A DNA stretch of 64,000 bases from Halorhabdus tiamatea SARL4B (GTDB taxonomy: Archaea; Halobacteriota; Halobacteria; Halobacteriales; Haloarculaceae), in NCBI RefSeq assembly GCF_000470655.1, contig NC_021921.1:1798001-1862000 (forward strand). The letters run 5' to 3'. Position numbers and translations under genes: made by a program. Shown here piece by piece: positions 1 through 64,000 of this stretch; position 1 is the first letter of the stretch; every line of letters begins with the position of its first letter. The notes below the pieces were generated by a model. That model saw only the letters and a program-made list of their open reading frames with translations, had not been told where the DNA came from and did no database searches.

Positions 1-1
1 T

Positions 2-643
2 TCCACGAGCACGATCCGTGGGTATATCTCAACCGTAGCAAACGCGCTCGCTCACCACCATGAACGTGATCCAGAGATACTAACATACGAAATCGCTTCG
101 GCGCTATGTGCCTCGCCAGAGTCAGAACTTCAGGGGCTGGGTCATCAGATCGTCGATGGATCCAAAAATGAAGACGAACAGAATCGGGTACCACGCTTCC
201 TTACCAATCTTCGACAGCGTCACTTCGGAACCCGTACGCACGCTTACGTCGAGCTCCTTGTGGACACAAAAGGTCGGCCCGAGCAAATTCGACAAATCGA
301 TCTCGCAGATATTGACCTCGAGCGCAGTTCTGTGAATGTAGGTGTTCCCGACACCCACCTAGTGAGTGCAGCCGGATTGGTTACCGAACGCGTTACTCGC
401 CTCACTGCCACGACAGTTGACGCCGTAGAAACGTACATCGAATACGAGCGCCCCGATGTTGGCGACGACAATGAACGGCCAGTTTTCTCAACACACCAGG
501 GGCGCGTGAATCCCGCTACTTTGCGTCGCTCGATCAAGCAGATAAATGGGAACAGTTCACCTGAATCGGCCGATGAATCGCGACCAGTCGTTCCCCATGA
601 AATCTGGCAGTACGCGATGTCCACGATTCTCGAACAACGATGA
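2..643 (+). CDS. Tyrosine recombinase-like protein, 5' end outside window, catalytically incomplete
   Basis: The frame is open from the first bases of the window, so the true start lies upstream. The N-terminal part reads like the core-binding domain of haloarchaeal integrases (STIRGYISTVANAL), followed by the start of the catalytic domain with a plausible first Arg in KGRPEQIRQIDLAD. The C-terminus is abnormal: where active relatives have HxxR and, further on, a Tyr nucleophile, this protein has HEIWQYAMSTILEQR and stops, so box II Arg is Trp and the Tyr is absent. It overlaps the next, complete recombinase by ATGA. It may be an inactive accessory subunit or a decayed integrase. Confidence 0.7.
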   Translation, partial: STSTIRGYISTVANALAHHHERDPEILTYEIASALCASPESELQGLGHQIVDGSKNEDEQNRVPRFLTNLRQRHFGTRTHAYVELLVDTKGRPEQIRQIDLADIDLERSSVNVGVPDTHLVSAAGLVTERVTRLTATTVDAVETYIEYERPDVGDDNERPVFSTHQGRVNPATLRRSIKQINGNSSPESADESRPVVPHEIWQYAMSTILEQR

Positions 644-1767
644 CAGAATCCATAGCCGACGTCCTGGCAGACGTCAACGATCCAGAAACGGTCGAGAAAG
701 TGCTCAAACTGTCCCAAAGCGATCGCACTGCCGATGGACAGACCGATCCATCGGAGATGCCGACCCTTCAGGAACTCTACGACCGGTACCTCGCACGGAG
801 ACGTGACCGGAGCCCGGCGACGAGAGCCCAGTATCGTCGGACACTTCCAAAGTTCATCGAATTCGCCAAAAACGAGGGCGTCACCACACCAGCAGGTATT
901 TCGACTTCGCTGATCGACGCGTACGTCGATCAACTCCAGGAGCAGTACGATACCGACTCGACGATCCTCACCTATACGAAGAACGTCCGCAGTTGGCTGC
1001 GGTGGCTCAACAGGCGCGATCAGTGTGAGGACGCAGTCTACCAGATCCTCGACGAGGACGAACTCGGACTCAATCCGCGGGCCCGTGACGAAGCACTCCC
1101 GGTAGGGGAGGCAAACACCATTCTCGGGAAACTTCGTCGCCAGCGGCGTGGCTCACTGAAGCACGCGCTTCTCGAACTGCTCTGGAACGCCGGCTTGCGT
1201 CTCGGCGGTGCGCACTCGCTAGATATCCGGGACTTCGATCCCGCCAACAGCGAGGTCCGGCTGAGACATCGGCCTCAAAGTGGGACCCGACTAAAGAACG
1301 GGAGTGAAGACGAGAACACGGCTGGGGACGGCGAACGCAACGTCGCACTCTGCGATCAGGCCGTGGAAGCCATCGAGTGGTATCTCGATCACGAACGTCC
1401 AAACGTGACGGACGAATTTGGCCGAGAACCGCTGTTTGCAACGACCCACGGGCGCGCAACTCGATCGACACTCCGTCGTCGGGTCTACGAGGCGACGAGC
1501 TGCCGCTGGCGATCAGATAGTTCCGCAGACTGCTCCTGCGATGGAAGCTGTGATCCCGATTCGGACATCTGCGATTACTCTTACTACCCACATGCGATCC
1601 GTCGTGGCGCGATCGTCCGCCATCTCAGCGGGGGTCTCCAACCCGCGATCGCAAGCGAGCGGTTCGACGTTTCGATCAAGACGATCCGGAAGCACTACGA
1701 TCCGCGAACAAAGCGTAGGCGGAAGGAAGATCGATCAAACGCGGTCAAGAGTGCGTGGAAGGGCTGA
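640..1767 (+). CDS. Tyrosine recombinase/integrase
   Basis: This 375-residue site-specific recombinase cuts and rejoins DNA through a 3'-phosphotyrosine. It has an N-terminal SAM-like core-binding domain (about residues 45-130) and a catalytic domain with Arg in AGLRLGGAHSL, an HAIRRGAI box (HxxR) near residue 325 and the nucleophile Tyr in RKHYDPR near 352. Between them lies a Cys-rich insert (CRWRS...CSCDGSCDPDSDIC), typical of haloarchaeal integrases and probably metal-binding. The start is set by the ATGA overlap with the truncated recombinase upstream, implying coupled translation. It probably mobilised part of this accessory region; no tRNA or obvious att repeat is adjacent. Confidence 0.88.
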   Translation: MTESIADVLADVNDPETVEKVLKLSQSDRTADGQTDPSEMPTLQELYDRYLARRRDRSPATRAQYRRTLPKFIEFAKNEGVTTPAGISTSLIDAYVDQLQEQYDTDSTILTYTKNVRSWLRWLNRRDQCEDAVYQILDEDELGLNPRARDEALPVGEANTILGKLRRQRRGSLKHALLELLWNAGLRLGGAHSLDIRDFDPANSEVRLRHRPQSGTRLKNGSEDENTAGDGERNVALCDQAVEAIEWYLDHERPNVTDEFGREPLFATTHGRATRSTLRRRVYEATSCRWRSDSSADCSCDGSCDPDSDICDYSYYPHAIRRGAIVRHLSGGLQPAIASERFDVSIKTIRKHYDPRTKRRRKEDRSNAVKSAWKG

Positions 1768-1790
1768 CTCTCACAGAATACGTCAGCCAG

Positions 1791-2306
1791 TCAGTCCTCT
1801 CGATCCGTTTCGTGAGACTCGCGGTTCCACTCGCCGCGTCGGGATGGCGGATAGATGTGTCCTCGACGAACCCACCGAGCATACAATTCAAGCATTCGTG
1901 CTGCCGCATCCCTGCTGGCACCGTCGTACTGAGCCACCGAGAGTCCTTCTTCGATATTCGACCTGAGTGCCACGAGCTCATCGTTTTCAAGTATTTCAGG
2001 GCTGCTATCACAATCGCTCCTATTGTCACCGGTCCCGACGGCCGGTGGTGTCTCCCACTCGAAGAGAGCGACAACCTCGTTGAGACGTTGTTTGACTCGC
2101 TCAGTGTACTGATGGGCTCGTTCGATATCGTCTCTGTCCGGCCGCTCTCCGCGCTCCAACGGAGTCGCGACGTCGGAAGCCGGATCTACCAGATTGCGCA
2201 TGTGGCTCGACGAGTCGTCGCCTGGATACGCGAGAGCAGCTGCTAATTGCTCACAGGCGAGCGATGTCGCGCGCTCCCTATCGACCGGCGCGTCCGTCAC
2301 AGGCAC
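1791..2306 (-). CDS. Hypothetical acidic protein
   Basis: The protein has 171 residues and faces the integrase convergently with 23 bp between stop codons. It is acidic and helical in appearance (long Glu/Asp/Arg-rich runs such as RAHQYTERVKQRLNEVV), with no signal peptide or membrane segment. Codon use and amino-acid composition are haloarchaeal and the frame is much cleaner than its alternatives, so I consider it real. I do not recognise a family. Its position next to integrases suggests an accessory, element-borne gene. Confidence 0.55.
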   Translation of the reverse strand: MPVTDAPVDRERATSLACEQLAAALAYPGDDSSSHMRNLVDPASDVATPLERGERPDRDDIERAHQYTERVKQRLNEVVALFEWETPPAVGTGDNRSDCDSSPEILENDELVALRSNIEEGLSVAQYDGASRDAAARMLELYARWVRRGHIYPPSRRGEWNRESHETDRED

Positions 2307-2404
2307 ACCCCCCAGTCTGTCGCGGCTTGATTCCGAGAAAGGCGACCTCTACCGACTTCCAGGAACTGGTCGTTGAACGCATGCGGTCATCCCATTGGCT
2401 CGAT

Positions 2405-2506
2405 ACGATACTCGCGGCGGAATCCTGAAGTCCGCTAGCTTCGTTAGCTGGCATGCTTCGTGTGCTCCACGAAGCGCGGGGTCGGTGCCTCGACACCGGC
2501 CTCATT
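2405..2506 (-). mobile_element. Possible right-end remnant of an IS200/IS605-type TnpB element
   Basis: On the minus strand 2506-2444 reads EAGVEAPTPRFVEHTKHAS followed by TAA, which looks like the tail of a haloarchaeal TnpB-like protein. It is directly followed by a short hairpin (2434-2448, GCTA...TAGC arms), the arrangement seen at right ends of this family. The frame is closed by a stop immediately upstream, so only a vestige is left. I rely on memory of the family's tail and cannot confirm it. The remainder of 2307-2909 is AT-richer and holds only short coding-like scraps (for example minus 2278-2535 and plus around 2640-2705). Confidence 0.22.
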
Positions 2507-2909
2507 TCAGAGTTCCCGCGCCTCACATTGTTCAAATGCTGCCTAGGGGTATATAAATTAGAGTCGAATGTTGCGGCTAACGACCTGTTGATTGACTCCT
2601 GTTGAACTGAATAGAAACCGTATTGGAACGTTTCATTTGTACGTCAACGCAAGCGAACTACGGCACGACAACAAGTACCCGGCGAGGTTCGACGTCGTGG
2701 AGTAAATCCAGCACAAAAACGACGACGAAGATCACGAATAGACCAGTTTGAATTGCCAGAGGAACAGGTTCAGGATTTGCTGAGTCGACGATTATAAAAT
2801 AGCTAGCTGTGGTTTAATTCTATAGTTTTAAGGGTTGATCACATTCTCGATAGTGGAGACCTACGTGTATTTCAGAAGCTATTAAAACAATAACAAACAT
2901 GATGCTTAT

Positions 2910-3749
2910 ATGCACGCTAGCTACACGCGAAGAGAGCTTATCGCAAGCGGGTCCGCAGGAGCAATAGTGGCGGTCGCCGGTTGTTCGGAGTCGGAAAGCG
3001 ACCCAACTGACAGTAAATCTTTAGAAGGAAATGACGAGCCTAGTCAGCAGAGTGTCTTCCAAGAGATCGATATCGGAACTGATCTCTCAATCACCGTTGA
3101 ACAATCGAATGTAGAGAAGGTGCGTATCGCTGGCCCTGACGGATCCATGATGGCACAGGAGTCACCCGGAGAAATGGATAACACCGTCACTATAGACCTC
3201 CTTTCGGGCTACACCCCAGGCCAACACGCGATCGAGGCGGTGGACTCACAGGAAGAAGTAATCGACACCGAGACAGTCACGATCGAACCTGAAATTAATT
3301 TCACCGGGTTTGGGTTTGATAAAGAGTATGAAAAACTGCGTCAGCAGGACACTAGTTGGGATTCGAGACCTGTGTTCCACGTGGAAAACACGGGGAACGG
3401 TCCCGAAAAAATCTTTCAGATCCATGCGAGTGGTGAGTATGTCTCGGGAAGATATGCACCGTCATTTGTCGTCGAATTTGACGAACCGTTTGAGGAGTAC
3501 ATCATAACCCAAGATGATGAAGGGGTAACTATCGCTCCCGGCGAAACAAAGCGGATTCGTGTAGAGAAGGAGCTTGTTAAGTTTGACACGCCTTGTGAAA
3601 AAGGCCTGATGTTTGATTTCACAGCTGACATGCTTGCGAGTGATGACGAAGAGTTCTCGGGTGTCGTTAGTAGTGCAGAACCGATATCTGGTTCTAATCG
3701 TGATCCGTCACTCAGAATCCGCTGTGAGGTCGACAGCGAAATCCAATAA
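2910..3749 (+). CDS. Tat-exported lipoprotein of unknown function
   Basis: The 279-residue protein begins with a twin-arginine signal (YTRRELIASGSAGA) ending in a lipobox AVAGC at residue 25, so it should be exported folded through Tat and anchored to the outer face of the membrane by a lipid on Cys. The mature part is a low-complexity acidic linker (SESESDPTDS) followed by about 230 residues that look beta-rich (alternating short hydrophobic strands, no transmembrane segment). No catalytic motif is visible. Base composition is lower in GC than in the core genes of the window, in keeping with the accessory setting. Chosen start is the ATG that gives a compact Tat leader. Confidence 0.75.
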   Translation: MHASYTRRELIASGSAGAIVAVAGCSESESDPTDSKSLEGNDEPSQQSVFQEIDIGTDLSITVEQSNVEKVRIAGPDGSMMAQESPGEMDNTVTIDLLSGYTPGQHAIEAVDSQEEVIDTETVTIEPEINFTGFGFDKEYEKLRQQDTSWDSRPVFHVENTGNGPEKIFQIHASGEYVSGRYAPSFVVEFDEPFEEYIITQDDEGVTIAPGETKRIRVEKELVKFDTPCEKGLMFDFTADMLASDDEEFSGVVSSAEPISGSNRDPSLRIRCEVDSEIQ

Positions 3750-4203
3750 TTGGGTCGAATACGTCCCGCGACTAAGTATTTACAACGTGAGCAAGTAACA
3801 CAAGAATTGGCTGTGAGCGAGTGCAACTTTGTATTCAGAATGTATAGATCTATATAACACGTATATAAGATACTCACCTTGTATTCAGCAACCAACTCTC
3901 GAACACTTCGCAAACTGGTTAAACTCTCGGTGGTCATTACACCACGCATCGAGCAGGTGATCTTGCCCAATTGTTTCAAAAATATATCATTTTGTAAACC
4001 GGTCTACGATAGCCCATTCAGATTGTGATCTGAGGGTGAATCAGCGAACGTCATCTAATCCCTAGTTAGTACGTAGAAGGGCATATACCAGATATTTCTG
4101 GCCGCTTCATTGCGATGGTGGTGTGTGTCTGTGCGTCTCTCCGTTACGACTGAACAATAGCTTTTAAAGAGATAAAATACCATTAAATTACTGAATTATT
4201 ATA
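3750..4203. other. AT-rich intergenic region
   Basis: No credible gene is present in this 450-bp gap. It contains a 10-bp direct repeat TTGTATTCAG (about 3830 and 3879) flanking an AT-rich, partly palindromic stretch (ATAGATCTATATAAC...TATATAAG), which could be a promoter or operator. Its low GC contrasts with the rest of the window and suggests acquired DNA. Confidence 0.4.
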
Positions 4204-5214
4204 CTACTCTGGCAGATATCGCCGACGTTGTTGAAGTTTCTCTTTCGCCGACCGCTGGTCGTAGTGACGTTCCAATACATCCATGCCGACGTCCATACGG
4301 TCGCTCACGACCTTCTCCGGCGTGTCCTGTTGCAGGTGGTACGTGATCGCCCCGCGACGGAACGGATGTGGACTCATCGCTGAGGGACAGGCGTACGCGC
4401 GGGCAGTCGAGAGAGCCTCGCAGGCTTCCTCGTCTCTGTCGTGTGGGCACTCGTTCGAGTACACACACGGGCGAGTGTACTGGTAGGCGATCGTCCGTCC
4501 GCGGTTCTTGCTCAGTCGAGCCCGTCGCGTCGCGAACAGTGGCAATCGCCCGTAATCATCCTCGACGCCCGGGTGGTTCACCTCGAGCCAGTCGTCGAGG
4601 ACAGTACAGACTCGCTCGGACAGGGCGACGAAACGCTCGCTATGTGCGCCGTTCTTCAACGGCGTCCCATCGGCAGGACGGTGAACCAGATCCAGATACT
4701 GTTCGTCGGCATCGTAGTCCTCCACGTCGAGGCTGATCGCCGCACCGATCCGCAGCCCTGTATGCCAAAGGACCGAAAGCAGTGCGTGTTCCAGCGTAGC
4801 GTAGCGATATCGGTCGAGATGTTCGAGGATCTGTTTGGCACGGTCGGGATTGACGAGTTCGTCACGGGCGTCCTCCGCCGTCGTCCGCGGGAGAATGATC
4901 TTTTCGTCCATCCCGGGCTCGACCCCATCGACGCTCGCACAGAATCGGAGGAAGATTCTTAGCGTCGCGAGTTGCCCCTTCATAGTCGCTGTAGCAAGGT
5001 CGTCCCCGTTTCGTCGGTCGACACGGAAGCGATGAACGTCTCGTCCGGAGAGTTCGTTCAGGTTCTCGATGCCGTCCTGGTCGCACCAGTCCACAAATTG
5101 CTGGAGTCGGTAGCCGTGGGACTGGATCGTCGCGGCAGCGAGTTCGTTGCGTCGCTCGTCGAGGTACATCTGTCGGGCGGTCGCCGGGTCGAGTGGATCA
5201 AGATCAGTGGACAT
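4204..5214 (-). CDS. Tyrosine recombinase/integrase
   Basis: This 336-residue recombinase has the full architecture: N-terminal core-binding domain (residues about 8-95, TIQSHGYRLQQFVDWC) and catalytic domain with Arg in TGLRIGAAISLDVED, HPFRRGA (HxxR) near residue 295 and the Tyr nucleophile in RHYDQR near 321. The Cys-rich insert between them (CVYSNECPHDRDEEACEAL...CPSAMS) is conserved with the 640-1767 enzyme, so the two are homologous but clearly diverged. It probably belongs to a different element from the pair at the start of the window. An ORF immediately upstream on the same strand overlaps its start by 11 bp. Confidence 0.9.
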   Translation of the reverse strand: MSTDLDPLDPATARQMYLDERRNELAAATIQSHGYRLQQFVDWCDQDGIENLNELSGRDVHRFRVDRRNGDDLATATMKGQLATLRIFLRFCASVDGVEPGMDEKIILPRTTAEDARDELVNPDRAKQILEHLDRYRYATLEHALLSVLWHTGLRIGAAISLDVEDYDADEQYLDLVHRPADGTPLKNGAHSERFVALSERVCTVLDDWLEVNHPGVEDDYGRLPLFATRRARLSKNRGRTIAYQYTRPCVYSNECPHDRDEEACEALSTARAYACPSAMSPHPFRRGAITYHLQQDTPEKVVSDRMDVGMDVLERHYDQRSAKEKLQQRRRYLPE

Positions 5215-5509
5215 GTGAACGCTCTGGCGAAACCGGACGTTGTTGCACCCGAGTGCTCACGGGCACGAGGTCCGCGTTCGCGCCAAACTGGTGATTCTCG
5301 AGGTTCGCCACGTGGACGTCCGATTTGCGCTTGTTCGAATGCTCGAACCGAGCCATGAAGATCAATCGCCGGTTGTGGCCTTCGTTGGCTCGTTCGATTC
5401 TGACGGTACGGAGTTCGGCGTGCGCTAATGACGGCGGTTCCTTTGCAAGAACGACCTCATCCGGCAGTCCGTCGCAGGCAGAGACGTGGACACCTGACTC
5501 CCAAAACAA
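5204..5509 (-). CDS. Small hypothetical protein upstream of integrase
   Basis: A 101-residue frame ends 11 bp inside the start of the 4204-5214 integrase, so the two would be transcribed together. Composition is neutral (several His, Arg and Asn), unlike typical acidic haloarchaeal proteins, and I recognise no motif. It may be a genuine small gene of the integrated element, for example an excisionase-like partner, or a decayed fragment. Only the position argues for function. Confidence 0.33.
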   Translation of the reverse strand: MFWESGVHVSACDGLPDEVVLAKEPPSLAHAELRTVRIERANEGHNRRLIFMARFEHSNKRKSDVHVANLENHQFGANADLVPVSTRVQQRPVSPERSHVH

Positions 5510-5596
5510 TCGTATGAGGACACTATACGCTCCATTGATGTTCTACACCACAACACCCATATTAATGTGGTTGATAACATCATACGTCGATAGCAC

Positions 5597-5852
5597 CCGG
5601 AAACGACGTTCGTGTGTTGGAGGGCACGGAATGACTTCGACGACGGTAGCGTCTTCCGTGTCCCTGTGCTGTCTGTGCCAGAGTCTGAGAAGTTTCCGGA
5701 TGGGACCAGGTAAGTCTCCACTACGGCACCAGAGATGGCGTGACGTACGTTACGATCACTGCCACGGTGTCCACGAACGACACACACGAAAAGGACTCGA
5801 CGAAGACTACGACTTCTCTGGCTACGACAACATGGAGAACCAGTTTGTATAG
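5597..5852 (+). pseudogene. Frameshifted TumE-like (DUF6516) toxin gene
   Basis: Joining frames gives a recognisable DUF6516/TumE-like protein. The stretch NDFDDGSVFRVPVL...ESEKFPDGTR (5630-5711) is in one frame, SLHYGTRDGVTYV in a second, and RYDHCHGVHERHTRKG...DYDFSGYDNMENQFV in a third, ending at 5852. At least two small indels therefore break it. The RYDN/H...HERHT core matches the intact homologue at 22005-22310 (RYDNAHERTKGHERHT). It sits 34 bp before an intact HTH gene in the same order as the intact pair, so this is a decayed toxin beside a surviving antitoxin-like gene. Confidence 0.7.
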
Positions 5853-5886
5853 CGGCCGAACAACACTGCGACAAAATCACCAACTC

Positions 5887-6291
5887 ATGACCCGAAACAC
5901 GCTCATCGTGACTGTCGAATCGATCAGTACCGTCCAACAGCGCACCCGTAACGCGTTCGACCAGGCGCTCGCCGAGGATGTCTCGGCTGAAGAGGCCCCA
6001 CAGCGGCTTAGCTTCGAAACGACCGATCAGCTAGCACAGGTCTTTACACCGCGGGCGATCGACCTGCTACAGGCGATCGCAGAGGGCGAGCCGGTGAGCA
6101 TCCGTGAGGCCGCTCGGCTGGTTGACCGGGACATCAAGCAGGTGTCCGAGAACCTAGAGCGGCTCGAAGAGTATGGTATCGTTGAGTTCGTGGACAAGGG
6201 GCGAGCGAAGCAACCCATTGTTCACTACGACGAAATCGACATTCACCTCCCGCTTCGGGAGGCAACTGATCCAAATATAGCGCCGGCGTAA
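5887..6291 (+). CDS. HVO_A0114-like winged-helix protein (putative antitoxin)
   Basis: The 134-residue protein contains a winged helix-turn-helix at about residues 50-105 (IDLLQAIAEGEPVSIREAARLVDRD..QVSENLERLEEYGIVEFV), matching the haloarchaeal HVO_A0114-type DNA-binding family. The N-terminus lines up with a paralogue at 22332-22736. There the family member follows a TumE-like toxin gene; here the toxin is frameshifted, leaving the putative antitoxin intact. The ATG at 5887 was chosen because the homology begins there and residues upstream belong to the broken toxin. It probably binds DNA and autoregulates. Confidence 0.78.
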   Translation: MTRNTLIVTVESISTVQQRTRNAFDQALAEDVSAEEAPQRLSFETTDQLAQVFTPRAIDLLQAIAEGEPVSIREAARLVDRDIKQVSENLERLEEYGIVEFVDKGRAKQPIVHYDEIDIHLPLREATDPNIAPA

Positions 6292-6402
6292 CTCGGAACG
6301 GTGCAGAACCGAGAGCTAGCATGATCTCGTTCCAGTTAACAGCCGCAAGTCACAGGCCACCTACTCAGCTTGAACTGTTTGCCGAAAACTCGATATTCGT
6401 TA

Positions 6403-6436
6403 GTAGCTCCTGATTCACCATCACGGCCGTTCGTGC
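6403..6436 (+). repeat. Imperfect direct repeat, left copy
   Basis: The segment beginning GTAGCTCCTGATTCACCAT and ending around CACGGCCGTT recurs at 9454-9490 with one substitution and a 2-bp insertion. The copies bracket the block of nuclease-like genes at 6969-9350. They could be the ends of an inserted segment, or two remnants of the same lost gene. Confidence 0.45.
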
Positions 6437-6519
6437 CGACATACGCATAGATGATGCTCAAGACTGTTCTCCGAGTGACCCCATTCAACACTCGTAAACG
6501 AAGAAGAACCGACTGAAGC

Positions 6520-6624
6520 CTATTCGGCAAGTTCGTCGGAGAGGCCCCGATCCTTGTCGATAATGCGACGAACCCGGGCTAGGAGATTCCGTGAGAAATC
6601 GTCTGGTGATTCTTTCAGTCTCAT
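6520..6624 (-). CDS. Possible 34-residue ORF downstream of the Doc fragment
   Basis: ATG at 6624 to TAG at 6520 encodes MRLKESPDDFSRNLLARVRR and a short acidic tail, starting 40 bp after the Doc-like fragment on the same strand. It is well charged and helical in appearance but has no recognisable family. It may be a remnant. Confidence 0.22.
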   Translation of the reverse strand: MRLKESPDDFSRNLLARVRRIIDKDRGLSDELAE

Positions 6625-6664
6625 TGTACTATTTTACCCGGAGTGTTGACATTAATCTTTGCCA

Positions 6665-6970
6665 TTAAGGGTTTAGCTTCCCGTCATCGATTTCGCCATT
6701 GGAAAGCCACTCAGCGAGTTCTTCGGTTTCGAAGCGTTGGATATGCCGAAGAATTGTAGCGACACGTTCGGACTCCTGGACAGCTGGGCCCGTCCCGTGC
6801 TGATTCAGGGAAAGACGTGTCACTGTCCACGCTGTACGCTTGTTTCCGTCCTCGAAGAAATGCGCCGAGATTAGACGACGAAGCAGTGCAGCAGCTCGGA
6901 AAATAAATATTTCGACTGACACGTCCACGGGGAAAGGTCCTTTGGGTGGCTCCTCGCATCTATCGGTAAT
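6665..6970 (-). pseudogene. Fic/Doc toxin fragment, N-terminus missing
   Basis: Read from about 6970 downward, the minus strand encodes a Fic/Doc core: ISAHFFEDGNKRTAW carries the HxFx(D/E)GNKR loop that binds nucleotide and catalyses transfer to a target (Doc phosphorylates EF-Tu, Fic proteins AMPylate). The family's C-terminal helices follow (ILRHIQRFETEELAEWL) up to the stop at 6665. About 40 N-terminal residues expected for a full Doc are missing, and the DNA that should hold them is occupied by the start of the divergent gene at 6969. No Phd-like antitoxin is present. It is probably a truncated, dead toxin. Confidence 0.62.
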
Positions 6971-8057
6971 GTCATTGATCGGCTTCCGCCGCGAGGATGA
7001 CGAGATCGAGTATTTGGAGGAGGTGGAGTACAGCGAGGAACATCTAGAGGACGACCTACACAAGGTGATCCACAGTGATCCGAGGCTAGTGATGGGGACG
7101 CTCACGACCCGAGAGAACGTCGTTCTTGGGAGTAAGCTCCAGTTGCCGACCGGCAAGGAGCCGGATCTACTTGTTTGTGACAAACGCGGGACGCTCACGA
7201 CGATCGAGTTCAAACGCGACCGGTCGCCCCGATCTGCCGTGACCCAACTCTTTGATTATGCATCCTCACTGGCCCGGATGGACCAAGACGAGTTTTTCGA
7301 CCTCACCGACTACGAGTCTCTGGAGGAACTCTACGGGGCGTTCGATCACGAAGAAGACTCGGAGTTCGACATCGACGACTTCGAACGGGAGTTCACTGAG
7401 GGACTGGAGTCGCCCCAGCTCATGCTGGTCGCGTACACGATGACCGACGATGTCCGGCGAATGACGCGGTGGCTACGGGATGCACACGACCTGAAGATCA
7501 ACTGCGTCGAATTCGATTACTACGAGAAGAACGACGCCGAGATGTTCGTCCCGACGATCATCGGTGCCGACGAGACGCAAGAAATCAAAGAGCAGGAGGA
7601 GTCACCGAAACAGAAGAAGTATAGACGGTTCTTCGGCGAGGTGCTTGAACGATTTAAAGAAGAACTCCCCGGCGTCACCAGCAGGAGTGCCAGTAGCGAC
7701 AGCTGGCTCACGATTCCGGCCGGCCACACGGATGTCGAATTCGTGTGGCACTTCAAAGGGGATCCTGGCGACAAGGAGTTCCACGTCGTGATGAACTTCC
7801 AGTTTGACGAGTCCGCACAGAACGAGGAAATGCTTGAGACGATGCAGTCGGCGATCGAAGACCGTTCACTGGACATTTCCGGAGAGATCCACTCAGAAGA
7901 GTACGGCAGTAGCGGGTACACGCGACTCTATGTCAAACGTGAGGTGGGCCCACTGGACGACGCTCTGGAAGACGAGGATCTCAAAGTGTGGGCCGTTGAC
8001 CGGCTGGTGGAATTCCATGAACAACTGACGCCAGTTTTAAACGAGGAATTACAATAG
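6969..8057 (+). CDS. NucS-like PD-(D/E)XK nuclease-fold protein with DUF4268-like C-terminus
   Basis: The 362-residue soluble acidic protein has a RecB/NucS-type nuclease core at about residues 55-105: KEPDLLVCDKRGTLTTIEFKRDRSPR..VTQLFDYAS supplies Asp, the ExK pair (EFK) and the trailing Gln-Tyr helix of this superfamily. The second half (about 200-360, KYRRFFGEVLERFKEE onward) resembles DUF4268-like domains found with such nucleases. The chosen ATG at 6969 starts just before the conserved segment. It likely binds or cuts DNA and may act in defence or repair. It is followed by two further nuclease-like genes on the same strand. Confidence 0.72.
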   Translation: MSLIGFRREDDEIEYLEEVEYSEEHLEDDLHKVIHSDPRLVMGTLTTRENVVLGSKLQLPTGKEPDLLVCDKRGTLTTIEFKRDRSPRSAVTQLFDYASSLARMDQDEFFDLTDYESLEELYGAFDHEEDSEFDIDDFEREFTEGLESPQLMLVAYTMTDDVRRMTRWLRDAHDLKINCVEFDYYEKNDAEMFVPTIIGADETQEIKEQEESPKQKKYRRFFGEVLERFKEELPGVTSRSASSDSWLTIPAGHTDVEFVWHFKGDPGDKEFHVVMNFQFDESAQNEEMLETMQSAIEDRSLDISGEIHSEEYGSSGYTRLYVKREVGPLDDALEDEDLKVWAVDRLVEFHEQLTPVLNEELQ

Positions 8058-8172
8058 AACGGCGGGAAAGAATTGCCCTTAGTGATGGAAAGAACGTCTA
8101 CGCAGACTATGTTCGACGATGGATCGGAGATGTGGGGAGAATCTTTTGTCAGTTCCAGATCTTAAGTTCATC

Positions 8173-8823
8173 ATGTCCCGTATTCGTCAGGCTCTCGATC
8201 TCGCAATCGAGTCTACTGCAGAGTCGTTCCTGGAGAATCCAGCCAACTTTAGCGATGAGCGAGCCCTCGCTGAGGATATCCGTTCCCGATTGAATACACT
8301 ACTGCAACCAGTTTCTGTGGTTACTGTGATGGTTGAAGAGTCGTCGGGAGCGAAGGGAAATATCACGAACCACGAAGCATATACTGCGCACTATCGAGAA
8401 ACCACAGAGATTGATCGCGCACAGTGCGAGGTTGGAGGGAAAGCGTTCCCAATTGGCGGACAAGAACGGCTTGACATGGGTATTTTCTCGGACAGCATTG
8501 AGATTCGGGTTGTTGGCGGGACACAGGAGTTCAATCCGTCCGATCTGTCTACAGCACTCGAATTCAAGTACGTCAAGAACACGAACTACCTTCGTTACCG
8601 GCCCGACGACAAGGACAGCAAGTACCACGAAATTGCTGATGACATTAAACGGCTCGGGACTCTTTCCGGCCACATTGATTGCCGGTGCGTTGTCTTCTCT
8701 AACTACGACCTGTTTCGACGGGACAGGGATGCAGACGCCAAGCGGAGGCTGCTAGAGCTAGCTGATCAAAGTGGTGTAACTCTCCAATTCGTCTTGCCGG
8801 CTCCGCTCCAATCCTCAAGCTGA
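8173..8823 (+). CDS. Putative restriction-type PD-(D/E)XK protein
   Basis: A 216-residue protein. A helical N-terminus (LDLAIESTAESFLENPANF) leads to a core with LDMGIF (Asp) and, about 35 residues later, ALEFKYVKN (ExK), the spacing expected of a PD-(D/E)XK nuclease. The C-terminus has the alternating strand and helix pattern CRCVVFSNYDLFRRDR. I do not recognise a named family; the fold call is inference from the D...ExK pattern. ATG 8173 is preferred over an upstream in-frame start because homology-like sequence begins there. It lies 115 bp after the NucS-like gene and in the same direction. Confidence 0.55.
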   Translation: MSRIRQALDLAIESTAESFLENPANFSDERALAEDIRSRLNTLLQPVSVVTVMVEESSGAKGNITNHEAYTAHYRETTEIDRAQCEVGGKAFPIGGQERLDMGIFSDSIEIRVVGGTQEFNPSDLSTALEFKYVKNTNYLRYRPDDKDSKYHEIADDIKRLGTLSGHIDCRCVVFSNYDLFRRDRDADAKRRLLELADQSGVTLQFVLPAPLQSSS

Positions 8824-8920
8824 AACGAACTCTTCCGACGGTAAACGTCTCCGAGATAATGGATATCACCCAGCCTGGCGAGTGCGCCCGTATCCTTAAG
8901 ACAACTGTTGTTGGGATTAG

Positions 8921-9350
8921 ATGATAATTGCAAGAAACGAAGGGCACGTTCAGGGTGAATTAGCAGAATTCGCGGTTGCGGCGGATTTGGTTAAGCAAGG
9001 ATGTCGCGTCTCGTATACCCACGGAAAATACAAATACAGCCTCGTCGCGGACAGCGAAGATGACCTTCACAGAATGCAGGTCAAGAAGGCGATAGGGACG
9101 GCGACAAGCCGTGGAAGTACCGGCTGTTCACTGACCGGTACGAGGATGGCGATGTCGCCCTTTCGCCAGGTATGTGTTTGAAGAGGACGCTGTATTTTAC
9201 GTCCCTGATGAAGAAGTCGGATCGGAATTCCGAATCAACATTAGATCGAAGGACGAGATGAACGAGGCCAATGCTGAACGGGCCAAGCTGATAGATTACT
9301 ATACCCTTGACCGGGCGCTTTCTGCTCTTACCGATAGCGAAACCTCTTGA
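8921..9350 (+). pseudogene. Frameshifted PDDEXK_5-type (group I intron endonuclease-like) gene
   Basis: ATG 8921 opens EGHVQGELAEFAVAADLVKQ..YKYSLVADSEDDLHRMQVKKA, matching the N-terminal half of the small PDDEXK_5 endonuclease-like family (conserved Gly-Glu helix, Asp, QxK). Near 9090 the frame shifts to RDGDKPWKYRLFTDRYEDGD, then near 9165 to RYVFEEDAVFYVPDEE and on to a TGA at 9350. Two indels have thus inactivated an otherwise complete gene of about 140 codons. It is the third nuclease-fold gene in this cluster. Confidence 0.68.
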
Positions 9351-9453
9351 GACGAAGAGCCGATAAACGGAGGACCACCATCGATCATACTCATACTGAA
9401 TAGCACGGCGTACGTCACTGGAAATGAATCAGAGTTAATTGTGTGGTGTGTCT

Positions 9454-9490
9454 GTAGCTCCTGATCCACCATTTCACGGCCGTTTTCGCC
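9454..9490 (+). repeat. Imperfect direct repeat, right copy
   Basis: This is the partner of 6403-6436 (GTAGCTCCTGATCCACCAT, then CACGGCCGTT), about 3 kb away in the same orientation and just beyond the frameshifted nuclease gene. Confidence 0.45.
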
Positions 9491-10421
9491 AGCGCATCTA
9501 TGGCTAATGAGCCAGAGCGATCTGGAAGTTCTCCGAGCGGGCCCATACAGTGTGCCGCGAACGACAGTGAGCGGCCGCTGTATCATCCCCGAGGAATTGA
9601 AGGAGACGAGTCGCGCGCAGCGATAGCGAGCACGTCTCGGCGTGGTTCACAATCCGAGCGGGCCCATGCAACAGTGAGGCGTTCTGTGGCTGTTCAATAT
9701 TCCGGGTAGAACCACCTATCAACCCCAATATCGGCAAGAACGCATGTTCGGGGATAGGGGTTCGAAATCACCGACTGGACGGGCTGGTCGATTACGACAG
9801 TCTAGAACTGGCTCGACGGCCACGACATCGAGACGCGAGAGCAGAGTGAGTCCCACGACCTCGACGACGAATTGCTCGAATACATCGACTGGTTGTCGCC
9901 AAAGAAACGCGAGGACTTGCGGGCGATCGCGATCGAGAAGCGAGGGACTGAACAAGCGCGGTGACGCGGCGTCGAGCCTGCCACAGTAACAGACGCAAAC
10001 CCGAGCCGTCGACCGGCTCGAAACGATCGCTGAAGAGCAAGAGTAATCTCGCCGGACAGGGGGGAGGGAAGCCCGGCGAGCGGCAATTGATGGCATCGAT
10101 CGAGAGAGTCGATCGGGAAGGCCATCGGGGGCGACCACAGATAGCCATTCACGACGGATCGCGGGCGACGTATCCGTGGTCCGGACAGCAGTCGACCGTG
10201 ATCGCGACGTTCGTGGGACCGGCGAGGTGGCCGGCCCAGGTAAACTCTCTGGCGGACAGGTATGTAAATCCAGTGGATAGTTTCAAAACCGGAAGCCGAC
10301 GCCGCAATTTCAAGATCTGAAAATGCCGTCAGACGGGTTCTTAAGCAACGTGAAAACGGTAGTTCGGAGCCAAACAATCAATTATAGTTTTTATACTACT
10401 GGGTGGACGTGTCTGTGTCGC
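9491..10421. other. Gene-poor region with coding scraps and a pilin-like 20-mer
   Basis: No intact gene is supported across this 930-bp stretch. At 9804-9964 a plus-strand frame reads LDGHDIETREQSE..DDELLEYIDWLSPKKRE to a stop. It has the acidic composition of a real C-terminus but no start, so it is likely a fragment. At 10196-10215 there is an exact 20-bp match to the pilin sequence at 10516-10535. Immediately before the pilin ATG (10381-10395) an AT-rich ATTATAGTTTTTATA stretch is a plausible archaeal TATA element. Confidence 0.4.
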
Positions 10422-10826
10422 ATGAAATTGAAAACGTTCCTCTTCGACGAGGACCGAGGCGTATCGCCCGTAATCGGCGTCATCCTGATGGTCGCCATCA
10501 CGGTCATTCTCGCGGCCGTGATCGCGACGTTCGTGATGAACATGGGGCCGAGTGAGGAGCAGGCACCGACGTCGAGCTGGGACTTTGAATATAATAGTAC
10601 TCTGAACTTCGTCAACGTTACTCACGATGGTGGTCAAGATGCAGTGAAGTCCGAAATATCATTCAGTGAGTCCGTTGACACGGACTTCCCAGATGATACA
10701 ATTTCCGCAGGTGATAGAGCCATTATTGACGTTAGCTCCCTATCGTCGGGGGACACGCTTGAGGTCATCTGGAATTCCGATGAGGAAGACAAGTCAGATG
10801 TCCTCGCAACGTACGAGATCCCATGA
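10422..10826 (+). CDS. PilA-type type IV pilin (first of tandem pair)
   Basis: The 134-residue protein begins MKLKTFLFDEDRG, a class III signal peptide for the archaeal prepilin peptidase PibD, followed by the haloarchaeal pilin hydrophobic domain VSPVIGVILMVAITVILAAV. After cleavage this helix packs into the pilus core while the Ser/Asp-rich C-terminal domain is exposed. Haloarchaeal type IV pili mediate adhesion and biofilm formation. The end overlaps the second pilin gene by ATGA. The first 45 residues are nearly identical to those of the neighbour, whereas the exposed domains differ, pointing to a local duplication. Confidence 0.92.
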   Translation: MKLKTFLFDEDRGVSPVIGVILMVAITVILAAVIATFVMNMGPSEEQAPTSSWDFEYNSTLNFVNVTHDGGQDAVKSEISFSESVDTDFPDDTISAGDRAIIDVSSLSSGDTLEVIWNSDEEDKSDVLATYEIP

Positions 10827-11353
10827 ACCTGAAAAGCTACCTACTTGACGACGACCGAGGCGTATCGCCCGTGATCGGCGTGATCCTGATGGTCGCGATT
10901 ACCGTGATCCTCGCGGCCGTGATCGCGACATTCGTCATGAATATGGGGCCGAGTGAGGAACAGACTCCAACGGCGAGTTGGGACTTCGATGAGGGGACCA
11001 ACTCATTAACGATCAAACATGATGGTGGTAGTGCCGTTCAGGCCAACGAACTGAAGGTCGTCGCGAAATCCTCGTCTGGTGGGAGTGAAGAAGTGTACTT
11101 CGATGATGCTAGTGGTGTGACTGGTTCCTGGTTATCGTCCACTAGTGAATACGGTAGTAGTGACCAAATCGAAGCGGCCGACACATACACCATTGTTGAT
11201 AGTAGTGGATCGCTCTCCGGCAATGGGGCTAAAATGAGTACGTCTAGTACCGGAGGAGACCCAGGTCAATTTTCAGATATTGAGGAAGTGCAAATCGTCT
11301 GGGAATCCGCCGAAGAGGACAAATCGGATGTCCTCGCAACCTGGGAAGCCTGA
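10823..11353 (+). CDS. PilA-type type IV pilin (second of tandem pair)
   Basis: The 176-residue pilin has the same N-terminus as its neighbour (LLDDDRGVSPVIGVILMVAI), then MNMGPSEEQTPTASWDF and a longer Ser/Gly/Asp-rich exposed domain. The last residues of both proteins are also similar (SDEEDKSDVLAT / SAEEDKSDVLAT), so variation is confined to the middle, as expected for surface-exposed pilin. ATGA coupling to 10422-10826 and a T-rich terminator at 11381 define a two-gene operon. Confidence 0.92.
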   Translation: MNLKSYLLDDDRGVSPVIGVILMVAITVILAAVIATFVMNMGPSEEQTPTASWDFDEGTNSLTIKHDGGSAVQANELKVVAKSSSGGSEEVYFDDASGVTGSWLSSTSEYGSSDQIEAADTYTIVDSSGSLSGNGAKMSTSSTGGDPGQFSDIEEVQIVWESAEEDKSDVLATWEA

Positions 11354-11370
11354 CGTAGCGCCGTAGAAGT

Positions 11371-11390
11371 TCTCTTCTCGCTTTTTTCTC
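11371..11390 (+). terminator. T-rich terminator after pilins
   Basis: TCTCTTCTCGCTTTTTTCTC lies 18 bp after the second pilin stop. Archaeal termination commonly occurs at such oligo-T tracts without a required hairpin. The 390 bp from 11391 to the TrmB-like gene hold no intact gene. A plus-strand frame around 11590-11760 (IDAEEIGQIDEIVEDILKRP) looks like decayed coding sequence. Confidence 0.5.
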
Positions 11391-11781
11391 ACACGCCCGC
11401 GACACGTTGGTAGCCCGTGCCACGCGTCCGGGCCTCGCAGACGCTTGTCGGCAGGCGACGGCATTACTCTCAGTCGCTTCCTTCCAGACGATCGAGACCG
11501 CTGTCAGTGATGAAATCATAGGAGTTGGTTGACGACGGATTGCTTTCGCTCGGTTTGATTACACTGTCACGTCGTTTGCCGTATCGACGCGGAAGAGATC
11601 GGCCAAATCGACGAGATCGTTGAGGATATTCTGAAGCGTCCGATACGAGAACGTCACCCGGTACTGGCGGTTGAGTATCACCGGAAGAACGCAATTGACA
11701 ATCAAGAGTGTATTCAAACAGTTCTAACACTCTTAACCCAGGGAACGAGTCCTGAAGTAGCCGGGAGGAACGATTCGAAGC

Positions 11782-12624
11782 TTACGACGTCGCTTCCGCG
11801 CGCTGTCCGCCGCGCTGGATCGCGTCGGCGAGTAGCGGGCGCATCATCCCAACGAGCGGCGCGGTGTCGCCGTCGGTCCAGACCGCCCGGTGCTTGCGGA
11901 CGCCGGGCAGCGACGTCTGGATGTCGGCACTGACGAGCAACTGTGCGCCGTCGACCATCAGGATCGCGCTGACGGCACCGGGCTGGATCGGGTGAGAGTC
12001 CCACCACGTCCAGGTTTCCTGGACGCGGGCCTCGGGCAGCGCCGTGCGAAGCCGCTCGCGAACGGACTCGGCCGGCGACCCGATCACGATGTCGACGCCG
12101 CGATCGCTGGCTGCCCGCAACGCCGTGAGCAATTCGTCGGTCAGCAACTCCTCGACGGCGATCGCGAGCAGCACCTCGTCGGTCGCGTCGTCGAGCAGCC
12201 CCTCCATGCGCTCGCTGACTTCCGCGTCGCCCTCCATGACCCAGACGTCGCCGTCTTCGTCCCCCTCCGACGCCGGCGACTGGAGCCGGGGGAGCAGCGT
12301 GCCGATCCGATCGAGTACCGTCGACAGCTGCCGGTCGAGCATCGACACCGCTTCGTCGGGGTCGACCGCGCGGAACTCCCGTGGAGAGCCCTGCTGGACG
12401 TCGACCAGCCCCCGCTCTTTGAGTCCGTCCATGCAGTCATAGACGCGAGCACGCGGGACGTCCGCGACCTCGCTGACCTCCTTTGCCGTCCCCTGGCGGA
12501 TGCGCTCCAACCCCACGAAACACCGGGCCTCGTACTCGGTGAAGTCCAACGTCTCGAACAACTCGACGACCTCCTCGACGACTGATCGGTCCTCCGCGGC
12601 CGAACCGGATGATTCCCCTGTCAT
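11782..12624 (-). CDS. TrmB-family transcriptional regulator
   Basis: The 280-residue regulator has an N-terminal winged helix (about residues 25-95, DFTEYEARCFVGLERI..GTAKEVSEVADVPRARVYD..LKERGLVDV) with the TrmB signature Pro-Arg-Ala/Val-x-Val-Tyr-Asp. A C-terminal ligand-type domain (about 130-270) of PLD-like fold follows, as in relatives that sense sugars or other small molecules. ATG 12624 is preferred; an upstream GTG would add ten residues. It stands alone between the pilins and TFB, so its regulon cannot be inferred from context. Confidence 0.85.
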   Translation of the reverse strand: MTGESSGSAAEDRSVVEEVVELFETLDFTEYEARCFVGLERIRQGTAKEVSEVADVPRARVYDCMDGLKERGLVDVQQGSPREFRAVDPDEAVSMLDRQLSTVLDRIGTLLPRLQSPASEGDEDGDVWVMEGDAEVSERMEGLLDDATDEVLLAIAVEELLTDELLTALRAASDRGVDIVIGSPAESVRERLRTALPEARVQETWTWWDSHPIQPGAVSAILMVDGAQLLVSADIQTSLPGVRKHRAVWTDGDTAPLVGMMRPLLADAIQRGGQRAEATS

Positions 12625-12892
12625 TGTCGTGTTGACGCCCCGCCGGTTACCCACTGTTCGGGCTACGGCAGAATAATCCTTTGGACGTTTCTACGCGTAT
12701 CGTAACACACGAGCCGACTCTGACAGGCCGGAGATCGGGAGAATGCGGTGTAAGCAGCCAACAATGCGGATGCCCTCGAACATAGTACGATCGAAGTAAT
12801 CACTCTGTTTCTACCAAAGTAAAAAATAGACGTAACACCTAAATGTCCCCGTCGGTTACGAGAGGATACGCGAGACAGGCGGCAGACCCATC

Positions 12893-13897
12893 ATGTCAGG
12901 AACGAATTCGGTACGGACGATAGCCGAGCACCGGACGAGCGAGCGGAGCACCGACACGAAGCAATCCGGTCGCGTCGAGACCTGTCCGGAGTGTGGCGGG
13001 ACAGTCACGACCGACGACGGGCACGGCGAGCGCGTCTGTGAGCAGTGTGGCGTCGTCCTCGAGAGCGATGCAATCGACCACGGCCCGGAGTGGCGCGCGT
13101 TCACGCCGTCCGAGAAAGACGAGCGCAGCCGGGTCGGCTCGCCGACGACGAAACTCCTCCACGACGAGGGGCTCTCGACGAGCATCGGCTGGTCGGACAA
13201 GGACGCAAGCGGCCGGACGCTCTCGCCGTCCCAGCGCGAGAAGATGAGTCGCCTCCGGGTCTGGGACGAGCGCTTTCGGGCGACGGACTCGCGGGATCGA
13301 AACCTCAAGCAGGCCCTCGGTGAGATCGACCGCATGGCATCGGCGCTGGGCCTGCCCGAGAACGTCCGGGAGACCGCGAGCGTGATCTACCGGCGCGCAC
13401 TCGACGAGGACCTGCTTCCGGGCCGATCCATCGAGGGGATGGCGACGGCGTCGCTGTACGCCGCCGCTCGACAGGCGGGGACGCCCCGGAGTCTCGACGA
13501 ATTCGAGCCGATCAGTCGCGTCCGCCGCCAGAAGTACGCCCGCGCCTACCGGTATCTCGCCCGCCAGCTCGAACTCGGCATCGCGCCGGCGGATCCCGCG
13601 GAGTACCTCCCACGGTTCGTCTCCGAGCTCGAACTGAGCGACGACCTCGAACGCAAGGCCCGGGAACTACTCTCTGCCGTCAAGAAGACAGGCCAACACA
13701 GCGGAAAGAACCCGACCGGCCTCGCCGCCGGCGCAATCTACGCCGCCGGCCTGCTGACCGGCGATCGCATCACCCAGCAGGAGGTCGCCGAGACGGCCGA
13801 CGTCAGCGAAGTCACGATCCGGGACCGGTACTCCGAGCTGCTCGAAACCCTCGAGGGCGATCAGATCGACGCCCGCAGCGAGCGCGGCGGGAACTAA
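12893..13897 (+). CDS. tfb: Transcription initiation factor TFB
   Basis: This 334-residue TFIIB homologue recruits RNA polymerase to TBP-bound promoters. Residues 31-52 form the zinc ribbon (CPEC...CEQC); about 60-110 hold the B-finger/reader region (GPEWRAFTPSE, KMSRLRVWDERFR). Two cyclin folds follow (about 125-215 and 225-320; TASLYAAARQAG, GAIYAAGLLTG), with a helix-turn-helix in the second (EVAETADVSEVTIRDRY) that contacts BRE. Length and domains are complete. Haloarchaea carry several TFBs with different regulons; which one this is cannot be told here. Confidence 0.95.
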   Translation: MSGTNSVRTIAEHRTSERSTDTKQSGRVETCPECGGTVTTDDGHGERVCEQCGVVLESDAIDHGPEWRAFTPSEKDERSRVGSPTTKLLHDEGLSTSIGWSDKDASGRTLSPSQREKMSRLRVWDERFRATDSRDRNLKQALGEIDRMASALGLPENVRETASVIYRRALDEDLLPGRSIEGMATASLYAAARQAGTPRSLDEFEPISRVRRQKYARAYRYLARQLELGIAPADPAEYLPRFVSELELSDDLERKARELLSAVKKTGQHSGKNPTGLAAGAIYAAGLLTGDRITQQEVAETADVSEVTIRDRYSELLETLEGDQIDARSERGGN

Positions 13898-13914
13898 CGG
13901 GGCGCTGACTATTT

Positions 13915-13946
13915 CGACAGCCAGGCCCGACACGGCTTGGCTGTCG
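13915..13946 (+). other. 9-bp perfect inverted repeat after tfb
   Basis: CGACAGCCA (13915-13923) and TGGCTGTCG (13938-13946) can form a stem with a 14-nt loop, 17 bp after the tfb stop. It may end or stabilise the tfb mRNA, or serve as an operator for the gene starting at 14002. Confidence 0.45.
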
Positions 13947-14001
13947 ACACGCCGGAGGCGTATCGACGAAATCAAACGTCCGAACCGGCTACCACGCAGT
14001 G

Positions 14002-15234
14002 ATGGATGTCCAGTTTCTCGGCGGGGCCGGCGAGGTCGGCCGGAGCGCGATCCTCGTCAACGACTCGCTCCTGCTGGATTACGGGATGCAGACGGGGACA
14101 CCCCCGCAGTTTCCGGTGGGTTCCGTCGAGCCCGAGGCTGTCGTCGCCTCCCACGGCCACCTCGATCACGTCGGCTCGATCCCGTCGCTGCTCTCGGGCG
14201 ACCGACGCCCGCCGATCCACTGGACGCCGCCGACCCGGGAACTCGCGCTGACGCTCGCCCGGGACACGCTGAAACTCCACGGCGGCACCTACGACTGTCC
14301 GTTCACCGCGGTCGACGTCAGGCGCGTCACCCAAGTGTCGGAGACGCACGGCTACCGCGAGCCCTTCGAGGCGGCCGGCCACGAGGTCACCTTCTTCAAC
14401 GCCGGCCACATCCCCGGCAGCGCCCACGTCCTCGTCGACGACGGCGAGACCCGCTTGCTGTACACCGGCGACTTTCACACCGACAACCAACGGCTGGTCG
14501 CAGGAACCACGGCTCGTCCGGACGCCGACGTGGTCCTCACTGAGAGCACCTATTCGGACGTCTCCCACGAGGACCGGGCGACCATCGAGGAGCGCTTCAC
14601 CGAGAGCGTGAAGACGACGCTGTGGGAGGGCGGGACGGTCGTGATCCCCGCCTTCGCGATCGGCCGGACCCAGGAGATGCTCATGATTTGTGAAGCCCAC
14701 GACATCCCCTGCTACGTCGACGGGATGGGGAAAGAAGTGACGAAAATGCTCCGCCGACATCCCGACTTCGTCCGCGATCCCGACGCCCTCCAGCGGGCGA
14801 AATCACACGCCCGGTTCGTCGACGGTCGCGACGGCCAGCGGAAACGCATCGCGGCACAGAACACGGCGATCGTCACCACCAGCGGGATGCTCAGCGGTGG
14901 CCCCGCGATGTCGTACATTCCCGAGATCCGGGATCGACCGGTCAACAAGATCGCGCTCACGGGCTATCAAGTCGAGGGGACGCCCGGCCGGGAACTGCTG
15001 GAGACGGGCAGCGCCGAGATCGACGGCCAGCGCATGCCCGTCGCCGCGAGGGTCGAGTCCTACGACTTCTCTGCCCACGCCGACCGGGACGGTCTTCGCT
15101 CGTTCCTGGATGCCTACCGCGAGACGCAACTCCTCGTCAACCACGGCGACCGGTGTGAGCAGTTCGCCGCCGAACTCGCCGAAGACGGCTACGACGCGAC
15201 GGCCCCCGCGATCGGCGAGACACTCACCGTCTGA
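14002..15234 (+). CDS. CPSF-like metallo-beta-lactamase/beta-CASP ribonuclease
   Basis: The 410-residue protein belongs to the archaeal CPSF2-like family of RNA nucleases. The metallo-beta-lactamase motif 2 SHGHLDHVG (His51, His53, Asp55, His56) supplies the two-metal site. Further ligands are in FFNAGHIPGSAH and YTGDFHTDN, and beta-CASP motifs occur in DVVLTESTY, TSGMLSGGP and YDFSAHAD. There is no N-terminal KH region, so this is the short type rather than aCPSF1. It probably cuts or trims RNA 3' or 5' ends. ATG 14002 is preferred to the GTG one codon upstream. It converges on the PolB2 operon with 2 bp between stops. Confidence 0.9.
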   Translation: MDVQFLGGAGEVGRSAILVNDSLLLDYGMQTGTPPQFPVGSVEPEAVVASHGHLDHVGSIPSLLSGDRRPPIHWTPPTRELALTLARDTLKLHGGTYDCPFTAVDVRRVTQVSETHGYREPFEAAGHEVTFFNAGHIPGSAHVLVDDGETRLLYTGDFHTDNQRLVAGTTARPDADVVLTESTYSDVSHEDRATIEERFTESVKTTLWEGGTVVIPAFAIGRTQEMLMICEAHDIPCYVDGMGKEVTKMLRRHPDFVRDPDALQRAKSHARFVDGRDGQRKRIAAQNTAIVTTSGMLSGGPAMSYIPEIRDRPVNKIALTGYQVEGTPGRELLETGSAEIDGQRMPVAARVESYDFSAHADRDGLRSFLDAYRETQLLVNHGDRCEQFAAELAEDGYDATAPAIGETLTV

Positions 15235-15236
15235 GA

Positions 15237-17546
15237 TCAGTGGCCGGATTCCCGGGAGACGGACGAGTCGGTTTGGTGACCGCGATCGACCACATCGAAC
15301 GCCGACAGCGTCGCGTCCCGCTCGCCGGCGAGTGCGTCCCGGACGTCCGCGTCCGTCCAGCCCAGCGGGCCGAGGACGCCGGTCGCAGCCCTGATCGCCG
15401 CCTCGCGGTAGTACCCCGCGTCGTAGTCGCTCCCGTTGTCAATCTCCGGCGCGAGTCGTACCCGGCCCATCCCGTCGCGGTCGTCGTCGCGAACGACATA
15501 GACGACATCCTCGCCCGGCGCGTAGTCGAGCCCGATCGAATCCGCCCGCTCCAGCGCGGCGACGGTGCGGGTCCGGTGCGTGTAAGCGTCGACATCCTTC
15601 GAAGCGCGATTCCGGACGAGCAGGTCCGTCGTCGGGACATCGCCGGCCGCCAGAACCGCGAGGTGGGCTGCGAGCGTGTCGATCACCGCGCCAGCCTCAC
15701 GCGTCTCGTCGAACGTCTCGACGAGCGAGCGCTGGAGCCCCGCGACCCACGCCGGCGTCGAGCGCTGCCGGCAGGCGAGGCCGCGCACTTTGTAGGGGTC
15801 GTCCTCGCCAGCGTTGCGCCGCCGGCCGACGTACTTCGTCAGCGCCCCGCCCTCGCCGTCGCGCCGGGGACAGAACGCCACCCACTCGAAGGCCCCCTCG
15901 TGCTCTAGGGCGATCCCGACGTCGTCGGTGATTTCCGCGGCAATAGCGTCGAGTGGTTCCTGGGTCGCCCCCTCGCGGGCCGTCACCCAGATCGAGTCGA
16001 CGATGCCGTGAAGGACGCGCCAGCCGCCGGCTTCCAGGCGCTCTTTCGCCGTGAGGAGGACGTCACGGGCGTGGGCGTTGATCGCCTCGTGGACCTCGAT
16101 CCGGCCGAACTTCGCGTTGCTGAACCCCTGGTAGCCGAAACACGAGACCAGAATCCACTTCAGGGCGTCTACCTGCCCCTGGATGGCACGTCGCTCGGCG
16201 GCCGAGAGGTCGTCCTCGGCCAGCCGGCGTTTCATCTCCGCCCGGTCGTCGACGATCGGCTGGAGGACGTCCGGAAGATAGCCCTCGCGATCACAGACGG
16301 AATAGCCCAGCTCGGGCACGTCCTCGCCGTCGTGACACGAGCACCGGACCGTCTCTGGCGAGAGGTTGTGCTCGCAGATGACGTTGGGGTACATCGACGC
16401 GAAGTCGAGTTCGTGGACGGCGTCGTGGACACCGACCGCCGGCGAGAGCGTCGTCCCACCCCGATCGGCGTCGTGGAGCGTCCGGGCGGTCTTGAAGCGC
16501 TCCGGTCGCCAGGCCCGCCACTGGACGAGGACGTCCCGCTCGCGGACGGCCCGGATCTGGATCGCCGTGAGGACGTTGCCGATCGACGCCCAGGACAATT
16601 CCTGGAGGGGCTTGCCCGATCGGGCAACGAGATCGAGTGCCCCCGCGAGGTTCGTCTCGCCGAGGAAGAACGTGTTCGAGCGGTCGATCACGACCCGGCC
16701 GGGGACGTTGTACCGCGCCGGGGAGTGCATCCGTCGCCCGTAGGACTCGAACGTCGACGCCCCCGCGAGTCGCTGGACGGCCGGGATTTCGTCCCGCGAT
16801 TCACCGCTCGGGACGCGCTGGAGGCCGAGATCGATCCCGTACTCGGTGGCCGTCTCGTCGAGCAGGGGAAGGATATCGGCCCGTTCGACCCAGAGCACGT
16901 CCGGATCGTCGGCGGCCAGCCGCCGTCGAAGGGTCCCGAGCACCGCTTCGACGGTGTCGCCGGCCGGTCGCATCGCCGCCGAATCGGGCGAAGTGGTGGC
17001 CGTCGAAGCTGTCGGGGCCGTCGTTCGCGCGCCGATCGCCAGTGCGGTGAGATCGCCCGCAGCCGCCGCCGTCCGGGGCAGATCCAGCCGGAGCACGCGC
17101 GGGGGCCGCCCAGGCGTCGGGTCGATCCCGGTTTCCAGACAGTACCGGAACTCCGGCGAGAAATCCACGTCGAACGCCCGGTAGGGAACCCGACCGGGCG
17201 GGCCGCGATCCTCGACGAAGCGGGCGACTTCCCGGACCGCACCGACGCGATCGACGGCGATCCGGAGGACGGGCTGGTCGGCGAAGCGAAACCCCGGTGA
17301 CTTCCACTCGAAGCGGAGGTCTGCAACCGCCGGGTGCATGTCGAGATCCGCCTGGAGATCCGTCAGATCGGCGATACAGGCCTCGGGGTCGAGGTCGCGG
17401 TCGGTCATCCCACGCGCCGCGACCGCGTACACCGTCGGGCGATACGCGGCCGCGCGCGATGTCGACCAGGACGGCTGCTCGACGGTGCCGTCGAGCGACC
17501 ACACGAGCGGGTCGCCGTCGCCGAGGAAGTCGATCGTGAAGACCAT
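15237..17546 (-). CDS. polB2: Family-B DNA polymerase, PolB2-like
   Basis: The 769-residue family-B polymerase is diverged from replicative PolB. Motif A is DFASMYP (381-387, usual DxxSLYP) and motif B region is LKWILVSCFGYQGF (462-475). Motif C is HGIVDS (513-518) where active enzymes have YGDTDS, so the second Asp remains but the first is Ile. The expected exonuclease I motif (DIE) is LDLP near residue 153, so proofreading is probably lost. It is the last gene of a three-gene minus-strand operon, 11 bp after a coiled-coil gene and downstream of a P-loop-less RecA-like protein. A translesion or structural role fits better than genome replication. Confidence 0.88.
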   Translation of the reverse strand: MVFTIDFLGDGDPLVWSLDGTVEQPSWSTSRAAAYRPTVYAVAARGMTDRDLDPEACIADLTDLQADLDMHPAVADLRFEWKSPGFRFADQPVLRIAVDRVGAVREVARFVEDRGPPGRVPYRAFDVDFSPEFRYCLETGIDPTPGRPPRVLRLDLPRTAAAAGDLTALAIGARTTAPTASTATTSPDSAAMRPAGDTVEAVLGTLRRRLAADDPDVLWVERADILPLLDETATEYGIDLGLQRVPSGESRDEIPAVQRLAGASTFESYGRRMHSPARYNVPGRVVIDRSNTFFLGETNLAGALDLVARSGKPLQELSWASIGNVLTAIQIRAVRERDVLVQWRAWRPERFKTARTLHDADRGGTTLSPAVGVHDAVHELDFASMYPNVICEHNLSPETVRCSCHDGEDVPELGYSVCDREGYLPDVLQPIVDDRAEMKRRLAEDDLSAAERRAIQGQVDALKWILVSCFGYQGFSNAKFGRIEVHEAINAHARDVLLTAKERLEAGGWRVLHGIVDSIWVTAREGATQEPLDAIAAEITDDVGIALEHEGAFEWVAFCPRRDGEGGALTKYVGRRRNAGEDDPYKVRGLACRQRSTPAWVAGLQRSLVETFDETREAGAVIDTLAAHLAVLAAGDVPTTDLLVRNRASKDVDAYTHRTRTVAALERADSIGLDYAPGEDVVYVVRDDDRDGMGRVRLAPEIDNGSDYDAGYYREAAIRAATGVLGPLGWTDADVRDALAGERDATLSAFDVVDRGHQTDSSVSRESGH

Positions 17547-17557
17547 CGCCCGAAACC

Positions 17558-17929
17558 TCACCCTGTTCTTTCGTGTGGAGATGTCTCATTCTCCGCCGAG
17601 ATTTCGTCGTATTGGTGCCCGAGATCGTCGATCTGTGCTTCGAGGGCGTCAGTTCGATTCGCCTGCTCGCCGATCTCCCCTTCGAGTTCGTCGAGTCGCG
17701 CTTCGAGTTCGTCGAGCCGCCGTTCCTGGGCGAGCCCGATCGCGAGCAGGACCGGCACGATCGGGGAGTGGTGGTTCAAATTGCCCGCCGCGTCGGCATG
17801 CGTCCGAGCGTGTCCGAGGAGGCGATCGAAGCGCTGCTGGTCCTCGTAGCGTAGCGCCCGCCGAAAAGGGGTCCAGCGGTCCTCGACCGACCGGAGCACG
17901 TCCCGGAACGTGGGATTGGTCCGTCCCAT
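17558..17929 (-). CDS. Coiled-coil protein of the PolB2 operon
   Basis: The 123-residue acidic protein has an N-terminal helical segment (FRDVLRSVEDRWTPFRRALR) and a hydrophobic patch SPIVPVLLAIGLAQE. A strong heptad coiled coil follows from about residue 70 to 115 (RRLDELEARLDELEGEIGEQ). It starts 5 bp after the stop of the RecA-like gene and ends 11 bp before the polymerase start, so the three are almost certainly co-transcribed. It has no catalytic motif. I infer an adaptor that joins the RecA-like and polymerase subunits. The start is ATG 17929; longer in-frame versions run into the upstream gene. Confidence 0.78.
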   Translation of the reverse strand: MGRTNPTFRDVLRSVEDRWTPFRRALRYEDQQRFDRLLGHARTHADAAGNLNHHSPIVPVLLAIGLAQERRLDELEARLDELEGEIGEQANRTDALEAQIDDLGHQYDEISAENETSPHERTG

Positions 17930-17934
17930 CGCGA

Positions 17935-18873
17935 TCACCTGATTTCCTCCGGCCCGATGGTGGGCGACTGTGCGGTCGAACCGGTTCCGCCCGCCGCGAC
18001 GGAGCCGTCGGACGCGACGGCCGGATGCCGAGCCCGGAGGATCGCCGCCCAGTAGGTGATCGTCGTCTGGTGGATGCCATCCCCGACGCGGTAGACCAGC
18101 GTCTCGAAGTCGAGGTCGTCGCACACGAAGCGGGGCCCAAAGCGCGTCTCCTCGAGGCCGATCGTCGTGGCGGCCGTCTCGATCGGGTCGGTGTCGCTGT
18201 CAGTCCTGGCCCGCGTCAGGACGACCGGGATGTCGTGCTCGCGGGCGAGCGCGGCGAGGGTCGCCAGCGAGTGGGTGAGCAACCGTCGGGCCTCAACATC
18301 CCGGAGTTCCCCCTCGCGATAGAGCGCGTCCAGCGCCGGGGCGACGACGACCGCGGGGCGGTCCGTCGCGGGTGCGCCGAAGGGCGAATCGCCGTCGTCC
18401 CGGAGCCACTGGCCGACCTGCTCGACCAGGGTGTAGTGCTGGTGGGTCGTGAACGCCCGAGCGACGTGGACGCGGTCGAGTGCTCGCTCGGCCGGGGCGA
18501 CGCGGGCGAAGGCGTGGGTCGTGGCATGACCGCCTGCGTCGATCCAGACGACGTCGCCGCCCGCCGAGAGCGCGGTATCGAGTGCGAGCGCGTGAAGCGG
18601 GCCGACGACGGCGTCGCGTCGCGATCGCGCGGTTCCCGCGTCGGGTTCCAGCAGATAGAGGTTGTCTTCGAGCGTGGGGAGTTCCGGGAGTGCGAGGCCG
18701 TCGTCAACGTCCACGGCGGTCGCCGCGTCGTCGACTGCGCCGCCGGATCGCTGCCGGGCACACTGGCCCGGGAGGCCCTCGCGACTCGAAGCCGGCCATC
18801 GCGGGTCCCCGATCGACGAGCCGCCTCGCCGGCTGTCCGTTCCCATCCGTCCGGTGATCGCGTCGTGTTCCAT
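17935..18873 (-). CDS. RecA/RadB-like protein without Walker A
   Basis: The 312-residue protein has the strand-helix rhythm of a RecA-fold ATPase (GDVVWIDAGGHATTHAF; RVHVARAFTTHQHYTLVEQV; RPAVVVAPALDALYREGE; LLTHSLATLAALAREHDIPVVLTRART) but no GxxxxGK(S/T), so ATP binding is doubtful. The HQHYTLVEQV and DIPVVLT segments resemble RadA/RadB relatives. It is the first gene of the operon ending in PolB2. ATG 18873 is chosen; its upstream region 18874-19042 contains repeated GTTTCCGG sites. In bacterial mutagenesis cassettes a similar inactive RecA paralogue (ImuA/SulA-like) partners an error-prone polymerase, which suggests an analogous role. Confidence 0.72.
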   Translation of the reverse strand: MEHDAITGRMGTDSRRGGSSIGDPRWPASSREGLPGQCARQRSGGAVDDAATAVDVDDGLALPELPTLEDNLYLLEPDAGTARSRRDAVVGPLHALALDTALSAGGDVVWIDAGGHATTHAFARVAPAERALDRVHVARAFTTHQHYTLVEQVGQWLRDDGDSPFGAPATDRPAVVVAPALDALYREGELRDVEARRLLTHSLATLAALAREHDIPVVLTRARTDSDTDPIETAATTIGLEETRFGPRFVCDDLDFETLVYRVGDGIHQTTITYWAAILRARHPAVASDGSVAAGGTGSTAQSPTIGPEEIR

Positions 18874-18923
18874 ACGACAACGATCCGCCGGGACCGTCAA
18901 ACCGGCTAGTGTGTCGTTTCATG

Positions 18924-19026
18924 GTTTCCGGATCGGCCGAAAACAGGGTGAAACCGGGGGACTGCACCGCTATCGGCGTCGTTTCCGGGTCGGTTCCGGA
19001 TGCCGGGTCGCCATATTGGTTTCCGG
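18924..19026 (-). promoter_or_regulatory. GTTTCCGG repeats upstream of the PolB2 operon
   Basis: The octamer GTTTCCGG occurs at 18924-18931, 18981-18988 and 19019-19026, with a related GGTTCCGGA at 18992-19000, all in the 169-bp gap before the operon start. The same octamer is clustered before the orc1/cdc6-like gene at 21801-21831. They are likely operator sites, possibly ORB-like. Confidence 0.5.
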
Positions 19027-19042
19027 AAGCGTCACATGGGAC

Positions 19043-20608
19043 TCACTCCCAGAGGTCCTCGATCCCGACCCGGATCGTGACCGGCCCGTCGGGCGATTCG
19101 AGGATCACGGGCGAGCGATCCGCGATGTCTCCCGCTATACTGACCTCGTACGTCGGGGTTTCGAGGCGCACGGTCCCGACGCCGGGCTCGAGCAGGCCGA
19201 TGGCGTTCCGGAGCCCCGTCGCGTAATCGACGGTCATGATCTGTTCCGGGAGGACTCGCTCGTCGGTCTCGGCCTCTGGGGCGCGCTCGACGGTGAGCCG
19301 GTGGTTCCGCCGACTGGTGTCGACCTCGGGATGGACCGCCTCGATGGTGTCACCGCCGCGTTCGATGGACAGATCCGTGGCCGGCGTCACCGCGACCGGG
19401 TCGCCGTCGAGTTCGAGTAGCGCCGCGTAGCAGCGGTACGTGTCCTCGAACATGAGGTCACGCGCGTAGGCGTATAGCCCCGGCCCGAGGTACGGAACCG
19501 TCCGCCGGTAGCTGTCGTCCGTGTCGTCGAATCCGGGCGGACCGCCGAGCCGCCGCCCGTTGAACAGTGTATGTGTTTTCCGAGCGATGCTCCCGGGCTG
19601 GAGCGATCCACCTGGCAGCGGAATGTTCTGGGGTGCGATGTGATACCACGTGTCGTCGTGCAATTTGTATAGTCCCCAGTTGTACGGGTTGAGCCCGAAC
19701 GCCTGCTCGACGGTGTGATTGACGAGCGTGAAGTCGACCCGCAGCGGGAGGGTTCCCGACTCCGTTCCCGGACGGAGGAAGACCGGGGTCTCCGGGCCAG
19801 TCTCGTGGTACCAGACCGTCTTAGTCACGTCTTCGCGGGTGGAAGGCGGCGGCGGGACGTCCCGGCCCGCGTGGATGGATTCTTCGCTCGGCCCGGGCGC
19901 GGTCCGGTCCCAGATGCCGATCGACAGGTGGACTTCGGAGGTGTCGGCGGTACTGTATCGCCCGAGGACGGGCACTCGGCCGTCGAACTCGACGGTGTCG
20001 GCGACGAGCGCCCACTGCCCGTAGATGGTCTGGCCCGGGGCGAGTCGCAGGTAGTCCGGCGTGTCACGATCGGTGCGCTCCCGGACCCGCCAGACGCCTT
20101 CCCCATCACGGGCGAACGACGACTCCCTGTCGGCGAAGTCGTGTGCCGCCGTCGGCTCCAGCAGATGCACAAAGTCGCGTTCCCTGCCCGGGATCGACAC
20201 GTCCAGATAGTCGTCCGGCCGGAACCAGCCGGTCCCGTCGAACAGCGAGAGCTCCTCGAAGGCGATCACGCGCTCGAAGTCGCCCTCGTTGGTGAGCGTC
20301 CCCTCGACGATAGCGGGACCGTCGGCGTCCGGTTCCGACACGAACTGAAAGCTGTCCCACAACCAGTCCTCGTCACCGCCCCCACCGCCCCCACCGCCCA
20401 ACGCGTAGACGCGGTCGGTGGCCGACGACATCACGATCCGCGACCCGTCCGACTGGAGCGGATCGCGCTCCGGGTCTGGCTCGGGCGGGGTCGCCACCGT
20501 CGGCCCCGCGACGGTCGTCGTTACCCCGGGCGTCTCGTCGCTCGCGGGGGCCGTACACCCACCCAGCCCGGCGGCGAGGACCGTCCCGAGGAAGGTACGC
20601 CGGCGCAT
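19043..20608 (-). CDS. Large Tat-type lipoprotein of unknown function
   Basis: The 521-residue protein begins MRRRTFLGTVLAAGLGGCTAP, a twin-arginine-like leader with lipobox LGGC (Cys18), so it should be lipid-anchored outside the cell. A Thr/Pro linker is followed by a Gly-rich run (GGGGGGGD, near residue 75). The large remaining domain is full of aromatic beta strands, with repeated patterns such as VDFTLVNHTVEQAFGLNPYNW that suggest immunoglobulin-like modules. No transmembrane helix follows the leader. I do not recognise a catalytic family. It lies between the PolB2 operon and the orc gene on the same strand, but its own 5' gap argues for a separate unit. Confidence 0.8.
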   Translation of the reverse strand: MRRRTFLGTVLAAGLGGCTAPASDETPGVTTTVAGPTVATPPEPDPERDPLQSDGSRIVMSSATDRVYALGGGGGGGGDEDWLWDSFQFVSEPDADGPAIVEGTLTNEGDFERVIAFEELSLFDGTGWFRPDDYLDVSIPGRERDFVHLLEPTAAHDFADRESSFARDGEGVWRVRERTDRDTPDYLRLAPGQTIYGQWALVADTVEFDGRVPVLGRYSTADTSEVHLSIGIWDRTAPGPSEESIHAGRDVPPPPSTREDVTKTVWYHETGPETPVFLRPGTESGTLPLRVDFTLVNHTVEQAFGLNPYNWGLYKLHDDTWYHIAPQNIPLPGGSLQPGSIARKTHTLFNGRRLGGPPGFDDTDDSYRRTVPYLGPGLYAYARDLMFEDTYRCYAALLELDGDPVAVTPATDLSIERGGDTIEAVHPEVDTSRRNHRLTVERAPEAETDERVLPEQIMTVDYATGLRNAIGLLEPGVGTVRLETPTYEVSIAGDIADRSPVILESPDGPVTIRVGIEDLWE

Positions 20609-20745
20609 GACCCGGGAGTTCGTCCGGTGCCTGCATAAGTTTTCATCCGACTATCAGTTCCGTGACGTGGGTTCGACCCTGACTGTCGGGTCGTCACCAC
20701 TCGGCCATGGGTTCCATCGCTCCCCGAAGGTGGACGAACGCACAG

Positions 20746-21756
20746 CTACTCCTCGGCGATGACGCGATACGTCCGGGTCGGGCCACTCCCGTCGGCCTCG
20801 ACGAGATTGTACTGTTCGAGTTTCTGGAGCCACGACCGGACCGTCCGCTTCGTCCGGGGATCCTCGACCGCCGCGACGTAGCGATCGTAGACCTCCCGCG
20901 GCGGGAGCCCATCGCTCTCCTGGAGGATCTCGAATACGTTCCGTTGCTCCTTGTGGAGTGCCTCGAGGGCCCGCGACCGGACTTCCCGGCGAGCTTCGGG
21001 GATCGCATCGTCGACGTGGTCGTCGCGGACAGCGTCCGCGCCGTCGCGGTCAGCCCGCCGAGCGGCACTTCGGAGAATGCTCAGTCCGACCCGGGCGTCG
21101 CCGGCGGCGGCGTCGGCGATCCACCGGAGTTGGTCGAAGTCGACGGCATCGGCGGACAGCCCGTGGTCGACGCGGTCGGCCATGATGTCGGTCAACTCCT
21201 CGACGTCGTAGCGATCGAAGTGGATCGTCTGGGCAGTGTGAAGCCGGGAGCGGACGCGCTCGTCGAGGCCTGCCAGCAGTTCCTCCTCGTCGTTGGTGAT
21301 CAACACGACCGCGAACGCCGGGAGGCGATAGAGGTCGTAGATCAGGTGGCCGTCCTCGAGCTGGTCGACCTCGTCGAGCGTGACGATCACGGGCGGGCCG
21401 TCGTAGGCTTCGAGCCGATCGAGGAGTTCGTCGTGCGGCGTCGACTGGCGGTGGACGTCGATCGTCCGACCGAGGCCCTCGAGAATCCGGTAGAGGGCTT
21501 TGAACCGCGTGTACGATTGCCAGCAGTTGACGTGGATCGACTCGACGTCGAGGGCGGTCTCCCGGAGGCGGCCGACGACGAACTTCGCGATGGTGGTCTT
21601 GCCGGCCCCCGAGGGCCCGGTAAGCAGTGCGGACTCGGGCGGTTCGCCCTCGACGACGGGTTCGAGGACGGCCGAGAGCGCGTCGACCTCGCCGTCGCGG
21701 TGGACGACGTCGTTCGGGACGAACTCCTCGCGGAGCACGCGGGCGTCCTCGATCAT
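20746..21756 (-). CDS. orc: Orc1/Cdc6-family AAA+ protein
   Basis: The 336-residue AAA+ ATPase has Walker A GPSGAGKTT (47-55), Walker B VIVTLDEVDQL (123-133), sensor 1 LITNDEE and sensor 2 near DARVGLSILRSAARRA. A C-terminal winged helix (about 255-336, LPPREVYDRYVAAVEDPRTKRTVRSWLQKLEQYNLVE) completes it. These are the features of archaeal origin recognition proteins. It is shorter than typical origin-linked Orc1 (around 400 or more residues), so it may be a paralogue with a regulatory role. Tandem GTTTCCGG/A octamers lie 45-75 bp upstream of its start. Confidence 0.9.
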   Translation of the reverse strand: MIEDARVLREEFVPNDVVHRDGEVDALSAVLEPVVEGEPPESALLTGPSGAGKTTIAKFVVGRLRETALDVESIHVNCWQSYTRFKALYRILEGLGRTIDVHRQSTPHDELLDRLEAYDGPPVIVTLDEVDQLEDGHLIYDLYRLPAFAVVLITNDEEELLAGLDERVRSRLHTAQTIHFDRYDVEELTDIMADRVDHGLSADAVDFDQLRWIADAAAGDARVGLSILRSAARRADRDGADAVRDDHVDDAIPEARREVRSRALEALHKEQRNVFEILQESDGLPPREVYDRYVAAVEDPRTKRTVRSWLQKLEQYNLVEADGSGPTRTYRVIAEE

Positions 21757-21800
21757 CAGGCGATGGCTTTCGCGGCCAGCGTGATAAGCGGCCGGGGGTC

Positions 21801-21831
21801 GTTTCCGGGTTTCCGAGTTTCTGGTTTCCGG
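21801..21831 (-). promoter_or_regulatory. Tandem GTTTCCGG-type octamers upstream of orc
   Basis: Four near-contiguous units occur: GTTTCCGG (21801), GTTTCCGA (21809), GTTTCTG (21817) and GTTTCCGG (21824), phased at 8, 8 and 7 bp. They lie in the 5' region of the orc gene. The same octamer is dispersed upstream of the PolB2 operon, so the same protein may bind both. Confidence 0.55.
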
Positions 21832-22004
21832 GCTTCAGGATCGACGCGATCGTGGACATTCTCGAGAGCCCTGTACGCTACAAGTTGATCGACAGGGACG
21901 GGAACGGGCGTCGGACCGTGTACTCCGTATATAAGTAGGCCCGCATCCGTATGTTATCGAGTCCATAGGCTTATTCCTATGGAGAACATCACATAGGGTA
22001 ACGG

Positions 22005-22310
22005 ATGGCGTCCTACACGACCGTCGAAGACTGGCAGGCTGTCGAAAGCGGCTACGTCGTCGACGTGACCATCCGCCAAACGGAGGTTGAGAAGTATCCG
22101 AGTGGCTGGGACTACAGCCTTCACCTCGGGGAAGTCGGCGGCGACACCATCCTCCGCTACGACAACGCACACGAACGGACGAAAGGCCACGAGCGGCATA
22201 CCCGGGACGGTGTCGAAACTATCCAGTTTCCGGGAATGCTGACACTCTACGACCGGTTCAAACGGGAAGTCGAAGCGCAAACCACCGTCTCGTGGGATTG
22301 GTCGGCGTAG
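22005..22310 (+). CDS. TumE-like (DUF6516) putative toxin
   Basis: This small 101-residue protein carries the DUF6516/TumE-like core TILRYDNAHERTKGHERHTRDGVETIQFPG and a beta-rich N-terminus (VVDVTIRQTEVEKYPSGWDYSL). It is followed after 21 bp by an HVO_A0114-type HTH gene. The two-gene order matches a toxin-antitoxin module in which the HTH protein neutralises the toxin and represses transcription. The toxin mechanism is not evident from the sequence; conserved Arg, Asp and His residues could form an active site. A frameshifted paralogue lies at 5597-5852. Confidence 0.75.
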   Translation: MASYTTVEDWQAVESGYVVDVTIRQTEVEKYPSGWDYSLHLGEVGGDTILRYDNAHERTKGHERHTRDGVETIQFPGMLTLYDRFKREVEAQTTVSWDWSA

Positions 22311-22331
22311 GACGCCTCCAGGAGAGACACC

Positions 22332-22736
22332 ATGCCCACGCTCAAAGTCACCGTCGGCGAACGCGACCGCCTCGATCAGCGCACGCGCAGCCGCATCAAA
22401 GCTGCCCAGGAGGGTGAAGATCTCGACGACGCCCAGCCAGTGCTGAACTTCGGCTCGTACGCTGAACTCAGTCGGCTCCTGAGTCCGAAGAACCTGGAAC
22501 TGCTTGAAACGATCTCCGAACACGAGCCGGCGAGTATCAGCGAAGCCGCCGAGCTGGTAGATCGCGACTACAAACAGGTCCATCGAAACCTCTCTGAACT
22601 CGAAGACATCGGCGTCATCGAGTTCGACGGCGGCGGATCGGGGCAAGCGAAGCAGCCGACACTGGCGTACGACGGTCTCGAGATCGATATTCCCTTTGGG
22701 GGATCGAACGGGAACGTCGGCGCAGCCGCGCCGTGA
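22332..22736 (+). CDS. HVO_A0114-like winged-helix protein (putative antitoxin)
   Basis: The 134-residue protein has the same layout as the paralogue at 5887-6291: an N-terminal beta region (LKVTVGERDRLDQRTRSRI), then a winged helix at about 48-105 (NLELLETISEHEPASISEAAELVDRDYKQV), and a short beta C-terminus. It follows the TumE-like gene by 21 bp, so they form one transcription unit. The likely function is DNA binding at its own promoter and toxin neutralisation. The unit marks the left edge of the AT-richer defence island. Confidence 0.8.
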   Translation: MPTLKVTVGERDRLDQRTRSRIKAAQEGEDLDDAQPVLNFGSYAELSRLLSPKNLELLETISEHEPASISEAAELVDRDYKQVHRNLSELEDIGVIEFDGGGSGQAKQPTLAYDGLEIDIPFGGSNGNVGAAAP

Positions 22737-23017
22737 TCTAACCGTCCTCAGCGGGTTATAGAACCGTCCATGGCGAATTTTGCGATGCAAACAGGTGGAA
22801 AAGCATTCTGAACGGAGTATGATTGCAGAAGGCCGTGCAGGATGGAGAAGAGAAGGTCAGCAGAGAATCAAGAGAACTATTCGCACGAAGTGCTATAATT
22901 TAACATGCACTCTGTATTCGTTAGTTGGCCGTCATTCCCTCCGATGCAATTAAGTGGGGACCACACCGAGAAAATTTCAACTTCGTAAGAGACATCCGAG
23001 ACTCCCTCTCCCAAATC

Positions 23018-24913
23018 ATGGAACTACTCAACGTAAATATCCAAGGATACAAGTCGATTCGAGAAAATCAGAGTATCGAAATTAACGACCTCAACGTTTT
23101 ACTTGGGGAAAATAACGTAGGGAAGTCAAGCGTCATCGACGCCCTTCAAGACTATCAGGACATCTTCCCCGTTGCAAATGGAAAGGTGTCAAAGTGGGCT
23201 CACAAACGAAATACAGGAAAAGAAGCTCGCGGAGAAATAAGGTTCGAACTCGAGTTCCTGTTGACTGAGGAGGAGCATCGTAAATTCCTTGAAGGCGTTA
23301 GTGAGGATTCGCAGTTGGGAGAGCAAAAACGAAACCGATGGATAGAGAATGACCAACTCCGTACAATCGAGCACGAGTTGATTCTTCATTCTCAGAGAGA
23401 TCCCAAGGCACCTCTGAGAGGTGAGTCTAACATGTATGGTAACTTCCGGGATCAAACGGTTCCTCTTCGAATAGGCACCCTCCAAAGTGGCGAATATCTG
23501 AATTTCAGAAAGCTGGAGAGTGAATCGTATGGGGGTGGTGAAAGTTCCACGGACGACGATGAATTGATTGACGACGAGATATTGACCGAGAAGAGGAGGG
23601 CTTGGGCGAATCTCAAAGATGTTATGGAAGATTCTATCGAGAGTTGGAACTTCATTGAGGCGTTCAGGAATCCAGAGGGCAGGGTAAAAGCGACACGAGA
23701 TTTGGACCTGGACGGGACCGGAGAGAATCTGTCTAAGGTGTTGTTGACTCTCAGAGGCGAGAAGGGGGACGCTTTCGAAAGAATCTCCAAAGAATACGCC
23801 GACATCATGGCAGGGGTTGATGGTATTCGAGCCCCCCTCCCCGAAGAAGACCAAACGACCGTTGTGGTGGATGAGAAGCAATACGATACTGGATTCAATC
23901 TAAATGAGGTTTCAGCCGGTTCCAAGGAGATTCTAACCCTTATTACGAAGATAATCCTTTCAGAGACGGACACTGATTTGTTACTAGTTGAAGAGCCAGA
24001 ATTACACTTACACCCAGGGGCAGAAAGAAAGATACTGGACCTCATCAATGACGAACTCGTCAACAAGTGCCCGCAAGTGATTATGTCCACCCATTCAAGC
24101 GTTTTCGTTCATCATTTAGATGTGAAGAACGTATATCGGGTCAAACGAGAAGAAGATACCAAGGTCTATTCCACATCTACATCTGCTATCGGCGCGGACC
24201 TGAGAGAATTAGGTTATGAGTACGCTGGGATGTTCCAGTCGGAAGCAGTGGTTCTCGTAGAGGGACTGACGGACAGAGTTGCCCTCCGATGTATCGGCGA
24301 AAAGTATGGATTAGACTTTGACGAATACAACATCGGTGTACTTGAACTGGGATCAGGTTCACAGCTGGTAACTCATGCCAAACCCGTATCTCGTCTCTTA
24401 GAGGTATTCAATATTCCATACCTCTTTATATGCGATTCAGACTTGGAGGACGAACTAAAGAAAAATGGCGATCCCGCCGACACACCCGAGAAAATAGAAG
24501 GTAGAATTGTTGGTAAAGTTAATTCAGATAGTTCTAGGAAAGACGAATGGTCGGATTTAGACTGTGATGACGTTCATGCCTGGCGAGAGACAGAGTTAGA
24601 ACATTACTTACTACAGGACTTAGACACCCTTGAGAACGTATTCACTACGTTGGACGTAGATGAGATCGAGGAGGACCTCGAAGATACAGAAGGCCAAAAA
24701 CCAGAGGCTAGGCTCGATGATTTAATTACTAAAAACCATCCGGGAGTGTCAGAGATGAAGGACGAGGTCGATAAAACCACATATATTGAGGAAATAGCTC
24801 GAACAATCCGGTTAGAGGAACTACCGAATGAATTCCACGACGTTATGGAAGATATCGGTGCACTCGTTGACGCACGGAACATCGTGAGTGACGGGCGGCC
24901 ATCGAGGGATTGA
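23018..24913 (+). CDS. OLD-family ATPase-TOPRIM nuclease
   Basis: The 631-residue protein has an SMC/ABC-type ATPase and a C-terminal TOPRIM nuclease. Walker A is GENNVGKSS (30-38), the signature-like region EVSAGSKEI is near 298, Walker B LLLVEEPELHLHP spans 322-333 and the His switch STHSS is at 357-361. The TOPRIM metal site is Glu415 (VVLVEGLTDR) plus the CDSDLED Asps at 473 and 475. OLD and Gabija GajA proteins of this build degrade DNA in anti-phage defence. ATG 23018 begins exactly at the ATPase fold; a TTG at 22925 would add 31 residues and sits nearer an upstream TATA-like CTATAATTTA. The next gene starts 4 bp after the stop, so they are an operon. Confidence 0.88.
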   Translation: MELLNVNIQGYKSIRENQSIEINDLNVLLGENNVGKSSVIDALQDYQDIFPVANGKVSKWAHKRNTGKEARGEIRFELEFLLTEEEHRKFLEGVSEDSQLGEQKRNRWIENDQLRTIEHELILHSQRDPKAPLRGESNMYGNFRDQTVPLRIGTLQSGEYLNFRKLESESYGGGESSTDDDELIDDEILTEKRRAWANLKDVMEDSIESWNFIEAFRNPEGRVKATRDLDLDGTGENLSKVLLTLRGEKGDAFERISKEYADIMAGVDGIRAPLPEEDQTTVVVDEKQYDTGFNLNEVSAGSKEILTLITKIILSETDTDLLLVEEPELHLHPGAERKILDLINDELVNKCPQVIMSTHSSVFVHHLDVKNVYRVKREEDTKVYSTSTSAIGADLRELGYEYAGMFQSEAVVLVEGLTDRVALRCIGEKYGLDFDEYNIGVLELGSGSQLVTHAKPVSRLLEVFNIPYLFICDSDLEDELKKNGDPADTPEKIEGRIVGKVNSDSSRKDEWSDLDCDDVHAWRETELEHYLLQDLDTLENVFTTLDVDEIEEDLEDTEGQKPEARLDDLITKNHPGVSEMKDEVDKTTYIEEIARTIRLEELPNEFHDVMEDIGALVDARNIVSDGRPSRD

Positions 24914-24917
24914 AAAC

Positions 24918-26867
24918 ATGTCTGAAAAACAAGATTCGGAGTTGAAGATGCGGTTCGACTTGAACGTCTTACAGCACCTTGGGCTTCGAATGTACACAAG
25001 TCTTCCTGCCGTCGTGTCTGAGTACGTAGCAAATGCGTGGGACGCGTGGGCGACTGAGGTTGAGATTGAGATACCTCAAGATGAGTCAATGTCTCCAAGT
25101 TATGCGATTACTATTGAAGACAATGGTCGGGGGATGACAAAGGAAGAGGTGAATGATGAGTTCCTCGTCGTCGGTCGGAACCGGAGGCAGGATGAAGATA
25201 AAGACTACGTTGAGAAAGATGGTCGGCATCGGAAAGTGATGGGGAGAAAAGGGATTGGAAAATTAGCAGGATTTGGGATTGCAGACAAAGTCCAAATCCG
25301 GACCTGCAAAGAGGGGAGATACGTCGAGTTCGAGCTAGACTATGGAGAGATGAGGGATGAGGCAAAGAAGGGAAAAGATGCAACGACTACTTATCGGCCG
25401 ACCATACTTGACGAGGGAGAGACGAACGAAGCAAGTGGAACGCAGATCGTCCTAACCAACCTCGACAGAGAGAAACGTCCACGTGCAAAATACGTTCGCC
25501 AACGTCTCGCTCGACGATTTAGTGTCATCGGCGACGACTTTGAGATGGAAGTGAACGGAACGGAGGTCACCGGTGACGAGAGAAATCTCAAAGAACGGTG
25601 TGAGTTCCTACGAACATATGAGGACGAACCGATTAGAGAGGGGAGCGAATACACTGTTGACGGTTGGATTGGTACATTACCCAAACCAACACCAGATAAT
25701 GTCGAAGGTGGGGTTGCCGTGATGGCACGGGGAAAGACAGCCCAAAAGCCGATTACCTTCGGAGTTGCGGAAGGCGGGACTCGTGGGCAGATGGCACTAC
25801 AATATCTCGTCGGAGAAGTTCACGCTGATTTCCTTGACGACGGACAGAAAGACCTAATCGCGACTCACCGAAATGAAGTTCTCTGGGACAAGCCGGTTGC
25901 AAACGAACTTCAGGACTTCTTAGTTGCCGAAATCAAAGAAATTTGTTCTCAATGGCCTGAGAAGCGACGGGAAGAACAGATGGAAGAAATTCGGGACGAA
26001 GAGCCATATCAACGGTACATTAAACCGCTTGACGACCGTGAACAGGAATTAGCAGACTCCTTCCTCGGCGAACTCGCGGAAAAGGGAGACTACGACGACG
26101 ATACTCTCGGAGAAATGGCTTCTTACGTCTCCAGTGGCGTTCAGCAAAAGTCATTTCAGAAACTCCTTGAGGAGATTGAAAATTCGAATATCTCTAACAC
26201 AGAGCGCTTAGTCGAACTCTTTGACCAATATGAAGTCTTGGACGCAATGAACTCTCTCAGAATCGTTAGGGGGCGGTTCTATGCGATTCAAAAATTCGAG
26301 GAACTCATCGAGGAGGGTGAGTCCAACCTAAAGGACCTGCATGGTTTCATTAGTGACAACCCTTGGTTGATAGATCCTCGGTGGGATTATCTAGACGAAG
26401 AGCTCGAGGTCCGCAAAGAAATTCAGAAGAACTTTGACACTACGGACCAGCCTAACCGCGTCGGATTCATCAGTTTGGGTGATGCGGATTCGATTCGGTT
26501 AGTAGATATCCGACGCACAGATTATATAATCAAAAAGGAGGACCTGGATGAGTTCAAGGATTACATTGACTTCTTACGTTCTATCAGTAATATGAGTCCC
26601 ATTGACGGACGAAATGTGGAGGGCTATATCGTTGCTTCTGGTGCCGCTGACGCTCGGAATGTGCAAAGCGAAATTCGGCGAATGAAAATGGATGATATGC
26701 GAATCCGGACTTACGATGATATCAAGGACATCGCTCGTAGGTCCCACCAAGCCTTCTTGGACGTATTCGAACGGAAAGCTGATCGCACGGAGAGCGAGAT
26801 GCTCCAAACCTACCTTCGCGAATCCGAACAAATTGGGTTAAACGAATTTTCGTCTGGCTCAGTATAA
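24918..26867 (+). CDS. GHKL (MORC/MutL-like) ATPase with C-terminal nuclease-like domain
   Basis: The 649-residue protein has all Bergerat-fold motifs: N box EYVANAWDA (Glu35, Asn39), G1 EDNGRGM (67-73), G2 GRKGIGKLAG (109-118) and G3 SGTQIVL (173-179). This ATP-driven clamp fold is shared with MutL, MORC and Hsp90. From about residue 470 a second domain begins with LHGFISDNPWLIDPRWDYL and contains SIRLVDIRRTDYIIKK, the layout of a PD-(D/E)XK domain in which the usual ExK has become DIR. The catalytic status of that domain is therefore uncertain. It is coupled to the OLD-type gene (4-bp gap), and a C5-cytosine methylase lies beyond an inserted IS, resembling known MORC-like restriction-modification contexts. 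Confidence 0.82.
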   Translation: MSEKQDSELKMRFDLNVLQHLGLRMYTSLPAVVSEYVANAWDAWATEVEIEIPQDESMSPSYAITIEDNGRGMTKEEVNDEFLVVGRNRRQDEDKDYVEKDGRHRKVMGRKGIGKLAGFGIADKVQIRTCKEGRYVEFELDYGEMRDEAKKGKDATTTYRPTILDEGETNEASGTQIVLTNLDREKRPRAKYVRQRLARRFSVIGDDFEMEVNGTEVTGDERNLKERCEFLRTYEDEPIREGSEYTVDGWIGTLPKPTPDNVEGGVAVMARGKTAQKPITFGVAEGGTRGQMALQYLVGEVHADFLDDGQKDLIATHRNEVLWDKPVANELQDFLVAEIKEICSQWPEKRREEQMEEIRDEEPYQRYIKPLDDREQELADSFLGELAEKGDYDDDTLGEMASYVSSGVQQKSFQKLLEEIENSNISNTERLVELFDQYEVLDAMNSLRIVRGRFYAIQKFEELIEEGESNLKDLHGFISDNPWLIDPRWDYLDEELEVRKEIQKNFDTTDQPNRVGFISLGDADSIRLVDIRRTDYIIKKEDLDEFKDYIDFLRSISNMSPIDGRNVEGYIVASGAADARNVQSEIRRMKMDDMRIRTYDDIKDIARRSHQAFLDVFERKADRTESEMLQTYLRESEQIGLNEFSSGSV

Positions 26868-26895
26868 CGAAACATTCGACGTTGAGTCTAGAGGC

Positions 26896-26903
26896 AAAAA
26901 ATT
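26896..26903 (+). repeat. Target-site duplication, left copy
   Basis: AAAAAATT directly before the left terminal repeat of the IS is repeated at 28350-28357 directly after the right end. This 8-bp duplication proves recent, intact insertion. Confidence 0.93.
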
Positions 26904-28349
26904 GGTCGTGTCGCAAAGTCCTCTAGAGTTCAGTAACTGACTCCCCTGAGGAAGGGGACGCCTCTGGTGTCCACTCCGAGAGGTGCCCCATGCACGCCAC
27001 AATCGACGTGCGGTTGACCGTTAGCATCGACGACGACAAAACGATACCGCTGGCCACGCTTGCCGAGTTCATCACCGATCAGAACATCGAATCAGTTCTT
27101 CTCGAAGGACTCGTCGAGAGCCTCGACGCGGCTCGCGTCGAGGCGCTCTGTGGTGAAAAACACGCCCACGGCAACGGTGACCAGCGCTACCAACGCGCCG
27201 GTACCGATACCCGCACGGCCGTCACAACCGCCGGTGAGCACGAATTCGACCTTCACTACGTCGAAGATACCGCCGCTGACCACGACGAACCCAGCTACTT
27301 CCGCCCCGTCGAAGATGTTCTTAGCTTCGACGGAGAAAACCGTTATCAGCAGGACATTGCGGCCAAGAGCGTCGATCTCGCTACCTCGCTCAGCTATCGT
27401 GACGCCGCTGACCACGGCGACGGCATCCTCTCGGAGATGCCGTCGCCGACCACGATCAACCGCCGCGCCAGAGAATACGGCAGCAAGCTCAAACAGTTCC
27501 TTCCAGACTGTGTCGCTGACACAGACGCTGATGCGGTTATTCCTGACGCCACGAAGTGTCACAGTCAAGACGACGACCGCTCGTACCACTCCGTCCAAGC
27601 CACGCTCGGCAAAGATACTGCCGAGGAGTCCCGCTCCCTGCTGGATCTCTCGGTCAACGCTGACTGGGACGAGACAGCCGCCGACCTCGACGACATCGAC
27701 GCAGTCACTGACGACGCGACGGTCGTCAGTGACGCTGAGGAGGGTATGGTCACGGCCTTTACCGACGAAAATCGCAATCACCAACTTGATCTCGTCCACG
27801 TCGGCCGAACACTGGACTACAACCTCTGGGACGACGGCGTGTTCTCCTTGGATCGACGAAACGAGATCGTCTCGGAGGTGATCGACGAGGTGTTCCATCT
27901 GAAGAATTCGGTCGCCAAGCACCGGCCGGAAGAGGAGTTCGCGGCGATCCGCGAGCGGATCGCGCGAACGACCGAGCGTATCGAGAAGACAGCGTGGCAG
28001 TTGGATCAGTACGGGTCAGAGAAGGCTGCGGGGTATCTTCGGCGGTGGGTGCCGTCGATCGTGACGTTTGCCGAGCAGGCTGTCGAGGGGTTCGAGGTGC
28101 CGTGGACCTCGAACCCCGTCGAACGGCTGATGGGCGAAGTCAGCAAGCGATGCAAGAACCAGTGGATGCGCTGGACAACGGAGGGATTAGAGGCGATACT
28201 CCAGCTTCGGCTGGTGAAGTACGCTGATCCAGAGCACTACCAGGCGTTCCTTGATGAACTGCTCCAGCGATCGACCAAAACAGCAATGAGCTGTGACCTC
28301 TCAATTGAGAGTACCAGAGGCAAACTCTAGACCGCTTTGCGACACGACC
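26904..28349 (+). mobile_element. ISH6-type insertion sequence, complete (1,446 bp)
   Basis: The terminal inverted repeats begin GGTCGTGTCGCAAAG on the left (26904) and as the complement of CTTTGCGACACGACC on the right (ending 28349). They continue imperfectly through TCTAGAGTT. An exact 8-bp target duplication AAAAAATT flanks the element. Inside is one transposase gene. It inserted into the gap between the GHKL ATPase and methyltransferase genes and does not break either coding region, but it may separate their transcription. Confidence 0.93.
26990..28330 (+). CDS. ISH6-family transposase
   Basis: The 446-residue transposase begins MHATIDVRLTVSIDDDKTIP, which I recognise as the ISH6 type of haloarchaea. 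Acidic catalytic residues are likely within AVIPDATKCHSQDD (about 183-196), DATVVSDAEEGM (about 243-254) and the Glu of NPVERLMGE near 380 (DDE-type). The C-terminus is basic and helical. The coding region fills the element between its terminal repeats and has no frameshift, so the element may still be active. Its GC content is higher than that of the flanking defence genes, consistent with later arrival. Confidence 0.92.
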   Translation: MHATIDVRLTVSIDDDKTIPLATLAEFITDQNIESVLLEGLVESLDAARVEALCGEKHAHGNGDQRYQRAGTDTRTAVTTAGEHEFDLHYVEDTAADHDEPSYFRPVEDVLSFDGENRYQQDIAAKSVDLATSLSYRDAADHGDGILSEMPSPTTINRRAREYGSKLKQFLPDCVADTDADAVIPDATKCHSQDDDRSYHSVQATLGKDTAEESRSLLDLSVNADWDETAADLDDIDAVTDDATVVSDAEEGMVTAFTDENRNHQLDLVHVGRTLDYNLWDDGVFSLDRRNEIVSEVIDEVFHLKNSVAKHRPEEEFAAIRERIARTTERIEKTAWQLDQYGSEKAAGYLRRWVPSIVTFAEQAVEGFEVPWTSNPVERLMGEVSKRCKNQWMRWTTEGLEAILQLRLVKYADPEHYQAFLDELLQRSTKTAMSCDLSIESTRGKL

Positions 28350-28357
28350 AAAAAATT
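28350..28357 (+). repeat. Target-site duplication, right copy
   Basis: AAAAAATT immediately after the right terminal repeat is identical to 26896-26903. Confidence 0.93.
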
Positions 28358-28385
28358 CAATCCCGATTAGTCCATTGACCGAGTT

Positions 28386-28505
28386 ATGAGACAAAATAGT
28401 TGGAAGAAGGTATTTTGTAATCTCCTCTGTTGGCTAGTCTCCTGTGGAGTGGACGTCTCTTCACCGACAGATTTAGACGTCGGAAGAGCTAAACGAATTC
28501 TATGA
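28386..28505 (+). CDS. Possible 39-residue protein coupled to methyltransferase
   Basis: ATG 28386 opens MRQNSWKKVFCNLLCWLVSC and a short polar tail ending LDVGRAKRIL. Its TGA overlaps the methyltransferase ATG in an ATGA arrangement, the coupling used throughout this genome. The first half is hydrophobic with three Cys. It may be a small leader protein that couples translation of the methylase, or a chance frame. No family is recognised. Confidence 0.35.
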   Translation: MRQNSWKKVFCNLLCWLVSCGVDVSSPTDLDVGRAKRIL

Positions 28506-29749
28506 CGAAAGGGAAAGTCGTCGACCTGTTCTGCGGTGCCGGTGGGGCCTCACTTGGCTTCGCTAAAGCAGGGTTTGAGGTGGTCGGCGCGGTTGATGTC
28601 GATGAGCGCGCGCTCGAAACCTACGAGGCCAACCTCTGTGGCGGGAACCTCCTCGATGAACACGAGGGTGAAGTCTCGTTTGACGAACCGTTACGCGCCG
28701 ACCTCGGCCGAGGGTATGAGGAACCCCCCACCGATGACGATATCCCCACAATCGACTTCGATGACATCCGGGAATTCTTCGACCTCGATGAAGGCGAAGT
28801 AGACGTAATCTGTGGCTGCCCTCCGTGCCAGAACTTCAGTAGCCTTCGCGATACTGAGCCGTGGCCTGAAGACCAGCCGAAAGACAATTTGCTACGCGCG
28901 TTCGTGGATTTCGTCGAAGAGGAAGTACCTAACATCGTCTTCTTCGAGAATGTCCGCAATATCATGACCGCGGGGGACGACGAGCCGACCACGTACGTTG
29001 ACTGGCTCACACGTTCGATGAAGAACATAGTCCGGGACCATGACTCTCAAGAAAGCGGTGGTTACGGCGTCGATCTCAGCGTACTGAACACTGCGAACTA
29101 CGGCGTACCGCAACGTCGAAAGCGTACCATCGGCCTCTTCGTCTACGGTCGCTCAGATGAGGAGGTTTCCCTTCCCGAGCCGACGCACGCTCGAGATCCT
29201 GGGGAAAGTGACAAGAAAGAGTGGAAGTCGGTAAGTGAGACGTTCAGGAGAGCCGAGGGACTGAAGATGAATCTGGAGTCCGGAGAGAGACAGGTCGGTG
29301 TTGAGGGATATCCAGACGACAAAGCCCATCGCGCTCGAAATCATCGCCAGCCAACGATTGACCGAATGAGGGCGATTCGACGCCACGGCGACAGTTGGCG
29401 CGATCTCGAAGGAACTGACGACGATCATCACATCGTTGACGCCCATAACGATGTCGAGGGTGGGGCCGGTTCAGCGTACGGAATCATGGACGGCGAACTT
29501 CCCGCACCAACGCTCACTACTCGCTGTACGACTCCCAGCTGTGGTCGATTCACGCACCCAACCAAGAATCGGGGTCTTACTCCACGGGAAGCAGCGCTAC
29601 TGATGACATTCCCGCGCTGGTTTGAACTCCCCGCACAGAACGACGCTGCTGAGAGAGTTGTCGGTAACGCCGTTCCCCCTGATTTTGTGGAGACAGTTAT
29701 GTCCCGAGTTCCTGAGTCAGCCTTTCGCCAAAAGACAGTGGGATTTTAA
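28502..29749 (+). CDS. C5-cytosine DNA methyltransferase
   Basis: This 415-residue enzyme transfers a methyl group from S-adenosylmethionine to C5 of cytosine in DNA. Motif I VDLFCGAGGASLGF (7-20) binds the cofactor. Motif IV CGCPPCQNFS carries the catalytic Cys109; motif VI FFENV is at 147-151 and motif VIII QRRKR at 204-208. A variable target-recognition region (about 225-350) and motif X VVGNAVPPD near the end complete it. All key residues are present. No conventional restriction endonuclease is adjacent; the GHKL-nuclease and OLD-type genes on the other side of the IS are the natural candidates for the effector role. It may have its own promoter now that the IS separates it. Confidence 0.93.
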   Translation: MTKGKVVDLFCGAGGASLGFAKAGFEVVGAVDVDERALETYEANLCGGNLLDEHEGEVSFDEPLRADLGRGYEEPPTDDDIPTIDFDDIREFFDLDEGEVDVICGCPPCQNFSSLRDTEPWPEDQPKDNLLRAFVDFVEEEVPNIVFFENVRNIMTAGDDEPTTYVDWLTRSMKNIVRDHDSQESGGYGVDLSVLNTANYGVPQRRKRTIGLFVYGRSDEEVSLPEPTHARDPGESDKKEWKSVSETFRRAEGLKMNLESGERQVGVEGYPDDKAHRARNHRQPTIDRMRAIRRHGDSWRDLEGTDDDHHIVDAHNDVEGGAGSAYGIMDGELPAPTLTTRCTTPSCGRFTHPTKNRGLTPREAALLMTFPRWFELPAQNDAAERVVGNAVPPDFVETVMSRVPESAFRQKTVGF

Positions 29750-29872
29750 CTGGACGCGTTCCGGTAGCCGCACCGAAACAGTCCATTTTGTTTCGTGTCG
29801 AGCCCCATCACCCCTTTCTCCGGCAGAAAATCCTATACAATTATAAACGTGGACGGGCCGTCACCACACGAC

Positions 29873-30838
29873 ATGGATATCGACGCGGCGGCAACGCAAT
29901 GTCGGGAGGTAATCGACGTGTTGAACGAGGCGGTCGTCGCCGACCGGACATTCTTCGAGGACCTCCTCGTGGGGTTGCTCGCCGGGGGACACGTCCTGAT
30001 CGAGGACGTGCCGGGGACGGGAAAGACCCTGACGGCACGCTCGACGGCGACGGTGCTGGGGCTGTCGTTCTCGCGCGTCCAGCTCACGCCTGACCTTCTG
30101 CCGGCGGACGTCATGGGCAGTCAGGTGTTCAACCAGCGCGACCGCGAGTTCGAGTTCCGCCAGGGGCCGCTGTTCGCGAACGTCGTGCTCGCGGACGAAC
30201 TCAATCGCGCGCCGCCGAAGACCCAGTCGGCGCTACTGGAGGCCATGGAGGAGCGACAGGTCACCATCGAGGGCGAGACCCACCCGCTCCCCGCCCCCTT
30301 CTTCGTCATCGCGACCCAGAACCCGATCGAGGAGAGCGGCACCTTCGAACTCCCCGAGGCACAGAAGGACCGCTTCCTCATCAAGACCCAGCTGGGGTAT
30401 CCCGATCGGGGCGGCGAGCGGACGATCCTGGATCGGCGACTCGCGCGTGACGCGGCGACGCCGTCAGTAGAGAAACTGCTCGAATCCGGGACAGTCGATT
30501 CCCTCCGAGAGGTTCCCGAGGCAGTCACCGTCGAGGGCGACCTCCGGGAGTACATGCTCGACCTCACGCGGGAAACCCGCTCGCATCACCACGTCCGGAC
30601 CGGTGTCTCCCCGCGGGGGACCCAGCGCCTGCTGGAAGCCAGCCGGGCCTACGCCGTGATCGAGGGGCGAGACTACGTGGTCCCGGACGACGTCACCCGG
30701 ATGGCCGAACCGGTCCTGGCACACCGGCTGGTGCTCACGCCCGAGGCGACCGTCCAGGAGATCGAGAAGCGCGATATCGTCCGGGAGATCGTCGAGGAGA
30801 CGCCAGTCCCGACAGTTCAGGCGGACGCGACCGCCTGA
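29873..30838 (+). CDS. MoxR-type AAA+ ATPase
   Basis: The 321-residue MoxR ATPase has Walker A EDVPGTGKT (about 44-52), Walker B VVLADELNRAPPKTQSALLEAMEE and the arginine-finger region GTFELPEAQKDRFLIK, with a C-terminal lid (TGVSPRGTQRLLEASRAYA). MoxR proteins act as chaperones for metal or complex insertion together with VWA or DUF58 proteins, and here DUF4129 and DUF58 genes follow directly. ATG 29873 gives the usual start of the family. It lies 123 bp after the methyltransferase and its high GC marks the return to core DNA. Confidence 0.93.
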   Translation: MDIDAAATQCREVIDVLNEAVVADRTFFEDLLVGLLAGGHVLIEDVPGTGKTLTARSTATVLGLSFSRVQLTPDLLPADVMGSQVFNQRDREFEFRQGPLFANVVLADELNRAPPKTQSALLEAMEERQVTIEGETHPLPAPFFVIATQNPIEESGTFELPEAQKDRFLIKTQLGYPDRGGERTILDRRLARDAATPSVEKLLESGTVDSLREVPEAVTVEGDLREYMLDLTRETRSHHHVRTGVSPRGTQRLLEASRAYAVIEGRDYVVPDDVTRMAEPVLAHRLVLTPEATVQEIEKRDIVREIVEETPVPTVQADATA

Positions 30839-30843
30839 GGAGG

Positions 30844-31797
30844 ATGGCCGGAAACCGCACTCGGGGGGTCGTTGCCCTCCTCGCCATCGTCGCCGTGATC
30901 CTCGCAGCGATCGCTGTGGGGCCGCTGTTCGACGCCGAGCAGGGCGGCGACCGGATCGGGCTAGAACAGCCCCCATTGGACGGCACGAATTCCCAACCCG
31001 AGGAGGTCCAGACGCCGATCCGGCCGATCCTGACTGCGATGGCCGTGATCGGAATCCTGGCGACGCTCGTGCAGTTCGTCACCGAGCCCTGGGAGAGTTT
31101 CAAATGGCTCGTCGGCGTGACGGTCGGGCTTGCGGTGACCGCCGCCGCGTTCTGGGTGATACTCTTCGGTCCGCTGGGTGGCGCGTCGACGCCGGGACCC
31201 CCATCACAAGCGACAGCAGCAGCGTCGCCCGAGACGCCGGCAGGGACGCCGGGCTTTGGCGACGGATCGGAGACGCCGCTGGCGCTGCCGGTTGGCGGGG
31301 CCACCGGAATTATCATCGCCGCGGGTGTCCTCGCCGTGGTCGTCTTCTTCGCCTGGCGGTCCGACTCGCTTCGATCGGTCCTGTCGGCCGAGGACGGCGG
31401 CGAGGCGGACGCTGTGGACTCCGACCTCTCGACGCTCGCGCAGGTCGCCGGCGACACCGCCGACCGCGTCGAGGCCGCCGAGACGCCGCGGGCCGCCGAC
31501 AACGCGATCTATCGCGCCTGGGGGGAGATGGTCACGCTGCTGGGCGTCGGTGACCCCCAGGAGGCGACCCCCAGACAGTTCGAGGCGACGGCGGTCGAGG
31601 CGGGGATGAACCCCGACGACGTCCACGTCCTCACGGAGACCTTCGAGGAAGTCCGGTACGGCGACGCGGCGCTGACCGAGACACGCCGGGAGCGCGCCGT
31701 CGCCGCGCTCGAACGCATCGAGGCCACACACGGCCCCGACGAGAGGGACGCGTCGGGACGACCTGACGGGGAGTCGAACGGAGGTGGGGAGACGTGA
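30844..31797 (+). CDS. DUF4129 membrane protein of the MoxR operon
   Basis: The 317-residue protein has an N-terminal hydrophobic helix (residues about 8-27), two central helices near 62-105, a Pro/Thr/Gly-rich loop and another helix (about 150-170). The cytoplasmic DUF4129 domain follows (about 220-305; NAIYRAWGEMVTLLGV..ATPRQFEATAVEAGM..DVHVLTETFEEVRYG). Such proteins accompany MoxR and DUF58 proteins, and some relatives carry transglutaminase domains, absent here. It starts 5 bp after moxR and overlaps the DUF58 gene by GTGA. Confidence 0.87.
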   Translation: MAGNRTRGVVALLAIVAVILAAIAVGPLFDAEQGGDRIGLEQPPLDGTNSQPEEVQTPIRPILTAMAVIGILATLVQFVTEPWESFKWLVGVTVGLAVTAAAFWVILFGPLGGASTPGPPSQATAAASPETPAGTPGFGDGSETPLALPVGGATGIIIAAGVLAVVVFFAWRSDSLRSVLSAEDGGEADAVDSDLSTLAQVAGDTADRVEAAETPRAADNAIYRAWGEMVTLLGVGDPQEATPRQFEATAVEAGMNPDDVHVLTETFEEVRYGDAALTETRRERAVAALERIEATHGPDERDASGRPDGESNGGGET

Positions 31798-33752
31798 ACG
31801 AGCGCCTCCGACGGTTCGCGGTCGTGATCGGCCTCGCGTCGCTTGCGGGTGGCGGCGTCGCGATCCTGACGGGGGGCGCGGGCGGCACCTCGAGCCTGAC
31901 CGCCGTCCTGTACGGAGGTGGCGGCGTGCTCGCCGGCGTCATGGCACTGGTTGTCTATCGCGACTGGCGGACGGCGAGTCGCGTCGAGCCCCCGGCGGTC
32001 GAGCGGACGCCGACGCCGCCGACACCCGGAGACGCCTTCGACCGGACGGTGGCGCAGTTCGACGGCACCGGGACGGGCTACCTCCCGGACCGTGCGGACA
32101 TCCACGACCGGATCCGTGAACTCGCGGCCAGGGTTCTCGCCCGCAAACGAGGGACGACGCCGGAGGCGGCCCTCGCCGCGATCGACGCGGGCGACTGGCC
32201 GCCCGACGAGGCGACGGCTGCGTTCCTCCGGAACGCCGACGCGTCGGTCGAGGAGTCCCTCTCGGAGCGGGCCCGGGGGATCCTCAGCGACGACGGGTCG
32301 GATTTCCAGCGCCTGGTGAAGCGGACGGTCGCCACGCTCGAGGCGGAGTCCGATCTCCTCGAAGACGCGGACGAGGGGCGACTCGTTCGCAAGGCAGACC
32401 GGGAGACAGACGAACGCCACACGACAGCGCGTCTGGCTTCCCAGCTGGTCGGCGGGAGTCAGGTGTACGGCGTCGTCACCGCCGCGCGCTTTCGACCGCT
32501 GATTCCGCTGGGAATCGCGTTCGTCGGCCTGGGGCTGTTCGTCCAGGACTCCGGCGTCGTGCTCACCGGGGCCGTCCCGATCGGGGTGGCAGCGCTTGCC
32601 GGACTCGTGACGCCACCAGAAGCCGATCTCGCCGTCGAGCGGACAGTCGATCCCCTCCATCCGGATCCTGGAGACGAGGTCACGGTAACGACGACGGTTC
32701 GCAACGACGGCGACCGGACGCTGCCCGATCTCAGACTCGTCGACGGCGTCCCGGAAGGACTCACAGTGGTCGAGGGATCACCCCGGCGCGGGACGGCGCT
32801 TCGCCCCGGCGAATCGACGACGATCGAGTATACTGTGACGGCGCGCCGCGGAGCCCACGAGTTCGAACCGCTCTACGCCGTGGTCCGGGACTACGCGGGG
32901 CGGTCGGCACGCACACAACTCGTCGACGCCGGCGAGGACGCCGACCGGTCGCTGTACTGTATCCCGGCGTTACAGGCCACGCCCGTGACGGTCCCGCTGT
33001 TCGAACACGCGAGCGAATCGCTCGGCCGCATCCCCGCCGAGGGTGGCGAGGGCGTGGCGTTCTACGCGACGCGGGAGTATCGCTCGGGCGACCCGACGAA
33101 CCGCATCGACTGGAAACGCCTGGCACGCTCGCCGAGCGAGGAACTCACCACTATCGAGTTCCGGGAGGAACACGCCGCGACTGTCGCGATCGCCATCGAG
33201 ACTGCGGGGTCAGCCTACACCGCGGCCGAGCCGGACGACCCGACCGGGATCGAGCGGTCGATCGCCGCCGCGCGGCGGGTGTGTGGGTCGTTGCTGGGGA
33301 CCGGCGACCGGGTCGGAATCGCGTCGCTGGGGCCAACGCCAGTGTGGGTCTCGCCGGGGACTGGATTCGACCACCGCGAGCACGTCGAGCGCACGCTGGC
33401 GACCGACGACGCGTTCCCGGCGACACCCCCCGAAACCGACACGTTCAGTCCGCGGTGGGTCCGGGAGTTTCACCGGCGGTTCCCCGCGGAGACCCAGATC
33501 TTGCTGGTCTCGCCGCTGACGGATCCCACCTACCACTTCGTGATCCACCGACTGCGCGCATACGGCCACCCGGTCACGGTCCTGAGTCCGGACGTGACCA
33601 CGGACGAGACCGTCGGCGAGCGCTTCGTCCGTCTCGAACGTCGCCACCGGATCGAATCGCTCCGGGAGGCCGGCGTCCGCGTGGTCGACTGGGGAAGCGA
33701 CGAAGAGCTGGGCGTTGCACTCACGCGGGCCGGATCGAGGTGGTCAGCGTGA
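31794..33752 (+). CDS. DUF58 domain membrane protein
   Basis: The 652-residue protein starts with GTG in the overlap with the DUF4129 gene. Two N-terminal helices (about 8-55) and two more near 225-270 anchor it. A DUF11-like extracellular beta domain (about 285-380, DEVTVTTTVRNDGDRTLPDL) precedes the DUF58 region with its signature FYATREYRSGDPTNRIDWKR near 425-445, which is followed by a VWA-like half. DUF58 proteins are partners of MoxR ATPases. Function is still largely unknown; a role in assembly of a surface or membrane complex is likely. Confidence 0.88.
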   Translation: MNERLRRFAVVIGLASLAGGGVAILTGGAGGTSSLTAVLYGGGGVLAGVMALVVYRDWRTASRVEPPAVERTPTPPTPGDAFDRTVAQFDGTGTGYLPDRADIHDRIRELAARVLARKRGTTPEAALAAIDAGDWPPDEATAAFLRNADASVEESLSERARGILSDDGSDFQRLVKRTVATLEAESDLLEDADEGRLVRKADRETDERHTTARLASQLVGGSQVYGVVTAARFRPLIPLGIAFVGLGLFVQDSGVVLTGAVPIGVAALAGLVTPPEADLAVERTVDPLHPDPGDEVTVTTTVRNDGDRTLPDLRLVDGVPEGLTVVEGSPRRGTALRPGESTTIEYTVTARRGAHEFEPLYAVVRDYAGRSARTQLVDAGEDADRSLYCIPALQATPVTVPLFEHASESLGRIPAEGGEGVAFYATREYRSGDPTNRIDWKRLARSPSEELTTIEFREEHAATVAIAIETAGSAYTAAEPDDPTGIERSIAAARRVCGSLLGTGDRVGIASLGPTPVWVSPGTGFDHREHVERTLATDDAFPATPPETDTFSPRWVREFHRRFPAETQILLVSPLTDPTYHFVIHRLRAYGHPVTVLSPDVTTDETVGERFVRLERRHRIESLREAGVRVVDWGSDEELGVALTRAGSRWSA

Positions 33753-34252
33753 GCGCCGACGCACGATTTACTCACCAGCCTGGGGCCGTCCTCAGAGCGG
33801 GTGCGCTCGTGGCTGCCCTCGGAGTCGCAGCGCTCGTGGCTCCACTGTCGACACTTTCCCTGGCCGCGAGCGTGATCGGCGTGGTCGGCCTCGCCGTCGG
33901 ACTGACCCGACACGTCCGGCTGGTGACTGGACTCGGGGCCGCCGCGGTAATCGGGGCCGTGATCGCCACCGCGTTCGCGGGGGTCGCCGTCGAGCGGTTG
34001 CTCCCGGCGGTCGTCGGAAGCGTCCTCGTCTGGGAGTTCGCGCTGGGAGCGTTCACGGCGGAGACGGAACTCGACGGGGGCAGCGTCGAACGCGCCGAGT
34101 TCCTCCACGTCGCGATCGTGACTGTCGTCGCGTCGCTGGTAGCGCTCGTGGCCTACGTCACCTACGAGACACTGACAGTCGGGGTCTCGCTTCCCGGTGC
34201 AGCGCTGCTGGTCGTCGCCGCGACGGCACTGGCGCTGGGCTTGCGGGACTAG
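33749..34252 (+). CDS. Small integral membrane protein of the MoxR operon
   Basis: The GTG at 33749 overlaps the DUF58 stop and opens a 167-residue protein with about five hydrophobic helices (VAALGVAALVAPL; AASVIGVVGLAVGL; GLGAAAVIGAVIATAF; VAIVTVVASLVALVAYV; GAALLVVAATALALGL). It is the last gene of the MoxR, DUF4129, DUF58 operon, a position commonly held by a small haloarchaeal membrane protein of DUF7519-like type. It has no catalytic motif. Confidence 0.78.
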   Translation: MSADARFTHQPGAVLRAGALVAALGVAALVAPLSTLSLAASVIGVVGLAVGLTRHVRLVTGLGAAAVIGAVIATAFAGVAVERLLPAVVGSVLVWEFALGAFTAETELDGGSVERAEFLHVAIVTVVASLVALVAYVTYETLTVGVSLPGAALLVVAATALALGLRD

Positions 34253-34341
34253 CGAGACGAGGCGACCGGCGATTGACCGCGTCCGTGGCGGCGGGGCGAT
34301 CACCGGTAGACGTTAGGGCCGGGCTCCCAAACAGCCCTACC

Positions 34342-35046
34342 ATGTCACGAACCCGCACACTCCAGCAGAGTTTCCTCGCTGGGGTGTTCCTGGTCGCGCC
34401 GCTCGTGGTGACGATCGTCGCGCTCAGACTCCTGATCGGGTGGCTGTCGGGCTTTGTCGATCCGATCGTCACGGCGACCGCGCTATCTCAATACACGGCG
34501 AACATCACGCTCGTCGCCCAGAGTATCACGTTACTCACTCTCCTGACCGTGATCACTGGGCTGGGATATCTCGCCCAGCGGTCGATCGGCGATTGGGCGT
34601 TCGCGTGGTTCGACCGGGCGTTCGGCATCGTCCCCGTCGTCCGGGTCATCTACACGAGCGTCCGGCAGATGACCGATGCACTACGGAACCGGGAGAATCG
34701 CTACGAGAACGTCGTATTGCTCGAATACCCGCGAGAGGGGCTGTTCGCGATCGGATTCGTCACTGGCGAGAGTCCGACCACGACCCAGTCAGCGACCGGC
34801 GAGGCGTACAACGTCTTCGTCCCGCACAGCCCGAACATCACCGGCGGGCGACTCGTACTCGCACCGAAAGACACCGTCCACGAGGTCGACATCAGCGTCC
34901 GCCGAGCCATCAGATTGCTGATGACGACCGGCATCGCCGAAGAGCAATCCGACGTCGACGCACTCGCGAGCCAGGCCGACGTCGACATCCCCGACGTCAG
35001 GGCCGAGGACGGCCCGGCGGGGACAGCCGACCCGGACGACGCCTGA
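34342..35046 (+). CDS. DUF502 family membrane protein
   Basis: The 234-residue protein has two N-terminal transmembrane helices (about 10-35 and 55-80), followed by the DUF502 signature IVPVVRVIYTSVRQMTDAL and the beta-rich PREGLFAIGFVTGE and VFVPHSPNITGGRLVL motifs, then an acidic tail. The family is widespread in bacteria, plants (COV-like proteins) and archaea and is linked to membrane trafficking or envelope functions, but no biochemical role is settled. It stands 89 bp after the previous operon and probably has its own promoter. Confidence 0.88.
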   Translation: MSRTRTLQQSFLAGVFLVAPLVVTIVALRLLIGWLSGFVDPIVTATALSQYTANITLVAQSITLLTLLTVITGLGYLAQRSIGDWAFAWFDRAFGIVPVVRVIYTSVRQMTDALRNRENRYENVVLLEYPREGLFAIGFVTGESPTTTQSATGEAYNVFVPHSPNITGGRLVLAPKDTVHEVDISVRRAIRLLMTTGIAEEQSDVDALASQADVDIPDVRAEDGPAGTADPDDA

Positions 35047-35113
35047 CTGCAGGGCCGATCCGGGAACGCAGCTATTGACGGCAAAAACGCCCGATTGTCC
35101 CGATCGCTAGTCT

Positions 35114-35129
35114 TTTAGGCTACCCTAAA
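35114..35129 (+). promoter_or_regulatory. DtxR/Idr-type iron box 1
   Basis: TTTAGGCTACCCTAAA is a perfect 6-bp inverted repeat with a 4-bp spacer, ending 15 bp before the ATG at 35145. The same architecture recurs at 36421 and 45483. It resembles DtxR/IdeR-type operators of metal-dependent repressors. Confidence 0.7.
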
Positions 35130-35144
35130 CAATCGGACGTACCG

Positions 35145-36305
35145 ATGACAACCCAGGACGTCTGCGTCGTCGTGCCGACGATCAGGAACCACGAGTTCCT
35201 CCGGGCGTACGCCGAGAACGCCCGCGAGCACGGGTTCGACCTCGATCGACTGTTCGTCGTCCTCGTCACCGAGGACTTCTGTGACACCGGCACAATGGAA
35301 GCGATGCTCGACGAGGAGGGCCTCGACGGGGCCGTCTTCGACGAAAGCGACCGCGAGGCGTGGTTCGACGAGCATGGAATCGCCGCGTACGAACACCTGA
35401 TCCCGGCAGCCAGTCACGCCCAGACGTCCTTCGGCCTGCTGTATCTCTGGGCCCACGATCGCTTCGAGTACGGCGTCTTCCTCGACGACGATACCGCCCC
35501 GCACGACGACGTCGACTTCTTCGGGACCCACCTCGACAACCTCGCCTACGAGGGCGACCTCACGGCCGTCGAGTCCGACGAGCAGTGGGTGAACGTCCTC
35601 CACGAGACCGAGGATCTCTACCCCCGGGGGTATCCCTACAGTGCGATGGACGAGGACCGGACCGTCTCGACCGAGCGCGTCGAGAACGTCGTCGCCTCTC
35701 AAGGCCTGTGGACCAACGTCCCGGACCTCGACGCCGTCCGGATCCTCATGGACGGCGACCTCCAGGGACAGGCCCAGACCCGCACGACGCGGGCGGACTT
35801 CGGGGAGGACTTCGTCGCGGGCCGTGGGAATTATCTCACCGTCTGCTCGATGAACCTGGCCTTCCGGCGGGAGGTCGTCCCGGCGTTCTACCAGTTCCCG
35901 ATGGACGACAACCCCTGGGACGTCGGACGCTTCGACGACATCTGGTCGGGCCTCCTCCTGAAGCGCGCGGCCGACGTCCTCGGCGGGCGGATCTACAACG
36001 GCGCGCCGCTGTGTGAGCACAACAAAGCGCCGCGGTCGACTTTCGGCGACCTGGCGAACGAGGTCGCCGGCCTCGAACTCAACGAACACGTCTGGAAACT
36101 CGTCGATCGGGCGGGGGCGGACGCCGACTCCTATGCGGGAGTGGCCCGCGCCGTCGCCGCGGAACTCCGGACCGGCGCGGACGACGAGTGGGAGAACGCC
36201 GACTTCCTCACCTACTGTGGGGAGTACCTCGACGACTGGCTGGACTGTCTGGCGGAACTCGACGCCGACGCAACTCGACGTGCAACGGCGGTGATCGCCG
36301 AATGA
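35145..36305 (+). CDS. Reversibly glycosylated polypeptide-like (GT75) protein
   Basis: The 386-residue soluble acidic protein resembles the RGP/alpha-1,4-glucan-protein synthase family, which uses nucleotide sugars and can act as a mutase or self-glycosylating protein. The opening VCVVVPTIRNHEFLRAY, the DDD motif in YGVFLDDDTAPHDDVDFFG (metal/nucleotide-sugar binding), and GRGNYLTVCSMNLAFRREVVP and the DDIWSGLLLKR segment in the second half fit a GT-A-like fold. An iron-type box lies in its promoter. It may prime or modify a surface glycan in concert with the other glycosyltransferases of the region, but the substrate is unknown. Confidence 0.72.
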   Translation: MTTQDVCVVVPTIRNHEFLRAYAENAREHGFDLDRLFVVLVTEDFCDTGTMEAMLDEEGLDGAVFDESDREAWFDEHGIAAYEHLIPAASHAQTSFGLLYLWAHDRFEYGVFLDDDTAPHDDVDFFGTHLDNLAYEGDLTAVESDEQWVNVLHETEDLYPRGYPYSAMDEDRTVSTERVENVVASQGLWTNVPDLDAVRILMDGDLQGQAQTRTTRADFGEDFVAGRGNYLTVCSMNLAFRREVVPAFYQFPMDDNPWDVGRFDDIWSGLLLKRAADVLGGRIYNGAPLCEHNKAPRSTFGDLANEVAGLELNEHVWKLVDRAGADADSYAGVARAVAAELRTGADDEWENADFLTYCGEYLDDWLDCLAELDADATRRATAVIAE

Positions 36306-36420
36306 CCGACCCCGAGCGTCCCCGCGGCCACGGTGAGGACGGGCGGACGGAACGGTCCGGTCACGAGGCCGACGGGAGAGAATCGGCGAAACCCGGGCGG
36401 AATCACGGAGTTTATACGTA

Positions 36421-36436
36421 TTTAGGCAAACCTAAA
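36421..36436 (+). promoter_or_regulatory. DtxR/Idr-type iron box 2 with TATA element
   Basis: TTTAGGCAAACCTAAA, again TTTAGG-N4-CCTAAA, ends 6 bp before the ATG of the ABC binding protein. TTTATACG at 36411-36418 is a probable TATA box. A repressor bound here would cover the start of a leaderless transcript. Confidence 0.75.
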
Positions 36437-36442
36437 TCCAAG

Positions 36443-37603
36443 ATGACACGGAGATCGACGAGTCGGCGGCAGTTCATGGGTGCGCTCGGCGCGGGCGCGC
36501 TGGCCGGGCTGGCGGGCTGTGCCGATCCGTTCGGCGGCGACACGACGGACGCGGGCGAGGAGATCTCGGTCCCCTCACTCGCGCAGTTCCGCGGCTCCGG
36601 CGCGCTCGCGGAGGGACGACCGGCCCCGGGCGGCACGTCGATCGACGAACTGCCGGATCTCTCCGGCACGTTGAATATCTACATGGGCGGCGGCGAGGGT
36701 GGCATCTACGAGCGCTTCATCGAGATGTTAGCGGAGATCTACCCGGACTTCTCGGGGTTTACCGACGACGCCCCCTCGGCGTCCCAGGCCCAGTCGATCG
36801 TCGAGGCGGTCCAGTCCGGGGGCTCCCAGGCCGACGTCTTCTGGTCGATCGACGCCGCCTCGCTGGGCTACGTCGCCGAAAACGACGCCTACGAGCCACT
36901 CGCAGACGAAGCGCTCGAACCCGTCCCGGCGCACTTCCAGGGCGCGGACGGGGCGTGGGTCGGCGTCGCCGGCCGCGCCCGGAGCGTCCCCTACAACACC
37001 GACGCGATCGACGCGAGCGAGATCCCGGAGAAGGTTGCGCAGTTCCCCGGGACCGACGCCTTCCAGGGGACGATGGGGTGGGCCCCGACCTACGGCGCAT
37101 TCAAGTCCTTCGTGACCGCGATGCGCCTCCAGGAGGGGGCCGAGACGACTCGCCAGTGGCTGGAATCGATGCGGCAGGCCGGTACCGAACGCTACCCCAA
37201 CGAGTACGTCGTCACCCGGGCCGTCGCCGACGGCGAACTGACCGCCGGGTTCGCCAACCACTACTACGCGATGCGGGTGAAAAACCAGCGCCCCGACGCG
37301 CCGCTCGATCTGGCCTTCACGAGCGGTGACGCCGGGGCCTTGGTCAACGTCGCCGGGATCCTCCAGATCGAGGGCACGGAGAAGGACGCGTTGATCACGG
37401 ACTTCGTCCGGCACCTGCTGTCGGCGGAGGCCCAGGAGTTCTTCGCCACCGTGAGTTACGCGTATCCGATGATCCCGGAGGTCGAACCCGTCGGCGGGCT
37501 GCCGACCGTCGACGAGTTGAACCCCCCGGACATCGATCTCGCGGCCCTCGCCGATCTCGAACCGACACTGGAACTGATGTCCGAGGCCGGCGTCCCGGGA
37601 TGA
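36443..37603 (+). CDS. Fe3+-type ABC transporter substrate-binding lipoprotein
   Basis: The 386-residue binding protein has a Tat leader (SRRQFMGALGAGALAGLAGC, lipobox Cys27). The two-lobed fold is of the iron/thiamine family (SBP type II): LSGTLNIYMGGGEGGIYERF starts the first strand, and RARSVPYNTDAI, YPNEYVVTRAVADGELTAGF and DAGALVNVAGI are typical conserved segments. Tyr residues near the cleft could bind ferric iron. Start ATG 36443 lies just after an iron-type box, and the permease start overlaps the stop by ATGA. The likely role is capture of iron outside the cell when iron is scarce. Confidence 0.88.
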   Translation: MTRRSTSRRQFMGALGAGALAGLAGCADPFGGDTTDAGEEISVPSLAQFRGSGALAEGRPAPGGTSIDELPDLSGTLNIYMGGGEGGIYERFIEMLAEIYPDFSGFTDDAPSASQAQSIVEAVQSGGSQADVFWSIDAASLGYVAENDAYEPLADEALEPVPAHFQGADGAWVGVAGRARSVPYNTDAIDASEIPEKVAQFPGTDAFQGTMGWAPTYGAFKSFVTAMRLQEGAETTRQWLESMRQAGTERYPNEYVVTRAVADGELTAGFANHYYAMRVKNQRPDAPLDLAFTSGDAGALVNVAGILQIEGTEKDALITDFVRHLLSAEAQEFFATVSYAYPMIPEVEPVGGLPTVDELNPPDIDLAALADLEPTLELMSEAGVPG

Positions 37604-39237
37604 GCCGCGAGGGCCGAGTCGGGGGCCGCCGTGAGCGCCTGTCGGGAGCCCCCGGCCTCGGTCGGCCGTCCGGGCTGACGCTTCTCGCCGCCGCCATCGC
37701 CGTCGCGCTGGTGGCCCCCCTGGGCTGGCTGTTTCTCGAGGTCTTCGACCTCGGCCCGCGCGCGCTCGAACTCGCCGTCGACGGGCGGACCATCGAAATA
37801 CTGCTCCGCAGCGTCGGCCTCGTCGGCGTCGTCACGACGGCGAGCGTCCTCGTCGGCGTTCCCATCGCGCTGCTGACGGCCCGAACCGACCTGCCCTTCG
37901 CTCGGCTGTTCACCGTCCTCGCCGCCCTCCCGCTGGCGATCCCCAGCTATCTCGGGGCGCTCGCCGTCCTCTCGGCCTTCGGGACCGGCGGCGTCCTGAC
38001 GGGCGTGCTCGCTCCGGTCGGGATCGAGCAACTCCCGGAGATCAGCGGCTTCGCCGGCGCGGCGCTCGTGCTGACGCTTTACACCTATCCGTACGTCCTC
38101 CTGACGACGCGCGCGTCGCTGCTGTCGCTGGACACCTCCCTGATCGAGGCCGCCCGGACGCTCGACGCCGGGAGACTCGAGGCGTTTCGCCGAGTGACAC
38201 TCCCCCAGATCGCGCCCGGGATCGCTGCCGGGGCGCTGTTGGTCGCGCTCTATACGCTCGCTGACTTTGGGACGCCCAACTTCATGGGCGTCGAGGTGTT
38301 CACCCAGGCGATCTACGCGCGATACAACAACCTGATGCGACCGTGGGCCGCGCTGCTGTCGGTCCAGTTGCTCGGCGTGACGGCCGCGATCCTCTATCTC
38401 GAGTCCCAGGTCGGGGCCGACGACGAGGGTGCCTATCAGAGTCGGGGGACGCGGGGGGGTGCCGTCCTCGAACTCGGAGCCTGGCGGTACGTCGCTGCCC
38501 TGGTCCCGGCCGTCGTGGCGGGGCTGGCCGTCGTGCTCCCGGTGGTCGTCTTCGGGCTGTGGCTCACGAACGACGTCGGCGGCTACACGGCCGGCGGACT
38601 GGCGTTCTCCTGGACGTACGGCTGGAACTCGGTGTACCTGGCCGCCCTCGCCGCCGGCGGATCGTTGCTGGTCGCGCTGCCGGTGGCGGTCGCGGCCGCA
38701 CGTGGTCGGTCCCGACTTGCGGCCCTCGCCGACCGCGTCTCCTACGTCGGCTACGCCACGCCGGGGATCGTCCTCGCCTTCGCCCTGGTGCTGTTCGCGC
38801 TCAACGCGCTCCCGTCGTCGCTGCGGACCACGGCCGAGAACCTGCTCGTGATCCTCGTCTTCGCGTACGTCGTCCGGTTCGTCCCACAGGCCATCGGTGC
38901 GATCCGGACCGCGACGATGCAGGTCGACCGCCGCCTGATCGAGGCCGCCCGGACGCTCGGGCGCACCCGGATCGAAGCGTTCCGGGCGGTGACGCTGCCG
39001 TTGATCGCGCCCGGGATCGCGACCGGTGCGGCCCTCGTGTTCCTGACGACCATGAAGGAACTGCCGGTGACGCTACTCTTACGGCCGTTCTGGTTCGATC
39101 ATACGTTAGTGACCTATATCTGGAAAGTGCGTGAGGCGGGCCTCTACGGCCGGGCAGCTGTCCCGGCCCTCGCGTTGATCGCCATCTCCGGCGTGTCGAT
39201 GGCCGTCATTCTCAGCCAGGAGGGTTCGAACACGTGA
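37600..39237 (+). CDS. Fe3+-type ABC transporter permease (fused two-unit)
   Basis: The 545-residue membrane protein contains two tandem permease units, as in FbpB/SfuB-type iron transporters, with about twelve helices. Each unit has an EAA loop for contact with the ATPase: LIEAARTLDAGRLEAFRRVTLP near 180 and LIEAARTLGRTRIEAFRAVTLP near 447. It is coupled by ATGA to the binding protein before it and by GTGA to the ATPase after it, making a complete importer. Confidence 0.92.
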   Translation: MSREGRVGGRRERLSGAPGLGRPSGLTLLAAAIAVALVAPLGWLFLEVFDLGPRALELAVDGRTIEILLRSVGLVGVVTTASVLVGVPIALLTARTDLPFARLFTVLAALPLAIPSYLGALAVLSAFGTGGVLTGVLAPVGIEQLPEISGFAGAALVLTLYTYPYVLLTTRASLLSLDTSLIEAARTLDAGRLEAFRRVTLPQIAPGIAAGALLVALYTLADFGTPNFMGVEVFTQAIYARYNNLMRPWAALLSVQLLGVTAAILYLESQVGADDEGAYQSRGTRGGAVLELGAWRYVAALVPAVVAGLAVVLPVVVFGLWLTNDVGGYTAGGLAFSWTYGWNSVYLAALAAGGSLLVALPVAVAAARGRSRLAALADRVSYVGYATPGIVLAFALVLFALNALPSSLRTTAENLLVILVFAYVVRFVPQAIGAIRTATMQVDRRLIEAARTLGRTRIEAFRAVTLPLIAPGIATGAALVFLTTMKELPVTLLLRPFWFDHTLVTYIWKVREAGLYGRAAVPALALIAISGVSMAVILSQEGSNT

Positions 39238-40367
39238 CTGCCACACCACCATCGACTGCCGTCGATCCACAGCCCCGGACGACTGGCACAGCTGAATCAA
39301 CCGGCGAGGACCCCGCGGTCCTCGAACTCGACGGCGTCACCCGACAGTTCGGGGCCGAGACTGCCGTCGCGAACCTCAGCCTGTCCGTCCAGGAGGGCGA
39401 ACTCCTCACGCTGCTCGGACCGTCGGGTTGCGGGAAGACGACGACGCTTCGCCTACTCGCTGGGCTGGACGAACCCGACGCCGGGACGATTCGGGTCGCC
39501 GGGAATCGCGTCGCGGGCGAGGGGACGTTCGTCAAGCCGGAGGAGCGCGACGTGGGCCTGGTCTTCCAGGAGTTCGCGCTGTTTCCCCACCTCTCCGTGG
39601 GCGAGAACGTCGCCTTCGGCATTCAGGATCGATCGGACGACGAAATCGACCAGCGGGTGACCGACCTCCTCGAACTCGTCGGCCTCGGGGACTACGCGGA
39701 CGCGAGTCCGGAGGACCTCTCAGGCGGCCAGCGCCAGCGCGTCGCACTCGCGCGCTCGCTCGCACCGGAACCCGACGTCCTGCTGCTCGACGAGCCGTTC
39801 TCGAATCTCGACGTGGGGCTGCGCGAGGAGATGCGTCGGGAAGTACGGCGGATCATCAAGGAGACCGGCGTCACCGCCGTCTCCGTGACCCACGACCAGG
39901 AGGAGGCCCTCTCGATCAGCGACCGGGTGGCCGTCATCGACAGCGGGCAAATCGAGCAGATCGGCCGCCCGGAGATTGTCTTCCAGCAGCCCGAATCACG
40001 CTTCGTCGCGGAGTTCCTCGGCCAGGCCGGGTTCGTCTCCGGGACCTTGGCAGACGGCTGCGTCGACACGCCGCTTGGGCCGCTTTCGGCCGATCGAATC
40101 GATGGACTCGGCGACGAGTACGACGGGGCCGAGATCGACGTGCTCGTCCGCCCGGACGACATCCGCGCCGTGCCGGCAGATCCGGCGGGCACCAACGGCC
40201 GGATCGTCGATCGCCAGTACACCGGCCCCTCCTTCGTCTACACGGTCGAGTTGGACTCGGGTGCCGTCCTGCACTGCGAGCACAACCACGCCGAGGAACT
40301 CGGAATGGACAAACGCGTCCGGGTTCGCCTGGCGACCGACCACCCCCTGGCCTGGTTCCCCGCGTGA
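39234..40367 (+). CDS. Fe3+-type ABC transporter ATPase
   Basis: The 377-residue nucleotide-binding protein begins with GTG in the overlap with the permease. Walker A is GPSGCGKTT (62-70), signature LSGGQRQR is near 162, Walker B VLLLDEPFSNLD is near 181, and the switch His is in SVTHDQEEA. The C-terminal TOBE-like regulatory domain (about 265-375) includes DVLVRPDDIR, as in FbpC/PotA-type ATPases. It powers the importer encoded just upstream. Its stop and the next ATG share one base (TGATG), so transcription continues into the glycosyltransferase-like gene. Confidence 0.94.
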   Translation: MTATPPSTAVDPQPRTTGTAESTGEDPAVLELDGVTRQFGAETAVANLSLSVQEGELLTLLGPSGCGKTTTLRLLAGLDEPDAGTIRVAGNRVAGEGTFVKPEERDVGLVFQEFALFPHLSVGENVAFGIQDRSDDEIDQRVTDLLELVGLGDYADASPEDLSGGQRQRVALARSLAPEPDVLLLDEPFSNLDVGLREEMRREVRRIIKETGVTAVSVTHDQEEALSISDRVAVIDSGQIEQIGRPEIVFQQPESRFVAEFLGQAGFVSGTLADGCVDTPLGPLSADRIDGLGDEYDGAEIDVLVRPDDIRAVPADPAGTNGRIVDRQYTGPSFVYTVELDSGAVLHCEHNHAEELGMDKRVRVRLATDHPLAWFPA

Positions 40368-42388
40368 TGGACCGACGCCGTTTCCGCATCGCCACGCTCG
40401 CACTCGCCCTTCTCGGCGCACTCGCTGTCTGGCTCGTCTCGACGGACCTGTTTCCGTCCCACTCGCTAAATCACGACGAGGGCGTCTACCTCCAGCAGGC
40501 TGCGATGTTGCTGGAGGGCAAACTCCACCTCACGCCGCCCGTCGAGGGCGTCTTCCGGCCGTGGTTCTTCGTCGAGGGGGGCGGGAGGCTCTACCCGAAG
40601 TACAACCCTGTCCCCGCCGGGCTGTTCGCCCTCGGGGAACTGTTGGGAGGCTATCGGCTGGCACTGCCCGCCATCGCGGCTGGGATTTTGGCGGGCGTCG
40701 CCGGCGTCGTGCGCGAGGTCTTCGACCGCCGAACCGGACTCCTTGCAGCTGCTTTCGTGCTGACCTCCCCCCTCTTCCTCCTCGATACCGCGACCTTCCT
40801 GCCGTACGCGCCGACGACGCTGCTGAATCTGGCCTTCGCCTTTGCCTACCTGCGGGCCGACCGGACCGACGGCCGGCGGTGGGCAGCGGCGGCGGGCGTC
40901 GCGATCGGTCTGGCCTTCTTCGCCCGGCCGTACACCGCTGTCCTGTTCGCGGTGCCGTTCGTCGTCCACGCGTGCTGGACACTCACCCGGGACTGGCGGA
41001 CCGCATTGCCCCGGCAGGCGGCGACTGCCGCGCTCGGCCTGGTAGGCGTCGCGCTCACCCTCGGGTACAACGCGGCGGTGACCGGTTCGGCCCTGACCTT
41101 CCCCTACGAGGCGTTCGCGCCGCTGGACGGCCTCGGGTTCGGGCACCGCGAACTCCTGAATCACGCTATCGAGTACACGCCGGGGCTCGCGTTCGAGGCC
41201 AACTGGAACGTCCTCGCGACGTTCGTCGACCGCTGGATCGCCGGCGGGATGGTCGGCGCGGCGCTCGCTATCGTAGGATTCGTCGTCGCCGTCCGCCGGA
41301 CGTGGTCGCCCCGCGTCGCCGTCCTCGCCGGCCTCGGGGTCTCGGTCCCCGCCGGGAACCTCTACTTCTGGGGGAACTACAACCTGCTCGGCGACCTCCC
41401 AACCCCCGGCGACGGCCTGATCGCCTCGCTGGGCCCGTACTACCACTTCGATCTCCTCCTCCCGGTCGCCGCCTTCGGGGCCGTCGCCACCCTGGCGGCC
41501 GTCGATACCCTCCGAAACGCCCTCGACGCCCGTCTCGACCGCCGGGCCGCCCTCGCGGTCTTCGCGGCCGTCGCCCTCGTGAGTACGCTCGTCCTCGGCG
41601 GGATCACGGCCAGCCAGGCCGCCGCACCCGTCGAGCGAAACGCCGACGTGACGGACACGTACGAGCGGGCCTACGCGCCGTTCGAGCCCGCGCCGCCAGC
41701 CAACGCCGTCGTCCTCACACCGACGCCGTACGGCCCCTGGCTCAACCATCCCTTCCAGGCGCTCCGGAGCGATCCGGGCTACGACAGTCGGACGGTCTAC
41801 GCGATGGACGATCGCCCGTTCGCGGTCGCCGAGGCGTTCCCCGACCGGGATCTCTACCGGTTCGGCTTTCGCGGGGTCTGGGACCCGCTCGGTGACTCGC
41901 CCGAGGCCGCCCGGCTCCAGCGCGTCCAGGAGCGCTCGGGCGAGTCGGTCACCCTGAACGCACGCGTCGGCCTCCCCGAGCGGGTCACGAGCGCGACCGT
42001 CACCGTCGAGACGGCCGACGGGACGGCCCACTACGTCGCGAGCGACACCGGCGACGACCTGGCGTTCGAGGTGGCCATCGAACCCGAGACGGTCCGGGTG
42101 ATCGGCCCGCTCGAAGCCGTCGGCGAAGAGCTGCCGGCAGTCGGCGACAGTGACGACGTCGAGGTGACGGTCTTCGCCGACGACGGCGTCGGCGGATTCG
42201 AGTACCGGCTGTCGGTGCCAGTCGAAACGGAGGGCGGGCAGGTGCGCGCGCTGACGCCCAGCGTCGAGTACTGCCTCGACGCCCGTGCCTGCGGCGGCGC
42301 GGCGATGTACGTACCCGAAGAGTCACCGGACGGCGTCTTCGTCCGGACCGAGCTGCGAGCGACGAACGAGACACAGGAAGAGACATGA
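40367..42388 (+). CDS. GT-C-like membrane glycosyltransferase (ArnT/PMT-like)
   Basis: The 673-residue protein has an N-terminal helix and then HDEGVYLQQAAMLLEGKLHL, the Asp/Glu-containing first luminal loop typical of GT-C glycosyltransferases (PMT/ArnT-like, lipid-linked sugar donors). About ten further helices follow to residue 430 and an extracellular C-terminal domain of about 240 residues. It is embedded in the iron-box operon through a 1-bp overlap with the ATPase and an ATGA overlap with the next gene. It probably glycosylates a surface molecule; donor and acceptor are unknown. The start is fixed by the TGATG junction. Confidence 0.75.
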   Translation: MDRRRFRIATLALALLGALAVWLVSTDLFPSHSLNHDEGVYLQQAAMLLEGKLHLTPPVEGVFRPWFFVEGGGRLYPKYNPVPAGLFALGELLGGYRLALPAIAAGILAGVAGVVREVFDRRTGLLAAAFVLTSPLFLLDTATFLPYAPTTLLNLAFAFAYLRADRTDGRRWAAAAGVAIGLAFFARPYTAVLFAVPFVVHACWTLTRDWRTALPRQAATAALGLVGVALTLGYNAAVTGSALTFPYEAFAPLDGLGFGHRELLNHAIEYTPGLAFEANWNVLATFVDRWIAGGMVGAALAIVGFVVAVRRTWSPRVAVLAGLGVSVPAGNLYFWGNYNLLGDLPTPGDGLIASLGPYYHFDLLLPVAAFGAVATLAAVDTLRNALDARLDRRAALAVFAAVALVSTLVLGGITASQAAAPVERNADVTDTYERAYAPFEPAPPANAVVLTPTPYGPWLNHPFQALRSDPGYDSRTVYAMDDRPFAVAEAFPDRDLYRFGFRGVWDPLGDSPEAARLQRVQERSGESVTLNARVGLPERVTSATVTVETADGTAHYVASDTGDDLAFEVAIEPETVRVIGPLEAVGEELPAVGDSDDVEVTVFADDGVGGFEYRLSVPVETEGGQVRALTPSVEYCLDARACGGAAMYVPEESPDGVFVRTELRATNETQEET

Positions 42389-42933
42389 CCCACGAACTCA
42401 CCAGACGCGACGCGATCGCAGCGCTGTCGGCCGTCGGGGCGTCGCTGGCCGGCTGTGTCGCGCCGGTAGCGGATGGCGACGAGCAGGCAGACGAGGAGGC
42501 GGACAGCACGCTCTCAGATCACGACCACGAGACGCTGACTGCCGCCGCGGAGGTGCTGTATCCCGACGATGTAACCGAGATCGAAACGTTCGTCCAGCGC
42601 TACGCGACGGGACGGACGGCCGACCGGCCGGAACACGCCGACGGGATCGCCGACGCCGTCGCCTACCTCGACAAGTACTGTCGGGCGTGGTACGACGCCA
42701 AGTTCACGGCGTTGTCGCCGGACGAGCGTGACGAGGCACTCCGGCGGATGGGGGCCGACGACGCCGACCCTGATCCCGACGGAAGCGACGTCGAGCGCCT
42801 GCGCTACTACGTGATCAACGACCTGCTATTGGCGCTGTACGCCTCGCCGACCGGCGGCGAGTTGGTCGGGATCGAGAACCCGCCGGGCCACCCGGGCGGG
42901 CTCGCGAGCTATCAACGGGGGCCACAGTCGTGA
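42385..42933 (+). CDS. Gluconate 2-dehydrogenase subunit 3-like Tat lipoprotein
   Basis: The 182-residue protein has a leader LTRRDAIAALSAVGASLAGC with a Tat-type RR and lipobox (Cys23). The mature part resembles the small subunit (subunit 3) of membrane gluconate dehydrogenases: helical segments LTAAAEVLYPDDVTEIETFVQRY and FTALSPDERDEALRRM, and a C-terminal NPPGHPGG. It is coupled to the following GMC oxidoreductase gene by GTGA, the usual arrangement in which the small subunit escorts the flavoprotein through Tat. This supports an exported two-subunit dehydrogenase. Confidence 0.82.
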   Translation: MTHELTRRDAIAALSAVGASLAGCVAPVADGDEQADEEADSTLSDHDHETLTAAAEVLYPDDVTEIETFVQRYATGRTADRPEHADGIADAVAYLDKYCRAWYDAKFTALSPDERDEALRRMGADDADPDPDGSDVERLRYYVINDLLLALYASPTGGELVGIENPPGHPGGLASYQRGPQS

Positions 42934-44591
42934 GCGGTGGTCGTCGGTCGAACGACCGCGCGGATCGCACACCGATCGAAGACGCAGACGTCTGCATCGT
43001 CGGCGCTGGTCCCGCCGGCGCGCTGATCGCCCACCGGCTGGCCGCCGTGGGCCACGAGGTGGTCGTCCTGGAGGCTGGGCCGCGATTCGACCCCGAAGCC
43101 CGGATCGAGCAGATGGAAGACGCGCTGCGGCCGGCCCATGGCCGACCCGACGTCTGGGGGATGGGGGGCGAGCGCGACGCCTATACGTCGAGTGGCGATC
43201 GACACTACCCGCTCAATCACACTCGCGTGAAGGGCGTCGGCGGGTCGACGCTGCACTGGCAGGGGATGGTGATGCGCCTCCACGAGCGCGATTTCGCCGT
43301 CGCGTCGCAGGATGGCGTCGCCGCCGACTGGCCCATCGAGTACGACGACCTCCGGCCCTATTACGCCGAAGCAGAGACGGCGCTGGGGATCGCCGGTGCG
43401 AGCGACAACCCGTTCGAGCCGCCACGCGAGCAGCCCCACCCGATGGCTGCCTTCGAGCCATCACACAGCGATTCGATCTTCGCCGAGGCCTGCGAGGCCC
43501 TGGGGATCACGACCCACTCGGTACCCAACGCTCGCAATTCCGAGCCCTACGACGATCGATCGGCCTGCGTGGGCTACGGCACCTGCCAGCCCGTCTGTCC
43601 CTCCGGCGCGAAGTACGACGCCACGAGTCACGTCGAGAAAGCCGAGGCAGCAGGGGCGCGAGTGGTCGACCGCGTCCCGGTCCAGCGCCTCGAACACGAC
43701 GACGCGGGCGAGGCGGTGACGGCGGCGGTCTACGCCACGCCCGACGGTGAGACGTATCGCCAAGAGGCCCGGGAGTTCGTCCTCGCGGCCGGCGGCGTCG
43801 AGACGCCGCGACTCCTCTTGCTGTCGGACTCGCCACAGTATCCCGACGGCCTGGCGAATTCGAGCGGGCTCGTCGGGCGGTACTTCCACGAGCACCTCTT
43901 TGCCGGGACGAGCGGCGTGATCGACCGGGAGACCCGCCAGCACCACGTCGGATTCAACACCACCGAGTCCCACCAGTTCTACGACGAACCGGCGGCTGGA
44001 ACGGGACAGGGGATCCCCGCGGCCGAGGCCGACGCGGACGATCTCGGGCCGATCAAACTCGAATTCCGCAACTACGGCGGTCCCTCACCGGTCGGCCTGG
44101 CGCTGTCCGACGGCGGCTGGGGCGAGGCGCTACGGGAGCGAGTCGCCGACGCCTACGGCAACCACCTCACGGTGGGAGCGCTTGTCGAGCAGACGCCGCG
44201 GCGGGAGAACCGCGTGGCTCTCGATCCCTCGATCACCGACGACCACGGCAATCCCGTCCCGGAGATCCACTGGGATCTCGACGATCGCACCCGGCGGACG
44301 CTCCGGCGGGCCAACGCGATCCAGGAGGGGATTCTCGAGGAACTCGACGCCGAGATCACCTGGCAGATCGGCCCCGAAAACACAGGGCCAGCGTTCCACC
44401 ACATGGGGACGACGCGGATGGGGGCCGATCCGGAGGAGAGCGTCGTCGACGGGCGGGGCCGGACCCACGATCTGGCGAACCTCTGGCTCGCGGGGTCGAG
44501 CGTCTTCCCGACCGGCGGCGCGATGAACCCGACGCTCTCGATCGCTGCCCTGGCGTTGCGGGCGGCCGACCACGTCGCGGAAAAGCTGTGA
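42930..44591 (+). CDS. GMC-family FAD oxidoreductase
   Basis: The 553-residue flavoprotein begins with GTG. The FAD Rossmann motif is VGAGPAGALIAHRLAAVGHEVVVLEAG (near 27-52); VGGSTLHWQGM, CVGYGTCQPVCPSGAKYDA, FVLAAGGVETPRLLL and the C-terminal HHMGTTRMG plus GGAMNPTLSIAAL are GMC-type motifs. The cysteine cluster CVGYGTCQPVC resembles that of gluconate/glucose-type dehydrogenase large subunits. It oxidises an alcohol, probably a sugar or sugar acid. With the Tat-bearing small subunit before it, it likely works at the outer face of the membrane. It closes the operon starting at 36443. Confidence 0.88.
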   Translation: MSGGRRSNDRADRTPIEDADVCIVGAGPAGALIAHRLAAVGHEVVVLEAGPRFDPEARIEQMEDALRPAHGRPDVWGMGGERDAYTSSGDRHYPLNHTRVKGVGGSTLHWQGMVMRLHERDFAVASQDGVAADWPIEYDDLRPYYAEAETALGIAGASDNPFEPPREQPHPMAAFEPSHSDSIFAEACEALGITTHSVPNARNSEPYDDRSACVGYGTCQPVCPSGAKYDATSHVEKAEAAGARVVDRVPVQRLEHDDAGEAVTAAVYATPDGETYRQEAREFVLAAGGVETPRLLLLSDSPQYPDGLANSSGLVGRYFHEHLFAGTSGVIDRETRQHHVGFNTTESHQFYDEPAAGTGQGIPAAEADADDLGPIKLEFRNYGGPSPVGLALSDGGWGEALRERVADAYGNHLTVGALVEQTPRRENRVALDPSITDDHGNPVPEIHWDLDDRTRRTLRRANAIQEGILEELDAEITWQIGPENTGPAFHHMGTTRMGADPEESVVDGRGRTHDLANLWLAGSSVFPTGGAMNPTLSIAALALRAADHVAEKL

Positions 44592-44682
44592 CACGGATTC
44601 GTCCTGGGCGCGTTCGACAACAGCCCCGTTTCGGGCCGACCGCCGGGCAAAGAATGATCACCGTTCGCTGAGAAGCACGATC

Positions 44683-45456
44683 ATGGCTACAAACCCCAGC
44701 GACTGGAACCTCCGACGGTTCAACGCCGCGATGGCCGTCCTGCACTTCCTGCAGGGCGCACTGATGGTGTACCTGAGTTCTTCGCGGGAGTGGACGATCA
44801 CGGCGGTCTACCAGGAGTTCGATACGACGACCGAAACGCTCTCGCCGGTCATGGAGTCGATCGGGACGATCGAGTTGGCCTACCTGGCCGCCGGGTTCCT
44901 GTTCATCTCGGCGATCGCCCACGCGCTGATCGCGACCGTCCTCTACGATCGGTACGTCGCGTATCTCGAGCAGGGGATGAATCCCTATCGGTGGTACGAG
45001 TACGCCGTCAGCGCGTCGTTGATGATTGTCCTGATCGCGATGCTCGCCGGCGTCTGGAACCTGGGCACGTTGATCGCGCTGTTCGGCCTCGTCGCCGTGA
45101 TGAACCTCTGTGGGCTGGTGATGGAACGCCACAACGCCCTCACCGAGGAGACCGACTGGAGTTCGTTCATCGTCGGTTCGCTCGCCGGCGTCGTCCCCTG
45201 GATCACGATCGCCGTCACGATCGTCGGCACCTACTCCTTCGGTGAGGGGAGCCCGCCGGACTTCGTGATCGCGATCTACGTCTCGCTGTTCGTGCTGTTC
45301 AACCTCTTCGCGATCAACATGCTGTTACAATACCGGGGCGTCTGGAAGTGGAAAGACTACCGCTTCGGCGAAGTCGGCTACATCGTCCTGAGCCTGGTCG
45401 CGAAGTCACTGCTCGCCTGGCAGGTCTACTTCGGCGCGCTCAACTCGCCAGTGTAG
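44683..45456 (+). CDS. Heliorhodopsin
   Basis: The 257-residue seven-helix protein is of the heliorhodopsin family. RRFNAAMAVLHFLQGALM begins helix 1; RWYEYAVSASLMIVLIAM is helix 3 with the presumed counterion Glu106; WKWKDYRFGEVGYIVLSLVAKSLLAWQVYF ends in helix 7 with the retinal Schiff-base Lys241. Heliorhodopsins have an inverted topology (N-terminus inside) and slow photocycles; they are thought to sense light or regulate partner proteins rather than pump ions. It lies 91 bp after the GMC gene and 26 bp before an iron-type box that serves the next gene. Confidence 0.93.
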   Translation: MATNPSDWNLRRFNAAMAVLHFLQGALMVYLSSSREWTITAVYQEFDTTTETLSPVMESIGTIELAYLAAGFLFISAIAHALIATVLYDRYVAYLEQGMNPYRWYEYAVSASLMIVLIAMLAGVWNLGTLIALFGLVAVMNLCGLVMERHNALTEETDWSSFIVGSLAGVVPWITIAVTIVGTYSFGEGSPPDFVIAIYVSLFVLFNLFAINMLLQYRGVWKWKDYRFGEVGYIVLSLVAKSLLAWQVYFGALNSPV

Positions 45457-45482
45457 CGGCCAGAACGCGGCTTCGCCCCTTC

Positions 45483-45498
45483 TTTAGGCCAACCTAAA
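45483..45498 (+). promoter_or_regulatory. DtxR/Idr-type iron box 3
   Basis: TTTAGGCCAACCTAAA lies in an extended 8-bp palindrome (TCTTTAGG and CCTAAAGA), 32 bp before the ATG at 45531. This third copy of TTTAGG-N4-CCTAAA links the glycosyltransferase to the same control. Confidence 0.75.
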
Positions 45499-45530
45499 GA
45501 CTCAAGTGTACCCCGACGAACGGGAGAGTA

Positions 45531-46307
45531 ATGAGCGACGACGGAGAGAGTGACCACGGAACCAGGACGGATGCGTACACGTTCGCGGACGTCAGCGTCG
45601 TGATGGGGACCTACAACGAGCGCGAAGCGATCGGGGCCGTCCTCGAAGACATCGAACGCGTGACCGACGGACAAGCCGAGGTGGTCTGCGTCGACAGTTC
45701 GAGCGACGGGACGGCAGAGGTGGCTCGCGAGCACGGGGCCAGAGTGATCGAACAGGAACCGCAGGGCTACGGCGTGGCCGTCCACGAGGCGATCGCGACG
45801 CCCGACCGGCCGGTGATCGTCACGACGGACTGTGACGACACCTACCCGATGGAGCGACTGCCGGACTTCCTGGCAGCCATCAACGATGGGTACGACGTGG
45901 TCAGCGGCGACCGGCTCACCGGCGGGGCCGAGACGATGCCCCGGTTCAATCGGCTGGGGAACCACGCCTTCGCGTGGCTGGCGAGTGCCCTGATCGGCGA
46001 GCGCGTCCACGACACGACCACGGGGATGCGGGCCTACCGCCACGAGGTCATCGACGCGATCGAGTGGACCGAGAACACCGGGCTCTCGGCCGAGTTGCTC
46101 CTTCGGCCGCTGGTTCGTGGGTATCGGGTCACGGAAATCCCCATCGACTATCGCGAGCGCGTCGGGGAGACGACGCTCGACCCACTCGCCGGTGGGGCCG
46201 CGATCGCGAAGTCCATCGCCAAAGTCTCTCTTCAGGAGCGCTGGCAAAGTCGATCCGGGAGTGAGCCAGCAGGGCTCGACCGAACAGTCGACGGGCAGTC
46301 TCGCTAG
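45531..46307 (+). CDS. Family 2 glycosyltransferase (dolichyl-phosphate sugar synthase-like)
   Basis: The 258-residue GT-A enzyme starts its fold with SVVMGTYNEREAIGAVLED. It has the nucleotide-sugar-binding VVCVDSSSDGTAEVARE, the DxD-type motif TTDCDDTYPMERL, and DTTTGMRAYRHEVIDAI and ELLLRPLVRGYRVTEIPIDYRER, which match dolichyl-phosphate mannose/glucose synthases. There is no membrane helix. It probably charges a polyprenyl-phosphate with a sugar, which a GT-C enzyme such as the one at 40367-42388 could use. The iron-type box at 45483 makes it part of the same apparent regulon. Confidence 0.88.
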   Translation: MSDDGESDHGTRTDAYTFADVSVVMGTYNEREAIGAVLEDIERVTDGQAEVVCVDSSSDGTAEVAREHGARVIEQEPQGYGVAVHEAIATPDRPVIVTTDCDDTYPMERLPDFLAAINDGYDVVSGDRLTGGAETMPRFNRLGNHAFAWLASALIGERVHDTTTGMRAYRHEVIDAIEWTENTGLSAELLLRPLVRGYRVTEIPIDYRERVGETTLDPLAGGAAIAKSIAKVSLQERWQSRSGSEPAGLDRTVDGQSR

Positions 46308-46325
46308 TAGTGCGCACGGAGCGCC

Positions 46326-46730
46326 TCACTTCCGCAAGAAATCGGGCAACTCCTCGCGTTCGAGTCCGTCCTCGAGTCGCCGTTCGAGCATCTCGATAGA
46401 ACCGAGCGCGTCCGGGAGCGAGTCCCGCCCCTCGGGGACGTCTTCGGCGTCGACGGTCGTCTTCTCGCCGTCCCCCTCGATCAACTCGTCCCAGACCGCC
46501 GTCGACGCCTCGACCTCGTCGCGTCGGCCCGCAGCCTTGCGTTTGCCCTCCTGGTAGGCGAGTTCGATGAGACTCCGATCGTAGGACCGGCCCGTCGTCT
46601 CCAGGACGCGTTCGTACTCCTCTGGATTGGGGTCGCCGAGCACCGCCGCCACGCCGAGAGCGAAGGCACGCTCGGTGGCCTCGTCCTTCCCGAGTGTCTC
46701 CCAGTCTGTGCCGTAGGTGCGTTCGTACAT
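46326..46730 (-). CDS. Conserved-looking acidic hypothetical protein
   Basis: The 134-residue highly charged protein (ERTYGTDWETLGKDEATERAFALGVAAVLG; SYDRSLIELAYQEGKRKA) is helical and soluble. It starts immediately at the stop of the RecA-fold ATPase gene (46730), so both are co-transcribed on the minus strand. I know no function. The pairing suggests a partner or modulator of the ATPase. Confidence 0.75.
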   Translation of the reverse strand: MYERTYGTDWETLGKDEATERAFALGVAAVLGDPNPEEYERVLETTGRSYDRSLIELAYQEGKRKAAGRRDEVEASTAVWDELIEGDGEKTTVDAEDVPEGRDSLPDALGSIEMLERRLEDGLEREELPDFLRK

Positions 46731-47416
46731 TATGTCTGGACCTTGCTATCGGGGAACACCCGCAAGCCCTGCTCGGAGAACTCGATCTCACGGATGTCAC
46801 AGTCGATAGCGGTCCCGCGCATCTTGATGACCTGCACGCCGCGGGTCATGCTGCCCGAGTCCAGGAAATTGTGGAAGAAGATGACGCCGTGTGCGAGGTA
46901 GTGCTCGTCGGAATACGCGCTGGGATCGGTCATCTCCGAGATCAGGACGATCGTCGCGTCGGTCTGTTTCAGCGCCGAGAGAAAGCCCGTGATCTCCTCG
47001 GAGACGTCGGTGAAAAAGTGCTGGAGTAGCATCGTCGAGTCGATGACCGCCCGGTCGATGTCGTTGGCTTCGATGTAGGCCACGAGCCGATTCGTCAGGC
47101 CGCCGTCGCTCCCGAACTGCGAGATCGTCCGCTTGCCGCTCTCGGTCACGAGGTTCAGAAACTGAACCGTATTCGACTGCATCGCCCGGTCGAACCCGAA
47201 CTCGAAGCCGGCCATGTCCTGGCTCAATTCGGACTTCGTCTCGTGCATCGTCACGTACAGACACGTATCCCCCTCTTTGGCACCCTGGGTGATGAACATC
47301 GACGAGAAGGTCGTCTTCCCGCTGCCCGGCGGCCCACTTACCACGTAGAGCCGGTTCGGCAGCAGTCCACCCTCGACGAGTTCGTCGAACCCCGGCACGC
47401 CACTGGCCAGACGCAT
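46730..47416 (-). CDS. RecA-superfamily (KaiC/RAD55-like) ATPase
   Basis: The 228-residue protein has MRLASGVPGFDELVEGGLLPNRLYVVSG leading into Walker A GPPGSGKTTFS, a KaiC-like arrangement, and a Walker B region near DRAVIDSTMLLQ; the segment ITGFLSALKQTDATIVLISEM matches haloarchaeal RAD55/HTR-like ATPases. It is a single-domain version without a second KaiC repeat. Relatives are linked to signal transduction. ATG 47416 is preferred, although an in-frame GTG lies 8 codons upstream. Confidence 0.85.
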   Translation of the reverse strand: MRLASGVPGFDELVEGGLLPNRLYVVSGPPGSGKTTFSSMFITQGAKEGDTCLYVTMHETKSELSQDMAGFEFGFDRAMQSNTVQFLNLVTESGKRTISQFGSDGGLTNRLVAYIEANDIDRAVIDSTMLLQHFFTDVSEEITGFLSALKQTDATIVLISEMTDPSAYSDEHYLAHGVIFFHNFLDSGSMTRGVQVIKMRGTAIDCDIREIEFSEQGLRVFPDSKVQT

Positions 47417-47511
47417 ACCGGACGAAGACACCGTCACCACTAAGGCCTTTCTTCGTCGTTCTCAGGAGTGATACCGCCGGGCCCATTCGAAAGGCGTAGC
47501 GTGACGGACGC

Positions 47512-47781
47512 CTACCGGTACTCCCTGGTACACTCCCGACAGTAGGTGTAGCTCGGATCGAACTCGTTTTCGGCCCCACAGTGTGGACACCGGACCGTCT
47601 CGCCTCCCGTCAGGTGGTCGGTGTCCCGCGATTCGACTGTCTGGCGCGGCCCGCGCTCGCCAGTCTCCGGGGTCGTGCGCTCGAGTGACGTCTTTCCCTC
47701 CCCGAGATACCAGTAGATGAGCAACTGAAAGAGCAGAAATCCCAGGACGTACGCGACGATCCAGCCCCAGACGGGAGCCAT
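47512..47781 (-). CDS. Membrane-anchored zinc-ribbon protein
   Basis: The 89-residue protein has one N-terminal transmembrane helix (WGWIVAYVLGFLLFQLLIYWYL), an acidic linker and a C-terminal zinc ribbon CPHCGAENEFDPSYTYCREC. The ribbon should face the cytoplasm or exterior depending on topology. It lies 59 bp after the HalX regulator stop on the same strand. No specific function is evident. Confidence 0.8.
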   Translation of the reverse strand: MAPVWGWIVAYVLGFLLFQLLIYWYLGEGKTSLERTTPETGERGPRQTVESRDTDHLTGGETVRCPHCGAENEFDPSYTYCRECTREYR

Positions 47782-47840
47782 GTGTTATCTTTTAACGTGC
47801 TCGTACTTGGATTTTCGGATCGGGACCGTCCTGGCGGCAG

Positions 47841-48416
47841 TCACGCTTCCTCGTCGAAGTCCTTGAACGCCGTCGCGAAGTCGTCGTCGTCGAAGGAGCC
47901 GATCGTCTCGTCGAGGCGCTCGCGAAGTTCGTCGCGTCGATCGAGCAACCGCCCGTAGGCGTCGTTGTGTGCCAGTTCGGTTTCGCTCTTGTTGGATCGG
48001 AGCGTGGCAACCTTCGAGGACACCCGGTAGAGTTCCTGGAACTGCTTCTCGTAGGACTGGAAGGTAAGCAGGCGTTCGATGGTCTCGAACAGTTCCTCGC
48101 GGGAGACTGGTTTGGTGATGTAGGCGTCGAAGGGCATCTCGATGATGTCGAAGTCCGGATCGACAGCCGTGACCATGGCCACCCGGCAATCGAGGCCCCG
48201 ATCGCGGATCCGTTCGAGCACGTCGTCACCAGAGAGTCCCGGCATCCGGCGGTCGAGCAGGACGACGTCGACGGTATCGTCGAGCGTCTCTAAGGCCTCC
48301 TGGCCGCTATACGCCGTCAGAACGCTGTACTCACCCTCCAGCTGGGCGGCGTAGGCGTCGGCGACGTCCGGCTCGTCGTCGACCACCAGAACGATGGGAG
48401 CAACACTGGCTGACAT
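47841..48416 (-). CDS. HalX-domain response regulator
   Basis: The 191-residue protein has a receiver domain (residues 7-120) with the acidic pocket VVDDEPD (Asp13/14), phosphoacceptor Asp55 in VVLLDRRMPG, Thr in MVTAV and Lys in YITKPV. The C-terminal HalX coiled coil (about 125-191, RRDELRERLDETIGSFDDDD) is typical of haloarchaeal output domains of unknown target. It is presumably phosphorylated by a histidine kinase elsewhere. ATG 48416 gives the canonical receiver start. Confidence 0.9.
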   Translation of the reverse strand: MSASVAPIVLVVDDEPDVADAYAAQLEGEYSVLTAYSGQEALETLDDTVDVVLLDRRMPGLSGDDVLERIRDRGLDCRVAMVTAVDPDFDIIEMPFDAYITKPVSREELFETIERLLTFQSYEKQFQELYRVSSKVATLRSNKSETELAHNDAYGRLLDRRDELRERLDETIGSFDDDDFATAFKDFDEEA

Positions 48417-48565
48417 CTGCGTGCCCGAAGTTGGTGTGGCACGTCCCATAAGGCTTCGGGCGTCCGTGCGGCGAACCCACCAGCGCCTGGCTGGTCCGCC
48501 CACTCCCCGCCGGTGGAATCGGCCGGCAACCGGGGAGCTATGTCGATCGAAGTTCTACGACAGGT

Positions 48566-48895
48566 ATGGTCGAAGTCACGTATTACTGTCCGTACTGCGG
48601 GGCCGTCACGAGCGTCGAACGGGACGCCACACTGGAAGACGCCTCCGTGACGCGAGAACCGCTCGCCGACCGGGAATACGCCGCGACGACGGACGACGTC
48701 GAGGCCGCCGACGGCATCGAGTTCGTCTGTCTCGGCGACGTCGAAGGCGACGCGGTATCGCCGGACAGAAACAGTCCCCGCCAGCGAGCAACCGACCGCA
48801 CTGGCGGCCCGCGACCCGACCGCGAGGGTTGTGGCCGAACGTTCTACTTGAACTATCGGCAGTCGCCGCCGCCGACAGTCGGGCCCCGGCAGTGA
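48566..48895 (+). CDS. Small zinc-ribbon-like protein
   Basis: The 109-residue protein opens with YYCPYCGAVTSVER, half of a zinc finger, and later has FVCLGD and GCGRTFYLNY, which could supply further Cys ligands. The middle is acidic and variable. It is 16 bp before the first of two related membrane proteins. The function is unknown. Confidence 0.7.
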   Translation: MVEVTYYCPYCGAVTSVERDATLEDASVTREPLADREYAATTDDVEAADGIEFVCLGDVEGDAVSPDRNSPRQRATDRTGGPRPDREGCGRTFYLNYRQSPPPTVGPRQ

Positions 48896-48911
48896 CTCAC
48901 TATCCCCCTAC

Positions 48912-49301
48912 ATGATCGACCTGCGGACGCTGCCCGAGCGACTCGTCCCGGCGTGGTTCCGGGACGGGTTGGCGGCGTTCGAGGCGTTTCTGGAGCCGCG
49001 GCCGCTGCCGGAAGCCGACGCCGTACTCTGGACAGTCGTCCTCGTCGGGTCGGCATTCGACGTCGTAACGACGATAGTCGGGGTCGCGTCCGGTATCCCA
49101 GAAGGGAACGCGGTCGCACGAGCGTTCATGGAAACCTACGGGACGCCCGGTATCGGCGCGCTCAAGCTCGTCGCGCTGGCTCTCCTGGTGGTAACCTGGC
49201 ACTACCTCGCCGCGGAATCGGCGCGAGTCGTCCTCGCCGGGTTCGCCGTCGTCACGCTGGCGGTCGTCGGACTCAACACGCTCACGCTCGCCGGCGTGTG
49301 A
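48912..49301 (+). CDS. DUF5658-like small membrane protein, copy 1
   Basis: The 129-residue protein has three or four hydrophobic helices (LWTVVLVGSAFDVVTTIVGV; GALKLVALALLVVTWHYLA; VVLAGFAVVTLAVVGLNTL) and the conserved D-VTT and EGN-ARAF pattern of DUF5658-like proteins. It is a paralogue of the next gene (shared FDVVTT/TDVVTTT and PEGNAVAR/AEGNALAR). The two probably arose by tandem duplication. Confidence 0.78.
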   Translation: MIDLRTLPERLVPAWFRDGLAAFEAFLEPRPLPEADAVLWTVVLVGSAFDVVTTIVGVASGIPEGNAVARAFMETYGTPGIGALKLVALALLVVTWHYLAAESARVVLAGFAVVTLAVVGLNTLTLAGV

Positions 49302-49402
49302 AAGTTGCCCACGCCCGAAACCGAAAGAATAAAAACATCAGTAGTTGATATTCTGTCCATCCGGACAGCGGCATCGGAGCCGCTTCCGGGGGTGGTGGGA
49401 AA

Positions 49403-49786
49403 ATGGGAAAACACCAGACGACGACCGAGCGGGTAGTATCGACACCGTCTCGTATCGAACCGGTTGGCCGCCTCGCCGAGTGCGTCTCGCTCTCGACGCT
49501 CACCGCGGTCCTCTGGGCGACGGTGCTCGCCGCGTCGGCGACGGACGTGGTGACGACGACGATCGGCCTCCAACGGGGACTCGCCGAGGGGAACGCACTC
49601 GCCCGAACGCTCGTCGAGTCGTTCGGGATCGGCGGTCTCGCCGGACTGAAACTCGCCGCGCTGGGAGTCCTGGCTGGGACTTGGTATGTCGTCGACGAGC
49701 GACAGGGACAGGCCGCCCTCGCGGGCTTCGGCGGCGTCACCGTGATCGTGGTCGGCTGTAACGTCGCCACGATCGCGACGATGTGA
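49403..49786 (+). CDS. DUF5658-like small membrane protein, copy 2
   Basis: The 127-residue paralogue of the previous gene has the same helices and motifs (ATDVVTTTIGLQRGLAEGNALART; GLKLAALGVLAGTWYVVDE; GGVTVIVVGCNVATIA). The N-terminal 30 residues are soluble and different. A 101-bp gap separates the copies. No function is known for either. Confidence 0.78.
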   Translation: MGKHQTTTERVVSTPSRIEPVGRLAECVSLSTLTAVLWATVLAASATDVVTTTIGLQRGLAEGNALARTLVESFGIGGLAGLKLAALGVLAGTWYVVDERQGQAALAGFGGVTVIVVGCNVATIATM

Positions 49787-49795
49787 CTCGACAGC

Positions 49796-50332
49796 TCACT
49801 CCGATCGCGGAGGTGCACGGCCGAGGATCCGGTCCGCGAGACTCCCGAGAGCCGTCAGCGCGACGTTGACGTACAGCCCGACGAGAAACGACACGCCGGC
49901 GGCGAACCGCGGACCGGCGACGCCCTCGACGCCGTCGAACGCGCCGACCAGGAGGTAGACGCCGGCGGCGAGGACCCAGGCGGCCGGAATCCGCATCGCC
50001 AGCCCGACCAGGTCCTCCCAGCAGTTCCACTCGGTGTACCGGTCCAGTCTTCCCATCAACTTCGTGAAGATGTACCCCAGCGCGCCGAAGCCCGCATACA
50101 AGTAGACATAGACGGGAACGACCACCGGGCTCGGGTCAGCACCCCTGGCGGGGATCGCGACCGCCCACTCGAGGACGCCGGTCGAGAGCACGAGACCGAC
50201 AGCCGTCAGCGCCCCGAAGACACCGATGACGACCCAGTTTAACAGCGACCACTCGGCCCCAGCTTCGGACCGTTCCTGGCCAGCTTCCGTCCCCGCGGCC
50301 CCCGTTTCGGCGGCTGCTCGACGTTCACTCAC
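49796..50332 (-). CDS. Integral membrane protein of unknown function
   Basis: The 178-residue protein starts with GTG at 50332 (VSERRAAAETG) and has an acidic Ala/Glu-rich tail followed by about four helices (LLNWVVIGVFGALTAVGLVL; PVVVPVYVYLYAGFGALGYIF; RIPAAWVLAAGVYLLVGA; FAAGVSFLVGLYVNVALTAL). It converges on the DUF5658 pair. A TTG eight codons upstream would be an unlikely alternative start. Confidence 0.72.
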   Translation of the reverse strand: MSERRAAAETGAAGTEAGQERSEAGAEWSLLNWVVIGVFGALTAVGLVLSTGVLEWAVAIPARGADPSPVVVPVYVYLYAGFGALGYIFTKLMGRLDRYTEWNCWEDLVGLAMRIPAAWVLAAGVYLLVGAFDGVEGVAGPRFAAGVSFLVGLYVNVALTALGSLADRILGRAPPRSE

Positions 50333-50448
50333 GGAAACTATTTCAGAATTACACAAGTAAAATCCATCGTTCCCCGATCACGGCGACCCGAGCGGCCCGC
50401 CGGTCCCGGACCACCACGGTTATCCATATCCCACCCGTCTCCCCGAGC

Positions 50449-50994
50449 ATGAGCGACCTGACAGCGACTATCGAGACGACCCACGGCGACATCGAGATCG
50501 ACCTCTACGACGAGCGCGTGCCGAGAACCGTCGAGAACTTCGTCAACCTCGCGAAACACGACCCCGCGGCCGACGCCGACCCGGCCCCCGAAACTCCGAC
50601 CTGGGAGGACCCCGAGACGGGCGAGACCCGCGGCGACGCCTTCTATCAGGACACCCCGATCCACCGGATCATCGAGGGCTTCATGGTCCAGATGGGCGAC
50701 CCGACGGGGACCGGCCGCGGCGGCCCGGGGTACACCTTCGACGACGAGTTCCACGACGAGTTGGGCCACGACGGCCCGGGCGTGGTCTCGATGGCCAACT
50801 CCGGCCCGAACACCAACGGCTCGCAGTTCTTCATCACGCTGGACGCCCAGCCCCACCTCGACGGCGACCACGCCGTCTTCGGCGAGGTCGTCGACGGGAT
50901 GGACGTCCTCGAGGAACTCGGGAGCGTCGAAACCGGGCCGCGTGACGAGCCCAAAGGCGACGTTCGACTCGAAGCCGTCCGGATCAACGACTGA
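50449..50994 (+). CDS. Cyclophilin-type peptidyl-prolyl cis-trans isomerase
   Basis: The 181-residue cytoplasmic cyclophilin opens TATIETTHGDIEIDLYDE and contains the active-site segment FYQDTPIHRIIEGFMVQMGDP (catalytic Arg). SMANSGPNTNGSQFFIT and HLDGDHAVFGEVVDGMDVLE complete the family pattern. It accelerates proline isomerisation during protein folding. An acidic insertion (about 38-60, AADADPAPETPTWEDPETGE) is longer than in bacterial PpiB and fits haloadaptation. It is monocistronic. Confidence 0.93.
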   Translation: MSDLTATIETTHGDIEIDLYDERVPRTVENFVNLAKHDPAADADPAPETPTWEDPETGETRGDAFYQDTPIHRIIEGFMVQMGDPTGTGRGGPGYTFDDEFHDELGHDGPGVVSMANSGPNTNGSQFFITLDAQPHLDGDHAVFGEVVDGMDVLEELGSVETGPRDEPKGDVRLEAVRIND

Positions 50995-51022
50995 GGCTGC
51001 GAAGCTGGCTATTCGACCCGCG

Positions 51023-51559
51023 CTATTCCTCCTCGCGCCACTCCTCGGCGAGCAGGCCGTACCAGTGGACGTCCCGGAACCCGCCGTCGGCGAAGACGGC
51101 CTCGCGGTGGACACCCTCGTGAGTGAAGCCAAGGTTCTCAAGGACCTGTCGGGACGGCTGGTTCCCGTCGAACACTTTCGCCTCGATGCGGTGAAAGCCG
51201 AGGTCTCGAAAGCCGTAGTCGACGAGCGTGCCGACGGCGTCGGTGGCATAGCCGTTGCCCTGCTCGTCGGTCGCGACCCAGTAGCCGAGTTCGCCGCGGC
51301 GTGAGTCACCCGAGACCTCGTGGAAGCTCACCATCCCGACCGGCTCGTCCGCCACGGAGATCAGGAGGTGGATCGTCTCCTCGTCCGAAATCGTCTCCTC
51401 GAAGAATTCCGTGAGTTGCTCGCGGTTGGACGGGAACGGCCACCCGAGCGTCCGCCAGACGGCCGGCTCGGCGCGCTCGCGCTGGATAAATTCGAGATCG
51501 TCTTCCTCGATCGTCCGCAACGTCACCGTCTCGCCGTCGAGAAACACTGGTCCGGGCAT
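51023..51559 (-). CDS. GNAT family acetyltransferase (RimJ/RimL-like)
   Basis: The 178-residue GNAT fold protein begins FLDGETVTLRTIEEDDLEFI. The acetyl-CoA binding motif A is ELGYWVATDEQGNGYATDAV (Q/R-x-x-G-x-G/A), followed by the RimJ-like RIEAKVFDGNQPSRQVLENLGF motif B. Enzymes of this type acetylate protein N-termini or small molecules; the substrate is not evident. It converges on the cyclophilin gene. Confidence 0.88.
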   Translation of the reverse strand: MPGPVFLDGETVTLRTIEEDDLEFIQRERAEPAVWRTLGWPFPSNREQLTEFFEETISDEETIHLLISVADEPVGMVSFHEVSGDSRRGELGYWVATDEQGNGYATDAVGTLVDYGFRDLGFHRIEAKVFDGNQPSRQVLENLGFTHEGVHREAVFADGGFRDVHWYGLLAEEWREEE

Positions 51560-51661
51560 CCTGCGGGGATTCGAGCAGTTCCCGCTTAAGCGTGGCGGGG
51601 TCCAATCGGGAACGGCTGTCGACGGGACGCCACATTATAACAATAAATATGGCATATTGAG

Positions 51662-51747
51662 AGTACGTTTAGAAGAGTTGTATAAATAGAAAATAAAACC
51701 AATTGATGAGCAGATTCTTGGAAGTATAGCCAATACCAGTACGTTTA
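51662..51747 (+). repeat. Direct repeat AGTACGTTTA in promoter of ABC binding protein
   Basis: AGTACGTTTA occurs at 51662-51671 and 51738-51747 in an AT-rich 190-bp region upstream of the gene at 51777, each followed by a purine-rich GAA/AGAA. TTGTATAAATAG at about 51678-51689 lies between them and is a plausible TATA element. The repeats could be operator half-sites. Confidence 0.4.
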
Positions 51748-51776
51748 AGAACGTGTCTTTGCTAAGGGATACCATA

Positions 51777-53672
51777 ATGTCGGACGAGAAAAAACTGAAT
51801 CGACGAAAGTTCCTCGCAGCGACCGGTGCTGCGACGGCGAGCGTCGGACTGGCTGGATGTTCGAGCGGCGACGATACGGACACGCCTGCTGACACCGAGA
51901 CCGACGCGCCCGAGGAAACGGACGAACCGGCAGCGACCGAAACCGACGCTCCGGAAGAGACTACCGAGTCGACGGGCTACGAACCACCGAGTTCGTTCCC
52001 CTATGGGATCAACGAGGCCCAGGTCGGTGAGGCCCAGCGAGTGATGGAAGAGGCCGACTACGGGCCGGACAACACCTACGACCTCGACTGGCTGCAGTAC
52101 CAGAGCCCCGCGTGGAAGGAGATGGCGAATACGATCCGCGCGCGTCTGGACTCCGCGTACATCAACATGAACATCAGCGACGCGGACTTCGGGTCGCTGC
52201 TTGAGACGACCGAGAAGGGGAACCACGAGGCCTATACGCTGGGGTGGGTCGCCGACTACCCCGGAGCCCAGAACTTCCTGCAGCTCATCGACCCGGAGAA
52301 CACCATCTACGACGCCGAGGGCTACACGCCCAACGGCGCGCGGCTGTTCTGGTCCGAGGACGTCCAGGGCGACGAGGAGATCCGCCAGTACATGACCGAG
52401 CAGTTCGACCGAATCCAGAACAACCCCGGCCTCGGTGAGGAAGCCACGAGTACGCGGAACGACGCCGCTGTCAAGATGGAGCGGGCGTTGTGGGACTCGG
52501 CGGCACTCCTGCCGGTCTATCACACCGTCGACCAGCTGTTCTGGTACGATCGCGTCGACTTCAACCCGCCCGGCGGGATGGGGCCCTCCCGAGCGAAGGA
52601 GAACGTCTCGGTCAACGGCATCGAAGGCAAAGACGTTCTCAACGGCACGTCGGCCACGTTCAGCTCCCTCGACCCGATCGCGTCGGGCAACACCGCGAGT
52701 GGGGGCAAGGTCATCAACCTGTTCGACGCACCGATGAACTACGTCAACGGGACGACGGAAGTCGAACCCCTCATCGTCGAGGACTACTCGGTCAGCGACG
52801 ACCTCACGGAGTACGAGTTCACGCTCAAGGAGGGTATCCAGTTCCACGGCGATTACGGCGAGGTCACCGCCGACGACGTGGTCTACTCGATCCAGCGGCT
52901 CGTCGAGTCCAGCAACTCCACGAACACCTACTTCCCGCTGTCGGTGCTCCAGATCGAGCACGAGACCGACGACGAGGGCAACGTCGTGTCCGGTTCGACC
53001 GCCGTCGAGGCGACGGGCGAGTACACGTTCACGGTCTCGCTCGCCGCACCGTTCGGCTACGCGCTCGAGGTGCTCGCGTACTCGGCGTTCTCGGTCGTCC
53101 CCGAAGGCATCGTCGGCGACGTCGAGGGCTACGACGGCGACATGGAGTGGCAGGAGTTCTCGACGAATCCGGTCGGTTGTGGCCCGTTCGTCTTCGAAGG
53201 GTGGCAGGAAGGCAACGGTGGCGAGTTCCGCGCCTCGGCCTTCGCAGACTACCACGGCGATGCGGCGGACTTCGGCCTCCACGACGCCATCATCACCGAC
53301 ACCACCGCCCTGTACAACTACTTCCGCAACGGGAACGCCGACGTCGCCGCCATCCCGACGTCCCAGTACGACCCCGCACTGGCCAACGCGGAGTCGACCA
53401 ACGAGCAGGGCCAGACGCTTGGCACGTACGGCCCACTCGACGACGGGACGGAAGTCAACATGTCCGAGACCCCCTCGATCAACACCTACTTCATCGGGTT
53501 CAACATGGAGGAGGTCCCCAAGCCCGTCCGCGAGGCGATGGCCTACGTGCTCACCCGTGAGGATTTCGTCGAGAGCGTCTTCAAGGGTCGCGGCGAGGCC
53601 GCCTACCACCTCCTCCCCAAACAGGTCTTCCCCGGCGGTGCCGAGAACTACGACGCGAACTACCAGGGATAA
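51777..53672 (+). CDS. Peptide-type ABC substrate-binding lipoprotein, apparently circularly permuted
   Basis: The 631-residue protein has a Tat leader (NRRKFLAATGAA, lipobox Cys28) and a Thr/Glu/Asp linker. Residues about 72-277 are what normally forms the C-terminal part of SBP_bac_5 proteins (YGINEAQVGEAQRVMEEADYG; YTLGWVADYPGAQNFLQLI; LLPVYHTVDQLFWYDRVDF; GGMGPSRAKEN). Residues 288-631 are the normal N-terminal part (NGTSATFSSLDPIASGNTASG; VTADDVVYSIQRLV; TSQYDPA; GFNMEEVPKPVREAMAYVL; YHLLPKQVFPGGAENYD), where the gene stops. Placing the end before residue 72 restores canonical order, so the domains are permuted. Permease and ATPase genes follow. Confidence 0.88.
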   Translation: MSDEKKLNRRKFLAATGAATASVGLAGCSSGDDTDTPADTETDAPEETDEPAATETDAPEETTESTGYEPPSSFPYGINEAQVGEAQRVMEEADYGPDNTYDLDWLQYQSPAWKEMANTIRARLDSAYINMNISDADFGSLLETTEKGNHEAYTLGWVADYPGAQNFLQLIDPENTIYDAEGYTPNGARLFWSEDVQGDEEIRQYMTEQFDRIQNNPGLGEEATSTRNDAAVKMERALWDSAALLPVYHTVDQLFWYDRVDFNPPGGMGPSRAKENVSVNGIEGKDVLNGTSATFSSLDPIASGNTASGGKVINLFDAPMNYVNGTTEVEPLIVEDYSVSDDLTEYEFTLKEGIQFHGDYGEVTADDVVYSIQRLVESSNSTNTYFPLSVLQIEHETDDEGNVVSGSTAVEATGEYTFTVSLAAPFGYALEVLAYSAFSVVPEGIVGDVEGYDGDMEWQEFSTNPVGCGPFVFEGWQEGNGGEFRASAFADYHGDAADFGLHDAIITDTTALYNYFRNGNADVAAIPTSQYDPALANAESTNEQGQTLGTYGPLDDGTEVNMSETPSINTYFIGFNMEEVPKPVREAMAYVLTREDFVESVFKGRGEAAYHLLPKQVFPGGAENYDANYQG

Positions 53673-53939
53673 GCCCGTACTCTCCGGGTTTCGATCCGGC
53701 AAGCCGGATACAATCGTTATTGTTAAACCCGCATAGCCGAAATCATGAGCGAATAACTTACACATGCCCTCGAGGATGGAGTCATCGTCGTGGCAGGCGA
53801 TGTTGTTCCGAAGAGACGTTCGTACCGCAGTGTCGGCCGGGCCGTCACCGGGCCGTCACAGAGACGCGGACGGCACGTACGCTCCCCCGAGGGTCGATTC
53901 GCGCGACCGTCACTCGGTACCGTCCGAGGGTGAGGGCAG

Positions 53940-55028
53940 ATGAATCGGCTGCTGTATCTCGCCAAGCGACTGTTGCTCGCGGTCCCGGTCTTCCTGTTCG
54001 GTGTGACGATGAGTTTCATCGTCCTGTATCTGGGCCCGATCGACCCCGTTTTGAACATTCTCGGACAGGACGCGACGCCGGAGGACGTCCGTCAGTTGCG
54101 GATCGCCCTCGGACTCATCTATCCCGACGGCTCGACGGTTCCGCTGTGGGATCAGTACCGAAAGGTCCTCATCGATCTGGTGACGTTCAACTTCGGCCAG
54201 TCGTGGATCATCCAGCGTGGGACGCCGGTCAGCGATCTCATCATGAACCGGATGCCCGTGACGCTGTGGCTCGGGTTCTGGTCGGTCGTCGTCGCACTGA
54301 TAGTCGGCATTCCCGGCGGCCTCTATGCCGGTCTGCGGGCCAACACCTGGCGGGATTACCTCACCTCGGGAGGGGGGATCATCTGGCGGGCGATGCCGAA
54401 CTTCTGGCTCGCCGTGATGTTCGTCGGCCTGCTCTCGGCCGGCGGTCTCCTGTCGTTTTACCCCGACTTCATCGTTCGGACCGACGTGATCGGGACGTCC
54501 GATTCGATCTCAAACATGGTCGGCGAGATCGAACTCTTCACTCGTATCCCGGAATTCCAAACAACGGTCACGGGTCCACAGTTGACGAACATCGCCATCG
54601 CGATCAAGTGGATCCTGCCAGCGGCGCTCGTGCTGGGATCCTCGTCGATGGGCAACGAGATCCGGATCGGCCGGACCGCCGTCCTCGAGAGCATCAACTC
54701 GAAGTACGTCGAGACAGCAAAGGCCAAGGGCGTCTCCGGGCGGCGCATCGTGACCAAACACGTCGGCCGCAACGCCCTGATCCCACTCCTCCCGATCATC
54801 ATGAGCGAGTTCTACCTGCTGATCGGGGGGTCGGTCCTCGTCGAGAAGGTCTTCTCGATCCGGGGGCTCGGCAACATGTTCTTCCGTGGTGTCCTCGGTC
54901 CGGACATCCCCCTCGTGATGGCACTCGTCTTCCTGTTCATCATCGTCCAGGTCACCGTCAACATCGCCCAGGACATCCTGTATACGTTCATCGACCCGCG
55001 GATCACGCTGGAGGACACTGAGAGGTGA
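53940..55028 (+). CDS. dppB: Peptide-type ABC transporter permease (DppB-like)
   Basis: The 362-residue permease opens with helix LLYLAKRLLLAVPVFLFGVTMSFIVLY and has about six helices. The EAA motif is VLESINSKYVETAKAKGVSGRRIVTKHVGRNALIPL. This is the first permease of a peptide/nickel-type importer. It lies 267 bp after the binding-protein gene; that gap (53673-53939) contains no gene but could hold a processing site or a second promoter. The stop overlaps the next gene's possible GTG start. Confidence 0.92.
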   Translation: MNRLLYLAKRLLLAVPVFLFGVTMSFIVLYLGPIDPVLNILGQDATPEDVRQLRIALGLIYPDGSTVPLWDQYRKVLIDLVTFNFGQSWIIQRGTPVSDLIMNRMPVTLWLGFWSVVVALIVGIPGGLYAGLRANTWRDYLTSGGGIIWRAMPNFWLAVMFVGLLSAGGLLSFYPDFIVRTDVIGTSDSISNMVGEIELFTRIPEFQTTVTGPQLTNIAIAIKWILPAALVLGSSSMGNEIRIGRTAVLESINSKYVETAKAKGVSGRRIVTKHVGRNALIPLLPIIMSEFYLLIGGSVLVEKVFSIRGLGNMFFRGVLGPDIPLVMALVFLFIIVQVTVNIAQDILYTFIDPRITLEDTER

Positions 55029-55033
55029 CATCG

Positions 55034-56644
55034 ATGTCGGACACTGAATCTACCACGACGCGCGAAGAGTTGACCGGGTTCGAACGCGTGCCGCTCCGGA
55101 CGCGAATCGCCGAATCCCCGCGACCGTTCCTCCGGTGGTTCTCGGTCCTCGTCGTCTTGATCGCCGTCGAGTTCGGCACGTACGCGAAACTCGCGTTCAC
55201 CCTGGTCGAAGCGACGTTCGTCGGCGTGACGGCGTTTTTCGAGCTTCTCGCCGGGACGGTCTCCAGTAGTGCGGCGAGTGCGATCCTCGACGTCCAGGCT
55301 GCCGGGGCCGAGTTCCTCGGCGGATTGACAGAGTGGGCTGGCTCACTCCCGACGCTGTTCGGCCGGGAAACCATCCCCAATCAGGGGTATCAACTCGGTC
55401 CGGGCGGCACCTGGGACGGGACAGTACTGGGGATCGAGCCCCCGGAAGCAATCGCGGATCTGCCGGTCGTATTCGATTGGAAAGGGACGTTCCTCGGCCT
55501 CGAACCCGCGCTCGCGTGGGCGTTGCGCCTGACGCTCATCGTCGCCTACGCGATGTTTCTGGCCTACTGGCTGTTCCGCGGCTGGACGGTCTTTCGTGAC
55601 CACTACCGCCAGGCCGACTGGACGCCGACCGACGACATGATCGGGCGGCTCAAGGGCCACCGCTGGGGGCAGTTCGGCATCCTCGTCCTGTTGTTGTACC
55701 TGACGATGGCGATCTTCGGGCCGGCGCTCGGGCCGACGACCGTCGAGCAGAACATCCAGAGTTCCTACAGCCACGAGATCAAGTACTTCGACGAGGAGGC
55801 GGAATCCGTCGAGACGATCTTCGTCGGCGAGGCCAATTTCAACTCGAAGTCCAAGGGGAGCGGTGAAAACGTCGGCCCGATGACCTACGACGACTTCGAC
55901 CGGTTCCATCCGTTCGGGACGCTCAACAACGGTCGTGATCTGTTCACGTTCCTCATGGGCGGGGCACGCATCACGATGATCGTCGCGGGGATGGCGATCG
56001 GGATCGCGACGCTCATCGCGGCCACACTGTCGATGATCTCGGCGTACTACGCCGGATCGGTCGACCTCACGATCTTGACAACGGCCGACGGGATCGTCTC
56101 GGTCCCCCGGCTGATATTGTTGATCATGGTGAGTGCCGTCTTTGCAAACCACTGGCTCGGGAACATCCTCGACGGCGGGTTCATCCTGGCGCTGGTGTTT
56201 GCCTTCACCACGTGGCCGCTGCTGTGGCGGGCCGTGCGTGGCCCCGCGCTCCAGGTCGCCCAGGAGGAGTGGGTCGACGCGGCCCGGAGCTTCGGTCAGC
56301 GCCCGCGCACCATCATGCGCAAGCACATGCTTCCGTACATCGTCGGCTACCTCCTGGTGTACGCCTCGATGACGACCGGGGGCATCATCATCAGCCTCTC
56401 GGCGCTATCGTTCCTCGGGAACGGGCTCGGCATCAGCGCGCCGACGCCGGCCTGGGGGCGAGCCGTCTCGCTGGGCCAGAGTTACGTCGCGACGTCATCC
56501 TGGCACATCTCGCTGCTCTCGGGGCTGATCATCGTCGTGCTCGTGACCGGCCTGAACGCCTTCGGTGACGGGATCCGGGACGCGATCGACCCCGAGACCG
56601 AGAGTGCCGAGGCCGAGGAGGCGGCCGCTGGAGGTGGTGCCTGA
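55034..56644 (+). CDS. dppC: Peptide-type ABC transporter permease (DppC-like)
   Basis: The 536-residue permease is longer than bacterial DppC (around 300) because of an N-terminal extension of some 220 residues containing helices near 35-55 and 170-190. The canonical DppC portion then starts with RLKGHRWGQFGILVLLLYLTMAIFGP. An extracellular loop (about 240-290) precedes DRFHPFGTLNNGRDLFTFLMGGARI and the EAA motif QEEWVDAARSFGQRPRTIMRKHMLPY. ATG 55034 is chosen; a GTG at 55025 overlapping the upstream stop is possible. The last codons overlap the ATPase gene. Confidence 0.9.
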   Translation: MSDTESTTTREELTGFERVPLRTRIAESPRPFLRWFSVLVVLIAVEFGTYAKLAFTLVEATFVGVTAFFELLAGTVSSSAASAILDVQAAGAEFLGGLTEWAGSLPTLFGRETIPNQGYQLGPGGTWDGTVLGIEPPEAIADLPVVFDWKGTFLGLEPALAWALRLTLIVAYAMFLAYWLFRGWTVFRDHYRQADWTPTDDMIGRLKGHRWGQFGILVLLLYLTMAIFGPALGPTTVEQNIQSSYSHEIKYFDEEAESVETIFVGEANFNSKSKGSGENVGPMTYDDFDRFHPFGTLNNGRDLFTFLMGGARITMIVAGMAIGIATLIAATLSMISAYYAGSVDLTILTTADGIVSVPRLILLIMVSAVFANHWLGNILDGGFILALVFAFTTWPLLWRAVRGPALQVAQEEWVDAARSFGQRPRTIMRKHMLPYIVGYLLVYASMTTGGIIISLSALSFLGNGLGISAPTPAWGRAVSLGQSYVATSSWHISLLSGLIIVVLVTGLNAFGDGIRDAIDPETESAEAEEAAAGGGA

Positions 56645-57738
56645 TGTCCCGTGAACGCACCGCCGAGAGCGTGCGTGACGAGGGCGAGCCGTTACTCTCA
56701 GTCCGAAATCTCCAGACGGTCTTCCACACTGACCGGGAGACGATTCGGGCCGTCGACGACGTGAGCTTCGATGTCTACCCCGGCGAGACGGTCGGCATCG
56801 TGGGCGAGTCGGGATCGGGCAAGAGCGTCACTGCTCGCTCGATCATGGGGCTGGTCGACTCCCCCGGCGAGGTGCTCGCGGAGTCGTCGATCCGGTTCAA
56901 CGGCGAGGAGCTGACGAGCCTCTCGGACGCCGCCTATCGCGACGTCCGGGGGAGCGGTATCGGCATGGTGTTCCAGGACCCCCAGCAGTCGTTGAACCCC
57001 GTCTACACGATCGGCAACCAGATCAGGGAAGCCCTGGAGATCAACCGGGGTATCACGGGCGCGGAAGCGACCGCGGAGGCGACGGACTTACTCGAGTCGG
57101 TCGGCATCCCCGACGCGAAACGTCGCCTCGACGAGTACCCCCACGAGTTCTCCGGCGGGATGCGCCAGCGCGCCGTCATCGCGATGATGCTGGCCTGTGA
57201 GCCCGACCTGCTGATCGCCGACGAGCCGACGACCGCCCTGGACGTGACGATCCAGGCTCAGATCCTGGACTTGCTGAAGGAGCTCCAGAAGGAGCGCAAC
57301 CTCGCGATCCTCTTTATCACTCACGACATGGGCGTCATCGCCGACATCTCCGATCGCGTGAACGTGATGTACGCCGGACAGATCGTCGAGAAGGCCTCGG
57401 TCGAGAACCTCTTCGAGCGCCCGAAACACCCCTATACGCGGGCGCTGATCGAGTCGATCCCCGGCGAGCACTCCCGCGGGGAGGGGCTCAACACCATCGA
57501 GGGCGAGGTGCCGACGCCGAACGCGCCGGCCGACCACTGCCGGTTCGCCCCGCGGTGCCCGCAGGCGTTCGGGGCCTGCGACGAGATGGCCCCCCAGCAC
57601 ATCGACGTCGGCGAGACAGTCGAACACACGGCAGCGTGTCTGCTGTATCCGGAAGGGGAAACAGAGACGGAGCGACTCGAACACCATCGCGCACTCGCGA
57701 GTGGCGAGGACGTCGACACGGAAGGTGAGCACCGATGA
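56644..57738 (+). CDS. dppD: Peptide-type ABC transporter ATPase (DppD-like)
   Basis: The 364-residue ATPase has Walker [11 protein letters not shown]-loop [14 protein letters not shown], signature [11 protein letters not shown], Walker [15 protein letters not shown] and switch His in FITHDMGVI. The oligopeptide-type C-terminal extension has the Cys-containing [16 protein letters not shown] (possible iron-sulphur or zinc site of Opp/Dpp ATPases). It pairs with the following DppF-like ATPase as a heterodimer energising the importer. Confidence 0.94.
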
Positions 57739-59072
57739 GCGGGGACCTACAACGGACCGACCAGGTGGCCGAGAGCGGCGAGACGCTGATCGAGGTCGAG
57801 AACTTGAAGAAGTACTACGGCGGTGGCGGCGTCTTCGCCAACCCGTCGGTAAAGGCCGTCGACGGCGTGAGCTTCTCGATCAAGCGCGGCGAGACACTCG
57901 GCCTCGTCGGCGAGTCCGGGTGTGGGAAGAGTACGCTCGGTCGGACGCTCGTCCGCCTAGAGGAGGCCACCGAGGGGACGATTTCCTTCGACGGGACCGA
58001 CATCACGACGCTCTCGGGCGAGGACCTGAAAGACTGGCGTCGTAACGCCCAGATGGTCTTTCAGGACCCCGAATCCAGCCTTAACGACCGGATGACCGTC
58101 GGGGAGATTATCCGCGAGCCGCTGGACGCCCACGACTGGAAGACCAAGACGGAGCGCCAGGAGCGGGTGCTCGACTTGCTGACGTCGGTCGGGCTCCGGG
58201 AGGAACACTACTACCGGTATCCCCACCAGTTCTCGGGCGGCCAGCGCCAGCGCGTCGGCATCGCGCGGGCACTCGCGCTCGAACCGGAGTTTCTCGTCCT
58301 CGACGAGCCGGTCAGCGCGCTGGACGTCTCCGTCCAGGCGAAGATCATCACGCTGCTGGAGGACCTCCAGGAGGAGTTCGACCTGACGTACCTCTTCATC
58401 GCCCACGACCTGGCCGTCGTCCGTCACATCTGTGATCGCGTCGCGGTCATGTACCTCGGGAAGATCATGGAGATCAGCGACACCGAAGCGGTCTACGAGA
58501 ACGCCCAGAACCCCTACACGCAATCGCTCCTCTCGGCGATTCCGCGACCCGATCCCTCGACGTCCTCTCACCGGATCACGCTCCCGGGGACCCCACCCAG
58601 CCCACGCGATCCGCCGACGGGGTGTCAGTTCTCGACGCGGTGTCCGGCCAAGATCCGGCCGGAGGGCTACGACCACGTCGGCGAAGAGACCTGGGACGCG
58701 ATCGAGCGCTTCCGGGAGGTCGTCCGCGAGCGGTCGCGGATGAGTCTCGGGACAGTCGATCGTCTCAAACGCCAGCTCGGCACGTTCTCGGCGTACGACG
58801 ACATCGACGAGACGGTCGCGGACCTCTTTGGCGACCTCGAGGTACCCGCGGACGTCCGCGAGGAGATCGATGCTGCCGCCGAGCTGGTCAAAGACGGCCG
58901 CCCCGCGGACGCACGTGACCACCTCGGGGAAGCGTTCAACGGCGTGTGTGACCTGCAACGCCCCGACTTCCATCCGGTCGGCGAGCACGAGCATATGAGC
59001 TACTGTCACCGTCACGACGCCGAATACGAGGACGTCGAGCCAGTCATCTCCCGCCGGACCAGTGACTCCTAA
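57735..59072 (+). CDS. dppF: Peptide-type ABC transporter ATPase (DppF-like)
   Basis: The 445-residue ATPase overlaps dppD by ATGA. It has Walker [10 protein letters not shown], signature [11 protein letters not shown], Walker [13 protein letters not shown] and switch FIAHDLAVV. The family C-terminal [11 protein letters not shown] is followed by an unusual extra region of about 100 residues ([16 protein letters not shown] to [14 protein letters not shown]) that is longer than in bacterial DppF and includes a second Cys/His-bearing stretch. It forms the second nucleotide-binding subunit. Confidence 0.93.
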
Positions 59073-59469
59073 CGGCTACCGCTACGTCGAGTTCGCGCTG
59101 TGGGTCGGGAGCGTCGCGACGGCGATCGTGGTCGTCCTCGCGATTCCGTCTCTGATCGTCGGCAACGGGCTGGTGACGCTGAAGTACGCCCTGTTCGTGG
59201 TCGGCTTTCTGTTGTTTGGCGTCGGCTCGTTCGCCATCCAGCCGACGCCTCGCGGCCGAGGACCCGTCTCGCGGCTGTTCTCGATGAGTCTCGACGGTGG
59301 GAAGGCGTTCGGGTTCGAACAGCGGATTCAGGAGCTCCCGCCGCTAGACGGCCGAAACCTCCCGTTCGAGGACCGCGTGAGCCGTAACGTGAAAGTGTTC
59401 GTGACCAGTTTGATCGTCCTCGGCGTCTCGATCCTCCTCGAGGTCGGCCTGGGTGTCACAGCTGGGTGA
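59062..59469 (+). CDS. Three-helix membrane protein
   Basis: The 135-residue protein starts with GTG inside the 3' end of dppF (11-bp overlap) and has two N-terminal helices ([41 protein letters not shown]) and one C-terminal helix ([21 protein letters not shown]). A charged cytoplasmic loop lies between them ([20 protein letters not shown]). It may be co-transcribed with the transporter but shows no transporter motif. Confidence 0.78.
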
Positions 59470-59513
59470 GGACGGCGAGCCACCTTTATTGGTATCGGCC
59501 CGTATCGACAGAC

Positions 59514-60059
59514 ATGGTTAGACTCGGGCCCGACGATGTCGAACTCGACGACGGTGAGCAACTGCTTCGGTCCAGCGACGCGGCCCAGAGCGGGTGGGAG
59601 CAGACCCTCGAAGACGTCGAGGCGATGGCGCGCGATCGGGCCGAGTCGGGGTTCGAAACACTCATCCTCACTTCGGACAACACGACACCGAAGCCGCCCG
59701 AAGCCGACGATACTGACGAATGGGGCCTGGTGTATATCGTCCCGAGCAATCAGGCGAAAGAGTACGAAGATTTCGCCGAGGACGTCGCGTTCACGGAGAC
59801 GGTCGTCTATCAGGCGACCAGTTCGGGCCACGCCTTTGTGGTCACCGAGTGCATCGACCCCGAGCGCGAGCGGACACTCTTCGTGGCCGGGACCTACCGA
59901 CTCCAGCACGCTGCGCCGCTGGTCGAGGCCGCCCTCGAGCGCGGCGAGATGTACACCCACGTCAAGAAACTCGACGGGACCGAGGTCGCATCGATTGCCC
60001 ACGACGACGCCGAGCAGTTCTTCCCCGACCCGGACGAGTACACGGCCTACAGCGCGTGA
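59514..60059 (+). CDS. Acidic cytoplasmic hypothetical protein
   Basis: The 181-residue soluble and highly acidic protein (MVRLGPDDVELDDGEQLLRS; WGLVYIVPSNQAKEYEDFAE; TLFVAGTYRLQHAAPLVEAA) has an alpha/beta pattern of a compact domain. A haloarchaea-specific family of unknown function (DUF7529-like) seems likely. ATG 59514 is preferred as the upstream in-frame region contains no conserved-looking sequence. It is followed by tRNA-Val. Confidence 0.75.
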   Translation: MVRLGPDDVELDDGEQLLRSSDAAQSGWEQTLEDVEAMARDRAESGFETLILTSDNTTPKPPEADDTDEWGLVYIVPSNQAKEYEDFAEDVAFTETVVYQATSSGHAFVVTECIDPERERTLFVAGTYRLQHAAPLVEAALERGEMYTHVKKLDGTEVASIAHDDAEQFFPDPDEYTAYSA

Positions 60060-60152
60060 ACCCGTCGCAGGTTGGGGCGGTCGCTCGCCGCGGGGCGTTT
60101 CGAAACCTTCAATTGTGCCAGCCGTCTACCGGAGAGTGCAACGAGCGAGCCA

Positions 60153-60227
60153 GGGTTGGTGGTCTAGGTTGGTTATGACACCTCCTTGACATGGAGGAGG
60201 TCGGCGGTTCAAATCCGCCCCAACCCA
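60153..60227 (+). tRNA. tRNA-Val (anticodon GAC)
   Basis: The 75-nt cloverleaf has acceptor arms GGGTTGG (60153) and CCAACCC plus discriminator A, and a D arm in TGGTCTAGGTTGGTTATGACA. The anticodon stem CCTCC/GGAGG has loop TTGACAT (anticodon GAC, reading GUC/GUU), and the T arm is GGCGG-TTCAAAT-CCGCC. The 3' CCA is not encoded. No intron is present. The flanks show no integrase or att duplication. Confidence 0.96.
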
Positions 60228-60327
60228 TATTTTCCGGCGAGCAAATTCGCGAGCCGGTAATGTGGTCACAGAGGCGCAGCCACCGACTAGATTTATATTC
60301 CAGCCGTCAGTTTTTCAAACAATACAC

Positions 60328-61440
60328 ATGCCGCCCATCCACACAGACGGGTTGACGAAATACTACGGCGATGTACGCGGTGTCGAAGACCTCTCGTTCG
60401 CGGTCGAGAAGGGCGAAGTGTTCGGGTTTCTCGGGCCGAACGGGGCCGGCAAGACGACGACGATCCGGACGCTGATGGGCTTTATGTCGCCAACGGAGGG
60501 GACGGCGACCATCCTCGATGCGGACATCAGGGACGCGGCGGCGCTCAGGTCGGTCCGGGGAAACGTCGGGTATCTCCCGTCCGAGCCGAGTTTCAACGAG
60601 AACGTCACCGGCCGACGATTGCTCGAATACCACGGGTCGCTTCGTGGCGACGTCCGCAGCGACGAGATGCTCGAACTGTTCGATCCGCCACTCGACCGGA
60701 AGGTACGGGAGTACTCCCGCGGGAACAAGCAGATGCTCGCCATCGTCGTCGCGTTCATGCACGACCCGGACGTGCTCATCATGGACGAACCCACCTCCGG
60801 GCTCGACCCCTTGAAACAGGAGCAACTACTGGAGTTCATCCGCACCGAACAGCAGCGCGGCAAGACCTTCTTTTTCTCCTCGCACATCCTGAGCGAGGTC
60901 CGGAAGGTCTGTGATCGGGTGGCGATCATCCGCGACGGGCACCTCGTCGAACTCGAGGACGTCGAGTCGCTGCTGGACCGCAGCGGGAAAGTCGTCCGGG
61001 CGCGTCTCGGCGGCGACTTCGACGCCGACAGTCTGGCACTCGAGGGCGTCCACGACATCGAAGTCAGTGGCGACGCCAGCGGGGGCGAGCGTGGCGACGG
61101 ACACGGCAGTGATGGCGCGGGCAGTATCGGCGACGGAAGCGACACCGCCGACAGCGACGGGAGCGGCGACGCAGCCGCCGCGAACGAGGCGACGAGCGTG
61201 ACGTTCACCTACACTGGCGCGTACGAACCGCTGCTGGAACACCTCCTCGAATACGACATCTACGACCTGAGCATCGAGGAGGCCCCGCTCGAAGACGTCT
61301 TCATGCGCTTCTACGGCGAGAACCCGGCCGAGCGGGTCGAGCGGGTCGAAAACGGCGAGATCGAGGAGCATGAGAACGGAGAGATCGAGGAGCACGAGAA
61401 CGGCGAGCCAACCGACAGGGCGGAGGAGGCCGATGCTTGA
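60328..61440 (+). CDS. ABC-2 type exporter ATPase
   Basis: The 370-residue ATPase has Walker A GPNGAGKTTT (near 36-45), signature YSRGNKQMLAI (degenerate LSGGQ), Walker B VLIMDEPTSGLDP and switch SSHILSEV. The C-terminal part contains a long Gly/Asp/Ser linker (about 245-290) splitting the accessory domain, and ends in a short tandem repeat with two GEIEEHEN units. These features suggest a flexible, rapidly varying tail. It energises the two permease-like proteins that follow. ATG 60328 follows the promoter-like region after the tRNA. Confidence 0.91.
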   Translation: MPPIHTDGLTKYYGDVRGVEDLSFAVEKGEVFGFLGPNGAGKTTTIRTLMGFMSPTEGTATILDADIRDAAALRSVRGNVGYLPSEPSFNENVTGRRLLEYHGSLRGDVRSDEMLELFDPPLDRKVREYSRGNKQMLAIVVAFMHDPDVLIMDEPTSGLDPLKQEQLLEFIRTEQQRGKTFFFSSHILSEVRKVCDRVAIIRDGHLVELEDVESLLDRSGKVVRARLGGDFDADSLALEGVHDIEVSGDASGGERGDGHGSDGAGSIGDGSDTADSDGSGDAAAANEATSVTFTYTGAYEPLLEHLLEYDIYDLSIEEAPLEDVFMRFYGENPAERVERVENGEIEEHENGEIEEHENGEPTDRAEEADA

Positions 61441-62221
61441 GACGACGCGCTTCGAATCCGAGCGGCTCGTGCCCGCCGCGGCGGTGATCGGACTGGGGCT
61501 GGCGGCCTTCGGCGGGATGATGACGCTCATCGCGCCCGGTATCCTCGGGGACGTCGACATCGCGGCACTCTTAGAGCAGTTCCCGGCCGCGATGGTCGAG
61601 GAGATGGGCCTGGGGAAGATGGGAACCATCGAGGGCTTCATCGCGCTCGAACTCTACGAGTACGTCTGGCTGCTCGGCCTCGGAGCGTACGTCGCCTACA
61701 CCGCCGCCGGCTTCATCGCCGGTGACGTCGAAACCGGGCGGATGGACACGCTGCTCGCCGCGCCGATCTCCCGGTGGCGACTCCTCGTCGAGAAGTACCT
61801 CGCGTTGCTCACGCCGATCGTCGTCGTCAACGTCGTCGTCTTCGCGGGTGTCGCCGGGGCGGCCCAGGTCATCGACGAGACGATCCCGCTCGCCGACCTC
61901 GTCGCGGTCCACGTCCTGTCGGTGCCCTACCTGCTCGCTTGTGGCGCGTTTGGCATGCTCGCGTCCGTCGCTGCCCCGCGGCGGATCGTCGCCGAAGGCG
62001 TGGCCGCCGGAACCCTCGTCGGGGCCTTTCTCTTCGAGATGCTGGTGACCAACACCGACCTGGGGTGGCTCGGGGCGGTAACGCCGATGCGGTACTACGA
62101 TCCGCTTGCGATCCTCACCGAGGGAACCTACGATCCTGCCGGCGGAGTGATTCTGTTTGCCGCCGCAGTCGTGTTGCTCGTCGGGAGTGCCTGGCTGTTC
62201 GGGGAGGTTGACGTCCAATGA
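61433..62221 (+). CDS. ABC-2 type permease, copy 1
   Basis: The 262-residue membrane protein has about six helices and the ABC-2 layout: FESERLVPAAAVIGLGLAAF first helix, large loop with EEMGLGKMGTIEGFIALELY, then AAGFIAGDVETGRMDTLLAAPISR (the conserved ABC-2 cytoplasmic motif) and C-terminal helices. The start overlaps the ATPase gene by 8 bp. It is homologous to the next gene, implying a heterodimeric channel with one ATPase. The substrate is unknown. Confidence 0.88.
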   Translation: MLETTRFESERLVPAAAVIGLGLAAFGGMMTLIAPGILGDVDIAALLEQFPAAMVEEMGLGKMGTIEGFIALELYEYVWLLGLGAYVAYTAAGFIAGDVETGRMDTLLAAPISRWRLLVEKYLALLTPIVVVNVVVFAGVAGAAQVIDETIPLADLVAVHVLSVPYLLACGAFGMLASVAAPRRIVAEGVAAGTLVGAFLFEMLVTNTDLGWLGAVTPMRYYDPLAILTEGTYDPAGGVILFAAAVVLLVGSAWLFGEVDVQ

Positions 62222-63051
62222 GCACCGAGACCCCTGAGACCACGAACAGCAATCAAGCAACCAGTCCGCTCCTCGTCGTCGCCCGCTTCGAGGGACGCAA
62301 CCGACTCCGAGTGACGGGGATCCTGGCCGTGCTGTTCTCGCTGTTCGGCCTCATGTACGTCTGGATCGGCCCCCAGATGATCGAGGCCGGGTTCTCGGAG
62401 TTGCTGGACGCGATGCCACCGGTCGTCACCGAACTGTTCGGCTTCGAGAGCCTCGAATCGATCGAGGGCTTGCTCGCCAGCGAGTTCTACACGCTCGGGT
62501 GGATCGTCGGCCTCGGCGGGTACCTCGCCTACAGTGCTGCCGGGACCGTCGCGGGCGACCTCCGAGACGAGCGCATGGACACGCTGACGGCCGGCCCCGT
62601 CGCTAGGCGGAGTGTCTTCCTCGGGAAGTACCTCGCGCTCCTCGTGCCCATCGTCGTCCTCAACGTCGTCGTCCCGGTCGTCCTGTACGTGGCGTCGTTC
62701 GCCATCGAGGAGTCGCTCCCGCTCGTCGACCTCGCGATCGTCCACGCGTTTTCGGTCCCGTATCTCCTCTTCTGGAGTGCGATCGGTCTCGCCCTCGGCG
62801 TCGTCGTTCGCCGTGGTCGGACCGCCGGTCGGGTCGCGCTCGGGGCGGTCTTTTTCGGGTGGCTCGCCGAGTCGATCATCTCGACGACCGACTACGACTG
62901 GCTCGGCGGCCTCTCGCCGATGCGGTACTTCGACCCACCGGGCGTGCTCGTCCACGGGACCTACGACGTCGCCGGGGCCGGCCTGTTGCTCGGTGGCGCG
63001 ATCGTGGCACTCGCCGTCAGCCTATACTACTTCGAGGGGCACGATCTCTGA
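62218..63051 (+). CDS. ABC-2 type permease, copy 2
   Basis: The 277-residue paralogue of the previous protein has matching motifs (FGFESLESIEGLLASEFYT; SAAGTVAGDLRDERMDTLTAGPVAR; SPMRYFDPPGVLVHGTYD) and six helices after a polar N-terminus. It is ATGA-coupled to copy 1. The pair with the upstream ATPase forms a complete exporter. Confidence 0.88.
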   Translation: MSTETPETTNSNQATSPLLVVARFEGRNRLRVTGILAVLFSLFGLMYVWIGPQMIEAGFSELLDAMPPVVTELFGFESLESIEGLLASEFYTLGWIVGLGGYLAYSAAGTVAGDLRDERMDTLTAGPVARRSVFLGKYLALLVPIVVLNVVVPVVLYVASFAIEESLPLVDLAIVHAFSVPYLLFWSAIGLALGVVVRRGRTAGRVALGAVFFGWLAESIISTTDYDWLGGLSPMRYFDPPGVLVHGTYDVAGAGLLLGGAIVALAVSLYYFEGHDL

Positions 63052-63121
63052 ACAGGCCAAGGACGCGACCTCCGAAGGGCTGCCCGATACCGAGACCGTT
63101 TTCGGCCGTCCAGATCAACGT

Positions 63122-63640
63122 GTGGCCGTGCTCGCAGTCGTCGCCGACACTCACGGGACCGAGGACGCTCGACTCGCCAGCCGGGTCGCCGACGTGATCG
63201 CGGACGCCGAGAAAGTGCTACATACGGGTGATTTCACGACTGCAGCAGTCTACGACGCCTTCGATCGTCGCGCCCGCGAGTTGATCGCCGTCCACGGCAA
63301 CAGTGACGAGGACGCCCTGCGAGAGCGACTGCCCGCTGTGCGGACGATCGAATGGGAAGGCTGGTCACTCCTGCTCGTCCACGGGCACGAACACACCGCC
63401 ACGTCTCTCCCGTTGCTCGCCCGGGAACGTGGGGCCGATCTCGTCATCGCAGGGCACACCCATCGGCCGGCGATCGAGCGACTCGGGGGGCTGCGCGTCG
63501 TGAATCCGGGGAGTCACGCCGACCCGCGTGCCGGTCCGCCGAGCCACGCCGAACTCCGGACGGAGAACGGAGTGCTACGCGTCGAAATCCGGGATCGGGC
63601 AGGCGACGTGATCGAACGGGAGCGCGTGTCGGGGGAGTGA
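63122..63640 (+). CDS. YfcE-like metallophosphoesterase
   Basis: The 172-residue phosphoesterase starts with GTG (AVLAVVADTHGTEDA; Asp and His of metal site). It has VLHTGDFTTA (Asp), VHGNSDEDA (Asn, Asp), LLVHGHEH and VIAGHTHRPAI (His pairs), covering the five calcineurin-like phosphoesterase motifs. It resembles the small YfcE/MJ0936-type phosphodiesterases. It follows the exporter operon by 70 bp; its physiological substrate is not evident. Alternative GTG at 63128 is possible. Confidence 0.88.
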   Translation: MAVLAVVADTHGTEDARLASRVADVIADAEKVLHTGDFTTAAVYDAFDRRARELIAVHGNSDEDALRERLPAVRTIEWEGWSLLLVHGHEHTATSLPLLARERGADLVIAGHTHRPAIERLGGLRVVNPGSHADPRAGPPSHAELRTENGVLRVEIRDRAGDVIERERVSGE

Positions 63641-63850
63641 TCTGAGTAGGGGTGGAGAGCCGAAGCGGGTGCCGGCCACGTCGAACGTCGGGTGGACGGA
63701 TAAAGGCTTCACCGGAAGGTCAAACAGCTGTTTGAATCGCCTGCCGGGATCGAAACCATCACTCCGCTGTCGGAATCCAGGGAGGGGCGAATCGGCCCCG
63801 AGACGTCAGGGCGACGAAACATCTAAGATTTCAGGCCGCATTCGGACAAT

Positions 63851-63979
63851 ATGGTCGATCCTGTGCTGATCGGTATCGTCGTCGTCGTCCTCGGGTTCGT
63901 CTTCGCGACGTACCTGTTCGTGCGCCGGATCGCGACCGGCTTCAGTCAGGGCATGCGCGAAGGCAAACGCGGCGGGTGA
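63851..63979 (+). CDS. 42-residue single-pass membrane protein
   Basis: ATG 63851 opens a short protein with one helix (LIGIVVVVLGFVFATYLFV) and a basic tail (RRIATGFSQGMREGKRGG). Such tiny haloarchaeal membrane proteins are common (DUF7859-like). It begins at the end of the window and is too short for default gene finders. Hydrophobic helix plus positive-inside tail and good codon use support it. Confidence 0.6.
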   Translation: MVDPVLIGIVVVVLGFVFATYLFVRRIATGFSQGMREGKRGG

Positions 63980-64000
63980 TCGACTCGCCACGGGACGAAA

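Follow-up and report, generated by a model that had tools for sequence, protein, structure and literature searches.

The window (the whole 64,000-nucleotide stretch of Halorhabdus tiamatea SARL4B DNA that was analysed) carries on its forward strand a gene for a circularly permuted lipoprotein of the SBP_bac_5 family, designated here a type A permutant (51777..53672; ATG at 51777, stop codon ending at 53672; 631 aa). All features described within it lie on the same strand. A predicted Tat signal with a lipobox (51777..51860; NRRKFL at residues 8-13 and LAGC at residues 25-28) precedes an acidic tether of about 45 residues, recognised by a sequence rich in Thr, Glu and Asp (51861..51995). The block that closes the canonical protein is placed first (51996..52631; residues 74-285), the new N-terminus of the fold being at FPYGINEAQ, and the block that opens it is placed last (52632..53669; residues 286-631), with a new C-terminus at FPGGAENYDANYQG. 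Between them, a new internal join (52587..52679) connects the canonical C-end (SRAKENVSV) to the canonical N-start (DVLNGTSA...SLDP). Four genes follow, also on the forward strand, encoding a dppB-type permease (53940..55028; BPD_transp_1), a dppC-type permease (55025..56644; BPD_transp_1 and OppC_N), a dppD-type ATPase (56644..57738; ABC_tran and oligo_HPY) and a dppF-type ATPase (57735..59072; ABC_tran and oligo_HPY). The two ORFs on the upstream side appear ordinary when their translations are read by eye: one is peptidyl-prolyl isomerase-like (50449-50994, forward strand) and the other, just upstream of the permuted gene, is GNAT acetyltransferase-like (51023-51559, reverse strand).

The window protein matched SBP_bac_5 (PF00496) with 172.7 bits, against a curated cut-off of 32.4, in two stretches. 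In separate Pfam scans, residues 60-286 aligned with profile positions 244-361 (E 4e-9), and residues 287-631 with positions 1-261 (E 6e-42). Likewise, a normal-order paralogue encoded in the same genome matches residues 294-620 of the window protein first and residues 70-268 second. This swapped order is far beyond chance and, since the C-block precedes the N-block, the protein is a permuted variant and not a canonical member of the family. Alignment of the rotated protein with canonical haloarchaeal homologues placed the cut between NYDANYQG, at the C-terminus, and FPYGINEAQ, at residue 74, with essentially no loss or duplication of sequence. At the join, approximately 29 residues separate two conserved motifs; canonical tails are between 10 and 37 residues long, with a median of 14.5. 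Hence, the join contains little beyond the two old ends. Both blocks are thus homologous to the canonical relative and swapped without essential loss, as defines a circular permutation. The sequence-only reading had anticipated much of this: it placed the canonical C-terminal segments first (at residues 72-277), ended the gene where the canonical chain would continue, regarded the join as seamless and proposed a circular permutation with the signal peptide kept, all of which is borne out by the Pfam scans, the same-genome paralogue and the rotated alignment. The twin-arginine motif RRKFL and the lipobox LAGC lie near the N-terminus, and every type A protein carries the motif; judged from the motif alone, Cys28 is the predicted lipidation site. 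An AF2 prediction of the window protein made with five sequences only gave a pLDDT of 32. No duplication scar or remnant was found among the DNA repeats around the gene, as expected if the event is old.

The same arrangement was found well beyond this genome. Full-length orthologues are present in same-genus genomes at 78-82% identity, and in Halorhabdus salina, a Halodesulfurarchaeum MAG, Halolamina salifodinae and Halobacterium salinarum DSM 3754 at 58-81% identity. When 122 distinct relatives were segmented to survey block order, 28 of them, including the H. salinarum protein, displayed the type A order (C1-C2-N) and formed one clade, with an SH-aLRT of 100 in the large tree and support of 98/91 in the careful one. 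Permuted genes are under purifying selection (pairwise dN/dS of permuted pairs of approximately 0.08-0.2). Misassembly of a normal gene or of two genes, a risk raised by the sequence-only reading that applies in general to any single assembly and has no positive evidence here, is excluded for practical purposes, because the type A order recurs identically in 27 of the independent haloarchaeal genomes sampled, as well as in named records from four genera, and the gene is intact, followed by an operon and under purifying selection. That reading had also held that an established subfamily with this segment order would speak against it. The arrangement is indeed fixed in a haloarchaeal clade, but this marks the permutation as old and inherited and is no argument against it.

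A single event had been implied as well; instead, the window gene is one of many permutants in the SBP_bac_5 family. Among haloarchaeal relatives, 39 exhibited the order C2-N-C1 (type B). A third order (type C), in which the first ~120 residues of the N block are shifted to the end, was seen in two. For the large type B clade of 41 haloarchaeal genes, the order was read from the DNA for 38 in the main set and for the other three later. All sequences were rotated to normal order before alignment, and trees were built in 122-row and 59-row versions. In both, the order label needed five changes, corresponding to type A, the large type B clade (whose sister group has normal order), a lone type B gene (L122) within a normal-order clade, and two separately placed type C genes. 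The AU test rejected a single origin of the type B genes (p 1.6e-66), and likewise of the type C genes (p 1.6e-8). Different cut sites in nested positions require separate events. Within the haloarchaea, no fewer than five independent permutations are needed, distributed over three cut sites. The cuts recur at few sites, which align to variable loop-like stretches, and the joins are short. Of 392 genomes sampled from the order, 70 contained permuted genes detected by a join-spanning profile, 71 genes in all, and a clear gap in score separated permutants (at least 151 bits) from normal-order genes (at most 118 bits). Of the plasmid records, 998 had a match, none of them extending over 80% of the join-spanning query at a single location, and no permutant was found there.

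Spanning matches to this profile were also obtained in the family of genome G499, which we take to be A. fulgidus; the names Archaeoglobus and Archaeoglobaceae used here depend on that assignment. The gene is permuted in G499 and in two further species of its genus, and has the normal order in four others. Permuted and normal-order genes align at the DNA level in two swapped blocks with ~79% nucleotide identity, and the permuted protein matches solved structures of the DppA type in two stretches. The cut lies approximately one helix later than that of the window protein. One independent permutation within Archaeoglobus is thereby shown, besides the haloarchaeal events. Seven ORFs of ~710 (706-766) residues from other genomes of the same family (L200-L206, in G438, G530, G562, G483, G636, G614 and G444, respectively) exhibit a B-like cut; they form a separate permuted subfamily, and dppBC follows the gene. 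In another permuted SBP (L175, G558:C2:100665-109060), a PGF-CTERM motif is found at the new C-terminus, which suggests a putative archaeosortase-type anchoring at the end opposite to the usual lipid anchor.

The survey was extended to 199 genomes of Planctomycetota, the phylum of L039. Several permutants were identified, with cuts near the type A and Archaeoglobus positions, and L212 (G713), a gene adjoined by dppB and dppC, is cut at a fifth site, immediately ahead of the PVGTGPF motif. In addition, four ORFs of 1834-1931 residues (L223, L224, L225 and L226, from G706, G655, G760 and G707, respectively) contain two SBP_bac_5 domains head to tail; both copies are clear in three of them, and the second copy of L224 is partly matched. 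L223, the one tandem ORF scanned in Pfam, also contains kinase and AAA domains. Long branches and the small number of normal-order Planctomycetota genes keep the cross-phylum tree from giving an exact event count; with this thin sampling, event counts outside the haloarchaea are provisional. The same features, together with the recurrence of the same two loops as cut sites, leave some room for one ancient permutation followed by reversions to normal order, or for horizontal spread of permuted genes. However, one ancestral permutation with reversions is rejected for types B and C by the AU tests, and the Archaeoglobus permutants nest among normal-order orthologues from their own genus. Thus, we consider this explanation very improbable, and repeated, independent permutation is the reading followed below.

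The genomic context of the permuted genes is that of a Dpp/Opp importer, with DppBC permeases and DppDF ATPases adjoining the gene in the window. Directly downstream and on the same strand, dppB was found at all 28 type A loci, at both type C loci and at 36 of the 39 type B loci, and type A loci displayed the full dppBCDF set wherever the fetched sequence was long enough. Independently arisen permutants likewise adjoin dppBCDF. Expression of one dpp operon of H. salinarum (dppAB1C2-oppD2-ykfD), including separate transcripts of dppA, has been described (PMC4299497); judging from gene order, the dppA of that operon would be the permuted gene. As predicted from these features, the type A protein would be exported through Tat, with a lipid on Cys28 and a flexible tether as its anchor. 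It would probably adopt the usual two-lobed binding-protein fold, in a chain that would begin in a normally internal loop and have its old ends connected by a short loop, and would hand its ligand, presumably a peptide, to the DppBCDF importer encoded next door. A role outside transport, as a receptor or other surface protein, might be suggested by L126 (G027:C1:2515689-2528288), a single 975-residue ORF in which a weak protein-kinase match and a Tat-like hydrophobic segment precede a type B SBP. No dpp genes were detected alongside L126, which is possibly a sensor kinase using a permuted SBP, and the fusion indicates that reuse of permuted SBPs is possible. Nevertheless, for the permutants as a group such a role is quite unlikely, given that dppB, and mostly dppBCDF, follows nearly every one of them, including those of independent origin. 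In our view, the gene in the window very probably encodes a working peptide-type binding lipoprotein that was permuted once in the ancestor of the haloarchaeal clade and has been kept since, with a likely origin by duplication.

The tandem duplication with loss of the outer parts proposed in the sequence-only reading is, we infer, the most likely origin of the permuted genes, its best support coming from Archaeoglobus and from the tandem SBPs of Planctomycetota. The SBP gene would have been duplicated head to tail and the copies fused; the signal peptide and most of the tether of the second copy would then have been lost. A deletion from the first tether to an internal loop, and a new stop codon in the equivalent loop of the second copy, would have completed the change. 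In the structures of OppA and DppA the two chain ends belong to one lobe, an arrangement that would ease such joins; the short join of the window protein is an indirect hint that its old ends may be near each other. The Archaeoglobus join (RYYLVY-SEEQKD-TITIGV) resembles the old C-end, then the last part of a tether, then the old N-start, which fits duplication, fusion and trimming. The fused tandem SBPs represent the expected kind of intermediate, but they occur in kinase-linked Planctomycetota proteins and are not direct ancestors of the permutants. Two normal-order SBP genes were observed on the same strand, ~4 kb apart, at L142 (G396:C13:487913-498393), and tandem paralogy of this type could act as a seed of fusions. 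In the type C gene L097, a 9-base motif, GTCGAACAG, is common to both ends, and could be due to chance. Fission and fusion, in which the gene would have been split in two and later rejoined in the other order, is a recognised alternative model for circular permutation (PMC3320104), and the clean joining of the two blocks is consistent with it. Nevertheless, each half would have required its own export signal, no locus with separate half-genes was seen among the relatives examined, and both the tether-like residues at the Archaeoglobus join and the existing tandem fusions fit duplication better. Hence, we regard fission and fusion as unlikely and retain permutation by duplication.

Natural circular permutation of large proteins has usually been reported as a rare, one-off occurrence. 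Among the open-licence papers searched, no report of permuted solute-binding proteins of the SBP_bac_5 family, or of their genes, was found, and recurrent permutation of this family in archaea and bacteria seems to be previously undescribed. The family offers repeated and phylogenetically placed permutations, normal and permuted orthologues within one genus, and fused tandem copies that are extant elsewhere, allowing direct tests of how permutation happens, of how far a two-lobed binding protein tolerates changes in chain order, and of whether the position of the anchor matters for ABC import. The findings also have practical consequences: permuted SBP genes are split or missed by order-dependent annotation, and the natural cut sites may be useful for biosensors built from binding proteins. 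Tentatively, and as an idea that may well prove wrong, SBP_bac_5 could be seen as a permutation hot spot, with about 10 events at about five loops in Archaea and Planctomycetota, favoured by adjacent old ends and a modular tether, in which the shift of the anchor may have been selected through docking to the importer.

One of the closest known systems is the Archaeoglobus SBP of G499, likewise an SBP_bac_5 lipoprotein rearranged in this manner and encoded beside a dpp operon; it differs in that the event is young enough for DNA-level alignment with normal-order orthologues. The window protein has in common with DppA and OppA (cluster C; PDB 1dpp, 3m8u) all the canonical blocks, the DppBCDF operon and the lipoprotein signal, whereas its blocks are reversed, its fold starts at an internal loop and its old termini are fused. 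Saposin/swaposin and DNA methyltransferases are natural circular permutants made by duplication (PMC3320104), and resemble the SBP case in their swapped blocks and preserved sequence; fused duplicates are known in their families and, for SBP_bac_5, in the kinase-linked Planctomycetota proteins. In contrast to them, the SBP case concerns a large, secreted and presumably two-lobed receptor, and a single haloarchaeal clade accounts for five or more independent events, at several cut sites, with more elsewhere.
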